A stretch of 64,000 bases of DNA, from contig OX485804.1 of NCBI GenBank assembly GCA_950295325.1, forward strand, positions 48,918,001-48,982,000. Direction: 5' to 3'. This stretch comes from Polytrichum commune (lineage: Eukaryota > Streptophyta > Polytrichopsida > Polytrichales > Polytrichaceae). The notes under the pieces are model-generated. The model was not told the origin of the DNA. It made no database searches and saw only the letters and a program-made list of their open reading frames with translations. Positions 1 to 64,000 of the stretch are shown piece after piece (the stretch's first letter is position 1; each line of letters opens with the position of its first letter). A program made the position numbers and the translations under genes.

Positions 1-618
1 CCTATAAACGCCTCCCAATTGCCAACACTCTACAACCTTGAACCGTACCCGGCGGTGTAGGAGTGTCTGGGCCCACGGAGTGACGGTTTTAGGTGCCATT
101 AGTGGTGCCACCTCATAGCAGCCTCCACTACCTTCATGTAGGGTAGGTAACGGGCTCCACTCTATCTCGGGTTGGTTCAAGGTGGGATTAGGGTGGCTTG
201 TCAATGCCTATTCTAGCCATTTTATTCACAATGCCAAGGAGTTAGGCCCACAAAGCACAAAAGGTTCATTTCCCAGGTTGCAAGGGGGTTGGTTCCCAGG
301 ATGCAAGGTGATGGTTTTGCAAGCGAATTGGGTGGGATCATGGAGGTAGCCGTGTGGCTTTGCATACCATTACTACTTGGGCTTCGATGTAGTTTGGGTC
401 TAGTACCCAACTATGTGTGTTGGTTCTAGGCAATGGAGGTGGGGATCCTCATCATATGCGAGGTTGCCATACACGGGGCCTATGGATTGGTTTAAAGAAG
501 CTAGTAGTTTTGACTTTGAATATTCATCAAATATTCAATTGAGACTAAATTTCTTTCTTTCTTTCTTGATACCCATGTTTAGCCCAAAGGCTAATATGAA
601 TATATATTTTATATATCA
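1..618. other. intergenic, no gene recognised
   Basis: No open frame here matches a family I recognise. A short (TTTC)n stretch lies near 552-566. Nothing else supports an annotation. Confidence 0.5.
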
Positions 619-630
619 ACCATGTAGCCA

Positions 631-950
631 GAGATAGATAGATAGAAACTCCGGTCCCTTTTAAGGGGCCGGCGTGAATAAAGTGTTCATTCGTAATGCC
701 AATGACCCGATGCCCACCGGACAAGGGGACATTGGGACAATACTACTCTCCCCTTTCGAGGATGGACACTATAGTGACACACTATACAAGTTCCTAGCTA
801 GCCACTAGTGCCTTGAAGATACCGGACATGGTATCCCCCCAAAGGGCTTTGAGGTACCCATACAACAAGGTCCAAGGACCCCCCACCATAGTTGGGTGGA
901 CTAAGGTGGTGAGCACCACGCCGGCATGGGGAATAGAACCCACAACCTCT
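631..950 (-). mobile_element. tRNA-derived SINE, 5'-truncated, with 12-bp target duplication
   Basis: Read on the minus strand, the element starts with a Pol III B-box-like stretch (GGTTCTATTCC at 930-940, compare GGTTCGANTCC) preceded by GAGGTTGTG, as in plant tRNA-derived SINEs. It ends in a short (TATC)n tail at 631-645. A perfect 12-bp direct repeat, ACCATGTAGCCA, flanks it at 619-630 and 951-962, as expected for an L1-type target-site duplication. No convincing A box is present, so the copy is probably 5'-truncated and not transcribable from its own promoter. The target duplication and tail are directly visible; the tRNA origin is inferred from the B box. Confidence 0.65.
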
Positions 951-1280
951 ACCATGTAGCCATATGTATGTGCAATAGCTTAAAGTGTTGGTTTAAGCAC
1001 CCTCTACCTTATGTGATCTTAAGTCGTGTGAATTTGGGTTTGAGCATACGTATCTTGTGAGAGGAGGCAATTTGGTTTCTTTACCATTGTCTCGTGGCTC
1101 TCTCCCTCACCAAACTTGAGGGCCAAATTGCACAACGCCTGCGTAGTCGACTCCACACTCATCGCCTCGTTGTACAAGAAGCGGTGATTCTGCACCAAAT
1201 GTTTTTTTTTTGTGTCAACTGCAAGAATAACATTGGTGGTGATTATTGAAACCGGAATTTACAGAAATAAAAAAAATAAA

Positions 1281-1345
1281 GCAATGAAGGGGGAGGACCG
1301 ACTGCTAATTACAAATGTATGGGTTGAGTTTGAAGAATAAGCTTA
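1281..1345 (+). repeat. dispersed repeat R1, partial copy
   Basis: The stretch AGGACCGACTGCTAATTACA followed by GGGTTGAGTTTGAAGAATAA matches other copies at 40440-40560 (minus), 45679-45890, 46683-46702 plus 47086-47310, 51985-52090 (minus) and 60355-60560. Several copies keep a short open frame ending in VEFEK or VEVKK and a TAA stop, so the family may derive from the 3' end of a coding sequence. This copy lies in the intron or flank just upstream of the kinase exons. Confidence 0.5.
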
Positions 1346-1478
1346 AAAGAATACAAGTTTAAAGAGATGGAAAAAACTGATGAATCTTCAACAACTATCA
1401 ATTTTTGAAGGGACTCTAAATTTGCAGATATATATTGCTACTCGCCTTAAACTTCTCTACCTTGTTAAATTTGTGCAG

Positions 1479-2384
1479 AGGTTACTGGGCACCTGAATAC
1501 ATGATGTGGGGTCAACTTAGTGAGAAAACAGATGTCTATAGCTTTGGAGTTCTCCTCTTGGAGATTGTGAGTGGCAAGCGAGCCATTGACATGAGTTTGC
1601 ATGAGGAGGATATCCATCTTCCCAACCGAGTAAGTTTTCTCCTACATGGTGTTCCCATAGTTCAGAGATTTGCATTACTAAGTTTCCTGGAATGATTCTT
1701 ATTCATATCTCCAAGTGCATAGGCGTGACATGCTAAACAGTTCCTTTTGTTGTTCTATAATTTACACACTCCATATATCCATGTGTAATACATCTCTCTC
1801 TCTCTCTGTGTGCGCACGCGTGCAACTTGAACATTGAAGCCATCAAAAGCTGTAATATCAAATCAAACTCTAACAAGTTGGTAGATTTTTTTTGATTTCT
1901 TAGTGCTTAATGCAAACAGTATTCACAAAGTTTGGTTGCAAACTCGCATAATTTATCTATACAGGCGTGGAAGCTACACCGTGCCGATAGAATTGTGGAG
2001 CTTCTGGACTCGGAACTCCGTTTGACAACAGCGGAGGAAATAATGGAAGTCCAACGCACACTGGAGACGGCTCTCATGTGCATCCAAGCCAAGGTGGAAA
2101 TGCGACCCAACATGTTCACCGTGCTCTCGATGTTGCTGGGAGAATCGAACATGGTCATTACAGTCGATGAGTCCCACGAGGACTGGCTGCCCGATTTCAC
2201 GGACATCACCCATCTCGGGATCGGCGAGCATGATGAGAGCAACGAGTATAGTAATGGCATGAGCAACCCGTTTGTGAGCAAGGAATCCCTGATCTCCATC
2301 GACCCACTCTCAAGGAGCTCGAGTGGCGACTCGGGAGAGTCTCTCAATCGTTCGTCATCTGAATCGGCAACAGATCACACATGA
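1479..2384 (+). CDS. receptor-like kinase, C-terminal two exons only
   Basis: Exon A (1479-1629) encodes kinase subdomains VIII-IX: the GYWAPEY activation-segment end and the [15 protein letters not shown] block. It ends at a perfect donor (CGA/GTAAGT). Exon B (1965-2384) follows an ACAG acceptor and continues in phase 0 with [15 protein letters not shown], then the subdomain XI arginine region ([11 protein letters not shown]), a serine-rich tail and a TGA stop. This arrangement is that of plant DUF26/LRR-type receptor kinases, which phosphorylate Ser/Thr on the cytosolic side of the plasma membrane. I cannot find the N-lobe, the HRD and DFG motifs, a transmembrane segment or an ectodomain in the 1.4 kb upstream, where a SINE and repeat R1 lie. 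It is therefore either a truncated gene or one with a long upstream intron. The 335-nt intron and exon phases look undamaged. Confidence 0.7.
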
Positions 2385-2655
2385 TGACATGACTTGGTAC
2401 ATGAGATATGTGCCACACCTAACCCTATATGCAACTTGGACTATTTAATTGTAGACTCCCAATCTGTGCAAGGTCACGGTGGTCTCTGTAAATAATCTTG
2501 TAGTCATACACAAAAGAAAATGTTAGAAAGAGTAGACTTGAGGTTTCGAGTAGCTCAAACTATGGTTTTTTTGGTCGGATTCAAGTGTATAGATGCTCCT
2601 TTGGTACGATGACTTTGCAGAATTGGAAACTCGATGTCATGAAGGTTCCAAGCTA

Positions 2656-2871
2656 CACTGTTTTGTCTAATTAGAGTGGGTTATCATTTGGTGTTATACA
2701 TTGCTATAACATTTCATTGAGAGTATCATCTTTTACCCAAAAAATAAAACTTTAGTATGCACACTGAAGAACTTGATATGATTTAGTTGGTGAAAGAACA
2801 ATGATGTCGGTAAGAAGTTATAGCAATGCGTAACTCCGAATGGTAACCCACACTAATTAGACAGAACAATG
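2656..2871. mobile_element. TA-flanked MITE with ~60-bp terminal inverted repeats
   Basis: The left arm begins CACTGTTTTGTCTAATTAG and the right arm, read on the minus strand, begins CATTGTTCTGTCTAATTAG. Similarity continues for about 60 bp to a shared CATTGCTATAAC. TA lies immediately outside both ends (2654-2655 and 2872-2873), the target duplication used by Tc1/mariner/pogo-type MITEs. It sits about 270 bp downstream of the kinase stop codon. It has no coding capacity, so mobilisation would need a transposase supplied in trans. Confidence 0.75.
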
Positions 2872-2940
2872 TAGTGCATGAATTTTCCAATTAAGGTTAG
2901 CAGAGTGACTAGCTAGGAATTCAAGTATATTTGGATATAT

Positions 2941-3500
2941 TTATGAATATTGGACAACTCCAACCACCAATATGATGTACACTAGGTCACAAGACTTGAC
3001 AAATATGGTGGGTGGTGGACGTGGAATACGAATATTTGAAGTTGTATTTGTTGTGTTTTTGCTAATGTCGTTTGATATTTTTGTCCCCATGAATGCACAA
3101 TCCTTTGTCCTCTCGTTGTTCATTGGTTCCTCTTTGTTCTAAGTTAAATACCTAGAAGCCTCTAGCCTTGACATCAAATTTTCTTTGGTCTTTCATTATA
3201 GTACCTCAAGTCGGAAGCAAACAATATAATGCGGGTTCTTCTCTAGTCTTTGATTATTGTACATTGAAGCAAGCAATACTAACACTAATGATCTTGTACA
3301 CGCAATCACTGCAAATATGGTTCAAGGTTGGATAAAAGAAGTATGGCCCACATTTGATACCTATCCACTCTACTCATAATGGGATTCTTTGCTTTTCATG
3401 GACCCTTCATTATTTGTGATTCAATTAATTTTTTTTTATTTCAAATGAATGTAATCCTCCCTATATTATGCCACATGTTGTTTTGTAAAATACACTAAGT
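2941..3500. other. intergenic, no gene recognised
   Basis: AT-rich sequence with only short open frames. I see no domain, intron signal or repeat end that supports a feature. Confidence 0.4.
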
Positions 3501-3509
3501 GACCCTGAG

Positions 3510-3754
3510 CTTATCAACTAAAATGAGCCAATTGGGTCATTATGAGACAATCCGTATCTTGGGAATGTGCATTGGGATGTAGTCCACAAGTGAAATTCCG
3601 TGAAAATGACTTCATTGACAAGGTTTAGAATGCTTGAGTTGTATTTTAAGAATCCTTAACGGGTATTCTCTCGTACCAACTAGCCATCATTACGTTCCCA
3701 TCACGTTCCTTACATTAAATTGAGCAGACCAATTGACTCATTTTAGTTGGTAAG
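3510..3754. mobile_element. inverted-repeat element, about 245 bp
   Basis: The left end CTTATCAACTAAAATGAG and the right end on the minus strand, CTTACCAACTAAAATGAG, match at 17 of 18 positions. Similarity extends into CAATTGGGTC / CAATTGGTC. The interior has no coding capacity. I could not find a convincing target duplication, so the superfamily is left open. Confidence 0.6.
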
Positions 3755-3759
3755 GCCAT

Positions 3760-5190
3760 CACCCATAACTCATGGATGGCAATTCACTAGCTGGATGTTT
3801 TACAGGCGGCACAAAATTTGGAAAATTTGGTCAAAGCTTAGGTCTCTTCATGCGAAGTCACACAACTTTAAACAAAGCTTTTATGTCATTAGACTCTTGC
3901 AAATCTCACATACGTTGGAAATCTTAGATACAAAGAAGGGGAATACATTCAAAGAGGATAAATTAATTGAGCACACTAATTCACTTTCGAGTGAAGTTCA
4001 ATGTTTATAAGACATTGTACAATTTCAGGATCAATGTTTGAAACTCGAAAGAAAAACATTGAACTTCATATAACAAATAATAATAATAAATAATAATAAT
4101 AAAACATTTACTAGCCCATAAACAATGCATGCCATCGACACATTTTATACTCATTTGAAGTAATTCAACTTTCGCATCTCTAATTTTGAGACGTCTAAGA
4201 CAACATCCATGTATTTGACAATTCTTACATGTCCAAGCTAAGAAAGTGACATCTAGTTGTACTACAACAACATCTAAAATCCCATGAAAAAAGATGAAAC
4301 TACATGGGCATGAAAACTCAAAGAAGATGGCAAAGCATTTATTTTTTAAAGATCAAATTCCTCAACATGTATGGAAGATATTGGAAAGGGAAAAAAACAT
4401 AGAAATAGTGGGGTGAAGAGTATTCTTGACAAGAAAATATTTGTTAAAAAATAAGAGAAAGTGAAAGAGCTCTGGCAGTATGGGAAATCATTAAGATCAT
4501 ACATGGAGAAATTATAGTACTTGAAGATAGTTCAAGAAATTGGTCAAGGAGCATGACATGCAAGCCAAGCTAATTGAAGCAATGCTAGGGACAAACCTCA
4601 ACCTCACTAACTTATATGTGCCTCACTTCATGTGCTTCTTGGAATTGTTGAGGTTATTCTAAGCAAGATAATATTCTAAAAGCAAGTTTTTTTCCAACTA
4701 TAGATCATTCTTAGTAGTAACATGGGGGAAAGATGGAATAGGTATAGCAAAAAATTCCGATATAGTCATTTTCCACTACACAACATGGATCTAGCAACAT
4801 ACAATTGAGCACCACTACTTGAGGACATAGGGGTATTGTTGTATTCATTATGATGTATATTTGCATATTGGTCTCACATCTCCCCTCTTCTCACATAAAC
4901 GAACATATATGAATTAGGATCCACAAGGATATAGATCGATATGTGGATATACATAAATAAATAAATAAATAAATAAATATTGGTATGTCACTTTCCACCC
5001 TCTAGCACCAAAAGCTACAAATATTCAAATATAGACCCTGACACTCTCCTTTTGACCAAGTTTGTTTGTTAACAATCTTTAGGGGGGGTTCTTTTATTAG
5101 GCTATTTTAATTCTTGAAATATTTCTCATCAAGAACAAGACCTCTATCTTGACAACAATGGCTTCAACCTCCTAAAGGTTCCTGGACCTC
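3760..5190. other. intergenic, low-complexity islands only
   Basis: AT-rich DNA with an AAT microsatellite near 4078-4102 and an (AAAT)n stretch near 4954-4978. An 87-codon open frame at 3747-4010 has no recognisable feature. Nothing else is supported. Confidence 0.4.
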
Positions 5191-5299
5191 ACTACACTAA
5201 ATAGGTAGATTAATGTTAGATGAAGATTAGTGTTAGAGCCAATAGTTACCCGAAACACTAAATGTCACTTGAAATTACAATTATCGTTAATATAGGATT

Positions 5300-5716
5300 T
5301 GCTATCAAGCGTCGCGCCGCCGCCGGAAGAAATCAGAAGTTGGTGCTCGTTTCTCTGATGGTGCTCGTGTTTGCTGGTGCGCCCAGCCGCTCGTCCTTGA
5401 ATCGCTCGTCGTTGCCGTGAATTTCCCTCCCTCTGTCGTTACAGCGCTGGACCCAACTCCTCAACACCGTGCCTTCGAGCCTCGTGCTGGTCCTCTCGAG
5501 CCTCCGATCACTCCGCTGTGATCGCCTGGTCGTGGTTGTCGTCGCCCAGAGTCTCGGTGCTCGTAGAATTTGATGCTGCAGTGGATTTCCGTCGCCGTCT
5601 TGATTGCCTTGGTCGCGCTGGTTGTCGCTCCGTTGTCGGCGCTGAAGTCCGCTTTCGAAGCTCTTGGACCGATTTGACGGGGTCTTCGTTCTTACGGCTC
5701 ACCGTAAATTTAGTCA
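5300..5716 (+). promoter_or_regulatory. GC-rich leader-like segment upstream of the pogo transposase
   Basis: A sharp rise in GC content begins near 5308. The sequence is open in several frames without a recognisable protein. A possible donor, CAG/GTGCGC, lies at 5716-5717. Its position about 0.6 kb upstream of the transposase reading frame suggests a promoter and untranslated first exon, but this is inference from composition and location only. Confidence 0.25.
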
Positions 5717-6318
5717 GGTGCGCACCACACTCCCCTTTCACTCAACTCCTTACTGAGGTTCCATTGATTACCGTAGTCAGTGACAGATTAAGGATGGAGC
5801 TCCTCCCGTTGAATGGACCTTCAACATTTCCGTTGGAAATAAGGTAGAACCACCTATTGGCATACACCATCCCATAGCCGTACCCTAGAAGTAGTGCAAA
5901 AAGCGTGCAATTGTATCCCATGGGCGTGGAAAGGTCTATATGGCCAGAAATAGGTGAGTAGTAGAACGGATGTAGGATGAAATCGTTTAGTTATGGGTTG
6001 ATTTTATTTGGAGCAGCCATTCAACATAATTGGAGAGATTTTGCAAGGACGTCGGCATAGCATAGCCTTACAAGTGGAAATGACATTTAATGTGATTGGT
6101 TTTAGGTATCCTAATGACTATTTGAAAACTACATTCTCTATGGATTAAGTGTGAGTAGTCATTTGCTTAAGGGTGTGTCTTGCACAATAGTCGGCATTGT
6201 AGTTTATGATTATAGTGAATGCATGAGAATTTGTTTTCCACAGTGAGCATTCGGGAGTGGTTCTGCTGTATTGCGAGAAAAATGTCATGATTTCTTTCCA
6301 TTCGTGAGTATTGTATAA

Positions 6319-9063
6319 ATGTACAGAGAGGCTTGCACTACTGACTACCTCCAGAGAGGAGGTTCTAATTTTGACGAGCAAGCACATAATTACTATAGGA
6401 TCCGAGCAGGAATGCGATCAAGTTTTGATCCACTAAGTCCGCCTGCCGCACTATATTGGAGCAACGCAGGGCAGAGAAGCAACGATGGCGACTTCTCAGC
6501 AGCTGAAGCGCAAGGGCGGCATCGATCAGGGACGCCGGTGCACCTTGGAAGCGGCGCATTCGTGCACCCAAGTCGCCTATCAACAATGCCTCCTGCACCG
6601 TTTAACCCCCCGTCGGGACTTCGATCAGGAGTAGATGCGCAACTTCTGCAGACGTCGCCAATTTCTTCAGCGCCGCAACAAGAGGTTCCAGCAAGTGCGC
6701 CGGCTTCACAACCTTCGTTGCGGCAGGTAATACGTTCTCAGCCGCGTCGACCAGGTCAGATTTCAGCATACATTCTTATTTCAACTTCACAACACCGTCG
6801 TAGCAGCACAAATCTGCATCGTGCACGGGAAATAGACACAGAGCATGCGGCACACATAGAAATAGAGAATTCCCATGATTTGGAAATACAAAATCGACAA
6901 GAGGTAGATAGGGAGAGTGCCGAACTAGGGCCTCACAGCAGACGCTGCAATTGGCAGGACCAAGGGGATCAGAGGCCTTCGCAACAAAGATCAAAGAAAA
7001 GAAAAGTGGGACTATGGAGTGATGCACAAATGAAGGCAGCCATTCTAGCAATAGAGAGAGGAGAGAAAATCAGAGCAGTGTCTAGATTTTTTGGCATACC
7101 CTGTAGCACAATTGCAGATCATTTGCATGGAAGAATTTTGACAAGAAAAAAAGGTCCACCCACAGTGAGGAAAAAACATTAGAGGAGTATATATTAAAAA
7201 TGCAAGAGTACGGATTGCCTCTTAGCATGGATCAACTTCGTTTAAAAGTAGCAGAAATGACACAGCAAAGAGTCACCCCATTTCGTGATGGCATTCCAAG
7301 GAATGGGTGGCTCAAGTGGTTTAAAAAACGTCACCCAAATCTGTCCCTACGGCAATCTCAAGGTCTAGAAATCGCAAGAGCTAAGGGTTTATGTGCAGAG
7401 AACATCAAATCATTTTACTCTAACGTATCTAGCCTCTATGACAAAGAAAAATACCCTCCAGATCGGATATGGAATTGTGACGAAACAGGTGCCCAAGCAG
7501 GCAGAAATGGTGGGGGGCTAGTTTGGGCAAAAAAAGGCACTAGATCTGTGCACAATCTCATGCCTAACGAGAGAGAGTGGCTTACAAACCTAACGTGCAT
7601 AAATGCAGCAGGAGAGTGCATCCATGGGTTCTACATCTTTCATGGAAAAAGAATAAGGGAAAACCATCTAGCTCATTGTGAAGATGGGGTTGTGATGGCA
7701 ATGCAAGAACAGGCGTGGATGACTACAACATTGTTCTCTCATTGGATTTCACATTTTATTAGATCTCTAAGTAACAACGGCGGAATTTCGCAAGAGAGGC
7801 GCCACTTACTGATTGTGGATGGGCACAACTCGCACGTGACACTAGAGGTGGTTTACAAGTGCAAACAGGTGGGTATTGATCTCCTCACCCTACCTAGCCA
7901 CACAAGCCACAGGTTACAACCTTTAGATGTTAGTGTATTTGGTCCTTTCAAGAGATATTTTAAGAGATACAGAGATGCGTGGACACTAAAAAATAGAGGA
8001 AGGGGTGCTTGCAAAAAAATCTTAGCAATGTGGGTCTCAAAGGCACTAGAGAGGGCACTTACACACATGAATATAACCTCTGGCTTCCGCACCACTGGGA
8101 TTTACCCCTTAAATCCCCACGCTATGGATCCCCACATAGGGCCCTCGCAGCAATTCCACAAATCACAGGGCGTGGACCAAGATTGCATGGATTTCGCACA
8201 GTGCAGTACGGGGCAGCTTGCCATGTCACCCCGCGGCAGTGTTCACTTGGACGAAGCAGAGTCGCAGGTGTCCACAGACACCGAATCGGATTCTGAATCA
8301 CAATGCACAGACAGGGTGTTACAAGATATCAGGGGCGACCTGATCGCAGATTCCCAGCAGGAGCGGCAACACTTTTTTGTGCCCCCTCGCGGAGACCAAC
8401 AAGACGACGCTGATGGCCACCTGCACCAGGACGACGGTGGAAGCTGCGCAGAAAGGACAGAGCCACTACCTCCGAACATCTCCTCGATGCCGGAGCTACC
8501 GGAAATTGTTGTGAAGGTGCCTGCGCGGCGCGGCGGAGATCCTCTCATTGATTACTCTCAGTCGTTGCTCCTAACATCTGAAGAGTACATAGCGGCCATG
8601 CAAGAGACGCCGCGATGCTGCTCGAAGAGAGGCGGAGAAGGCAGTTGGCCGAGCAGCGCAAGGTGGAAAAGCAAGCGGAGAGGGCAAGAAAAGAGCTGGA
8701 AAAAGTGCAACAGGAAGCAGAAAAACTAGCACGCAAGGCATTCAGGGCTCGGTGGAGTAAAGAGGCGATCCGAAGCGCAGGTCAGAGGCTCCAAGAACTC
8801 GTAAAAAATCCTCCCCCCCCCGCACCCCAACGGACTACATTGCGCCCTTCCTTGGAATCCTCCCACCCATCTACAAACAAAACATGGCGTTGCGGCTAGC
8901 CAAGCGACGAGCAAGGAAGTTTGCATCTGGCGATCCTCGGGAGGTAGCAGACGCCACCCCGCCTCCGTGGGTGCATCGACCAGATTTGCAGTTTCAAAGT
9001 GAAGGCGACACTACGCCCGAGCACCGAGCTCCTATTCCCGGGCATCGCACAAGCTCCACCTGA
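6319..9063 (+). pseudogene. pogo/Tigger-like (DDE_1, CENP-B-like) transposase with three frameshifts
   Basis: The protein would bind DNA and catalyse cut-and-paste transposition in the nucleus. Visible in order: a basic SKKRKV nuclear-signal-like motif (about 6994), an HTH_psq-type helix-turn-helix (IRAVSRFFGIPCSTIADHL), a CENP-B-like region (GNGW-like NGWLKWFKKRHPNLSL) and the DDE_1 core. The core has WNCDETG, LLIVDGHNSHVTLEV and TLPSHTSHRLQPLDVSVFG, which supply the acidic catalytic positions. The C-terminus is charged and coiled-coil-like (RRRQLAEQRKVEKQAERARK). Reading changes frame near 7164, near 8605 and in a C-rich run at 8815-8822, after which it continues in a third frame to TGA at 9061-9063. 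An ATG in good context at 6485 could be the original start; upstream frames are not convincing. The breaks are single-base indels, so the damage looks young. Confidence 0.85.
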
Positions 9064-9199
9064 TCATGCAAGAATCGGTCGCCCCAACGGCTCATTTTCT
9101 CGCTTGCCAATCCCACATGCGCGCTTTCCGCATATACACGTCTGGTCATGAATCAGCGCCTGTTGTGCTGTCAGTTTACAGCAGCTCGGCTTCAACTTA

Positions 9200-9732
9200 G
9201 GGCCGCTTTACACCTAGAGGCCGGGCCAATTTCCCTTGAGGCCGATTGCACAAAATTTCAGCCTTTTTTGGGTTGGAGGCCGGCCTCTACTACACATTAT
9301 AATAAGATTATACCGGGGGCCAATTTTCCCATATGTAAAGGCCCTCGGGCCAAGAAGCCAAGCTGATTCAAAAAAATTAGCCTAATCCAACGGATGTAGC
9401 ATAATCTAAGATAGAGCCTTTAGATTCCACATAATCCAATGGATCTAGTTCACTTTAAAAAATTATACTTTATTTAAGAAGATTTTTTTAGTGGAATATG
9501 ACATTGGCCTCTAGGCCAAGAATTGGCCTTCCATTTTGGGTGCACCCAATTCAACGAGCTCGGGCCGTGTCATAACATACATTTTTTAATTTAAAAAATC
9601 ATACCACCAAATCGGCCCGGCCTCTAGATGTAAAGGGGTTGGGGCCGATTTGAGCCTTTTGACCAATCACAAATGAGGATTTCAAGCCTCTTACACAACG
9701 AATTGGCCCGGCCTCTAAGTGTAAAGCGGCCC
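9200..9732. mobile_element. PIF/Harbinger-type MITE (GGGCCGCTTTACAC family), TTA duplication
   Basis: The left end GGGCCGCTTTACACCTAGAG and the right end on the minus strand, GGGCCGCTTTACACTTAGAG, differ at one position in 20. The similarity continues through GGCCGGGCCAATT. TTA flanks both ends (9197-9199 and 9733-9735), the target duplication typical of PIF/Harbinger. It has no coding capacity. Related termini occur at 45980-46312, 47539-47558 and 56858. The two Harbinger transposase loci in this window are candidate sources of the enzyme, but I have not identified their own TIRs. Confidence 0.85.
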
Positions 9733-9744
9733 TTAGTATAGGAC

Positions 9745-10068
9745 GGTTTTAGACGCAAGGCACTCTGGATTTTGATTAATTTTGTCCACTTACAGCAAGT
9801 CCAATTAATTTTGAAAGCAACAATTATGCCTTGGTCCAATGGTTGCACTACACTTGTGCAATTAGGAGGGAGAAAAACAATTGTCACATTTGTCATGGGT
9901 AATGCAGCCGTAAAACCTAACAATTGTTTCTGTTGCACACCAGACAAGGAATGACATGAAGCATTGTCCATAATCAGCAAGATATTACGATATTGTCTTT
10001 TGAAATGGTTGTTAAGCTTTTGCATCCAAGTCTCAAAAATATCTGACCTCATCCATGCAAAAGAAGCG
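9745..10068 (-). pseudogene. Lemi1/Tigger-like DDE_1 transposase fragment
   Basis: Read on the minus strand, the frame contains FETWMQKLNNHFKRQYRNIL, then the catalytic LLIMDNASCH block, then LPPNCTSVVQPLDQGII. These are hallmarks of pogo/Lemi1 transposases. The N-terminal DNA-binding half and the C-terminus are missing. On the right the relic connects to a terminus at 10562, whose minus-strand sequence CAGTCCTACCTCTTTAATAC resembles the Emigrant/Lemi1 TIR and abuts TA. The left end of the element is lost at or near the adjacent MITE. Confidence 0.75.
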
Positions 10069-10562
10069 AAATTTCAATAGTTTTCCAACAATATGCAAAA
10101 CACATCAATCAGATAAAAATTGATCTAAAAACCTCGAATCCAAATTGTGGATGTTAGTTTAGGGTTTAGGGTAAGAGTTGCTGCGGAAAAAACACCAGTT
10201 GATGAGTGTTGTGAGTGTGAGTAGGGTTTTAGAAAGAGAACCTAGTTCCCATGGTTCTCATGTTTATTTCATCATTTTACATTTAAACTTCCTTAATCCA
10301 AACTTCATATGTATAAGATTTATAAATTTAAAATAAATTATGTATTTATATATATATAAGTGTATGGGACCCACCATATAAATGCATCTATTACCTTTAT
10401 AATATGATTATATGACATTTGGGGGGTCTAGGAGTGTCGTATTAACATTGTCATAGTCGTAATATAGAGGTAGATTTGAACTAGGAAGTTTGGTTTACAA
10501 AATTTGTGTCATAATATCGAGGTTGTCGTATTATCGAGTGTCGTATTAAAGAGGTAGGACTG
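10069..10562 (-). mobile_element. 5' terminus of the Lemi1-like element
   Basis: The outer end reads CAGTCCTACCTCTTTAATAC on the minus strand with TA outside at 10563-10564. Internally, the word GTCGTATTA or close variants recurs (near 10434, 10451, 10526 and 10541), a subterminal repeat pattern that could bind a transposase. The stretch between this terminus and the coding relic has no recognised function. Assignment rests on resemblance to Lemi1/Emigrant ends and on linkage to the DDE_1 fragment in the same orientation. Confidence 0.6.
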
Positions 10563-11022
10563 TATCCCACTATTTGCTAATCTGTGGAAAAAAATTCAGC
10601 TCATGCACCACTTTCCAACCAAGGTATTCTCTTAAATGCACGTAAATAGGTGGTTCTACCTTACATGATCACATTCCACACATGAGCTCCCTCTAGCAAG
10701 AGTGATCTGCCAGAACCCCACATGGTCAACCTGCATGCACCTCGTGACTGTGTCTACCATTGTCTATCATGCCAAAGCTGCCATGTGGTGCTCGCACTTT
10801 GAAACTGAGAATGTAAAGGTCACAGGTTCAGTCACAAGAGATTCGCGGTCCAATCAAGATACATAAGTTGTAAAGATAGCAGCAAATAATGTAATTCCAT
10901 CACAGACTCTTTCGACCACCATGCATGTTGGTGCCCTGGAGCAGCACGAGGATCTGGAAAGGAGTTGTGCGCATGTTGACACGATCTCTCGAGGTGGAAG
11001 GCGACGGTGAGGATACCAAGTG

Positions 11023-11030
11023 TATATAAA
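11023..11030 (+). promoter_or_regulatory. TATA box of the small secreted protein gene
   Basis: TATATAAA lies 131 bp upstream of the ATG at 11162, in a spacing that would put transcription start near 11055-11060 and leave a leader of about 100 nt. The surrounding sequence becomes GC-richer from here into the gene. Confidence 0.5.
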
Positions 11031-11161
11031 ATGCGTCGCGGCGTTGGAGTCTCATCACCCGGTGCAACAACTTCACAGCTCTCCAAGTTCCCACCGTACC
11101 TCCAAGTCCTTTTGAGCTGCTGCACTACCCCTCGGTCCCACTTCCACCATTCGATCAAATC

Positions 11162-11563
11162 ATGGCTTCCAACGCAAAGACCGTTCTCGTGTTCATGCTC
11201 TTGTTGGCCACGGTGATGGCCGCACAAGCTAAGAAGGTGTCTGTCAAGAACAAGTATTGTAAGCCTATCACCGTGAACGGCGTGGTGATCGAAGCGGATG
11301 GGGAAGTCGATGTCGACGTCGATGCAGTTAAAAGCATCGAACTTGACATCGATGTTGAACAGATCGAAGTTTTTGTGAGGGACCTGTTCGGAGGAGATAG
11401 CACGGGAGATTATTCGCTGCCATCGGACGTGACCAAGGTCGAAATTGTGCAGAACGCTCAGGGTCTCGTAGCGAAGGTGCTCGACGCCGCGACAACAATG
11501 GTGGACTCACTCCTCGATGGCATCATCGTCAACGTCAACCTCGAAATCTGCATAAACTTATAA
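11162..11563 (+). CDS. small secreted acidic protein, function unknown
   Basis: This is a single-exon 133-residue frame. Residues 1-23 form a classical signal peptide (hydrophobic core VFMLLLATVMA, likely cleavage after AQA), so the product probably enters the secretory pathway. The mature part is about 110 residues, rich in Asp, Val and Ile, with an alternating VDVDVDAVKSIELDIDVEQI stretch suggesting beta strands. It has only two cysteines (Cys33 and Cys130), which could form one disulfide. No transmembrane segment, GPI signal or known domain is seen. The ATG has a good plant context (AATCATGGC) and a TATA box lies upstream. Codon use is GC-rich compared with the AT-rich surroundings. It looks intact while its neighbours are transposon relics. 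I do not recognise the family. Confidence 0.75.
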   Translation: MASNAKTVLVFMLLLATVMAAQAKKVSVKNKYCKPITVNGVVIEADGEVDVDVDAVKSIELDIDVEQIEVFVRDLFGGDSTGDYSLPSDVTKVEIVQNAQGLVAKVLDAATTMVDSLLDGIIVNVNLEICINL

Positions 11564-13439
11564 ACTCGTCGCACGTCGGCCCCACAGACCAACTCAAGAG
11601 GTACTTTAGATCCTCAATACGGATTTGCAACATTTGGTTTATTGTTTCCACCTTAAAAGCCAAGCACAATGGACTTGCGAATGTTAATGTTGATTTTTTT
11701 TACACCCCCGTCACGTCATATGTCATGCATGTAGCTCGATGCTATCTTTCGTGTGACAATGCTCAAAGTCAAACCCACAATGCCAAGGACTTCGTCATGC
11801 CTTTGCCAATGTATCTTGGTGACCCGTTATCATAGTTTGGATCTAAGCAACGACGACTGTCAAAGGTTTCATGTTCTATAACTTTGTGGTGATGCTGCTA
11901 TTTTACAGATTTCACGAGTTGGTCTTGAAGGGGGTGAGGGACAACGTGACTAACTTCTCATGAATGACACGAGTGGTGCATCCCCCTTGAAGAACCGAAT
12001 AATGTGGTCCATGGATACGACGACTAATCATCTACGTCTACATATTATCTACATAGATATAAATAAAGTTCTTATTTTGCAACCCTTCTTCATAAGCTAG
12101 CGTCACAATCCCAACACGTTGGAGGGGAACGTAGGATCCAACCAATTTCAAGATGGATGTTGTGTTGTGGTTCGTGTACCATGTTGTTGCGTATGTATCA
12201 GCACGTGCCTCATGTATAACAAGGAGAGGCGGTGGCTTATGCATCAACACATTGCAGACTTTGTGGTGCATGCCAAAGCTTTTTGATGTCATCTTAACCT
12301 CACGTTGAACATTGATGAAATATCAAATGCTGAAAATGCATTTCAACTTTTGCACATCAACAGCTTGTTAAATGTGATGACTTTAGTTGTGGATGTGGGT
12401 TACCCCTTCATAACTTTATTGTATGTTGTCAATTTCAAAGATTATGAAACTGAGGCCACTACAATGATGAGAGACTTCACCTGATGATAAGGATCTTTTC
12501 ATATCATGGTTAGAATGGGTTGGTATTAGAGGTGGGGCAGAAGAACTGAGAGTTCAATGCATGGGAAGAGGGGAAATGGAGCACAACTCCAGATTCGTAT
12601 CGGCAAGTTATAGAGCTTGATGTTTAAATCAGTACATGAAAATTCCACCAGTTATGATTTAGCTGTACAATTCACCTCCAGCTATTGATATAGTGAACAT
12701 TAAACTGTGGCCAACCAAAGGAACTGGCTTAGTAATGAGCCAGAGTGCAGCAACTAACTCTTTCACTTGGACTAAATCCAAATTATGTACAGCAACAAAG
12801 AGAATGTGTGTGCTTTGCATAGCTCGAAAAACTAGCGCACACACTAACCATAATAACATATCAAAGCGCTCCTTGAAATGAAGGCCTCAAAATTTGTTAA
12901 ATCTTATGGAGACATCATCTTGCAATCATGTTCTTAGCAGCTAGAACACAGTCTTGACAAGTTAACTAGTCATCCTCTCAAGGTCATGCACATTGCAAAG
13001 ATGACATGGCCTGATGCTACAATAGCATGTCGGACTCTCATTTGCTTCGTTGTCGTTGCTGCAACCTCCCAAAGACATGTAAGCAGTAAACCCAATTAGT
13101 ATTTAGATCATTTTGGATTTTTTTTTGGTCAATTTCGGATTGAATTGTCACCGCATGTTTGCTTTAATATTTTCACTATGATGTCAATTTTTTGCGTATA
13201 TCATGTTTGTGGTTTATTAATATGCAATCACTTACATAATGGCGACATGACGAGTATAAATAACAACATTTGAAGCACAAGTGTTCACATTGCCAAAATT
13301 TTGCTGGCTTATTTTTTAACTCATCAAAAGTCTAGAATTACCTAAATATCAAGTAACCTTGATGGGATCCAAATCTAGTCCCTAACTTCATGCTCATCAT
13401 GATTTCATTAGTACCTCTAACTACGACACAAATACATCC
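11564..13439. other. 3' flank and intergenic DNA, no gene recognised
   Basis: Open frames here are short (the longest I see is about 84 codons on the minus strand at 12038-12292) and show no recognisable domain or intron signals. Roughly the first 100-200 bases probably include the 3' untranslated region of the secreted-protein gene. Confidence 0.4.
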
Positions 13440-14017
13440 GTGCTTGATACATTCGAACGATATAGAAAAGCAGGAGTTTAGTTCTTAGCCAAACTTCTTC
13501 ATGAGTTAGCATTGTCCATTTTAACAACGCCCGATTCTAAGTATAACATTCATTCCTTTGATCCTAAAGATGGTATATTGCTTGTGACTAAGATTACTAA
13601 TACTTGAATCCAACAATTTATGGATTCACAAAATATAGTCTTTTCATCCCAACGTGGTAGATTGGTATGTAGTCCATCAAAAGAATTGCATATAGAAATG
13701 CAAACTGCATACCATATGAGAGTTTTACATAGAGGATTTTTGTCAGGAATTTTTCAAGAACATCTTATGGAAAACCTAGATGAAACTCATTTTATTGTTA
13801 ATTTAGATAATGGTAAGACTCTAGGATTTCGTGGTGACACAACCGTTAAATATGTAGATGCTGACTCAGGAGGAGAGTCTATGACCTTTGTTGTTAGAAT
13901 TTCAGGGGGAGCGTTGTTCCACCATAGAAGCTCCTATGATTATTTTTACAAATGAAAATAGAAACTATCATATTCGGAAGTTAATTGACAATGTTCATAG
14001 GGTCATTTATAGGTCTG

Positions 14018-14374
14018 TGTTAAGGACATAGTTTTGGAACCTTCTAAGGACAAATTTCTAGAAAGTTCTAGAAACAAGTCTCTAGAATACTTTAGAATAA
14101 ACTCTCTAGAACATTCTAGAAACAAGCTTCTGGAACCTTTTAGAAACTTCCAATGGAAGTTGGTAGAACCTTCTCTACAAGCTTACGAGTTGGCTCTATA
14201 AGTATATATAGGAGTCGAGGTTGAAGAGTTCTTCAGTCTCGACAACGCACTCCTTAGGACTCTAATCCACCTCTCTGGGTGTTGATCGTGTATTCTTCTT
14301 ATTAATCCAAGTTCCTTAGTAGTTCTTGTTTTCTAGTTTATAATATTTTGTTGGTAATTCTTGTGTCCCTGACA
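14018..14374 (+). mobile_element. solo LTR, 357 bp, with 4-5 bp target duplication
   Basis: The sequence starts TGTTAAGGAC and ends GTCCCTGACA, giving the TG..CA ends of an LTR and an imperfect 10-bp terminal inverted repeat (8 of 10). It is flanked by GTCTG (14013-14017) and ATCTG (14375-14379). Removing it restores the frame of the surrounding transposase (AGGTCT followed by GGTCCTAAAGGA). That proves insertion and reduction to a solo LTR, presumably by LTR-LTR recombination. Internally it has clustered GAA/TTC motifs, then a TATA box (TATATATA at 14203-14210). Its sequence differs from the Ty1-copia LTRs at 17.8 and 21.4 kb. Confidence 0.85.
14056..14135 (+). promoter_or_regulatory. heat-shock-element-like clusters in the solo LTR
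   Basis: Alternating pentamers are visible: TTC (14056-58), GAA (14061-63), TTC (14066-68), GAA (14071-73), spaced exactly two bases apart. A second array has GAA (14109-11), TTC (14114-16), GAA (14119-21), and TTCtgGAA follows at 14128-14135. Perfect nGAAnnTTCnnGAAn arrays are the binding site of heat-shock factors. They lie about 70-150 bp upstream of the LTR TATA box, as in the heat-responsive copia element ONSEN. Activity is inferred. Confidence 0.65.
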
Positions 14375-15164
14375 ATCTGGTCCTAAAGGATGGATGGATC
14401 AATATATTTAATCTGAATTTATTTTTAGATCCTCGTGCATATCAAAGTGATCCTCATGGACGGCAAAAAATTGTATGGTTAGATAACTATAGCGGTCATA
14501 CAATGACACCTAAATTAGAAGCAATCAATAACTTCCAAAATTACTAAATTTTATTATTTTCCTCTATGTTCTACTCATTTGTGTCAACCCACGGATACAT
14601 TTATTATTTCCAAAATTAAGGATTCATGGACTAGGAGATGAAAAGCCAAGAAAACTGAATTGATACAAGCCAATGCATGGCAAGATCAGGCCCGTGTAGA
14701 TGGCCAATGGTCAGGGAAGGTAATCAACCCTGACAAACGTTTTTCCTTGAATTAGCTGCTCTTTGTATTGATGATGTTAACAAAGAAGTAGATGATGATA
14801 ACATTTCATATGCTAGAAAATGTATGATTCGTTATGGTTTAGCATCAGGGTTTGATGGTTTCCACATTTACAGAAAATTATTGCAAAACACTTGCAATAC
14901 TTCCAAGGACAAGATGTGCCACTATTTGTTAGGGCACCATGAATTATAGTGTTTATTTGTTTTTATAATAAAATATGTTGGTATATAAATAAAGCTACGT
15001 TTTGTATTTTATTTTATTCATATATACTCTATTTTATATTTAGTTAACGTTTATCTTGGTGTTAAGTACTTTATAATTTTCTTTGTTCCATACTTAGCAA
15101 CCTAAAATTCAATTGAATGTCTCTTTTAGCATGCTAAATTGTAGTTTTTTGTGACATTTCTCAA

Positions 15165-15472
15165 AGAAAATTTTCTTTGTCTTTATTTTGCATTGTCAAA
15201 GTTAAGTTCCATTAAGTTTAAATTTTGTAATATCAAATTCCTAGCATATTACATTTTCTATGAGGCTCTCATATTCTACCTCCAATTCTTCATTTGAAGA
15301 TCTACAAAAAATTTCATCTAACACTAAATGCGCTTTTGTAAATATTCAAAGTTACTAATTGGTACAAATAGTGTTAGAGTTGATATTTAGTGTTCTAACA
15401 CTATGAAGACAATTGACATTTAGCGTTTTTGTCGACTATTAGTGTTTCCAACACTAATCTACCTATTTAGTG
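15165..15472 (-). repeat. right subterminal part of the CACTAAATA element
   Basis: The minus strand of this segment matches 53343-53560, including CAACTCTAACACTATTTG versus CAACTCCAACACTATTTG and GAATTGGAGGTAGAATATG in both. It also contains the terminal repeat CACTAAATAGGTAGATTA. The similarity stops near 15165, where the 53-kb copy jumps to sequence matching 5195-5292. Confidence 0.7.
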
Positions 15473-15479
15473 TAGTTGA

Positions 15480-16299
15480 GAGAGTCCAACAACAATGGCC
15501 ATTATAATGCATTTGGTTGGTTTTTAACACGATATTTGTCCTTTTGTGGCTCTATGATTCTTAATGGGATGAAAAATGATGTAAGTTTTTTACTTGTTTC
15601 TCTAGTATGGGTGGGGCTAGTAGAAGGATACCAACTCCTTTCACAATTCTATCTCTAATTTCTCTATAGATAGTAAACAACCCGATTCGCATTATTGGCC
15701 CATTTTCTTAAAAATAGGTCATAGTATAGGATCAAAGCTTCCATCTCTATCTCGTCAATGCGAAGTTCTCCGTCCCAATCATAAGAAGGCAAACCGATAT
15801 TTTCTAAATGTCAAACATGAACTCACTTATGTGCAAGGCAAGACCTACATTTCATTAGACGAACATGCTCAAGCCTGGTTGTAATGGATACTATATGCAA
15901 CTCAACACATCCTCTCTAAAAACACTTAGTGGCAAACAATGAGGTAGACTATCTAAAACATGGTTTGATATTGATTGTTGAAAGGCCCGGCAAGAATTCC
16001 ACATTGTATTAAACTCTAGTCACTCGGACAATAATTCCATAATGGTTTTTAAAAAGGGATGCATGATCCGGCATACAAAACGCCTCACCAGAGCATAAAC
16101 AAAAGAAATCCATCTTCTATTCAAGAGTGACCCAAAATGATTTCGGAAGAACTTTGTGATTTGATACTCCCATTTATGCCACAAAAAGCAGTAAATCATT
16201 GCAAAAATTTAATATTCACCTTAGGTTAAAGTATTAATTATCATTTTGTTCTGAATATTCAACTTCCTTATGCTTTTATAGAAAAAGGATATATGGGGC
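15480..16299. other. no gene recognised
   Basis: AT-rich with stops in all frames at short intervals. Some stretches read like fragments of old coding DNA next to the LINE relic downstream, but no domain is identifiable. Confidence 0.35.
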
Positions 16300-16525
16300 C
16301 CTATGAAAAAATTAGCAAAGCATAAGGCCACTGATATCCATGAATTAAAACCTGAGTTTCTAAGATGGGTTGCAAATGATTTATATGAACCAATCAGAAA
16401 GCCACTTTGTTTGGTGGTTAAAGAGGTTTTATCGGGCTTATGGACTATCAACATCATTCAAATGATCTTAAAATCTTGGGATAGATACTTCCCAAGGAAC
16501 TATAGGAACAATCTTGGGAACAATC
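16300..16525 (+). pseudogene. LINE (non-LTR retrotransposon) reverse-transcriptase fragment
   Basis: The open frame begins KLAKHKATDIHELKPEFLRW and continues with LYEPIRKPLCLVVKEVL, then LWTINIIQMILKSWDRYFP and NYR. This corresponds to the conserved stretch just N-terminal of the reverse-transcriptase fingers in plant LINEs (KA-D-GL-E ... W--S-I-PI-K-GD---P-NYR). The rest of the polymerase is absent. Confidence 0.6.
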
Positions 16526-16683
16526 TTGAGACAACTTGGGCAAGCTTTATGACTTATTTTTAGAAGGAAAAAATTAGTCAATGGGCAAAACTAAAAGAGG
16601 TCAAAGTGAGAGGATAAGCATGTTTAGGGAAGGTGTAGATACCTAAACCAAGGTAAAGGTAAGATTACACACATAATCCGAAG

Positions 16684-16732
16684 TAACAAGAAAACAACAA
16701 CAACAACAACAACGTACAACAACAACAACAAC
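16684..16732 (+). repeat. (AAC)n microsatellite
   Basis: Two runs of AAC units separated by CGT. A GA-rich stretch with recurring GCTGAAGAAGA/AAAAAGC units follows to about 16820. Confidence 0.9.
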
Positions 16733-17761
16733 AAGCTTTTGCAGCAAAAGCCAAGAAGAGAGCTGAAGAAGAGAGTTGAAGAAAAAAGCTGAAGAAAAAA
16801 GCCGAAGAAGAGAACCGACGACAAAGGTGAAGCCGTTGAGGTGGAGGGACAAGCTAGGAACTCAAATGAGCTTACGATAACTCAATGGAACGTCATGATC
16901 GGGACTTGGAATGCATGGAGGAGCTACCATGGAATTAGAAGGAAGACATGCGAATATGGTAGATAACCCACAATTATAGGGTAGACAATGGCTTTAATGT
17001 AGAAATCTTAAATGTACAAGGAAGATTATGAATATTAATGCCATCATTTTGAAGAACATATTATGAGGATTACAATTCATTTTGATTACGTCACCACAAT
17101 TATGTTGTGAGAATTGAGTTAATTCTTAAAGAAATTTTCACCTACATACATATGTATTCACCACAGAATGGATAAAACTTAGAATATGAACATATGAAGT
17201 CTTTTGATTGTTATAACCGTTTGAGAAGGCTCTCATCTACAAATATCGTAGATAAAATAATATCCAGGCAAAAAAAATAGTGATCACATAAAGAATACAT
17301 TTGAGTATAGAGTAGAAGACTATATATGGAATTCTATTTTTGAGATAAATGCCTCTTTCTATAGCAACAAAGTTATCTTGAGTATCAAACAATATTCGAG
17401 GCATTCTTTTCAAGATACATATATTTTCTTTATACAAAAATAATGTTGAAGATTGAAGCACTCAAGACTTTGAAGAATTAATGAAACTTTGACAAACAAA
17501 GTGATGTTGAATCAAACCCCAACTCACATCAATGACTTGATAAATTTAGATAGAATATATTATTATTTTCATAAAGGAACACTTATGTTTGAACTCCTCA
17601 ATTAGGAGTAGTGAAATTAATTATTCATATTTTACGGAATTATAGCTTGTGCTTTGTAAAAGTGACAACAAAAGCATATTTTGGCTACAACATTATTTAT
17701 GAGATGAATTATGATAATATATGATTAAATATGAAAAGTGTTGTATTCAAAATTATGTCAT

Positions 17762-17968
17762 TGTAGTTAAACTTTTCATAAGCATTCCTAATACGCCTAT
17801 AAAATTAATAATATGAAAGGATGCGTCCATAGCTTGAAGCATTGTGACTGTTTACAAAGGCTAAACCCATCACAATATAAAAAAATGTTGTAATGCCTTG
17901 TATCTTCAGATATAAAAACTATTCTCGACATGAGTATCTTTCTCCTTGCATACTAAATTATTCTTGCA
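17762..17968 (+). repeat. 5' LTR of the copia element
   Basis: It matches the 3' LTR over GAAGCAT.GTGACTGT, TGTTGTAATGCCTTGTATCT and CGACATGAGTATCTTTCTC. It ends TTCTTGCA directly before the PBS. Confidence 0.8.
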
Positions 17969-17980
17969 TGATATTAAAGC
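17969..17980 (+). other. primer-binding site, degenerate initiator-Met tRNA type
   Basis: TGATATTAAAGC matches the copia consensus TGGTATCAGAGC at 9 of 12 positions and begins immediately at the LTR end, the expected place for minus-strand priming. Confidence 0.6.
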
Positions 17981-18299
17981 AAAGTGCCATAAAATTTCAA
18001 GAACTTGGAAGCATGTGCTTCATTCAGCTCTTTGCTGAAACTTTTGATTTAAGTATTGAGGGCACAATGAATGAGCAAATTGATGAAATTGTTAATTCAC
18101 AATTAGAAGTTGAAGATGAATAGCAAATGACTCCACAACTCACACAAGTTGCCTATGGCATTTATAATCTATAGAATGAGAAATTAAGAAAGCGAATAGA
18201 GTAATTATTCAATGAAAAGAATATTCAAGCAAACAATCAATGATGATGCTTCCTTACTATTGATAACAAAACAAAGAAAAATTTAGACCAGGCACAGAC

Positions 18300-19120
18300 A
18301 GTCAACGTAAGTCACGTTGACAAATTTGATGGCTCATATTATAACATATGACAACATAGACTCAAACTAATCTTCATGACACAAACTTTACTCATAGTGG
18401 TTGATGGATCGGAAATTAAACCAGTAGCACCTTCTACTGCATAAATTGTTGCAAGCACCCCAACTCTATCTCTCACAGGTTCAGGAAGTATTATAGATTG
18501 GGAACAAAGAAACACATTATTTTTTACAATTATAAATAATTGTCTAGATAATAGTATTGTCTCACATGTACAAGCTTGTACAACCGTTGCTTTAGCTTGG
18601 AGTGAATTAAAACGGTTGTTTGAGTCGCAAGACGCTGTCACCAAGATGTAATTAAAGGATATTAAGCTTCACACCTTAAATATGAAGGAGAGCGATAGTG
18701 TTTGTAAGCATATAAGCATTTTTGTGCATACTTACAACAACTTTCAGGTGCAGGTGTTACAAGTACCTGATGATGAAGCCATTCTTACCTTGATGAGAAG
18801 TATACCTCCTACATACAAAATTTTCATTAGCTCAATGAGAAGACAACCCAATTTAACTTTGCAATCACTATGAACTGATTTGATTCAAGAGGTGATTCAA
18901 ATTAAAGACTTTGACCAAAACAATGAGAACGCTTCAGCCCTCTATGTAGGGAGAAGAATTTCTTATTTTAATAGAAAGTATAGAAATAATTCTAAAATTT
19001 TCTTGAATACCAAAGATGGAGAAGGAAGCTCCAAAGCTTTTGACAAGAAAAAATAAAGTGTTTTCATTGCAAAAAGCATGGTCACTTGATTAAAGATTGC
19101 AGAAAAAGAATAACTAAAGA
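18300..19120 (+). pseudogene. copia gag (UBN2-type) with CCHC zinc knuckle
   Basis: The relic reads HVDKFDGSYYNI..QHRLKL, then LAWSELKRLFESQDAVTKM, KESDSVCKHI, and VPDDEAILTLMRSIPPTYK, the conserved order of copia capsid (UBN2) domains. It ends in a CX2CX4HX4C knuckle, KCFHCKKHGHLIKDC (19056-19100), which binds the genomic RNA. Several stops and small indels break the frame. Confidence 0.75.
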
Positions 19121-19189
19121 AAAAGCTTCACCAAGGAAACAATAGTCACAAAAGTTTATAGACTATAAGCATTACTAGTTAAAGATGAA

Positions 19190-19860
19190 CTAAACTCCGC
19201 CTAGCATATTGATACCGGTGCAACACAACACATGTGTTTTGATAGGAATTGTTTCAACTCTTATAGAAAAGATGACGGTGAACAAAAGGTGTGCCTTGGA
19301 GACAACACCACTCATAATATATTGGGGAAAGGAAGCGTTACAATCAAGCTTCTAAATGGATTGGAAAAAAGAAATTCTAGATGTGCTATAAGTACCTAGA
19401 CTTAGGAAAAATTTGTTTTCAGCCAAACAATTTGACAGAGTCAGTGGAGAAATCCACATCAAATTAAGAATCTGCACCTTTACTAACAAGAAAGAAGAAC
19501 TGATTACAACATGTCAATTAGATACAAACTTGTATAAATTGGGTGATAGGATAGGTTTGAACCAAATCACAACCATCCCTGCATTAACACACAATAGCAA
19601 GGCATATTTGTGGCATCTAAGGTTAGGCCACATTAATCAGAGAAGGCTAAGTGAGATTCAAAGCATGCCTAAAGGAATAGACAACTTCAAAAGGAAGGCA
19701 TTAAGAAAGAATTCACAACCTCCCACATTCCTCAACAAATTGGGGTTTCGGAGAGGAAAAATAAAAGTTAACACTTGTAGAAGCTATTCAAGCAATGCTA
19801 TCTCATGCAAAACTACCAAAAGTGTTTTGGAGAGAAGCATTGTTTACAACTAACTACCTA
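19190..19860 (+). pseudogene. copia protease and GAG_pre-integrase region
   Basis: The aspartic protease active site is visible as HIDTGATQHMC (about 19205), followed by GDNTTHNILGKGSVTIKLL. The open frame from 19413 contains FSAKQFDRVSGEIHIK and the GAG_pre-integrase signature LWHLRLGHINQRRLSEI. A large deletion then joins it to an integrase-like stretch (VEAIQAMLSHAKLPKVFWRE). The zinc-binding HHCC region and the DDE core are mostly missing. Confidence 0.75.
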
Positions 19861-20109
19861 CAAAATCAATATCACAAAATAAAACTCCTTTTGAGTTGTG
19901 GTTTCAAAGGCAACCGAATCTATCATTTCTAAGAATTTTCGGGTAAAGCCCATGTATTAATTCAACAGGAGAATAGAAAGAAATTACATTCTCATTTGCA
20001 GGAATGTACTTTCTTGGGTTATAGTGAGTAGTCTAAAGCTTTTAGATTAATGACACCACATAATAAGATCATTCTTTTCAGAGACATTCTTTTTTATGAA
20101 GCCGTTGTC

Positions 20110-21360
20110 CACACTACAACAGACTACTCAAAACACGCGAATAAAGATCTGGATGAATTATTGGATGCAAGTTTCTTTCAAACGATTACAATCCCTAATT
20201 CAAAGCCAAGAGTTCTCACTCAACAAATTGTACATTTACGACAATCAATATTTCCTCTACAGCAGCAAAACGCCACTTCACACGGCTCTCAAGCACAACC
20301 CCTATCACAAGTAATTTACAAATAATGTCAACCAATATCTATGGACAATCTAGTTATCATGAGAAGAAGTTGAGGATGCTTTCTCACGCCTTTCAATAGA
20401 CCCTGAGATCAGCTTACCTCAACATGGAGACAATCCGAGACCATTATTCACCTCTCTTGTGAGAGCAGTTTCCAACGGTGTTGCACTCCTCAATTTCCCA
20501 AGGTTTGGCACCATACACCTACATTTCACAATTTGCACGATAAAATACTTCATGTGCAATTTTAGGCGAAATTGGGAACATCACTCAATGGCTCTGCTCC
20601 AATGGTACAAACGTCATTCACAATACATTACTAGTTCTAGACGCAGGCTTCGAGCAACACTTCCAACAACTCCCCAACAAATAACGACACTCATTTATAT
20701 TCTAATACTCGACGTGTTGAATTCATGGAGTGGGAGTAGCACCACTTACCTCAAATCGATGCAAAAATCAACGAATTCACCAACTTGCAGATCCAATACG
20801 AAACCATCAAGAAAACATCGCAAAAGAATGCGTAAGAAAACTCAACAAGGGCAGCTAGGACCAAGGCAGCCAAGCAATTTTGAATTCAACCACATGCAAG
20901 CTCAACATAGGAGGATTTGGTTAAGAAAATCCTCAAGCACGCGTGCAAAATATTCTCATACAAGACAACTCTGAAGCAATCAAACACATAAGCTTCAGCA
21001 ATGTAACAATAATCAACTTCCAAAACCTAATTGTCAACAACTAGTTTTACTACGACAGTTGGGAGTACAAGAACAAAACAATAGTGGTGCTCATCAACGA
21101 CATAACAATCCGCAACATCAATGCCACTGCACTCTAAAAGATTGCCACAATCAATCAAAAACACTCTCACATCATTAAGAGAGAAAGGAAGTTCTCAGAC
21201 AAAGAAGAAGTTCATCCTGAAACACAACATAAACTCAAACAGGAGAATGCAAAGAGGAGCAATTCCTAACACTCACTCTAATGGAAAAGATCAACCTTAG
21301 ATGAAAATGCTTGGACAAATACTTAAATAGATGGAGTTTAATTCCTAGAATCCTAGTGGG
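20110..21360 (+). other. unrecognised segment in place of RT/RNase H
   Basis: After a scrap of integrase C-terminus (FRLMTPHNKIILFRDILFYE, 20041-20100) the sequence no longer resembles copia. A 171-codon frame at 20459-20974 and a 91-codon frame at 20050-20325 are present, neither recognisable. The stretch ends in a short purine-rich run (GTGGGAG) just before the 3' LTR, placed as a polypurine tract. Confidence 0.45.
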
Positions 21361-21362
21361 AG

Positions 21363-21570
21363 TGTAGGAACCATGTAATCAATGGTTAACCTGTAGTACA
21401 CTAGTGTCTTAGATATGAAAGGATGTGTCCATGGCTTGAAGCATCGTGACTGTGTACAGAGGTTGAACCCATCACTATAAGAAGGTGTTGTAATGCCTTG
21501 TATCTTCATATATATGAAAACTATTCTCGACATGAGTATCTTTCTCTTTGCATACGGAATTGCTCTTACA
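21363..21570 (+). repeat. 3' LTR of the copia element
   Basis: It begins TGTAGGAACC after GTGGGAG and ends TGCTCTTACA; TGTAAGAGC on the opposite strand shows the short terminal inverted repeat. Length agrees within one base with the 5' LTR. Confidence 0.8.
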
Positions 21571-22528
21571 TGCAACAACAGATGAACTTGAGGCGATACC
21601 AAACTGCCAAGATGGCAGACACCAGAAAGCAGGTAGAAGTAGCACTTGACCAACATGAAACCATCGGGCAAGAAAGAGGGAAAAAAATCCAGTGAAGCAA
21701 GAGGCTATAGGAGGGGTTGAGAGCGAAGGCTAGGGCCAAATGTTGAGAGAAGGAGAGTGGGCCTTAATGGAAACGGTAACCAAGGACGCAATTGAAAAAA
21801 AACAACTAAGCTTGTCAACTAAGGGCCGAGAATAATCTCCAATGAAGGTATAAGGAAAGAAACCCCTCGACCAATATTGAGATGGAGTGTGCGGACCCGC
21901 CCCACTCAACATTCAATATACTAGTAGAGGTAATTTTTGAAACCCAATTTTGACCTAAAATTAGAAATGAATGGAGCATATACAATGACATTTTGGCAAG
22001 TATAGGGTTGAATAGTACAACATGACATTCAAAATCAAAGGGAATCATTGACAATAATGACCTTAATCATACTCTAGGAGCTCAACTAGTAAGCATCCCT
22101 ATCCACAACAATGTTACTAGCCTAACAACTCTTGGGAAATATGTATTACTTTCAGGGCAAGGGAAGATTTGGAAATTTAGAAGTAAATCCCCTCTAGGAA
22201 GACATGGAAAGCAGTTCATTGCCCAAGTGCTTTGAAGCATTTGTAACAATTGTGGTAGGTGGAATGGATATCAACATTGAACTTCTTATGAATTTGAGGA
22301 AATATATTGGGGAAGAATGTATGGCGCGATTGTATTTTGTGGAGCGTGATGAGGCATTGACACACAACGTTTTCGGAAACTGAAGGGCAACAAAGCCAAC
22401 GCCAGTAGAATTAAAAACCAAAGAAAATATGCCCACACCAACAGGAGGTAGGGCCCCTCAAGCGTGATACACCGCCACATATAAAGAACAAACAACAGAC
22501 TCCCACTAAGGACAACCCAGGATACCCC
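21571..22528. other. no gene recognised
   Basis: Short open frames only, on both strands. No intron signals, termini or microsatellites worth annotating. Confidence 0.35.
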
Positions 22529-23025
22529 TCAAGCCAAGGACAACCCCCAAACCATCAAGAGAACCACCATCGAGAAGCCAGACTTCCTACCATTGTTGCT
22601 GCTTCCAATTCCAATCGATATGTAAGTTGTGCCTCCTACAAAGGACGTTCCTCGCGCTCCACGTGCGATCAAACCCTTGAGCATGGCCACTGCAGAGAAG
22701 CTACTAATCTTAATTTGTTTGATCACCCAGTCCCAAGCCGCCTTGGCATACATGATGAGTTCATCCCAAATTCGGAGCTTGATCTTAGATTCGTGCCATT
22801 GTTCACAGTTGAACACTTTGTCATTGCGCTCAATGGTCCCAAACGTGATGCCCCTAAGGAGGTGCCAAATTTCTTCAGAATCCTTTCCCCAAACATGGCT
22901 TGCTTCCAATTGAAACTATCATAATTACCAGTCCTAATCCCACAAAGTTCATGCATTATTAAAGCATTGGCTGCTATTGGAACGTCAACGTGGTTTTTTC
23001 TGGTGATTGTTTTTCTGGGTCCCAA
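22529..23025 (-). pseudogene. LINE 3' end: zf-RVT and tail relic
   Basis: On the minus strand the frame reads IWHLLRGITFGTI.ERNDKVFN and then KLRIWDELIMYAKAAWDWV. This is the W--L--GI-WG-IW-ERN--VF pattern that follows the zinc-binding region in plant LINE polyproteins. The upstream frame (FNWKQAMFGERILKKFG) overlaps in a different phase, so at least one frameshift is present. No reverse-transcriptase core is nearby. Confidence 0.6.
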
Positions 23026-23699
23026 TGCCCACCCTTTTATGAATCAAAGTTCCAAATATGCCATCCACCAAACAGTGACCTATAGTCTACAGTCCACCCT
23101 CGATAGATATTACACTTATAAACGTCAACTCATTATATTTGTTAACAAAACCGTACTCCCCTCATATTGCTAACTAGAATGTTAAATGTGTTAAATGTTA
23201 ACAATAATTTACTGCCCTCTTTGTTAATTTGCCACTTTTAAATGTTAACCTATGAAATACATCCATAATTGTGTGATGACATCCATTACATTGACTCACA
23301 ACATTTACATTGATAATTTTGCAAAACTCTCCCTTCATAATTGTAAGAGCATCCCCACTAGACCGGGCACCGCCCCGGGCATAATTGCACTGGTGGCACC
23401 CCGGGCATAGTGTGGGTTTACCCGACATATTGTTGGAGCCCACTAGCTCGGGTACATGCCCCTCTTCGAGGCCGACCCCCGCCCGGTATTACCCCCTTGC
23501 CCGATTCCATTAGCCTTGCCCGATGCCTTGCCCAGATACCGATTCCGTGCCCGATGTGTTGCCCGATTCCCTACCCGATCCCTTTCGGTTCTCCGCCCGG
23601 AAATATACTAAAATCCCTCGTTAACTAATTCACTAATTAACTAATTCACTAATCATACTAGATTTTCATCAATCACGAAATAAAACATTACACTAATAT

Positions 23700-23809
23700 C
23701 ACTATATGAGTTAATTTGAGACTTTCTATTGTCACCCATTAATATATGGACCACAACAACATGGTCTAATGTTTGAGTCGTCCTACCTAAACCATCTTGA
23801 AATGGGTTC
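23700..23809 (+). mobile_element. truncated copy of the CACTATATTCG hAT-type MITE
   Basis: It begins CACTATATGAGTTAATTTGA and matches the complete copy at 48030-48283 over about 110 bp (for example ATATATGGACCACAACAACA, then GTCGTCCTACCTAAACCATC). The 3' part is missing beyond the foldback MITE insertion. Confidence 0.75.
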
Positions 23810-23812
23810 TTA

Positions 23813-23979
23813 AAGACTGCAGATTTGTTTTCTTGGTTTTCCAGCTGCAATTTCAAGACTTTGGGGGCATGTTATATACCGCTGGAAAGATATTTTCAAT
23901 ACCTTTCCAACGGTACATAACATGCCCCCAAATTCTTAAAATTTCAGCTGTAAAACCCACAAAACAAATCTGCAGTCTT
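23813..23979. mobile_element. 167-bp foldback MITE, nearly complete palindrome, TTA duplication
   Basis: Both arms begin AAGACTGCAGATTTGTTTT when read from their outer ends and pair along about 75 bp each, leaving a short loop near 23890-23903. Inner blocks such as GGGGGCATGTTATATACCG and its partner CGGTACATAACATGCCCCC are clear. TTA flanks both ends (23810-23812, 23980-23982). A transcript would fold into a single long hairpin, a typical source of small RNAs. Confidence 0.85.
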
Positions 23980-24299
23980 TTAGTGACTGCAGATCAGGGT
24001 GGTCAAAAGCTCATGGTCCCATAACCGTTGTCCAAACCCCAAGTGGCAGATATAAAGGAAAAAAATTACGAAGAAGAAGAAGGAGTTGGAGCGGGAGTGG
24101 CGCGGCGTGGCTTGGTTTGGTTTGGTTCTTGCCCTTCTTGGTCCTCCCACCCGTTGAAGAGCTCCTCCCAAATGCCCGGCCCGGCACCCTTTATGGCGTT
24201 AGCGTCGACTGGTGGATGTTAAACTTGGCGTCCCGGGCACCGGATTTCCAGGAGTGCCGTTCAACTGACTTATACCTCCGCTGGTGGGGATGCTCTAAT

Positions 24300-25342
24300 G
24301 AATATACATTTGTTAAGCATTCAAAAAGCTCCCTTCATAACTGTTACAATGTTAACTCACTACAAATGTTAGGAATTTTTTACTCCAGAGTCTAACCTTT
24401 ATAGAGGGTGGACTGTACCTCGGAGGAGCGGATCGAGCCGATTGTATTATATTCTAACCACATGACCAAGTGACAATAATTTTCCTACTAAAATGGGAGT
24501 GGGCAGCATGCAGTCAATCTAAACATGGAAGCTCCAGCTTGCTGCCAACTTGGATCTCTTTCTCATCTTCAACTCGCCTTCGGTCGGTAAGCTCTGCACC
24601 AAGTGCACCTCTCTGGGAACTGATGTCACTTCCTCCAGATTCCAGACTCGGCATGACGTTGTCAACTCCGCAACCCACATGTGCATGTGCTATGAAAACT
24701 TCCTCAAAATGGATATGTAACAACTCAATGGACTCAATCACGAGGGCCCTCAAGCCCCAGCCAATCCACCTGCCGATCGATCTCTTGGCTGATATGTCAT
24801 CGGTGATGCGCTAATTTTTAAGGGCCCCAAATAGTTAGTTGTGATGTCAATAACATTTAAAACATGCATCATTTGCTTCCATGTGGCTTCTCCCTTGTGG
24901 CATCTCAGAAGTTTGTGTGTGTGTGATGGAGGCTATCAGTGAAGCTGGGTTGCGGAGCTTCAGTAAGGTTTCTGTAAAAGGATCACCTGAGATCAGGTAT
25001 GGCATTGGAGCCTTTGCTACTGTTACCATTGCACAACATCGACTTGCACAGCTTTGGGCTTCAAGTTAAAAGTTGGCCTTTCTGAGGCGTTGGACTTAAC
25101 CTTTAGAGAGATTTAACCTCTTAGACCGAGTCTTTCTTTACACAGAAGGTCTATTTGAGTGTTTTAGTATATGTAGAGCTGTAACTGTAGTAGTGGCGAA
25201 TAACACATTTTCAATGTTCACATGATCTAATTTTTCTGCTTCTAACGCTTCCGTGTTTGATTTCAGCTTAAATTGCAATGTGATATGAAGCTAAGCTCTT
25301 CTAATTCTCCAGGGAGTCAGGGAGTAAGCAGTAGCAGCAGCA
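24300..25342. other. flank with two short unrecognised open frames
   Basis: A GC-richer stretch at 24500-24815 is open on both strands: 114 codons plus, and 79 codons minus ending in KEIQVGSKLELPCLD. A 62-codon frame lies at 24881-25069 (plus), ending IAQHRLAQLWASS. They may be exon remnants of a lost gene, but no family is recognisable. Confidence 0.25.
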
Positions 25343-26989
25343 ATGGGATCTTCAAAACTCCTCCTGGGCTGTGCATTGATGTCAATATGTGTACTTTGCC
25401 TGCCCATGTTGAGCCAAAGCGTCAAAACTAACTCCACAGTAACTGTGTACAGCATTGCTTATTTCGAATCTGACGACTGTAAGTTTCTTGTCATCAAAAG
25501 CTCTTAAAACGCGTACTAGGTACCTCAGACATTTTTAATTTTTTCTTTTCTTTTTGAATTGGTTCGTAACAGAGATTAACCCAGTGACAGAATGTATCCT
25601 CAACCCAGTCATCTTAGAGCCTCAGCCCCTAGAGGGTGAAGGAGTGAGGCTTTAGTTGATCCCACCCGGTCACAATGTGATCGTTTGTCAATTTTAAACG
25701 ACTTGTCAAAGTTAGGCACACCACATTGTTTTAGTGTAGCAGGAGTGTAACCAATAACAAACTTGGATATTGACACAAATGACAGTTTTTGAACACATGA
25801 ATTTTTTTATCTTGCAACTTTTCATGACATGTTGTTCTTATGTATAGAAAAATTATGGCCAGATTTCTACTACAAAAATCCAAACTACATTTAACTTATG
25901 AGATTTTTCAGATGACAAGCCTTGTAATGCCTCAGATAATATATTGCAAGCTTCATTCTCCCGAAATTCACCAATTTTCTTCTTCAGAATCTGACAGCCA
26001 TGACCTCGGTCTCAAACAATTAATCCTTCATCATTTGCAATCTCTTCAATGCGTCCATGTGCAATCTCTCTCAGTCTGCTCCTGGGAAAGAAGTTTTCTG
26101 TAACACAACTAGCAACTTTGGAAAATTTACCATATGGGGAAACTATTGAAAATTGCCCAGAGTTCCCTCAGGTATAATCTGCAGCTCCACGAGCGCAAGA
26201 GCTCAGGGATCACTTATAACAAAATGGGGACAAAATCTGAAAATTATTGAATCCCCGGAGCGTTTGTTAAATCAATTCTTCACCGATGGGTCCAAGTCAA
26301 AAGCTCGGAGGTGCTCTGAACCCTCAAAATTATTCATATTCAGTGTCGTTCCCTGAACCTCCTTGAACAGATATATTATGGCACTCATAATTTCGCTGCC
26401 TCGGGTCATTTACATCGAGATTGTTAAATATAAGAGTTATCAAATTGTACATGACTTGGGCCATGATTTAATATAGGTCCTGCAAGAGAACAATTGCACT
26501 TTATTAGATTCTCCATGTACAAATGTGGAGGTTTTCATGTGATGATGTGAGGGTATGGGTGGATTAGTGCAAGGTGTGCAGTATCTGTGGGCAGCCTGGA
26601 GTTCCGAGACCCCCGACCTTGGCACCAACTTGGCAGGGTGGCATGCCACTAGAGGAGACAACACTGATTACCCTTGTTGGAATCAAAAGGCTAATTGGCG
26701 AGGAATTTCCTGTTTGAGATACACAAGCAACACCACAAGTGGGGATTCAATGACCTGGATCATTGGCTTGTAAGTGTATGCTCACTTAGCTCTTCAAACC
26801 TCAAGCCCCACTCAAGCTTACATCTCGCATTCAAGCTTGTATATCTCTCGGTGAGTGTCAAGGAAGCATATGTAAGGCAGGCGCACCCACAACCAACACA
26901 TCAAAACCAAACCTCTGCGATAGTGTTACTACAGATTTGAAGCCTCCGGCTTATGTATGATCGTGATAATGTAAACGTACCTAATTCCA

Positions 26990-27390
26990 ACATTATCACA
27001 GTAATTTGGACACCTATAAGGGAGTGGCATGTGGTTAATAGGTGTGAATCTAAGAACAAACACCCAAAAGACTTGACGTCTTTAACAAAGCTTGGAATGT
27101 GTGGTCAAACAATTAAAGGAGTGGATAGTCAACATGATTAGGGGACGTGTATGACCACAAGTTCATGAGCACAAAACATTTTCACTTCAGAAATGAATAA
27201 GACATTCATATGAGCATTGAAAAATCATGAGGCAAATGGCTATGAGCACAATTCGGGTTTTGCTGTTTATCTCGCACTAATGGTATGTTTCATATCCTCC
27301 GAGAAGTGGGTGCAGAGAAAAGAGTATCCAAATAGCACATATCTACCTTACATAGTGTTGGTGTTAGGTTCACTTTATTTTTTGGGTGTA
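26990..27390 (+). repeat. dispersed repeat R3, copy 1 (in an intron of the LRR gene)
   Basis: Shared words with copies at 28870-29260 and 43250-43540: GGAGTGGCATGTGGTT, then a long gap, CATATGAGC, and CGAGAAGTGGG followed by AAAGAGTA. All three copies are in the same orientation. Confidence 0.6.
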
Positions 27391-27594
27391 CATATCTTAA
27401 AGTCGATGGCAATACTAACTTAATTTCTATACACATAAACCCTATGACATATGTTATAAGCTATCATTAGAGTTCAGAATATGTACCTAAACTCTATGGC
27501 TGCTTATAAATTTATGAATTCGAAATTTTCAAGTACTGGACTCATACAAAGTTACTGGCAATATTACCACAAGGTTAGGTATTGATCCCTCTGT

Positions 27595-27597
<3 letters not shown>

Positions 27598-27636
<39 letters not shown>

Positions 27637-27640
27637 GATG
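27598..27640. repeat. (CA)n(TA)n compound microsatellite
   Basis: A run of CA dinucleotides passes directly into TA dinucleotides inside the LRR gene intron. Confidence 0.9.
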
Positions 27641-28869
27641 TATATCATACTGATATAATGCTCATATTCCGTGGCATACAGTTAGTACCCCTGAGAGGGC
27701 CCTGTCATCCCTGAAAATCTAAAGTGGGGGTTTAAAAATCACGTCATTTGTTGTATTTCACAATATAATTACGATCATTGAAAGTCATTGAATCTACAAG
27801 TTTGACTTTTAAGTTGGTACATGTGGGGAATTCATTAAAAACATGTTGTTCATGTTCAAGTCTCAACGAACTTTGGGTGAGATTCTGTGATATTATTCAA
27901 TAGAACCAGCTGGTGACTTCCTTGTCAAAATCAGTACATTTTTTGATACCAAGAATGCGTGATGAGAGTAACCTGGAATGTGTTTGGTGATACAGGAGTT
28001 TGAGCGATGCGTCTATCAGTGGCATCTTGCCATCTGGGATAGTGGACTTTCAGTACCTCGTTACATTGTGAGTTTCTTGTATCATTGAGTGTTCGTATGT
28101 AATAAAAATTACGAGTATGACAAGGTAGGCCTCAAAATCTTGTGAATTTTATAGACTACAAAGAACTCACCCGTACAGTGAAATTCCATCAAACATGTGG
28201 TGATCACCTTCAACAATTACCTAAACCCAAGTCAATGAGTTCACTGATTTATCACCCCAAAATGTCCAAGTGCATTTAGGGGTTAACATGAATCATACTT
28301 ATTCTTCTTCTTCTTCTTCTTTGCAGAGCCTTGACAGGGAATCCAAATCTAACAGGTCAACTTCCTAAAGAGCTTGGAAATTTACCCCTGAATATCTTGT
28401 AAGGGCTAAACTTACCTCTATATCTGAGTCACCAAGTCATCATATTCATACTGCGTCTTTTCGTGAATGTAGAGAGTACTATGTTGTTTTTGCATGTCTA
28501 TAGTATTTCTTCTACGAGATCCAACAAGACCTTGTGGCAGAATCCCATCATTGTCTTCGAGAAGATATTTTACCAATAGTTGTTTTCTCCAGCATTCAAT
28601 GTCCTGTATTCATGTCTCCCTTTTGATCAATTTTTTTCCAGGTACAGCTGTATGTGAAAGGAGAATTGTGTTGCTCAGTCCTTATTTTTTTAATTCTCGG
28701 ACTGACATATTGACATCTGAATTACAGAGATCTCCATGACAATAATTTCAATGGAACCATTCCAATGGAGTTATCAAACCTGAACTATCTTACACAATTG
28801 TAAGCATCACAACTAATCTTCTCACAGCTTAGGTGTTGTGTCTTGAAAACTAGGTCTATGGTAGGTGTA

Positions 28870-29260
28870 CCTAATTTGGTTACTCTCTAAATTGGACACT
28901 TATAAATTGAGTGGTATGCAGTTCGGTGCAACTCCAAGAACGGATACCAAAAATACATTTGTTTAAAAGAAATTGATTTGCGTGCTCAAATATGATGACT
29001 ATTCTAAGCTTCATACTCAACGTAATTGAAAGAACCTATGAGTATTGAATGAGTACAAGAGTCTTCGGTTGATGTTGAATAAGATGTTCATTTGAGCTCC
29101 AATTTTTTTGAGGATAGTGACTGCGGCCTTGATTTGGATTTTGCTAATCATCATGTCCTAATCGCGTGTTTCATAACCTAGGAGAAGTGGACTAGTTGGA
29201 CAAAAGTAACCATTCAAGACCCATCTACCTTAGTAAACAGAGATTTTTCTTTTCTCTTTC
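28870..29260 (+). repeat. dispersed repeat R3, copy 2
   Basis: Contains TTGGACACTTATAAATTGAG, TGAGTACAAGAGTCTTC, GATGTTCATTTGAGCTC and GGAGAAGTGGAC in the same order as the other copies. It begins 70 bp after the last LRR exon. Confidence 0.55.
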
Positions 29261-29504
29261 TTATAGAGAAAATTTTATAATTTTTGAAACAGACTCAGTT
29301 AGAATTGATAAGCATTGTTTTCAACAAAATAAACATAGGCCTGTACCAGGTTTCATGTTGACTTTCAATTTGAAACCAAACTACCTTAGCTACCAGTTTA
29401 CGAGCCTTGGAAGCAAATAGACTCTCTTGAGCTGCTGCTGAACTAGGTAACATATGGATGTTCAATTTCCTGTTGTTGTCATGATTGAACAAGGATCTAA
29501 GGGC

Positions 29505-29880
29505 CACTTCACACACATGCCAAAGAGCCGTAACCATGAAATTGTGAGAGCCCAATAGAAAGTGTCCAAAGGCCATCCCAACACACCTCCAAAATCACAT
29601 AGTCCGCATTCTTGTAGATTATTTAAGTTCAATGTTCATTCCTTTAAGCCTATAGAATATAGGCTTATTAGGACTCGAACCTACAATATCATTGTTATGA
29701 GCGGCGCATTTGAACAAACAATCAATCGAAGGACAAAGCACACTAAAGTGTAGTGTGAAGTCATGTGACTGGGCCCTCAACCAAATGCTATTTCAATGAA
29801 TTTCTATTCATGCGGGTCCTCATACATGATAAAATAGAATAAACCAATGGTTTTGAGCGTTCAGAGTGCCATGGTCTCAA
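29505..29880 (+). repeat. dispersed repeat R4, copy 1
   Basis: Matches 61025-61268: GTGTCCAAAGGCC.TCCCA, then AAATGCTATTTCAATGAATT and TGAGCGTTC.GAGTGCCATG. This copy has about 150 extra bases between its halves (near 29605-29745), suggesting an insertion. Confidence 0.7.
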
Positions 29881-29978
29881 TAGTTATTTTTGATGTCTTT
29901 ATAGTCCTCACCTTCTCATTTGAGAGCACATCCCTTGAACCAACCATTAATAATGCCTGTGAATGTTAATAACCCCCA

Positions 29979-30707
29979 CTAGATATAAGCTTTCATTTCC
30001 TCATTGCGCACCACTCTGCGATGAGCAATCAGACCTGACCTAGTTTCGACAATACTTCTTCGAATGAAATCGTCAAGCCCAATGCAGCGAAGCCAATTAC
30101 CCGCTGGATCTCCAGGCACAACAATGAAAGTATCATCATCCATCAACACAAAGACTTGATAGAGAATTTCGGCCGTCTGCCGATCAAATCTCCATTTCTT
30201 GGAAACATTAGTGGATTTAATGATAAAACACCACCCTGGAGGTTGCTCTTCATCGAGGATGATGATGCAGCTGCGCAGCTTGAGTTTCAGTGGCTTTACC
30301 TCTCTCAAACACCCTTGCACAGGCTGTTCATCGACGATTATGCTCGTGCTCAACTCCAGTCTTTGAGGCATTCCACTGAACGGATCGCCGTAGCATGAGC
30401 ACACAAAGAGCCATTTGAAGAACTCGTAATGAGGTGACTCAAATCCCCAAGTGGGTCCGTTCAAATTCGCACTGATAAGGTAGATGACCTTGGAATATTC
30501 TCCCAGAAGCTCCACCAGCCATCTGTGTAGCATGAGCTTGAATGGGTTGGTTGCGCAGTGTCGGGCACTTTGGAGAAACCTTATGAGAGTGAGGATGAGG
30601 TCGGCACCCGTCCAGATTACTCCGGTGATGGACAGGTTTTGCAGCAGACCTGTGGAGCTAAGCATCGAAAGCACCGCTAAGAACAAGTATACTGTCTTGG
30701 CAATCAT
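29979..30707 (-). CDS. unrecognised 242-residue membrane-type protein
   Basis: The frame is open for 255 codons (from 30746); the first ATG is at 30707 and gives MIAKTVYLFLAVLSML, a hydrophobic N-terminal segment that could be a signal anchor, followed by a second apolar stretch (ITGVIWTGADLILTLIRFL). The remainder is soluble in character, with repeated EEQP/DEQP motifs and a C-terminus rich in Arg and Asp. A TTCATTCAG acceptor-like site just upstream (30748) means it could instead be a downstream exon. A stop lies in frame shortly before that. No family is recognised. The length in AT-rich DNA argues for a genuine coding sequence. R4 begins about 100 bp beyond its stop. Confidence 0.5.
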   Translation of the reverse strand: MIAKTVYLFLAVLSMLSSTGLLQNLSITGVIWTGADLILTLIRFLQSARHCATNPFKLMLHRWLVELLGEYSKVIYLISANLNGPTWGFESPHYEFFKWLFVCSCYGDPFSGMPQRLELSTSIIVDEQPVQGCLREVKPLKLKLRSCIIILDEEQPPGWCFIIKSTNVSKKWRFDRQTAEILYQVFVLMDDDTFIVVPGDPAGNWLRCIGLDDFIRRSIVETRSGLIAHRRVVRNEEMKAYI

Positions 30708-30864
30708 GACTGCCAGTTCTGCAATGAAAAGGATCTTGACCACCACTGAATGAAATCAAACTCTCCGTAATCCACGTATGGAATCTTATTTCACCCATGT
30801 CGTATCTGGAACTAACACCGATGTCAATCGTACATGAAAATGAGATGCTTGGAGAATGAAGCGT

Positions 30865-31069
30865 TCAATCCTCATCTCTGCCTGGTGAAGCGCTCTTCGG
30901 AAAAACCTTCCTGGCTCTCACGGGAGATTTCAAAGGAGCACCCTGGAAGAAAAATAGCTATTTGAGTAACATCGTAAAGCAGAAATAAGAAGATATACTA
31001 TTCGGGTACCTTTGCTAGCTTTCGACTCATCATCTCCCAACTTGAATTTCTCAAAGCCGTCTGCCTCAT
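30865..31069 (-). CDS. possible two-exon gene for a 45-residue basic peptide
   Basis: Exon 1 (31069-31010) would encode MRQTALRNSSWEMMSRKLAK and stops at a GTACCC donor. Exon 2 (30942-30865) follows a TTTTTCTTCCAG acceptor in matching phase, encodes APLKSPVRARKVFPKSASPG and ends in TGA. The product is strongly basic with a KSPVRARK motif. It resembles no protein I know. The support is splice-site quality and phase agreement only; it may be an untranslated or alternatively spliced leader of the neighbouring ORF. Confidence 0.3.
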
Positions 31070-31324
31070 CTCCTCAACAACACACCAGAATCGACCAGCT
31101 TAATTTGTCTAAACCAATCAGTACTAGCTACTCAATACCAGAGCTCCTACAAGAGAGACCCGACGACAGACGCGCAGACAGACACGGTAGGCTTGTCCTC
31201 CAGACTTGGTCATCATCACTATGTGGCAAGGGGTCCGGGATAAACTGAAAACTCGTCTCATACGAGTCATGGTACCCGCCACGGAAAAACTATCAACCAC
31301 TTTGCTTGTCCTTCAAGCTCAGAT

Positions 31325-31612
31325 CTCTCTATTTCTCCCCTACGAGCGTAACACGGAGCAAGTTCGGATGCCAGCTCCGGTGGGTTCGGGTGGGTTGGGG
31401 TAAAAATTGCCCCCTATTTTTTTGATTGGGTGGGGCCTTATTTGATCTCATAAGGGGCCTCCTAGAGTAATTTGAGGCCGTAGAACCCAAATTTAGCAAA
31501 AAAACCAAAAAAAGTCATCAAGGGGCCAAAACGGGGAGGGCCAAAAAATGGACCCACCGGAGCTGGCATCCGAACCTGCTCCGTGTTACGCTCGTAGGGG
31601 AAGAATAGAGCC
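31325..31612. mobile_element. inverted-repeat element with ~55-bp termini
   Basis: The left arm CCCCTACGAGCGTAACACGG, then CGGATGCCAGCTCCGGTGGG, is mirrored at 31555-31605. The arms differ at only a few positions over about 55 bp. Interior sequence is rich in GGGGCC words. I see no clear target duplication, so the exact ends are uncertain by a few bases. Confidence 0.7.
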
Positions 31613-33951
31613 ACCCTTCAAGCTCCCACATCGGAACTGTCGGTACAGACCAGGATTTGAAGGTATTGGGAGAATAAGGAGGGGGCCGCACCCGGCGTCT
31701 CCATGCCGGAAATGGGGCTGACACCGGAGATCCACGGCTAACTGCGTCCACACAAGGCGGTCCCAAAACGGAGCGGGCAGCGGGTTGTCAGAGGCTGTCG
31801 ACTTCTCATTTCTGCCGGAAAGGGTTTCGGGGCTGCCCATACCACCACTATCCTGCCGGAGCAAAATACCAGCGTTCTGGTAGAGCACTTGGATGGCGTG
31901 AATGAAACTACGGGGCTGACGACGAATGTCATCCAAGGCCATCGACGTGCAGCAGCTTGAGCGGTACATTCCAGGGTGGGTGTAGGTTTTTCGAGAGACT
32001 CGGTCGGGGGCTCTGCTGGTCGGGAGGAGCGCAAGTCTTCGGCGATTACAGCAACGCAGCGGTTTCCGAGGTTCGATCACGTTGGGCGCCATCGACCGAT
32101 GCACAACCACAGTCACATTCGCCAACTGCACCGGGAATACCACCCCCAGTTTCGGAATACGGTGGGAGTGGCACCGTGAAACCCCTGTCTGTTCTCTGCG
32201 ATAATCGGTGTGGCGCATGCATTCTTGAGCGTTTTCCACACTGCATCTGGTGGTGGGAGTAGCCGCATGTGGCCTGCGCCGGCCCCCTCCTCGGCAGTTT
32301 TTTTTGGGATCCCTCAGTCCCTGCTGTGTGTAGGTTTTTTGCGTTTGTTATCCTGCTCCTTCCACAAAAGTTGTCCCCAGGGGATGCCGATACAGGCGAA
32401 GGCCATGATCTGCTGGCGTGCCGCTAGCCTTCGAACTCGGCATTGCCCGCCGCTGGACCATGGCGCATGGAAAAACCTGCGGAGTTTCTAGGACTTCCTT
32501 TGAGCTACTATGTCTTCGTGCATCGTTATGTGCTCCATTCCCGGCATTAAGCATGGGCATTTGTAGTTTGCCAGATATTGTGACATACCGTCACCGTCGC
32601 CACAATTCTGCGATCGAGGCCTCCGCGGTCTGCTCTCGACTTGGAGGAGCTATCGCATTTTTTGCCACCTGATTGTAAGTGCTCTCCTTTGCCGTAATGT
32701 TGAGTGCTCCCGCTTTTCTGACCTTCGCGCCTTCCGGCGTGTGCGTTCACTGCTCTTTCTGTGGCTGCCAGCCTGCTCTACCCCTCCGTGTGCTTTGCTG
32801 TGCACCTTCAATGCCCCATTGAGGGTTGGCAAATGTGTGACCTCGTCCGCCGTCTGCAATATTGACGAGGCTGCAACGCCGTGGGTAAATGTGCGATTTC
32901 TGTTGTGCAGGTGCGACCCTCCAATTTGCCGTGCTCTGGGAGGCCCTTTGCTGCTATAAAATTGCGGCGGCAAGGACCGCCCCGAACTCCTGCAAATGTC
33001 CTGTGTGGGCCTCTCGAGGATTATTTGTGCTGCTTTCGTTCCCGCACACTGGTCGTTGCCGCAAACTCGGCAGTGTGTGGTCCGTCATGGATGCCTGGGA
33101 TGCGCAGCTGGCCTCCCAACCATGTCAGAGAGCTTTGGCTAGGGTTCTCGATGTTTGTGGACATCAGATGTAGGCAGTAGTTAGAGGCTGGGCTCAGTAT
33201 GTGCCGCCCTGCCCTTACTCGGCATTCAGTGGTCCATTGTACTGGTGCCCAGTTTGTGTGCTCTGGTTCAATCCTTGGGTGTCGTCCCCCACATTTTTGT
33301 GGTGGTTTCTGGTGCTCCCCTCCATGTCGCCTCTGACACATAAATAAATTTGCACATTGTTTCTTTGATCGTTTGTTAGTGTTGTCCGTTTTCTCCCACA
33401 CCCACCCACTGTCTTGTTTGTGCAGTTCATCATTGGTATTCGCTGCATGTATTCTTGTTGTGTGCGTTCATAGCTGTTAGTACAAGTTCATGCAATCATT
33501 TATGAAATGCCTGTGTGCCACCCACAACCATGAATCTGTTCTTCTCTCCCGCACCGAACCTTCTTGTTTTAACAATTTGTTCTTTACTTGCGATCGATCA
33601 TTGCGTTCCCACAAGGTCGGTTAATCACAAATTATCCCTGCTGTGGCACGCTTTGCGGAATCCAGCGTTTGCTTTGACTGCATGCATGTTTGGGCACATT
33701 GGGAGGTTACTCCATTAATCCAGCAATGTTTGTGGCATGAACACCCTTTCAATCCCACACTATCCACCGCACATTGTGTTCGTGTCAATCCTTCAAGTGT
33801 CCACTCACTCCAGAACCTTGCCTGTTTGGCATGGGTTCCAGAACCTGCTGCAGTGTGCAATCATTTCTGTTCTGTGTCGATGTGTTTTTCCAACTCCAAA
33901 AAGTTTGCTTGTGTGATTCCCAGGTGTCTGATCTGCACATTCTCGGCAGCA
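31613..33951. other. GC-rich block upstream of Harbinger ORF1, no gene recognised
   Basis: Composition changes sharply to GC-rich. Many overlapping frames are open on both strands (up to 217 codons minus at 31586-32239), which is expected by chance at this composition. A plus-strand start at 31926 reads MSSKAIDVQQLERYIPGW before a stop and could be a relic first exon. The last part (33580-33950) ends in an acceptor-like TTCTCGGCAG just before ORF1, so much of this may be leader and intron. Confidence 0.35.
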
Positions 33952-35034
33952 ATGGACGACATTGTTAACCTCGGAGATAGCTCCCAGTTTCCATCCACAC
34001 AATTGCCCCTGGACCCGGAAGGTGGATTCCCAGCCGCTGTGCTTCACGACCTCATGCCAGATCCTTGTGTGCCAATGACTGGGAGGGGTGCTGTGAGTGG
34101 CAGGGGGAGAAACAACAGCGGACAATCATCGCCGTGTTCGTCGCAATCTCAAGCTACACTTCCACACAAGGTGCGAGGGCCCAACTGGACGGAGGCGGAG
34201 ATGCTTGTCCTAATTGGTGAAAAGCGACTCGAATGGGATGGGAGGCACAATTGCAATCAACCCTCACTCGCCAAGTTCGTATATGGCACCACAGCATGGA
34301 AGGCGGTGTTGGCGGGATGCATGGGTGTTGTCGGGTTCAGGGTCAGGGATATTGATCAAATTACCAACAAATGGGATGGGTTGATAAAGGATTACAAGAA
34401 ACTTAAGGATTATATTGAGGCGTCGGGATCCGCCAATTGGTGGGGCATGAGTAGGGTGCAGAAGAAAGATTTTTCTAGGACCAGGAAGATGTCGTTAGAG
34501 TTTAGCGAGGCAATGTACACGGAGATGGAGGGGTTTGTTGGGAAGAGATCAATATTTGGGAGGTCAACGGAGGTTGTTGACTCCGATAGAACTCCACCCC
34601 CTGTGGCTAGACAATCTCAACGCACTACTCCACCACCGCGCGCTCCGTCATCTGTTGGCATAGAGATTCCTCCTGCAGTTGCTGCGACTCCCTCCGACTC
34701 GCCAACAACGCCAACACCTGGCCACGACACCCCGGGATCCACGGGTCGGAAGCGAAAATCTGTGGGAACTAACAACCTTGTTGATTTTGTTAAGGACTTT
34801 AACCATGACTACCTTGCACGCATGGAGGCACAAGACTCGGATAGACGGACATGGAGGACAGACGTTTTGGCTTTCGATACGGCAAGAGAGGCAAGGATCA
34901 GACAAAAAGAAACCGAATCATCACACATGGATCAAAAGTTTTATGAGTTAGAAGTGGAGAGGACCCGAAACTTGGGTAACATGTCGAGCGCTTTGCTCAT
35001 GTTGGCATCAAGTATGGACACTCTCACTAGGTAA
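33952..35034 (+). CDS. PIF/Harbinger ORF1: trihelix/Myb-like DNA-binding protein
   Basis: A 360-residue frame from the ATG at 33952 (context CAGCAATGGACG). After a low-complexity N-terminus, residues about 75-150 form a Myb/SANT-like trihelix domain (VRGPNWTEAEMLVLIGEKRL, then VRDIDQITNKWDGLIKDYKK). A Pro/Thr-rich linker, an RKRKS basic motif and a charged C-terminal helix follow. ORF1 proteins of PIF/Harbinger elements bind DNA and bring the transposase into the nucleus. This one converges with the HARBI1-like transposase, whose stop lies 47 bp away on the other strand. The frame is open further upstream to 33643, but that extension looks non-coding. No internal damage is seen. Confidence 0.75.
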   Translation: MDDIVNLGDSSQFPSTQLPLDPEGGFPAAVLHDLMPDPCVPMTGRGAVSGRGRNNSGQSSPCSSQSQATLPHKVRGPNWTEAEMLVLIGEKRLEWDGRHNCNQPSLAKFVYGTTAWKAVLAGCMGVVGFRVRDIDQITNKWDGLIKDYKKLKDYIEASGSANWWGMSRVQKKDFSRTRKMSLEFSEAMYTEMEGFVGKRSIFGRSTEVVDSDRTPPPVARQSQRTTPPPRAPSSVGIEIPPAVAATPSDSPTTPTPGHDTPGSTGRKRKSVGTNNLVDFVKDFNHDYLARMEAQDSDRRTWRTDVLAFDTAREARIRQKETESSHMDQKFYELEVERTRNLGNMSSALLMLASSMDTLTR

Positions 35035-35081
35035 TCATTCCTTGCCCTTCAACCTTTCAATTCATGTGCTATACAACAAGC

Positions 35082-36799
35082 TCATCTCCTAGGCTGGTTT
35101 CCTCTATGGTTAGCATTTTGAATGCGAACCAAGTAGTCCACAAGATCTTCCCGCGCCATTTGTCCTTCTAGCAAGGCACGATCTTCGCTCACGAGTCCCA
35201 TAGGCCTCGGAGGCGTGAAGAAAGTGTCTTCATCTCTGTGTGCAATTTCGGTGTCGTCCATTGGAGGCAGGTGGCAGTCGATTAAAATTTGGTCTAGCGT
35301 CCGGTCCTTGCTTGCAAGGAGGATGTTGTGCAGTACACAACAAGAGTGCACAACTGTAGGCAAGAAGTCTAGTTTTAGCGAAGACTTTGTTCCAATCTCC
35401 TTAAATCTTGACTTCAAAATTCCGAAAGCTCTTTCCACGCTCATTCTTGTTGAGGAGTGCTTTCTGTTAAACCAAACCTCTTCTCTTGAGAGCGGCACCC
35501 CCATAGGTCCCATCTTGAATGGTGTAATGCACCAGCTCAAGAGAGGATACCCACGGTCTGCAACAATGTAGGGGGGGAAGGGTAGATGCGATGGCCAAGT
35601 TAGAGGATCATCGTGAAAACCTCCCATTGTTCCCTCACCCACCTTCCGGTACAGCTCGGAGCTCTTGAAGTGAGCACTATCGTGTAAGGACCCGGGTGGC
35701 CCGGTGTTGATTGACGTGAAGTAGCACTTGCTATCAACCACACCTTGTAGGAGAATAGAGAAAGACTTGTAGCGGTTGCGGTGGTCTGCCGCTACGATGG
35801 TGCTTGATGGCGAGGCAATGTAGATGTGAGACCCGTCTATGGCACCAATGCAATTTGGAAGCCATTGCTTGGATTGGAAGGCAGTAGCGATCCGCGAAAG
35901 CCTCCGACCCACCGGCCATGCTATCAGATGCCCAAAGTTAATGGCTATGGCAGAACACACCTGCCGCAAGATCTCGCCGACAGTTGATTTTCCCAGAGTT
36001 GCTTTGTCTGCCACCAAGGGTATGGAAACACCGTGCATCAATTTGAACAGGGTGACCACAATTTTCTTTCAACTCCTATAGGCTGTCTCCAACGCGTGTG
36101 TTGGCCCCGGATGAATGGCCCAAGATCGTGCACCAGCCTGTCAAAGGTCCTCCGTCTCATACGCAAAATGTCGTAGAACATGTCGGGTGTGTAGATCTTG
36201 AACAAATACTCCTCAAACCAGCACGTCGATCTCGGTTTCACATACCATCTTGCGTTCTCCTCACCAATGTGCCAAGCTAGGAGGTCCGCAACTTGCTTCC
36301 TGTGCGGGTGTTCCAAACAATCTTCCTCCTGTCCATGCTGGTCCAAGGATCTGAGTGTGGAAGTACAAACATCAACCCCGTATCTCCCCCTCATCTGTTT
36401 CCTTCTTGCAAAATGTAATCCGCTTGCTTCCGTTGTTGCCAAGTACATTGACACGATAACCACACACATGTCGATGCAATTGAGCAATATACGAAGAGAC
36501 GAAGGTATATCATGTGAGGCCATTGGACTGTGTGTTGTTGATATATGTAGGGGGATGGTGTCAGGACCCCCGCAAGGCCACAACGGAGGGCTGCGTGGAT
36601 ACACCGAGGGTGGGCGTGGAGGAGAGCACACGGCTCCCAGGGGCTCTCTCGGAAGGTCCCACAGTGGTGGCAATGTGGGAGAGGCGGGTACTTCACGGCA
36701 GCGAGGCTCAAAAGAGGCTGGGGCGGGAGAAGGTGGATCCAGCTCGGACGCGGATTGAGGATCCTCGACTTGTGTGGCTTCTGGAACCTTGAATGGCAT
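35082..36799 (-). pseudogene. HARBI1-like (DDE_Tnp_4) Harbinger transposase, one frameshift
   Basis: The C-terminal frame (36059-35082) carries the catalytic core: CIGAIDGSHIYIASP (first Asp), PPYIVADRGYPLLSW (second Asp) and MSVERAFGILKSRF (Glu), followed by CCVLHNILL. The preceding frame (36799-36038) contains WFEEYLFKIYTPDMFYDILR and RRTFDRLVHDLGPFI, the usual N-terminal helices. The two join near 36063-36066 at an A run (GAAAGAAAATTG), where one missing A explains the shift: VERK.. then IVVTLFKLMHG. Apart from this the gene looks well preserved. It would cut at TIRs and target TWA sites. The 1-base loss could also be an assembly error. Confidence 0.85.
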
Positions 36800-36971
36800 A
36801 GAGAGAGAGGAGGATTAGGCAACCATGTTGCCGCGATAAGTGTACAATAGGAGTATGTCCGAAAGCAATTTGATAGCACTGTGTTTCAATTTTAATAAAA
36901 AATGTGTTCCATGTTGGCTTTTGATCTTGCAGTGAATGTGGATACAAAAGGCACGGGTGAATTGGGAGTAC

Positions 36972-37312
36972 CTGGTTATGCATTTCCCTAATAGCTATGG
37001 CACTTGCTGCTAATCTTTCGCGAATGTCATCAAAAGGATTCACCCGTGTCTCGAGGTGCACTTGCCTAGGCATAGTATCCAAACCCAGATCATCATTCCG
37101 GAGCATGTACAAAAGAGATCGACCCAACTCGTGGGTTTCCAACTCCCATTCTGAATCGAAACGAAGCATGAGAGCCCAGAGGTCACTGCAATCCTCTTTG
37201 AGCTCCCACCTACAGTAGATCTCTACGAGCGGTAGCAGTTCCATGCACGTGGTGCGGATGACACGACTGGAAGGAAGGGGCAAACCCACATGGCGCCTCC
37301 ACACAAGTTCAC
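36972..37312 (-). CDS. probable upstream exon of the Harbinger transposase
   Basis: On the minus strand the stretch after a TTTCGCAG acceptor reads ELVWRRHVGLPLPSSRVIR, ELLPLVEIYCRWELKEDCSD and NPFDDIRERLAASAIAIREM, ending at an AACCAG/GTACTC donor. The amino-acid composition looks like real protein and splice signals bound it on both sides. An intron of about 170 bp would join it to the transposase N-terminal frame. I do not recognise the domain; it could also belong to a third protein of the element. Confidence 0.4.
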
Positions 37313-38960
37313 CTGCGAAAGAGTTGAATGGTGTATCGGGAATCCAAGAACTCCGACTGTGCAACCAGCAAAGCAAATTACGTGGGAAAACCACAGAACA
37401 AATGTCCAAGGACACAGAAGCGAGTAAAAACACGAACCCAATTTGGTTCGACGAAATTTGGCCTCGTGCTCCAATGAATGGGAATAAAACGCGTAACAGA
37501 AAAGCTTATACCCCTGCCAGAAATCTTGCACCCTACAGACACACAGTCGTTGATGAATGAAACGAATAGACATATAGTAAACCACAAGGGTGCAATCTGC
37601 AGGCATGCAAGCAAAACAAAGACTGTATGTCGAGAATCAATGTCCACCCACATGCACGACACCCAACACATGCGTAAAGTGTGTATGCTCGACATCCTCA
37701 GTGGGCGGAGGAAGAGAGCCAAGCCCCTGTGTGTCTGCACCAAACTCACTGTTCTCTCAACATCACCGAATCGAAATGCACAAAGCAATGCCGTGTGCAC
37801 AGCACACGGCAGGTCCCAGAATTCAAATGGATGTGCGAAAAGGAGTGTTGTCCATGATCTCAAATTAATTCCTGCTTGTGTGCTGTGTTGACAGAGAGGA
37901 GACCCGAAACACAGCGGTCGGGATGTGCGAAGACCACCCAAACAATCGGCAGCCATAACATCAATTGCCAATACGCACAGACTGCATCTCACGTGGGGAG
38001 GGGCAACCGATTGCCAAACAGGACGAACTAAAAAAAAAACGACAAACACCCTGCAGATGTGGCATGGAAAAAATTCGCGATGAGGACCCAAGAAGGGGAC
38101 CCCAGAAGACCCTGCAATGTTGACGCCGAAGGTGCAGTCAATTATAGGAGCACATGGCTGCAATTGTGGACGGTGGCAGGAACAGGTGTTGCGGAACAGG
38201 GGAGTCAAGCAGTGCAATCGGCGCAAAGGAATTAGTGGGCAGTGTCTGCCTGGCAAACGTTGTGGGGGGCACAATACGCAGCATCACACACAGACAAGGG
38301 ACAAGGGGCCACAGCTGATTCCATGAACACATGCACACAGAGGACGATGCCAACACACGACGACACTGAATTGGAAGACATCTCACGGGAGACACCGAAT
38401 TTATCGTGTATTTCAAATTGCGAACATACAAAACCCACACAGCAGTGGCACAATCAAAGCAAACCGCCAATCCCCAAGCCCCAGCCCAGGGACCAAAACC
38501 GGGCGGGTAATTGACGTGGACATTGCTCCCCTGCCACCGCCGAGGCATCCTGCCTACTGAAATTCTCCATGTCCGCGCGCTGGCGGCACACACTTGGGAA
38601 AAAAAAACAAAAAAAAAAACTGCAATTGCGAGAGACAGTGGGCAAACCGCCGTCCCCGACATGCTAAATCCCCTTTTGAGCACAGGCGCCAGAGTCGCGG
38701 AGGTTTGTGGCCCTAAAGTGGCATCTCCTCGAATTGAATTGTTGACGCCCGACCTTGTTCCGGTTCTTGCCTCAGAGCGGCGCCCATGTGCCGGGGTCGA
38801 TGCTTGCTGGATGCGTGCAACCACCAGCCTCCCGCGGACGCTTGCGAAGCAGTTCGGCACTATTTTCGGGTTCAGTCACTGCCAATTTGTGCACGGCTTC
38901 TGTAGTTAGCTTTTTGGTTACAAACAAAAACCCAGGGAAACAATCAGGGAAGACTTAAAA
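37313..38960. other. GC-rich flank of the Harbinger locus, no gene recognised
   Basis: Long overlapping frames occur on both strands (298 and 240 codons minus) without any domain. Two A-runs at 38599-38619 break the sequence. It is probably promoter, leader and intron of the transposase side of the element. I could not find a terminal inverted repeat pairing it with 31.6 kb. Confidence 0.35.
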
Positions 38961-41450
38961 GGTGATTTCTATATCATCTAGGTGTCTTAGATAAGAGTTA
39001 TTAGGGAAAACACAAGGTTATATCACTTCACTTTGGTTTAGGACCGACAATTGGCTTGTGGGTAAGGGATAAAAACTCTAAAAATCACTCCATGTCAGTA
39101 CATGCAAATGTGACAGTCTCTCTTCTCACTCTAAATTCCCAGTCAATGGTCTGGCAGTGAGTTCATTTTAATTGGACCGAGTGCGGTGCAAAATCATAGG
39201 CACAGCCATAGTCAATAGTCTTGCAATAGTATCCCATTTTTGTCTTTTTACCAAAGCCAAGGGCACTCTGGTGTAGACCATAGTCTTTCCTTAATTAATC
39301 ATGTTTAGTGGAACTTGAAATGTCTGTCCGTAATCCATGCAGGATCGTCCGTATTCATTGATTAAATTGGAGTTTAATTACGCAGTCCGACCATAGTCTT
39401 TTTACCTGCTTCATATCAAGATAGCGTAATCATTTTCCTCAAGACCATAGTCCATATCACACATGCGTGGTCAACATATACTCACAACATTCTTAAGCTC
39501 GTTTATTTCCATTAATGTTTCGAATGCATATATTCAGACATCATATAGTTCAGTCCTCAAGTTATGTCTCTGATTATTATTATGTTAAGGAGTGATTCAA
39601 TTCTCAAGATTAACCAAACGCTCCATTAGTCTTCCTTACTTTACGAAATCAAGGTGTAAGTCAAATATACTTACCATGAGAACAGCACGTACATTGGTCT
39701 TCCTTGATATCAACTGACTCGCCTCAGTCAATGGCCTCGACAAGGTAACACTTATCGCATGGTAACTTTTCGAGCAGACAGCCAACATATAATAAGTATG
39801 TAGACACTACCTTGGACCGCAGAACTAACTGCACGGATAATCTGATTTCATGCTCGATACTCAATAACCATATCCAAGGTTGTTCTCCCTAATTAGATCA
39901 CCACTTAGACGATAGTCCCTGATCCCGCATCTGTCCCTATCATTACTTGCAAGTAAATTCCAAGGATATCAAATTACTCGATTATACCCTGAGATTATTA
40001 TTCTACCATAGCCCCAAGTAAGATGTTGTGCAGAATGAGGAGAAAACCTATTTGAACTAGAACATAGCCTTAATGAAGTATCCTTACCCATCTACAACAA
40101 GGATCAATGAGGATAATGACAGATTATAGACTGCCCCGGATTAATCGGGCCTCTCTCTCCGACCACACTCTATAAACTACAGAAAGAAGATACTCAAAAC
40201 CTAAGATAATTGTCAAAAGAGTACCATCAACAAATTGATTTAGTATCCACATAGACAATAACCCAAAACATTAATTGAAGCATCGAATGAAGTAATTAAG
40301 TCTATCGTCATTACGGGTTATAATCAGTGATTGGGGAGATTTTTGAGCATCATCGGTTGAGGTCCTAGTGTTTGCAAGCGCAACCGGTGACATGTTGACA
40401 TCCTCCGATTTTCCTTTTTCAAATTGGGACATATTCTATAAATTCCTCTGAAATAATCCGTAATTTTTCTGCAGTCCTGAACTTCAACAAGTTATTTCTC
40501 GAACTCAACCTGTGCATCCGTAACTAACTGCCGGCTCTCCCCAATCATTGGTTGTAGCTTCAAAATACATTACACGATAAATTTCAGGTATCCCTCCCGA
40601 TGGAATCACAGTGACCGCCTTAATGAGTCAACATTCCCTTTACTCGGGTTTCACTGCAATTTCAATGCCTATAGCTTCAACTGTATTCGGAAAATGCTAC
40701 CAGGATAGATGTAGGGAATCGCAGTTAAAAAACAGAGGCAAACCGGCCGTCCAAATCATACTGAAGCAAATCAAAGCACCTTATACGCCGGTCATCTATC
40801 TTCAGACAAATTAATACCACAATTGCTACACAAGACAATAATAATATCCTCGCACAGCAATCCTAGTCGCACTATTGCCCATACTTGGTTATCAGATCCA
40901 CCAAAAGACTCGAGACAATCGACATAAGATATAATTTAAGTATTATTAGACAATAGCTTACAAACAGGCCCTCAATTACAACAATTCTTACAACTTTAAA
41001 AATCCCACAGAAACGCTCGAGCACTTCAAAATACAACTGACAACATGAGATCGTTCTGTGCAAATCAACAAGATAGATGCATGAAAGATAACATCAATGA
41101 GAAAACATATCTAACTCAGTCTCTCTCGGCTCTCCCAGCCTGCTCCTCGAGAGAGAGAATGAACTCTGCACCCCCCTCATGAAGTCCGAGGATCGTCCGA
41201 GTCCTGGTAACTTCCTCAACCGCCATAGACTATTGACCTTACTATTTACTGTTTCTACTCTCCCGAGTCAATAGCCTATTCCCATTAACCCATTTAGATA
41301 ATTAACAAGATAAATAAAGTCTCTAATCCCACTTAATCCAGAAATGAACCAAAATGTTTCAAAGTTACTTCCACAGCTTCCCTGACCCCACGACCAACCC
41401 TAACCACACATTCCTCAATTGGAGAGGTGGGGGTAGGGCTCCCCTACAGA
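38961..41450. repeat. non-coding block with recurrent GACCATAGTC word
   Basis: GACCATAGTC occurs at 39276-39285, 39389-39398 and 39443-39452. Close relatives are GCCATAGTC (39205), GACGATAGTC (39908), GTCAATGGTC (39142), GTCAATGGCC (39727), GCCATAGACTATTGACC (41222) and GTCAATAGCC (41277). No coding frame above about 70 codons is convincing. The block may be a decayed LTR or the non-coding part of a retroelement, but no termini are visible. Confidence 0.4.
40440..40560 (-). repeat. dispersed repeat R1, minus-strand copy
   Basis: On the minus strand it reads GGAGAGCCGGCAGTTAGTTA, then GTTGAGTTCGAGAAATAACT. The short frame MIGESRQLVTDAQVEFEK ends in TAA, as in related copies. Confidence 0.65.
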
Positions 41451-41632
41451 GCCCGGGGCGATACGCCGCATTGCGAGCGGGAACTCGGATTAGTCAGCAT
41501 CCACTGCGATGCTGCTTGTAGGCAGAATTGAACAACTCTCCGCGCACAGACCGAGGACAACGCAACCTCCCAAACACACAGAGATGGCCAGCGAAAGAAT
41601 CTGGCGGCAAAGAAGAAGCGGGAAGCACTCAC

Positions 41633-41688
41633 CCGAACTGAAGTTCTCGAAGCTCAGTGTCAATTGCGGTCGCCGACGCCACCTCCAT
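41633..41688 (-). other. possible first coding exon in a GC-rich island
   Basis: On the minus strand an ATG in good context opens MEVASATAIDTELRELQFG and runs into a strong GGTGAGTG donor at 41632. The surrounding 41450-42000 is GC-rich, like a plant promoter/first-exon island. No matching downstream exon is recognised in the 2 kb that follow on that strand. Confidence 0.25.
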
Positions 41689-42159
41689 CGCGTTTCCTCA
41701 CGGATCGCCGCGCGTGTGGGTTCGGAGGGCATTGGAGCGCGGGCCGTCGAGGACCACCGTGGCCTGTGCGCAGAGCAATCGTGGTGCGGTGGATTCTAAC
41801 GGATGGACGTTTCCTACAGAATCGCGTGGATGAATGTTCGCAGGACCTCCAGTAGAGAACCGTCCGGTGCGGCCACCGTCCTGGGACCCGGCTCCAGTAC
41901 CGGGTTGGCTCCCTGTCCGAATAGGAGCTCCCGGGCAGGCAGTATTCTTACACGTGCCCGGCCCAGCACCGCTTGGTGCGGCCGGGCCCTAAGAATATGA
42001 CTTTTTTCCATAAAGTTACTGATATCAGTAACAATTACGATCATGTTGTTACCAATCAATAGTTCCAAGTTTAAGATTTTTTATTGGCACTGTCCCACAG
42101 AGATTTCAATTTTGAGATTCCACTTTCTACATAAATCTCTATTCACAAGTCAAGATCAA

Positions 42160-42365
42160 GGTTACCAGAGTACGAGAATAGTCCACGTACTTCAAATTTC
42201 AGATATGTACTTATACTTCAAAATCTACGTACTTGAATATTAATTTTATGTACTTACAAACACCTATAATTGGAAAATTTTAAAAACCTTGGAAGTACGA
42301 AGAAGAACGTATGTACATGGAAGATTCCCGATGCAAGTATAGAATATTCTCGTACTCTGGTAACC
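42160..42365. mobile_element. 206-bp element with perfect 21-bp terminal inverted repeats
   Basis: The ends are exact complements over 21 bp, starting GGTTACCAGAGTACGAGAAT. Inside, GTACTT recurs four times on the left side and its complement near the right side, a subterminal repeat pattern seen in some TIR elements. No clear target duplication is visible, so superfamily is not assigned. Confidence 0.75.
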
Positions 42366-43249
42366 ATATGTATTTTTATGTAAGAACTTTCGTTAGTGAA
42401 AAGTGAACTCGTGATTATGACGTTATTGCACTGCGTCCCGAATAGTTAAACACACTAGTTGGGATAATCAACGTCGTACTCCAATAAACAATCGCCCACA
42501 ATAATTTTATTGAAAAACAATATTTGTGACCCACGTTGATTTCTACTAAAATTTTAACATGGGTTAAAAATTAATGCAGCTCATGTTAATTATCATTGTG
42601 ATAATTAGCATGGGCTCTTGATAATTACCATACTTACGGTAATAGAACTATTTAGTGTAGTGACCACTTTAGACTTAGCACGTAGCTCTCCCACTAAATT
42701 GGTCATCGGCGCTTCATTCCCAACCCAACTCATCATTCAAGACAACATTGTCCTCAAAACAGTCAAGTTTTCTTTAGTACGGTAATTTCTCGCCAAGGGG
42801 CCACCCATGACATAATCCCCATAAGAACAATGTGAGCTGAAGAACACCATGCGTTCAAACCCTACTTCCTCCAACTCTCATCGTTCTTCACCTCCCACTA
42901 TATTTTCTGGTTAATGAAAACTTAAAATTATGGTGCTAAAATTTTGGATAAGTATTTGAAGATGTTATCCACCATCTCTCGCATCATGATAAGGTACGAG
43001 GGGGTGAATTATTGAATCCAAGCATTGCCTCTCGTTTATCCAACATCAATGCTCCAAAACAATATGCAGCCCAGTGGTGTTATATATATATATATATATA
43101 GTTTATTTGACGTAAAAGAACGACTACTAGAAGAACCTTGAACTACTCTAAGCCAAGTCAGTTGAGATGAATCATCTACATATTTATAGGTGTTCAAGTC
43201 TTTAGGTTGGATGGATGAGAGGTAAGGCAAATGTGTCTTAATTCCATTA
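42366..43249. other. intergenic; one terminus-like motif and a TA microsatellite
   Basis: CTATTTAGTGTAG at 42649-42661 equals the terminal 13 bp, including the TA, of the 10.3-kb interval, so a related element probably ends here. A TA microsatellite lies at 43081-43100. No gene is recognised. Confidence 0.4.
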
Positions 43250-43540
43250 CTTATCTTACTCGGTCATCTATATTGGAGTGGCATGTGGTTTGGTGAGATT
43301 CCGTGAACATATGTATGTATGTATTGGGGGTGGGGGTATATGACCAATTAATGAGTGCAAGAATCTTCATTTTGGTAATTAATGAGATTATCATATGAGC
43401 TCGAAATTTTGTGACAGAGGAAAGTGGTCCATAACCCTAATTTGGAGTTGCTACCATCTGGCACTAATGCATGTTTCATGTCCTCGGAGAAGTGGGCCAA
43501 TTGAAAAGAGTAATAATTTAAGACCTATTTAAGGTCAATG
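43250..43540 (+). repeat. dispersed repeat R3, copy 3
   Basis: Carries GGAGTGGCATGTGGTT, GAGTGCAAGAATCTTC, TCATATGAGCTC and TCGGAGAAGTGGGCC, in the same order as the copies near 27 and 29 kb. Confidence 0.65.
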
Positions 43541-45670
43541 CATTTATAGTTGATCATGTCCATTTAACTACTCACTAGGGTCATGTAATGCTGACCTAGT
43601 GAGTTCTATATTTTCTAGGTGAACATAGTTAAGGTTATGTGGTTATATTTAGTGTCACCAATCCTAATTGTCTTGCTCAATACTAATTGCAAACCACGGT
43701 ATAGTATCACCAACACTAAATGTTAACCCAATATTATTTATCATTCCATTTAATTTTTTGGGAGGATTAGAGATTCACAATGTTGCAATTACTGTCACTT
43801 ACAAAGTGATTTTCATCCAAATTTTAATCATTCATGACAAATATTTCATCACAAGTTGCTGACAAGAGAAGGTAGAGTTTTGGCCAATGGATGAACTTTA
43901 ATCATCCATGACAATATTTGTTCACTTATTCATAAGCAGTGTCATCCGAAAAGTTACCATGATGACATAAATTTTCTTATGAGTTGGGACATCATATTTA
44001 CTTTAATTTGCACATATGAATCCTACCCCATCATATCTCTCTACAATTGGATAATTTATCCTTATTCACAGTATAATCTAGTGGGTGAGCGACCTACATG
44101 GAAACTCACCCTAAGATATATGGGTTCTGCTTTTGGTACTTTTATCATGTGAAGGACCTACATATACTACATTGTAACCTAACCCACCATTAAACAATTA
44201 TTTGTGTCAAAAGACATCTACTATGATAATGTTATGTTGTGGTCCACCTTTATTTCAAGTGCTACCTAAGAAAAGTTACAAAAGGCAAGTACCTATTCAC
44301 CCTCTTTAGAATTATAGAACAAACACCACAAAGAAACATACACTCTAAACTTTGTAATATCAACCTACTTGATGTCATTCTTTCTCTTGTATCCCGAAAC
44401 CCTAGGGAACAAATGTTCTTAGTTTAAGTATCACTCCTTGTCATCACATTCCCCTTCCATATATCATGGGTTTTGACATTCAAATAAACACTAAAGAACT
44501 CAAACCACACACTTGCACACATCACGTTGTCATCGTTGTAGACCTTATATATCTAACTAAGTGGACAACTATTTAGCTAGCTAAAAGTTCCAACTAGCTT
44601 AACCTACGCAGGAATTCAATGCCTCAAAAGAATAGTGAGCTAAAACTAAGTGCCATAATTTGGGCGAGGAAAGTTAGCTAATAGCTAGTGGGAATATGAA
44701 TGTAATCTCGGTGGAATGAATGATGTCATTGCACCCAAACGGTCATCTCTCAAACCTAATCTTGTTGCAGCAACGATGTTTTGAAACTGAACATGATCCT
44801 AATTCCTAATAATCCAACAAATGTTACCGAACCTCTGATTTGGAACACCTTGATTCCATCTCGTCCTAAATTGTTAGATGACATTGACGTTTCTGATGGA
44901 AAAAAAAAACAAAAAACGAGAGTAGCAGAAGAAGAAGAAGAAGAAGAAGATCTATCACTAGTGTCAGTCGAAAGTGAGGAAGCAGACTAGACATGTTGAT
45001 TTTAAAATATTTTTTAATTTAATTGTGCAACAACATGAACTACAAAGCCAACCAATAGCAATACTATTAAAAATATATATTGTTTGGTTATGTTTGAATG
45101 GATTTCTCTATGCTTTAGAATGAATATGCATGTCACACAAATTTTTAGCTAGTCAAAGTTGAGTGAAAATGAGAGTTTCATAACTTTATGAGAATTCTGG
45201 TAAGCCTAGCTACCTGAAGCTAAGTGACACATAGGGCCCCAAATTTTTTAGTTAGGTGATGCTAGTTGCCAACTATCCAAGGTTTGCATCATTGTAATCG
45301 ATTTCATTATTGCGTTGTTGACTTTCTGTTGTTTCATAATGCCACCACTAATTCTCTTTTATCACGCATCCATGTCAACACTTCCAAAACTCCTTAATAT
45401 CATGTGCGTTTGGGTTGCCACAAGTGTGATATAACGGAGTTTAGAGTGTATTAAAAAGAGGTTGAAGCATGTTCAAATTTTATCAACTACTTCACAATAG
45501 TGAAGCATGTCAATTGGGAGGATCTATGTATTCATGTAAGGAATCAACAAACAAACATGCACTTCCAATCACCATAACTAAATCAAAAGAAGTCTAGCTT
45601 TTGTTGGATGCTTCATCGTAATTTTGCCAATGCAACATAAGTTTTTGTTGTGTTTTCTAAACAATAAAAG
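43541..45670. other. intergenic, no gene recognised
   Basis: Several TTTAGTGT/ACACTAAAT words occur near 43650 and 43710, suggesting decayed MITE ends. A 69-codon frame at 44781-44990 ends in a run of Glu from a (GAA)n microsatellite (44929-44950); it is not recognisable. Confidence 0.4.
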
Positions 45671-45678
45671 GGGGAGCA

Positions 45679-45890
45679 ATGACCGGGGAGAACCGACCGC
45701 TACTTACAGATGCATCAGTTGAGGTTAAGAAATAACTGGTTGAAGTTCGAGACTTTGGAAAATTCTCAATCAGTTTAGAAAAATCTATGAAAATATACCT
45801 CAATCAAATAAAGAAAAATCGACAGACCACAAAATGTAACCAGATACAGTGTGCCCAAAAATCTCCCGGGACATTGGGTTGAATCATGAG
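45679..45890 (+). repeat. dispersed repeat R1, near-complete copy
   Basis: Contains GAGAACCGACCGCTACTTAC, then CAGTTGAGGTTAAGAAATAA, TTAGAAAAATCTATG and a distal GCCCAAAAATCTCCC. The same blocks recur in order at 47086-47310. Confidence 0.7.
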
Positions 45891-45979
45891 AAAAACAAAT
45901 TGAATAACATCAGCACCCCACACACATTAATGAGAAGGTTCTTACAATTTTGATTTGACTTGGGGGGTCAAAGGTCTTA

Positions 45980-46312
45980 GGCCCACTATACACTAGGAGT
46001 CGAGGCCAAGGGCCGAGGGAAATTTCGCGATCTTATTGGTTGCGAACCTAAGGCCAACCTGAAGGGCTTTAGACTAGGAGGCAAGGCCAATAATTAATTG
46101 AATATTATAATATATTAAATGTTGGCCTTGGGATGCCCCCCAAGGCACCAAAGGAACCCTCATGGATTGTGGGGCCAACAAAGGGCCTTGGGACCAACGA
46201 ATACACAAATAACGAGTACACAAAGGGCCGGCTTGAGCTTCAAATGAACTCAAATATTGGTTAAGTTGGCCCCAAGATTTCACGGCCTTAACTCCTAGTG
46301 TAAAGCGAACCC
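45980..46312. mobile_element. PIF/Harbinger-type MITE, 333 bp, TTA duplication
   Basis: The left end reads GGCCCACTATACACTAGGAG and the right end on the minus strand GGGTTCGCTTTACACTAGGAG; the shared inner part is ACACTAGGAGT.GAGGCC-like. TTA flanks both ends (45977-45979, 46313-46315). It belongs with the element at 9200-9732 by its CTTTACAC terminus. Confidence 0.7.
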
Positions 46313-46708
46313 TTATTGTGACCCGGAGCAACTTAGTCGATACTTGGAAGGATAAGCTTTATATGAGCAATATCTCTTGATTTCCACTTGGGCTGCGTTG
46401 TTTCGGCTGGGTTGGTTGTATTTTGAGTTCTTTTTGCAATTGAATTTTCAATTGTGCAAAAGAAAACAAATAAAAATAAAAATCTCAATGAGAAGGTTCT
46501 CTACAGTACACCTATTGTAAATTTCATATTGGGAAGAGCGGCTCTAGTGCAGTCACTACAGTTCCTGACAATCGTCAGTCTCCTCGCTTGAATTTGCAGG
46601 AGAAAAGCTTCACGTTTCCAGAGCATTGACCCAAGAAGCTACTTTAAGCTTACTTATTAGCACATGAACATGAGTGCATCGCAATGAACAGGGAGAACTG
46701 ACCAATGG

Positions 46709-47082
46709 TCAAGATCGAAGTCTTCAATACCCTTCCAACGCGATTTGGCCCTTCAAAATATACCTCTCAAAATAGCCCTCCAAAACGCAACTTGAAGATG
46801 ACGATATCACTTGAGATCCTCGATCTAATATGCCCGCCACAATAACCGATAAGCGTATGGCATCGTCACTACGAGAAGTGGAGTTAGATGCTTGATTCTT
46901 AATTCTTCACATTGTACTAGAAACATGTACCATATTATTCATGTACAAGTTCATAGGATTTGTATATCTCACATTTCTATATTCTCGGATTGACGTCTTG
47001 GATTTGAACCCGCCCCTTCAACTGAAGCGCTGAGATTTGAGAGCCCTTCAAAAGGAAACTCATATGAGGGCTTCAATCTTGA
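46709..47082. mobile_element. MITE of the AAGATTGAAG family, inserted in repeat R1
   Basis: The left end TCAAGATCGAAG is mirrored by CTTCAATCTTGA at the right. It is about 75% similar along its length to 48944-49334 (CGCGATTTGGCCCTTC, AACATGTACCAT, GATTGACGTCTTGGAT). Sequence on both sides belongs to repeat R1: GGGAGAACTGACC before and ATTGACCGCTAAC after, so it inserted into an R1 copy. CAATGG occurs at both borders. Confidence 0.75.
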
Positions 47083-47085
47083 TAA

Positions 47086-47310
47086 ACAATGGAAATTGAC
47101 CGCTAACATATCTAGTCACAGATGAACCAATTGAGTTTGAGAAATAACCGGTCAGCAATGGTTTGAGAGGAATCTATGGAAAATACCTCACATCGGTAAG
47201 GAAGGGAACCAAAAGATCACCACATACAATGCAACCGGCTTCACTTGAAAACACTAAAATGAATCTTGACCGATTATGGCCAAAAATCTCCCCCCACACA
47301 CACTGGTGCA
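47086..47310 (+). repeat. dispersed repeat R1, right part of a split copy
   Basis: Reads AATTGACCGCTAAC, CAATTGAGTTTGAGAAATAA, AGAGGAATCTATGGAAAATA, CCGATTATGGCCAAAAATCT. The left part of the same copy (46683-46702) lies across the MITE. Confidence 0.7.
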
Positions 47311-47504
47311 TTGACTTCGATGTATGAAGCCTAAAGTCAGTTAAGTTATCTACTGCCATCCAGAACCAAAAGCAGAGGGTGAGATCAATTCTGAAGTTGC
47401 AGAGAGAATCTCGATTCCTCAAGCTTCCCATGTTTGCGGCACAAATCATGTGAGCCACATTCGTTTCATGAGCTCAAAGAGAATGGCAGAAAGCTGCAGG
47501 CCTC

Positions 47505-47527
47505 TCTCTCTCTCTCTCTCTCTCTCT
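47505..47527. repeat. (CT)n microsatellite
   Basis: About eleven CT units next to the MITE fragment at 47539. Confidence 0.9.
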
Positions 47528-47538
47528 ATGCATACTTA

Positions 47539-47558
47539 GGGGCCGCTTTACACCTAGA
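47539..47558 (+). mobile_element. terminus of a GGGCCGCTTTACAC MITE cut by a hAT insertion
   Basis: GGGGCCGCTTTACACCTAGA follows TTA (47536-47538), exactly like the start of the element at 9200. The match ends abruptly where the hAT terminus CAGTGGTTATTTTTCAC begins. Confidence 0.65.
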
Positions 47559-48029
47559 CAGTGGTTATTTTTCACAAGGTACCTAACATGTTCATTCGTG
47601 GACTGGTTCTTAGAAAACGAATCGGTCTTTGGAGGTGTCAAATTCACTTTGGACAAGTTGTAAAAGTAACAAATTTTTGATGATTTTTTTCCCAAAAAAA
47701 AGATGGTACAAATATCACTAACATCGTGTCATATATGACATGTGAATATAAGCATAATGCAATCAAACCACTAATACCCAATCAATATATCAATCTTGAA
47801 GTGTTTGATTCACTTTCGTACATTAATTCATCAACCACGAAATTTAGAACCTTTTTAACATAATGTCAAAGATTATAATTGAAGGTAAATTTAGCAATTG
47901 AATGAGAATTAGAATATATAAACATGCTCAAAATTTTTAAAATGAAGAGCTACTTACCCTTCAAAGAAGTGAATGAATTCTCCTATCCTTCATGTTTCTC
48001 CAAACATGACTGCATCACTGCATTCCAAT

Positions 48030-48283
48030 CACTATATTCGTTAATTTGAGACTTTCTCTTGTCTCAAATTAATATATGGACCACAACAACATGGTCTAAT
48101 GTTTGGGTCGTCCTACCTAAACCATCTTGATATGAGTTCTTACTTGGGTTCTTGATATGAACACACGCTTTAAAATATTTGCATCTTACAACATTCTCCA
48201 ATATTTGTGTGATTTTATCCATGTTCTTATATTTGTAATTGTCTCAAAATGCCAAAAAAAAACCCAAATTAACGAATATAGTG
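48030..48283. mobile_element. 254-bp MITE with 8-bp duplication ATTCCAAT, nested in the hAT element
   Basis: The left end CACTATATTCGTTAATTTGA and the right end on the minus strand CACTATATTCGTTAATTTGG match at 19 of 20. ATTCCAAT flanks both sides (48022-48029, 48284-48291). The homologous hAT copy at 63.9 kb lacks the insert and reads straight through (GCATTACAATTGATG), so the empty site is known. An 8-bp duplication suggests a hAT-type MITE. A truncated relative is at 23700-23809. Confidence 0.9.
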
Positions 48284-48289
48284 ATTCCA

Positions 48290-48790
48290 ATTGATGTTTT
48301 CAACATGAATATTTGCACTTGAAATGCGCACCAAAGCATCTAAAGTCTCTAACTTCAAACTAGTGCGGAGATGACTTTTTTTATTAGGTTTTGTTTAGAA
48401 AGAACCCTTTCACATATTGCGGTGCTCACTGGAATCATCATAACTCTCCTCCACAAGTTACTCAATTGCTTGACCACTCTAGAGTGGAACCTGCAAACTC
48501 CCAAGCTTCAAATAAAGACATATTTGGGATCATCTCTCTCATGGTCTCCATCATCTCCAAACACTCACCCCGACATCGATTTTGTTCTTCTTCAAAAGTC
48601 TAGAACTTCATAAACAACCTCTCCAACCACTCTTCAGTAATACGAGTTCTTTCATCATTTGTAGGGTATATATTGGGACTAAAGAGCTTGCATGCATTGA
48701 AGATGCCCAAGTCTGGAAACATGTTATTCAATGCATCCACCACCCGTTGTACATACTCTTGCGGGACGGGTATTTTAATTTTTAAACCAG
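48290..48790 (-). pseudogene. hAT transposase C-terminal (dimerisation) region relic
   Basis: On the minus strand the frame reads VVDALNNMFPDLGIFNACKL, then TEEWLERLFMKF, and after stops and shifts EAWEFAGSTLEWSS and SLKLETLDALVRISSANIHV. The last block, with its LKLETLDAL..RI core, is the hAT C-terminal dimerisation domain. Several in-frame stops between about 48380 and 48600 make it a pseudogene. The same C-terminal block appears at the window's right edge (ETLDALMRISCANI). Confidence 0.7.
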
Positions 48791-48855
48791 TTTTGGGATG
48801 GGTTGTTTTTTCTTCAACCTTTTCATGGACGGGTTGGTTTAGATTACCGTTTACA

Positions 48856-48940
48856 AGCCCCCGGAGTTGCCGCATGGTGGGTTGCAGTCCGACTGGATGG
48901 ATGCATCCCGGGAGGGCCCCGCACCGGCTAGTGTGGTTGG
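48856..48940 (+). repeat. repeat R5, left copy
   Basis: ACAAGCCCCCGGAGTTGCCG, CATGGTGGGTTGCAGTCCGA and TGGATGGATGCATC match 49429-49540 (ACAAGCCCCTAGAGCTACCG, GACTGCAACCCGACTGGATG). The MITE at 48944 interrupts the continuation of this copy. Confidence 0.65.
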
Positions 48941-48943
48941 GTA

Positions 48944-49334
48944 AAATGTTAAAGATTGAAGTCTTCAATGCCCTTCAAACGCGATTTGGCCCTTCACAAT
49001 ATACCTCTCACAAAACAATCCTTCATAATGCAACTCCAAATTGAAAATCAAGATGTCATTTGAAGTCCTCAATATAATCTGTCCGCCACAAAACCCAACA
49101 AGTGTAGGGCATTGTCATTACAATAAGTGGTTTTAGACGGTTGATTCTTGATTTTTTACATAACACTGGAAACATGTACCATGTAACTCATGCACAAGTT
49201 TAATATGAGTTTTGTGTTTCATTTCTATATTCTTGGATTGACGTCTTGGATCTGAACCAACCATTCACATGAAGGGCTAAAATTTGAAAGCCCTTCAAAA
49301 TGAAACTCATGTGAGAGCTTCAATCTTGAACATC
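48944..49334. mobile_element. 391-bp MITE of the AAGATTGAAG family with 8-9 bp duplication
   Basis: The left end AATGTTAAAGATTGAAG and the right end on the minus strand GATGTTCAAGATTGAAG match at 15 of 17. It is flanked by GTTGGGTA (48936-48943) and GTTGGGGTA (49335-49343). Homologous sequence at 49515-49530 reads through the empty site (GTGTGGCTAGGGTATGACTG). An 8-9 bp duplication points to hAT or Mutator type. A 3'-half relic lies at 53880-54020. Confidence 0.8.
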
Positions 49335-49428
49335 GTTGGGGTATGAGTGGGATTGTAACCAACTTGGCCGGTGCAGGGCCCTCTCAGGGATGGGGCGGAC
49401 CATCCAGGGTCGGATAAGACAAGCCCCT

Positions 49429-49540
49429 AGAGCTACCGCATGGTGGGTCCCATGATGGACTGCAACCCGACTGGATGAATGCATCTATGGAGGGCCCCCA
49501 TCAGCCAGGCTGGCTGGCTGGCCCGGTGTGGCTAGGGTAT
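49429..49540 (+). repeat. repeat R5, right copy
   Basis: See the left copy at 48856. This one has a CAGCCAGGCTGGCTGGCTGG stretch and continues uninterrupted through GGGTATGACTGGGATT, serving as the empty-site reference for the MITE. Confidence 0.6.
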
Positions 49541-49884
49541 GACTGGGATTCTGACCGACAATGATCCCAGACAATGATCTCCCCGGACTCTGGATTTGAC
49601 GTGAATTTATGCACAATTTATGCACAAGCTTGCTCTTTTGTGCTCAGAGAATGAGGGCGAGCAAAAGAGGCCAAATGTGTGCCAAAGGAAGTGCTCAGGG
49701 CATGGCCACCGTTCCCCCCAACGGTCACGCCAACGGGAGGTGGCCGTGGTGGGTCCCACTATATCTGCCACCGCCCTCCCGGCAACCCTAAACCCACTGC
49801 CGGTCACGCCATCCAAGCTGCCTTGGACGGCAGCTTGGTGTGCAAATTTTGCACCCTCCAAAACTTGACTTTCTCAGTCTGACA

Positions 49885-51564
49885 ATGTTGGAGGTTTTGT
49901 CAATGGCTGGTCGGAGGGAACGAGGTGGTGGATTGGGGTCACCGGAAGGCGGGCCAGCAAAAGTTGGTTGCAAAGGAAAGAATTTTATTAGGGTGGAAGA
50001 AGAGCAACTATGCAAGAGTGTGATGTTAGTTTCGCAAGATCGTGTGGTGGGGAACCAGCAAAAGGCAGGTGTGTTTTGGGAGAGGATTATTGAACACTAC
50101 AATGAAAACCGCCCAGATGGAGTGCGGCCATTGCGAAGTCTGGAGACAAAGTGGGGTTTGATAAAACACAATGTGTCAAAGTTCTGTGGCATTTACAATC
50201 AAATCTAGCGTTTGCACAAGAGTGGTAGCAATGCGGTTGATACATTGACGGATGCAAAGGAGTTGTATAGGCAGAAAAGTGCAAAAAATACAGATTTTGT
50301 TTTTGAGCATTGTTGGTTGTTGCTCAAAGACTGTCCCCGGTGGGCTGACGGATGGACGCAGTCGCCTATGGGCAAGAAACGACCTGCCAATGAGTGCGAG
50401 GGAAGCAACACACAAGATCTGGATGGTGGCATTTCGGAGGCTGCAGCAAGGTCTCAATCTGTGTATAATGAGCGGCCGGGGGGAGTGAAAGCAACGAAGC
50501 AAGACAACATACAACAAAAGATAAGAGACGGCGCATTGTATGCTCAAGCTGAGGCAACAAGGAGTATGGCAGCAGTTCAAATGAAAAAAGTTGTTCTTCT
50601 TGAAGAGCAGAATATGTTGCTCTTGATGACCATGCCAATAGATGACAGTGCAGGGGAGGATGCACGGGAATATCTGAGGCTTAGGAGAGGGGAAGAGCTA
50701 AAAAAACTTAAGAAAAGGCTGTCTGAAGAGGAGTCCAGACAACATGCGAGGGAGTTTGCAGCTGCAGAGTTTCCAGTGCCGCAGGCAGACAGTCCAGTCG
50801 AGGAGCGGGGAGGGGCGTCGGAGAGAGGCGTCGACACCTGCGATGGTTCGGCTGGTGGCGCTGCCCGCTCCGCACCTGCTCCGGCTGCTGCTGCAGCGAC
50901 AGGGCATGGAGGCAGTGGGGCACCGAGGGTTGCTGCAGTGCGAGGGGGGATGGAGGGAAGAGGAGGCAGGGTGGCAGGAGGGACGAGAAGGAGTGCGGGC
51001 AGTGCAGGAGGGCGTGCAGGCGGCGAAGGAGGGAGGGGTCGGAGAGGAGGAGGGTGTGCAGGGAGCGAAGTCGGTGTTGAAGAGCGGCGGGGAGGTGTGC
51101 TGCTGCGAAGAGGGAGCGCAACGACGCAGCGCAGTGGAAGTCCGGCGGCAGCTAGGAGTGCAGGGGCGTGGAGTGGAGGAGTGCCTGTGCGGGAGTGGGA
51201 TCCCGAGCTGGAGGGGAGGGAATGGGAGCAGGGTGAGGAGCGAGAGGAGGAGGTTCTGTGGAATGGGAGTGTGGATGGAGAGCGCCGAGGTTGGCTGGGC
51301 GAGGAGAAAAATTCTGTTCCTGGAGACCGCCGATTCCCGAGCCCCGAAAGACAGCTCGGAGACTCCAACGCCGCAGGTGGGTTGTTGGTTTTTTTTTTTT
51401 TTTTTTTTTTCCTCCTCTTACCTGGTCCCGTGCACTCGATCCCCTTCGTCGCGGCGATCCGGCTGTTGGAGTCCATCCATTCCCGGGGCCACAGCTGCTG
51501 TCGCCGGCGATGTTCCTGGGTTCGTTTTCCTTCGCAGCCTATTTTGCCTTCCCTCTCGCCATAA
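49885..51564 (+). pseudogene. PIF/Harbinger ORF1 with Myb-like and NAM-associated regions, one in-frame stop
   Basis: From the ATG at 49885 (or 49903) the frame gives FIRVEEEQLCKSVMLVSQD, KAGVFWERIIEHYNENRPDG and RSLETKWGLIKHNVSKFCGI, a Myb/SANT-like DNA-binding domain. A TAG at 50206-50208 interrupts it, and the same frame resumes with KSGSNAVDTLTDAKELYRQK, FVFEHCWLLLKDCPRWADGW and a coiled-coil ending EELKKLKKRLSEEE. This is the Myb plus NAM-associated layout of plant Harbinger ORF1, which partners the transposase. Beyond about 50800 the frame enters a GGA/GCA-rich low-complexity stretch and a T-run, so the true end is probably earlier. It converges with the intact transposase 3.8 kb away. 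Confidence 0.75.
51388..51410. repeat. poly(T) tract
   Basis: An uninterrupted run of about 22 T lies in the GC-rich segment after ORF1. Confidence 0.9.
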
Positions 51565-51639
51565 ATTAAATTTCTGGTCCGAAGTCGTTGCTGGCAATCC
51601 CGCCAGCCACGCACAGCCGAGCTCTCGAGTCTCGGCGCT

Positions 51640-51822
51640 GGAGTCTTTCTGTACCTGGCGCCGTAGTCCATTTCGGGAAGCCTCGCTATGGTCGGCGTCG
51701 GCTTCCTCCTCTTGCTGCAGCCTGCCAGAGATGGAGCGCCGGAGTCTTTGTTTAGCCCCCGTCGGAGTCCATTTTGGTCCGCCTCGGCGTCAGCTTCCTC
51801 CTCTTGCTGCAGCCTGCTTCAT
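51640..51822. repeat. tandem duplication, ~95-bp unit
   Basis: The block GAGTCTTT...GTCCATTT followed by CTTCCTCCTCTTGCTGCAGC occurs twice, ending near 51725 and 51820. Copies differ at several positions. Confidence 0.7.
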
Positions 51823-51984
51823 CCCAGGTGTTGTCGCCCTCCATTTCGGGGCAGCTCTGGTTGAAGATCGGCGTCTTCCTGCTACTAATTTCGGCCATGG
51901 AGTTGATGCTGGTCGTCCAAGCCCAGCAAATTCCAAGTTTATCTCTTTCAGTTCTTCTTTTTTCAGTATTGTGCTGTGTATTAT

Positions 51985-52090
51985 TCTGAGGATTCCTGTA
52001 AAATGATCGGCGATTTGCCTGGAGTCTTGAACTTGAACCAGTTATTTCTCAAACTCAACGGGCCCATCTCTGTGTAGCAGTCGGATTTCC
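51985..52090 (-). repeat. dispersed repeat R1, minus-strand copy
   Basis: On the minus strand it reads GAGATGGGCCCGTTGAGTTT, GAGAAATAACTGGTTCAAGT and CGATCATTTTACAGGAATCC. A frame upstream ends RDGPVEFEK then TAA. Confidence 0.7.
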
Positions 52091-52274
52091 TCATTCGCAG
52101 CTCCAGATCTGCATGCATCATATTCATGCTGAATCTGGTAGCTCTTGACAGTTAATTTATTTTTTTCAAAGCAAAAGAAACTCAGCTTGAGAGCAGAAAA
52201 GTGTGAGGCTTGAAATTCTGAATAATTGAGAACCAGTGGGGAGCTGGTGTACCATATGGCGACTCCGCTCATGT

Positions 52275-53340
52275 TCAGTACTAGAGTAGAGGCACCTGAA
52301 ACTGATGATTTTTAAGAGATTTTTCGTCGGATTTCGAGACGTATAAAATAGTGCACATTTTTCTCATGTAGGAAGTTTTTGCAGAGAAGGACTGCAAAAT
52401 TTGCGGTGATTTTATTTCTTACATTGAAGTTTTTGTGTATTTTTGAAGCCAAAAGTTTACCTAAACATGTTACCAATGTCTAGAGATTGTCATAACTGCT
52501 CATTTAATTTTAACCAATCATTCCTCTTCATTGAAGCACTCAATGCTAGAACATGTGTCATAATACTATTGGTTTTGACCCCTTCGAAATTCAATCTTTA
52601 CCTTATCGAAATTCCAGTGCCCTATACATTGGTGGTTGTGGGTGGTGTTCCTCATCGTGTCTTCTTGCTGCAGGTCACGATTTTCATTTGTTCCCTGGAG
52701 GTGTTGGGTCGTGGCTACAAATGCAAGCGAGCAATCCAGACTCCAACGGTGTGGTTGGGGGGGGGGTTCAAGTCCCCTAGAAGTAGATGATGATGATGAG
52801 ATGGTAGAATTGAGGCACAGAGATGGATGTATCCAATTTTATTGAATGTAAAATGATTTTGTCCTTTCATCCACAGTCTTAATCCTTGAAATCTTTAAAG
52901 GTATGAGGAAAAAATTCAATGGCATAGTATTCCACATCGATTGTGATTTTTAGGCAAGTATTGCTCGTTGGCACCATCCTCTGCGCAGAAGCAAATAAAT
53001 CGCCACGTAAAATTCAATGTGCTCCATCCACAACAACCAGCCCCACCCCTGAAACTCATAAGCTTAGTCGTAATTCCAAATATCCACATGCGAGTGTCCA
53101 ATAAGTGTGGACACTTTGAATGGGTAAGAACTCAAGACAATGTTTTTGCAGAAATGATTGCAAAATTCTTCTTGATTGAATACCTTATTTTTACAAAACT
53201 ACGTGCTGTAAATGTGATAGTATCGATCATGTATTGATATAACACCGAATTCAAAAATAATGGGACCCCTCTTTGGCAATGATATCGAAAATGTATACGA
53301 AATTGCAAAGGAGAATGGTGTTTGTTTGCTTCTCCATTTC
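52275..53340. other. intergenic, no gene recognised
   Basis: Open frames up to 115 codons (52443-52790) have no recognisable features. A G-run lies at 52760-52768. Confidence 0.35.
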
Positions 53341-53342
53341 AA

Positions 53343-53663
53343 GAACATTAAATGTCAACTCCAACACTATTTGTGCCAATTACTAACTTTGAATATTTAC
53401 ATAAGCGCATTTAGTGTTAGATGGTTTTTTTTGTGGAAATTCAAACGAGGAATTGGAGGTAGAATATGTGTGCCTCGTAGAAATGTAATATGCTACGAAT
53501 ATGTTATTACAAAAATTGAAACCAAATGGGTAACAACTTCCACGATGCAAAATAAAGACAACGGAAATTCTAATACTAATTGTACTTTCAAGTGACAATT
53601 AGTGTATTGGGTAACTATTGCCTCTAACACTAATCGTCATTTAACAATAATCAACCTAACTTT
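53343..53663 (+). mobile_element. short deletion derivative of the CACTAAATA element
   Basis: The left two-thirds match the minus strand of 15170-15400 (CAACACTATTTGTGCCAATT, TAAGCGCATTTAGTGTTAGA, GATGCAAAATAAAGACAA). The right third matches the minus strand of 5195-5292 (TTTCAAGTGACAATTAGTG, GGGTAACTATTG). The outermost left TIR is missing and the right TIR is degenerate (CAACCTAACTTTATTGG). Confidence 0.75.
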
Positions 53664-53879
53664 ATTGGGTCTTGAAGCAAGCTCAATTCCTTGTTGGTGC
53701 GGGGTAATTGTCATGATCAGTACCGTTTACACTAAAGAGGACATACATAGTTTTTTTGTGGAAAATAGAGATTGAAACTCAATACAACGTTTTGGTAAAT
53801 GCCAACGTTGGGAATATTTAGGGTCATTGTTGGGGCATTCAATTTAACTCTTCTTAAGCATGTGAGAGCAAGAAAGTTG

Positions 53880-54020
53880 ATTTTTCAATATGAATTTTGC
53901 ATTTCATTTCTATATTCATAGATTGACGTCTTGGATTTGAACCAACTCTTCAATTGAAGGGTTGAAATTTGAAAACCCTTCAAAATGAAAGTCATACGAC
54001 ACTTCCATCTTGAGCATTGA
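53880..54020 (+). mobile_element. 3'-half relic of the AAGATTGAAG MITE
   Basis: Matches the right part of the copy at 48944-49334: TTTCATTTCTATATTC, GATTGACGTCTTGGAT and ACCCTTCAAAATGAAAGTCA, ending CATCTTGAGCAT. Confidence 0.7.
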
Positions 54021-55340
54021 TCATTTGTCTACTTAAAATCCCACCAACTATAGAATAATAATGAGTGTTTAGTTATGGCCATCTTCGTTTGGGGAGTGGC
54101 TTCTTGAAGTCCGTTAATGAAATTAAATAAAGCAAAGTAAAATGACAATGTGTATGTTTGCCATGTCCTATTTGCATGTGAATAGGGAACACAAGTGTAG
54201 ACAACCCGTACACAATCCTAAAAAAGCCTTAAGCATGATTTGGGTTTTGAGATTATGAAGCCCACCATTCCAACTAAAGGGCGAGGCCACATAAACAAGA
54301 AGATTACAAATCTTGTGGCTTTTCCTTCATACACATGGCATTGAGATGCTACATACTTACATAAGTCACCTTTTAGACCTATTATTGTGGCCCACTTTAA
54401 TTTGACATATCATCAAAAGTGAGAAACCTTTCATATCCACATAATATAGTGTGCTTGCGTTGGATTAAATTGTGCAACGAGCCTAGTGCACGGAGCGAGG
54501 GGATTATCATATACAAGCAAACCTCTTATTCATCCAATATAAAAGCTTTGAAACAACGTGTATAATGCACGGTGTTGGACGGAAGCCCTCATGAAGACCC
54601 ATGGGAAGACCCTAGGTCTTGGATTGTTCGATAATTCCACCTTGGCTAGAACATTAGTGTGACCTGAGCAAAGCATATCCACACTAATTTCCCACCTACA
54701 CTAATTAGGACCATTTAGTGTAGCGGCCGGTTCTTAATTACCAATGATGAGTTAGTGCAATTTATGGGTTCCCCTAAATCAAGTGTGTTTTTGGCTTTAC
54801 TTTTTTTGGACTATATGTTCATAAGGAAAGGATATCAAATTCCTCCCCCTACATATAGGTGCACACTCAAGGTATTTGGGTGTTATTTTGTTTGTTTTTG
54901 TGTTCCCCGATTTGTACCATTTCTATTTACACAATGAAACTTGCGATGCATTAGCAAATTTACGATGAAGCATATGCAAAAGTCGGATTGAATATCCCCT
55001 TCCCTTATTTAGGTGTGGTTATGAGATGCTAATTCGATATAATTTGAAACAATCGATGCAAGTTTGCGACATTCCCAAAGCATTGACATAAAAAATGTGA
55101 CATTGTCGAGGTTGGCAGGGACATTGACGGGGCATATATACAATGCGCTAAATCGGTTTGAAAACCGATGATCTCAACAATTGGAGGGCGGGTGTAATTA
55201 TGGAATAACACATGTAATGTTTTGGGTTTACCAACCCGAAGGTTATGTGCGAACTGCCCCAAAGCAATAACGAAATATTGTGTTCATAAAAAAAAAACAT
55301 GAGCTGCTTCAAAAGCTTTTAGGGATTATTGTATTCATTA
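54021..55340. other. intergenic and 3' flank of the transposase; one MITE-end motif
   Basis: CCATTTAGTGTAGC at 54711-54724 resembles the CACTAAATA terminus. An A-run at 55289-55297 lies downstream of the transposase stop (minus strand). No gene is recognised. Confidence 0.4.
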
Positions 55341-56651
55341 CTAATTATCTTCATACATGTTTTGACCTTTCAAAGTCCACAAGTGCTCAATCAGATCTCC
55401 TCTCAGACTGTAGTGAATATCCTCATCTTCTATTTCCTGTGTGTGTTCCAGCAACTGTTCAAAAGTTAATCCTCTCTCCATGGGAACATTGTCATCAAAT
55501 GCAGCCCCAAGTACATTTTCAAGGCCCTGCACACCATTCTCATCATCAATTATCATGTTGTGCAAGATGCAGCAAGCGAACATGATGTCTGAGATCCCTT
55601 GCATTCCCCACTGTCGGCAAGGATTCTGAATGATTGCAAAACGTGCCTGAAGAACGCCAAAACACCTTTCCACATCCTTATGGCAAGCTTCCTGTCTTTT
55701 CGCAAAGTGTTTCCTCTTCTTGTCCTCTGGGTTGTGGATGCTTTGTACAAAGCAGCTCCATTGCGGGTAAATACCATCAGCCAGCAGGTAGTAGCGGTTG
55801 TACACCTGCCCGTTAACCTCAAAGGTCATGTCGCATGCTGCACCGCTCAGCAAGTCATGGATCAAGGGAGACCGATCCAAAACATTAAGGTCATTGTTCG
55901 AACCGGGGAGGCCAAAATCAATGTGCCAAATGTGCAAACTCTGGTCTGCCACTGCTTCCAGGATAATTGATTTCTTGCCGTCTTGATCGCCAAAGTCACC
56001 TTGCCAAGCCACAGGGCAATTCTTCCACTCATAATGCATGCAATCCAAGGAACCAAACATACCTGGAAATCCACGGGCCTCATTGATGGCGAGCTGTTCC
56101 CGACAATCCTCGTACGTGGGTTTCCGCAGGTAGTAGTCCCCGAACTCTGCACGCACTGCAACACAAAACCTGCCCATGCACTCCATGGCGGTGGAGTCAC
56201 TCGTTCGGCAATAGTCGTCCATGGCATCTGCACACAGTCCCAGTGCTAGCATCCGCAGTGCAGCGGTTATCTTTTGGCGCGAAGACAACCCCAGCAACCC
56301 AGCGGCATCTCTTTTTTGAACAAAATACACATCCCGGGCACACACCCTCTCCATAATATAACAAAAAAGCGACCTTCTCATGCGATATCGGCGCCGAAAG
56401 ATATGAGGGCCATAAGTAGGACGATCAGCAAAGTAGTCCTTGTGCATCTGTGCATCCATAATTACTCTGTCACGCTCGATGTTAGCTGCCCTGCCTTGCC
56501 ATGAGCCGCCCGCAGCTCTCCGTGACGGGGCTTCATAGTCAATGAAGTTCTGGAACTGATCAACTGCCATTTCCATGTTCGCGTCATCATCTTCGTCGTC
56601 CTCCAAAAACCTCTCACGGGATTCCTTAAACCTAGATCTCCAAGCCTCCAT
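55341..56651 (-). CDS. intact PIF/Harbinger transposase (plant transposon protein, DDE_Tnp_4/Plant_tran)
   Basis: The 436-residue frame has no stop or shift. The N-terminus is acidic (FLEDDEDDDANMEM), followed by FRRRYRMRRSLFCYIMERV and an HTH-like KITAALRMLALGLCADAMDD region. The catalytic triad is present: Asp203 in GSLDCMHYEWKNCP, Asp292 in YYLLADGIYPQW and Glu328 in DVERCFGVLQARF. The family motifs WHIDFGLPGSNNDLNVLDRS and CCILHNMIIDDE are intact. I chose the ATG at 56651 (GGGGGGATGGAG); the frame stays open to 56723 with a hydrophobic 24-residue extension that looks non-coding. The enzyme would cut the element at its TIRs and insert at TWA. It faces ORF1 at 49.9 kb in convergent orientation. 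Confidence 0.9.
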   Translation of the reverse strand: MEAWRSRFKESRERFLEDDEDDDANMEMAVDQFQNFIDYEAPSRRAAGGSWQGRAANIERDRVIMDAQMHKDYFADRPTYGPHIFRRRYRMRRSLFCYIMERVCARDVYFVQKRDAAGLLGLSSRQKITAALRMLALGLCADAMDDYCRTSDSTAMECMGRFCVAVRAEFGDYYLRKPTYEDCREQLAINEARGFPGMFGSLDCMHYEWKNCPVAWQGDFGDQDGKKSIILEAVADQSLHIWHIDFGLPGSNNDLNVLDRSPLIHDLLSGAACDMTFEVNGQVYNRYYLLADGIYPQWSCFVQSIHNPEDKKRKHFAKRQEACHKDVERCFGVLQARFAIIQNPCRQWGMQGISDIMFACCILHNMIIDDENGVQGLENVLGAAFDDNVPMERGLTFEQLLEHTQEIEDEDIHYSLRGDLIEHLWTLKGQNMYEDN

Positions 56652-57600
56652 CCCCCCAAGAACGATAGAATAAACTTTCAACACAATCCTCCAAAACCCA
56701 ACCCTAAAACCACAACAGAACACTGCTCAGAACTTTAAAAAACTCCGCCACAACACCATGGAACCTCTTGTATGTCAACACGCCCGCGTACTAATAAACC
56801 TCCCAACAACCGCACGAAAATGAACCCACAAGCACCCACACACACACACACTACTTAGTGTCGCTTTACACCTAAAGCACCCACATACTCCTTCAATAGT
56901 TCCAACAAAATTTAAGAACACACTCCCCAAAACTCTTTATGAAAGGCTTCACAAACACCCGTAAACCACCTCTAACACAACCTAAAATATCCCCAAACCC
57001 CACGACCTACACTCCTCCGACATAATGCGAGCAATTTAACCCAAAACCATAACAAAATCCCTAAAAACATATAAGGAGAACTCATTGGAAAATTGCCAAG
57101 CACAATATGTGCTCCCACCTTGGTGTGCACTGCTAATTACGGAGGCGAAGAATGGGGAAGGGAAGCATGGGCGGAGAGGAAGCTGGGAGGAAGGGGGAGG
57201 AGCGGTGACGTGGAAAAGGAGGAAGGGGGGTGGAAGGCCACGGTGTCAGACCGTGGCCCCAGGCAACGCCAAGTGTCCCGTTGGCGCTGACATGCCCGGG
57301 CACGCTGGCTCCATGGGCGGGGCCCGACCCTGGAAGGTCGCCGGCTCCCTGCACAGCTGCCCTCCCCCCGTTGGCGTTGGGGGGAGCCGGTGGCCATGCC
57401 CTCAAAGGGAGGGAGGGACGTGGGACATGATGGGTCATGGGCCGGCCGGCAGCCACAAGCTCAACTTGCAAAAAGTTGAAGTTTTGGGCCAAGGTAAGAG
57501 GAATTTGGACCATTATTATAAGTGCCCGAGATAGTGGAGTTTTGGTGCCTCTTTTCTTTGGCTTTATTATGAACTTTTAACCTCAAGATGAGCCACACTA
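56652..57600. other. 5' flank of the transposase; GC-rich tail with inverted similarity to 49.7 kb
   Basis: A MITE-like terminus, GTGTCGCTTTACACCTAAAG, begins at 56858 after TTA (56855-56857) but has no partner end. The minus strand of 57361-57405 (GGGCATGGCCACCGGCTCCC, then CCAACGCCAACGGG) matches 49697-49737 on the plus strand, bracketing ORF1 and transposase. These are probably subterminal inverted repeats of the second Harbinger element. Frames open here (up to 149 codons) look random. Confidence 0.45.
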
Positions 57601-58177
57601 CACAAAATATGATATTTAGTGTTTGATTAGATTTAGTGTTGTTACCACCCTATCATGCTCAACACTAAATTTCAATTCGAAGATATTTAGTGTTAGACAT
57701 AAATGCGCAGCCGCCTTCCCTACTACCATGTCCCTTCTCTTATCATTGTTAATTTGTTTTTCATATAATTAGTGTTGGACATAAATGCGCCACCACCTTC
57801 CCTACTACCATGTCCCTTCTCCTTCATCATTCTTAATTTTTTTTTCATATAATAAGTGTTAGACATAAATGCGCCACCACCTTCCCTACTACCATGTCCC
57901 TTCTCCTTTTATCCTTGTTAAATTTTAATCATATAATTAGTATTAGACATAAATGCGCCACCACCTTTCCTACTACCATGTCCCTTTTCTTATCATTGTT
58001 GATTTGTTTTTCATATCCTTACTAACACTAAATTTGTGCATGTAACTTCCAAATATTACCATTGTTGAAATTTAGTGTTTGAGGTCACAGTTAAAAGTAC
58101 TTACTTTCATAGGGTTAGTGATATTTAGTGTATGCACTCGTATTTAGTGTATCTATCACTAAATATCATATTTTGTG
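57601..58177. mobile_element. TA-flanked MITE, 577 bp, perfect 21-bp TIR
   Basis: The left end CACAAAATATGATATTTAGT and the right end on the minus strand are identical over 21 bp. TA lies outside both ends (57599-57600, 58178-58179). About 57% of the element is a tandem array of four units (57689-58020). TTTAGTGT/ACACTAAAT words recur near both ends, linking it loosely with the CACTAAATA elements. Confidence 0.85.
57689..58020 (+). repeat. four tandem units of 82-84 bp inside the MITE
   Basis: Units start at 57689, 57771, 57855 and 57939, each with GACATAAATGCGC, CTACTACCATGTCCCTT and a terminal TCATAT.ATT. Differences are mostly point changes and small indels in a T-rich part. Confidence 0.9.
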
Positions 58178-60354
58178 TAGCTAGGACCAACGGTCCACAT
58201 TAGTGGGAGAGTTTCCCATCTTCATAGGAGTTCTATGTCTTGTATGCATGTAGTGAAGTGTACGAGCAAAATTGTAGTACGTTAACATTTACAACATTTA
58301 TGATATGTAGCGTCACGTGTGTAATAATGTCACTTACCCTATTTTAAGGCGTATATGATAAGTTACGCTATTAATCAACAACTTCACCATTAGTGTCACC
58401 TCACGACACTTGGTGGTCAAGTGCGCTTACTGATATTTTGGCATGAGTAAGCTTACGTCATCAATGTTATGAGGTGCATGCTTGTCTTACACACTAGTCT
58501 CCAAGTTGATTAAAAGTACACACAAACGCCACTTGGAATTAGTATGCTCAATAACATATTCCACTTGCATACTAAAACGCATAACGTTCATGATTTTCAC
58601 TTAAAAAATTACCTATGGTGACAAATAATATCATATTGACAATTAGCGGACCTGACCCTTTGAGACCTCTAGGCATCTAGTTTAGGCCCTTCGCAAATAA
58701 TGTATGTCACACAAAATACCATAAACAGTGTAGTGAGGTGACTCTAAGCGGGACAAAAAAATCCTTACTAAAAGCAACAAATTTTAGAAAGAGACGAACT
58801 TTCCCTATCACAAGGGGCTAGGGGCTCCTCATGTTGTCAAGGAGCAATGACTGGCCCTACTGAAGGCATGCTATAAGAAGCCAAAAGTGCCCTTGATGTG
58901 GCTCATGAGCATTTTCCAAAGACAAATTCTCAAGGTCGATTATTCCCCCCCCCCCCCCCCCTTCCCTTGATTATTTATCTTGCACTTGGAAATCATAAAG
59001 CTCTACAACATCCTAGTGAACAAGCATAATGACTTTATTCATTAACAACCCATATTCTATGTACCTCAATGTGGTTGAAAGTTGAATCCCTTTAGTTTTT
59101 CTTTGTTACAGATTTTACTATTTGATGAAGAGAACAATATTAATTGCATTAATATTCCCCACCAAAGTTACAAAACTCATAATTATAGCCGATATAATTA
59201 GAAGTCCCCTGAAATTGAATGCATTCAAATTGTACCCAAAATTAGAAAAGAGAGAAATATCCACAAGTTCAAGTTTGGTCTTGAACTTGGAAAAAGAAAA
59301 GAAAAAGGTGACCAAAGTTGAGACAAAGCTCCATGATTCATCTTTGAGCACTTGCAAATCCCATTGATGGTAAAGAGTTTGACAAATCAGTTGCAAGAGT
59401 GACCCAATATATGGACATAATGCACAAACTGCGAATGTTGTAAGCAAAGCAATGAGTGTTAATTTTCAATTTTGTATAAAATCACTTGAGCTAACTATAT
59501 AAAATATTGCTGACCTAATTATAAGTATGAATAGCATGCATTGTTTATATAGTTTGATGTCTCAAACTTGCAAGTCAACACCCGATTGGGATGCAAATAT
59601 GGAAGAAAAATAGCATCCCTACTTACTCTAAAAGTTTGTGCTTAAAAACTTTCTACAACGACCAAGTTCTATTTCCAGGATACAATGCATCCCATGCCCC
59701 TAATCATCCAAGCGAACTAATCATGCACACTAATCCCATAAGGAACGAACGTTTTCAACCATAAATGTTCGTTTTGCCACGTATTGTAACTTATATCCAC
59801 CTCAATAAGGATTCTTACATCTACAGGTAGAACTTGAAACCAGGGTTTGATGAATAGTGTGTGAACTTCCGTGGGCATGGTAAGTTCATAGTCTCTTTAA
59901 TATCGTAGCTCTCTAGCAGCTCAAGCAAAAGAAAATTCAATTTGAAGGTGCTTAAATTTATGGAAAATTAATTGTGTTGAGTGTTCAAAAAAAAAATGAT
60001 TCAAAGAGTGCATTTATTGGAATCCAACAAAGTAGCATCAAATAACTTTAACAATCTCTTCATGTGGTTTCAATCTCACTCATGGCATAAAAATAAGACA
60101 AAAAAAGAATCAAGAATGAGACAAGCAATCAAGAATCAAATGTCATACTTATTTTAAATTAATTTTTGAGTTTGCCCATTATTGGAATATTATTTTATGG
60201 GCTACCTAACTTACTTTCGCACTTTAATTGATTATTAGGCAGAAAGAGGCCCAAGCTGCTAGAGAGCTACGGGTACACAAATCATGTGTGTGGGTTGGTG
60301 TTGGGCTCTAATTGTGACATGGATCCTATGCATGTGGCCAGTGGGTAGAAAATT
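58178..60354. other. intergenic, no gene recognised
   Basis: A C-run of about 16-18 bases lies at 58946-58963. Overlapping frames of 80-110 codons at 59118-59447 on both strands are not recognisable. Confidence 0.4.
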
Positions 60355-60560
60355 CGACAAATTAACGGGAAAAACCAGCCATTCATTTGAGTTTTAAAAA
60401 CAAACCCCTCAAGATTTGAGAGAAATCACCGATCATTTTAGAGGAATCTTAAAGAATAGACCTTCTATTCCTTAGGAAGAACCAAAAAACGTCAACATGT
60501 AACCGGTTGGACTTGGGAACACTAGGATCTCGACCGGTCATCTTGCCCACCAATTGCGAT
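60355..60560 (+). repeat. dispersed repeat R1, diverged copy
   Basis: Reads AACGGGAAAAACCAGCCATT, GAGAGAAATCACCGATCATT, TTAGAGGAATCTTAAAGAAT and GGATCTCGACCGGTCAT, in the order seen in other copies. Confidence 0.6.
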
Positions 60561-61024
60561 ATTCCCGGACACCGACTTCAACTCATAATTATGGTTTGTA
60601 GCTTCAACTCGTCCATTACTTTGTGTATCTTTATACCTTCTCCCCCACACACGCAAGGCACCTTGCCAACTTGGATGTGTGTAATTATGTCCATTCAACT
60701 TTGCATGCCCATTTAGTAGTTCAATGTTCATTCTTCAGGGAATATCACAGTTGGCGAAGGTAAAGTGGCTCCTTAAGTTTATGGGTATCGATTTCTTACA
60801 TGTTAAAAAACGAAAAGAGACAAGAAGAAGAAGAAATACACAACAATTTATCCTATGACTCCTTCTTAGAACCATCCTCTATAGGAATATCTTCTCTCCG
60901 GCGACATGGATTTAGGGTTTGAGAGTGCAAAAGCGATATCTCATAGGTGGAAGATGATCATTTTTCCTACTATGGGAAATTCTATAATTTCATCTCTTAA
61001 AGCCATGGATTATGACTTGTTAGG

Positions 61025-61268
61025 CCACTCCACACACGAGCCAAAAGCCGTGACCATAAAATATGCCCAAAAGAAAAGTGTCCAAAGGCCGTCCCAAGAC
61101 ACCTCCAAACTCATGTAGTGCGGACCCTCGAGTGTAGTGTGAAGTCATATGTGACCGAGCCCTCAAACAAATGCTATTTCAATGAATTTCTATTCATGCA
61201 GTTTCTCGCGCATGATAGAATAGAATAAATCAACGGTGATGAGCGTTCGGAGTGCCATGATATCCTAG
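61025..61268 (+). repeat. dispersed repeat R4, copy 2
   Basis: GTGTCCAAAGGCCGTCCCA, AGTGTAGTGTGAAGTCAT, AAATGCTATTTCAATGAATT and GAGCGTTCGGAGTGCCATGA match 29505-29880 in order. Confidence 0.7.
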
Positions 61269-63458
61269 CTTTGTGTTAGGCCTTTCTCCAAAAGGTGGTT
61301 TTCAAAAAAAATCCAAACGACCATAAAATTTGATCCATTCGATGCCATGTAGGAATCCATGTAGACTTTACATATATCTTGCATTCACATACTTTGTCGG
61401 TCCCTCAAGCGTGGTGTGAAGCTTGAACTTGGACCGGCTCCGCCTTTTCCACCAATGAAAGTGCTTGAAGTGTAATGGTCACGGGCTCTCAGTCTCATGT
61501 GTGAAATGGCCCTTGGGATGTTGGTTTTGAACTATTGTATTTTGTTCAAGATATGATACTATTGGGTTATGTACATGTAACTTATTGGTTCCTTTCGGAC
61601 ATATATTATGTAAGGGTGACTTCATACTCACCATCTGTGACATTCCAAACAGGTCCGACAAACTCTATATCTGAATCATAAATTTATAAATATATAGTTA
61701 GCTCCATTTTACACACGTTACCAACTTCCATGAGAAAAAAACAATCTATGATTTCTTTGTGGTCATGGTCGGCGGTCCGAAGACCACGACCAAGTGAAAT
61801 TCACACCACATTTTAAGAGCCACAGTCACATGATGTAGAGTATAGCAAACTTGGATATGAACATCTTTTTTAATAATGAAGTTCAAAGTGCTAAATAAAT
61901 TACTCAAAATAAATATGTACCAAATAATAAAAACATTCAAATTATTTGCATTATGTCATAGAAACTTTTGTATTGTGTTGAGACAACCCAAGGGCCGCTT
62001 TATACATGGACCATGAAAACCTAAGGGCGCTTTGAAAACCAATCAAAGGTCGTATCGTGAGTGTTATATATCCAATGGCGTAATTAATGGCCCTCAAGCT
62101 CAGTGTAAAGTAAAAGTGAACCATGTCGAGGGACCACAACATATTCAATGGACACTCCAAAATCATAATAATTCATGTGTTTGTGTCACTTCTTACGTTT
62201 TCACCTCATGGGGTTTGACCACTAAAGGTCCAACCCTTTTCACACGCACACATTGTTCACTTGCTATTAGAATAGTTTTGCAAGAAAGTAACAACTAAGG
62301 AAAGAATACTTGTTGAGATCAATTTGAAGTTCTTTCTCATGGTTTTTGTGTCTCCGTTGTATTTCGTTGCATGCGGATTTTACACATATTTTGGGTCTTT
62401 AGATAATAAAACAATTAGCCACTTGCTATGTCTGTTGTTTAAGTTTATCTCACAAAAAAACTTATGTCATTTATTTCCACAAAAACATCAAGAAAACTGG
62501 ATTTTATTTGCATTCCCACCCACCTCTCCAAAAATTTACTTTGCTAAGGAACATTAAGGGCTAACACATACATTTATTCCTACATTATATGAAACTAAAC
62601 AAACTATAATAAATGTATGATGAAGGCCTAAAAATGACATGTGTACAATAAAGACACAAATATTGGACATAACATTATTCATATCCATAACAATGTTTTG
62701 TGCGATTAACAATATTCCACATGATATTTCCCACATTTCAGTATGAATGTGGTGAATATTAACTAGAATAATGTCAATCCTACATAACATTGTTATGGAT
62801 CTAAATAATGTTATGGAACCAACACTTTGTACCCACATAACTTAAAAAATGTGAAATTATGCATTCAAAACGAGAGGGACAACATGGTAGACATGGTGAA
62901 ATAAAATAAAATATTCAACATTGGTTTGATTATTTTATTGGCAACTCATTCCTCGACATGGGAGAAAGCAACTTGGTGGTGCAACAAAACCCCTATTTTA
63001 CGGGATTTCCTTGGGATTTGGAGGTCCTAGTTTTGGATCCCCTCACGACAATGCAATACTTTCAGTAACCAATGGCAATTTTGTGTTATACCCACCATAT
63101 TTTGATGGGCATGACACGACATCCAGAAAACCATGAAACATTATCCACTCAATGCCTTGTACGTTTTTCATCCCTTTTTTTTCAGTTCCTTTGGTCCCTC
63201 AAGTTCTTGTGGTTTAGGGTAAGCTTAAAGTGAATTTGGATTGTCCATGGCTTCTCAACCAAACAATTTTCATATGATGGATGTAGGGCCCTAGAGCTCT
63301 AGTGTAAAGTAACCCTAATTGGGTTTAGTTGGCATAAAATTAAAGTGACTACCAAACAATATCCAATCTTGGACATTTTAGATTCTAGATCATTTCTCAT
63401 CCAATTTTTAGCATGGTCACTCTTGTTGATGACATTGTGTAAAATGAATGGGGACTAC
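61269..63458. other. intergenic with fragments of CTTTACAC-type MITE ends
   Basis: GGGCCGCTTTATACATGG (61992) and the complementary-type ends CTCAGTGTAAAG (62098) and CTCTAGTGTAAAGTAACCC (63297) are scattered here without clean pairs or duplications. No gene is recognised; the longest frame is about 94 codons on the minus strand at 62554-62838. Confidence 0.4.
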
Positions 63459-64000
63459 CAGTGGTGATTTTTCACAAGGTCCCTAAGATGTCTAGGAACA
63501 TGTTCAAAAAAATTTCCAGTGGAGGGGTTCTTAGAAAATGAACCGGTTTTTGGACGTGTCAAATTTACTTTGGACATGTTCTAAGAATAACGCTTTCATA
63601 AATTTTTCCAAAAAAATGAATGGTATAAATATCAATTTCATTTTGTCATATATGACATGTGAATATAAGCATAATGCAATCAAACCACTAATACCCAATC
63701 AAAATGTCATTCTTGAAGTGCTTGATTCACCTGCATACATTAATTCATCAACCACAAAATTTAGAACCTTTTTAACATAATGTCAAAGATTATAATTGAA
63801 GGTAAACTTAGCAATTGAATATGAATTAGTATATATAAACATGTTCAAAAAATTAAAAATAAAGACCTACTTACCCTTCAACAAAGTGGATGAATTCTCC
63901 TATCCTTCATGTTTCTCCAAACAAGCATCATTGCATTACAATTGATGTTTTCAACTCGAATATTTGCACATGAAATGCGCATCAAAGCATCTAAAGTTTC
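63459..64000 (-). mobile_element. second hAT copy, 3' end, running off the window
   Basis: The end CAGTGGTGATTTTTCACAAG is followed by about 540 bp that match 47559-48360 after removal of the MITE there. At the window edge the minus strand encodes ETLDALMRISCANI, the start of the hAT dimerisation block, here with Met in place of Val. The transposase itself lies beyond the window. Confidence 0.75.

Follow-up and report, generated by a model that had tools for sequence, protein, structure and literature searches.

A solo long terminal repeat (LTR) at positions 14018-14374 of the plus strand of the 64,000-nucleotide stretch of Polytrichum commune DNA analysed here (the window) carries arrays of alternating GAA and TTC units. 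Alternating nGAAn units are the binding sites of HSF trimers. Among heat-activated LTRs whose HSF site is known, the best-documented cases are Ty1/copia elements of flowering plants. The locus raises the question of whether a moss LTR family has a promoter built for host heat shock factors (HSFs). Our preferred reading, to which we give a probability of about 0.72, is that the LTR comes from a low-copy Ty3/gypsy chromovirus whose U3 array of heat shock elements (HSEs) would be bound by host HSFs and would drive a heat-induced, self-primed element.

The preliminary description had called this copy a solo LTR, and its borders are exact. It is a complete U3-R-U5 unit with TG...CA ends (TGTT at the start, GACA at the end), delimited by the alignment of 20 family LTRs, and it has no internal region. 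The target-site duplication, GTCTG at 14013-14017 and ATCTG at 14375-14379, matches in four of five bases, with one mismatch. The insertion is hosted by a degenerate transposase relic on the plus strand (approximate limits 13482-14950), which lies outside the element and is recognised from ORF fragments. A Pfam search with fragments of this transposase assigned no family. A paralogue at C4:3186 kb lacks the LTR, and the joined flanks align with it continuously across the junction at about 64% identity; an empty paralogous site therefore exists, confirming the insertion. The window copy is at least 8% diverged from every other family copy and is therefore among the older ones. Its internal part would have been lost, presumably through LTR-LTR recombination, with partial decay afterwards.

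Elsewhere in the window are Tc5/pogo-type transposase ORFs (6319-8726; HTH_Tnp_Tc5, DDE_1), an additional DDE_1 fragment (9624-10073), a PIF/Harbinger-like pair made up of a Myb/SANT-like ORF on the plus strand and a DDE_Tnp_4 transposase ORF on the minus strand (33625-36068), and a long open frame on the minus strand matching Plant_tran / DDE_Tnp_4 at 5.5e-86 (55344-56726). The small protein encoded by an ORF at 11162-11560 begins like a signal peptide and matches no Pfam family.

The tetrameric and trimeric arrays first noticed in the LTR, at 14056-14073 and 14109-14121, are exact and lie far above chance. They sit on the plus strand and belong to a 24-bp block repeated four times in tandem, every block being a TTCnnGAAnnTTCnnGAA in intact or worn form. 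The first block (14056-14073) alone is fully intact, a 4P-type array of four units, TTCTAGAAAGTTCTAGAA. The second (14080-14097) is degraded to CTCTAGAATACTTTAGAA; the third (14104-14121) opens with a degraded unit and continues with the three perfect units GAACATTCTAGAA at 14109-14121; the fourth (14128-14145) is partly degraded (TTCTGGAACCTTTTAGAA). The second, third and fourth were placed by the 24-bp repeat register and alignment. The further GAA/TTC pairs that had been described start at 14037, 14128, 14143 and 14166. By alignment, the first of these is a proto-HSE pair, GAAnnTTC, near the LTR start (14037-14044, plus strand), and the last is an outlying GAAnnTTC pair nearest to the TATA box (14166-14173, plus strand). 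In 20,000 dinucleotide shuffles of the window LTR, a run of at least four units had P = 5e-5, while seven or more units within runs of at least three, and six or more runs or pairs, were each reached in 0 of 20,000.

Besides the window copy, a whole-genome search recovered 19 further LTRs (82-92% identity), which brings the family to at least 20 copies; several weaker matches are mostly confined to the TATA/R region. The search for full-length relatives that the preliminary description had proposed yields six LTR pairs (L009-L014), with LTR starts 5.4-5.9 kb apart. Among the other solo LTRs, s15, s18 and s21 have perfect 5-bp duplications, as does s19, allowing for a slightly shortened end. 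The paired LTRs have diverged by 2.4-6.1% (K2P, array left out), and the family may therefore be inactive today.

Frames of L009 and L014, read piecewise and unrepaired, encode gag, an aspartic protease, reverse transcriptase (RVT_1, 3.8e-35), RNase H (RT_RNaseH, 6.4e-33), integrase zinc and core domains (Integrase_H2C2, 3.5e-19; rve, 1.3e-8), a Tf2-1-like SH3 domain (SH3_Tf2-1, 6.7e-10) and a chromodomain (Chromo, 1.4e-14). In both, the RT-RNase H frame precedes the integrase and chromodomain, which is the gypsy-type order; in Ty1/copia elements INT comes before RT. The family is a Ty3/gypsy chromovirus with a C-terminal chromodomain. The LTR had been described as unrelated-looking to copia/ONSEN, which the domain order bears out; with a gypsy-order internal region and a chromodomain, copia/ONSEN membership is ruled out. 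The chromodomain motif EYEV...YWSGY reads directly in the L014 frame and, set beside HP1, may hold the three aromatic-cage residues. Domain order, chromodomain and primer complementarity suggest that this low-copy family is Tcn1/Tf1-sushi-like. The relevant passages of PMC6317226 describe Tcn1 clade chromoviruses of mosses and club-mosses, and Tf1/sushi elements, with the order Gag-PR-RT-RH-INT-chromodomain and a self-priming site by the 5' LTR, like the present family, and with aromatic-cage residues, which the present family may share. Those passages mention no HSE arrays in the plant members, whereas the present family has them. A Selaginella element has neither kind of primer site (PMC2864245), unlike the present family with its self-priming site.

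The HSE-type arrays lie upstream of a TATA box, as the preliminary description had it. Every one of the 20 family copies retains this box (TATATATA, 14203-14210, plus strand), as do most sister LTRs. In full-length copies the 5' LTR is followed by GT and TTGTCGAGACT, which is the reverse complement of AGTCTCGACAA. In the window LTR, AGTCTCGACAA occupies 14235-14245 (plus strand) and forms the start of R; its complementarity to the sequence lying 2 nt beyond the 5' LTR makes it the predicted transcription start and self-primer. From this primer site the transcription start of the family is predicted at 14235. Its distance of 32 bp from the beginning of the TATA box fits a TATA promoter. Because the primer site sets the LTR border, self-priming as in Tf1 is argued for, and the primer complementarity suggests that the family would prime itself in this manner. 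Farther downstream than the self-priming site, 24 nt from the end of the 5' LTR, most of the full-length copies L009-L014 also have GGTATCAGAGC, which we take to agree at 11 of 12 positions with the primer site for initiator tRNA-Met usual in plants. In the sister family this sequence is degraded. It is either a relict of tRNA priming or a coincidence.

The preliminary description had made its reading depend on the GAA/TTC spacing being kept among other LTRs of the family, and it is: each of the 20 LTRs found has, at the same U3 position, one or more runs of at least three perfect units in alternation, and the longest perfect run per LTR ranges from 4 to 9 units. Only 12 loci in 408 Mb have runs of at least six perfect units, and this LTR family accounts for 10; the reversed-pattern control for six-unit runs gave 0-1 site genome-wide. 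Runs of at least five units are found in 15 family LTRs and 14 other places in the genome; four-unit TTC-first runs number 165 genome-wide, against 60 for the control. A chance origin of the arrays is ruled out by the shuffles and by these run counts relative to the reversed-pattern control.

Outside the family, three same-sequence five-unit arrays and some shorter ones lie within 1.2 kb at G000:C2:37796914-37798106 (L068/L076), where no known gene was recognised in the neighbourhood, and an LRR receptor-like gene has a seven-unit array at its 5' end (L049, G000:C7:8286161-8286193).

The genome, which has plant-type TTTAGGG telomeres, encodes HSFs (five DNA-binding-domain matches). As a control on host HSE usage we considered small-HSP genes, and a four-unit HSE stood above shuffles in only 3 of 15 upstream regions examined. 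No recognisable HSP gene was present among the nearby ORFs scanned at non-family loci with 5-7 units. The HSE grammar of the host is therefore only weakly confirmed.

The array also varies in length in a regular manner. Most gaps in the aligned arrays measure 10 or 20 bp, and a few measure 14, 24 or 34 bp (10n+4, a block-plus-linker step); the exceptions are a single 1-bp gap and a 12-bp gap just beyond the array. Since the length changes are mostly of 10/20 bp, or of 10n+4 at block borders, HSE phase is kept. In the usual replication scheme the two LTRs of a pair are identical at insertion. Array length nevertheless differs between the 5' and 3' LTR in six of six full-length elements, the 3' array being the longer in four of the six, and thus the array appears to change in place.

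A set of sister LTRs (L040, L041, L043, L044, L047, L048) bears on the origin of the arrays. Where complete, they begin with the same TGTTAGGGACATGAC and have the TATA box as well as AGTCTCGACAA; the primer site is shared too where it is visible. Their repeats are built on ACTTTAGA, and in-register units never exceed two. Two of them have a GAAnnTTC pair at the place equivalent to 14037-14044. This distribution fits a single-lineage gain of arrays that began with a proto-HSE, the route proposed for ONSEN (PMC5059998); the opposite polarity, a loss of arrays in the sister LTRs, is possible. A wider scenario is that the self-priming chromovirus arrived at the ONSEN strategy independently: HSE dyads would have arisen through changes to a repeat in U3, 10-bp slippage would add or remove HSF sites in register, and the strength of the heat response could be tuned by repeat number. 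We offer it tentatively, its chances being a little short of even.

By analogy with the Brassicaceae COPIA elements, HSF-driven heat induction would best explain the family, and its arrays are probable HSF-binding sites. In the proposed course of events, heat stress would most likely bring host heat shock factors to the HSEs of the tandem array in the family U3, placed some 30-150 bp upstream of the TATA box. Bound HSFs would then drive transcription from about 14235, and the 5' end of the RNA could pair with the complementary site adjoining the 5' LTR, priming its own reverse transcription.

It is possible, if unlikely, that we are dealing with a neutral minisatellite, in which replication slippage expanded a TTCTAGAA-like palindrome by 10 bp at a time; the array would then resemble HSEs in sequence only and take no part in HSF-driven transcription. 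The array does appear to change length in place, with 5' and 3' LTRs differing in every full-length element, and its cores are no better conserved than the remaining LTR: GAA/TTC core columns vary by 5.4% among copies, against 3.1% for the remainder, so that purifying selection on HSE cores left no sign among the family copies. The TA centre of TTCTAGAA, in contrast, varies in 0.9% of cells and the NN spacer between dyads in 12.9%, which a neutral repeat does not readily explain (Fisher P = 2e-9, indicative only, since the choice of consensus-dyad columns favours TA and the copies are related). We read the selection signal as mixed, with an unusually stable dyad centre and cores of dispersed copies without sign of preservation. 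A minisatellite also sits poorly with the fact that every copy has its array directly upstream of the TATA box, divided into several distinct blocks of equal alternation. Whatever its origin, a perfect run of at least four units is of the type tied to strong heat induction in other LTRs (PMC5059998).

That the array serves another factor or stress (ABA, wounding and development are examples), so that any binding of HSF would be incidental, we consider quite improbable. Strict GAA/TTC alternation at 5-bp steps, up to nine units, is an HSF signature, and we know of no factor other than HSF that requires it. This alternative draws on the moss gypsy family RLG2, which according to the relevant passages of PMC7466625 responds to ABA as well as heat. 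The earlier suggestion that this solo LTR could be a heat-inducible promoter or enhancer leads to a further reading, in which a host gene has co-opted it; this is compatible with HSF-driven induction of the family, but hardly credible. The copy does retain its TATA box and predicted start, together with an array each of the 4P and 3P types. A host role is nevertheless unsupported: the LTR lies inside a dead transposase, only transposon debris is recognised downstream, the recognisable same-strand ORF there being a copia fragment, and the copy itself is diverged (by at least 8% from all others), with degraded HSE blocks and its array partly lost.

HSF-driven induction of the family has close precedents. 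ONSEN (COPIA78), TERESTRA, COPIA37 and ROMANIAT5 of Brassicaceae have LTR arrays of the 3P/4P HSE (HRE) type, as here, and in those COPIA LTRs heat induction of up to about 100-fold is associated with predicted 3P arrays, and of up to about 1000-fold with predicted 4P arrays; the ONSEN 4P array arose by duplicating a proto-HSE, and the picture here is similar (PMC5059998). Those elements are Ty1/copia, whereas the present family is Ty3/gypsy, with a chromodomain and probable self-priming, and its arrays reach nine uninterrupted units and vary in 10-bp steps. The Cryptococcus LTR retrotransposons TCN3 and TCN12 are mobilised at 37 C, and their LTRs contain one or two putative HSEs (PMC12810828), but they are fungal and their HSEs isolated, in contrast to the long arrays described here. 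RLG2 of Physcomitrium patens is likewise a moss gypsy LTR retrotransposon induced by heat; the source passages do not describe HSEs in it, and its tree follows plant species, hence it is not necessarily Tcn1-like (PMC7466625). Heat-induced gypsy elements have already been reported in bamboo (PMC8656106, PMC9780303). The Ty3/gypsy LTR promoters of PHRE1 and PHRE2 of Moso bamboo were studied under heat stress, in a report whose main text contains no HSE or HSF term (PMC8656106). In Caenorhabditis, HSE-bearing Helitrons spread tandem, overlapping HSEs bound by HSF-1 (PMC6927752); these are animal DNA transposons, whereas the present element is an LTR promoter.

The principle of a heat-activated LTR is thus not new; what varies it here is the superfamily, the length of the arrays and their in-register length variation. 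If our reading is true, a chromovirus with arrays in every copy found, set against array-free sisters within one genome, would represent the same solution in another LTR superfamily. The natural variation among its copies, with longest runs of 4 to 9 units, would let the relation between HSE number and heat response be tested.
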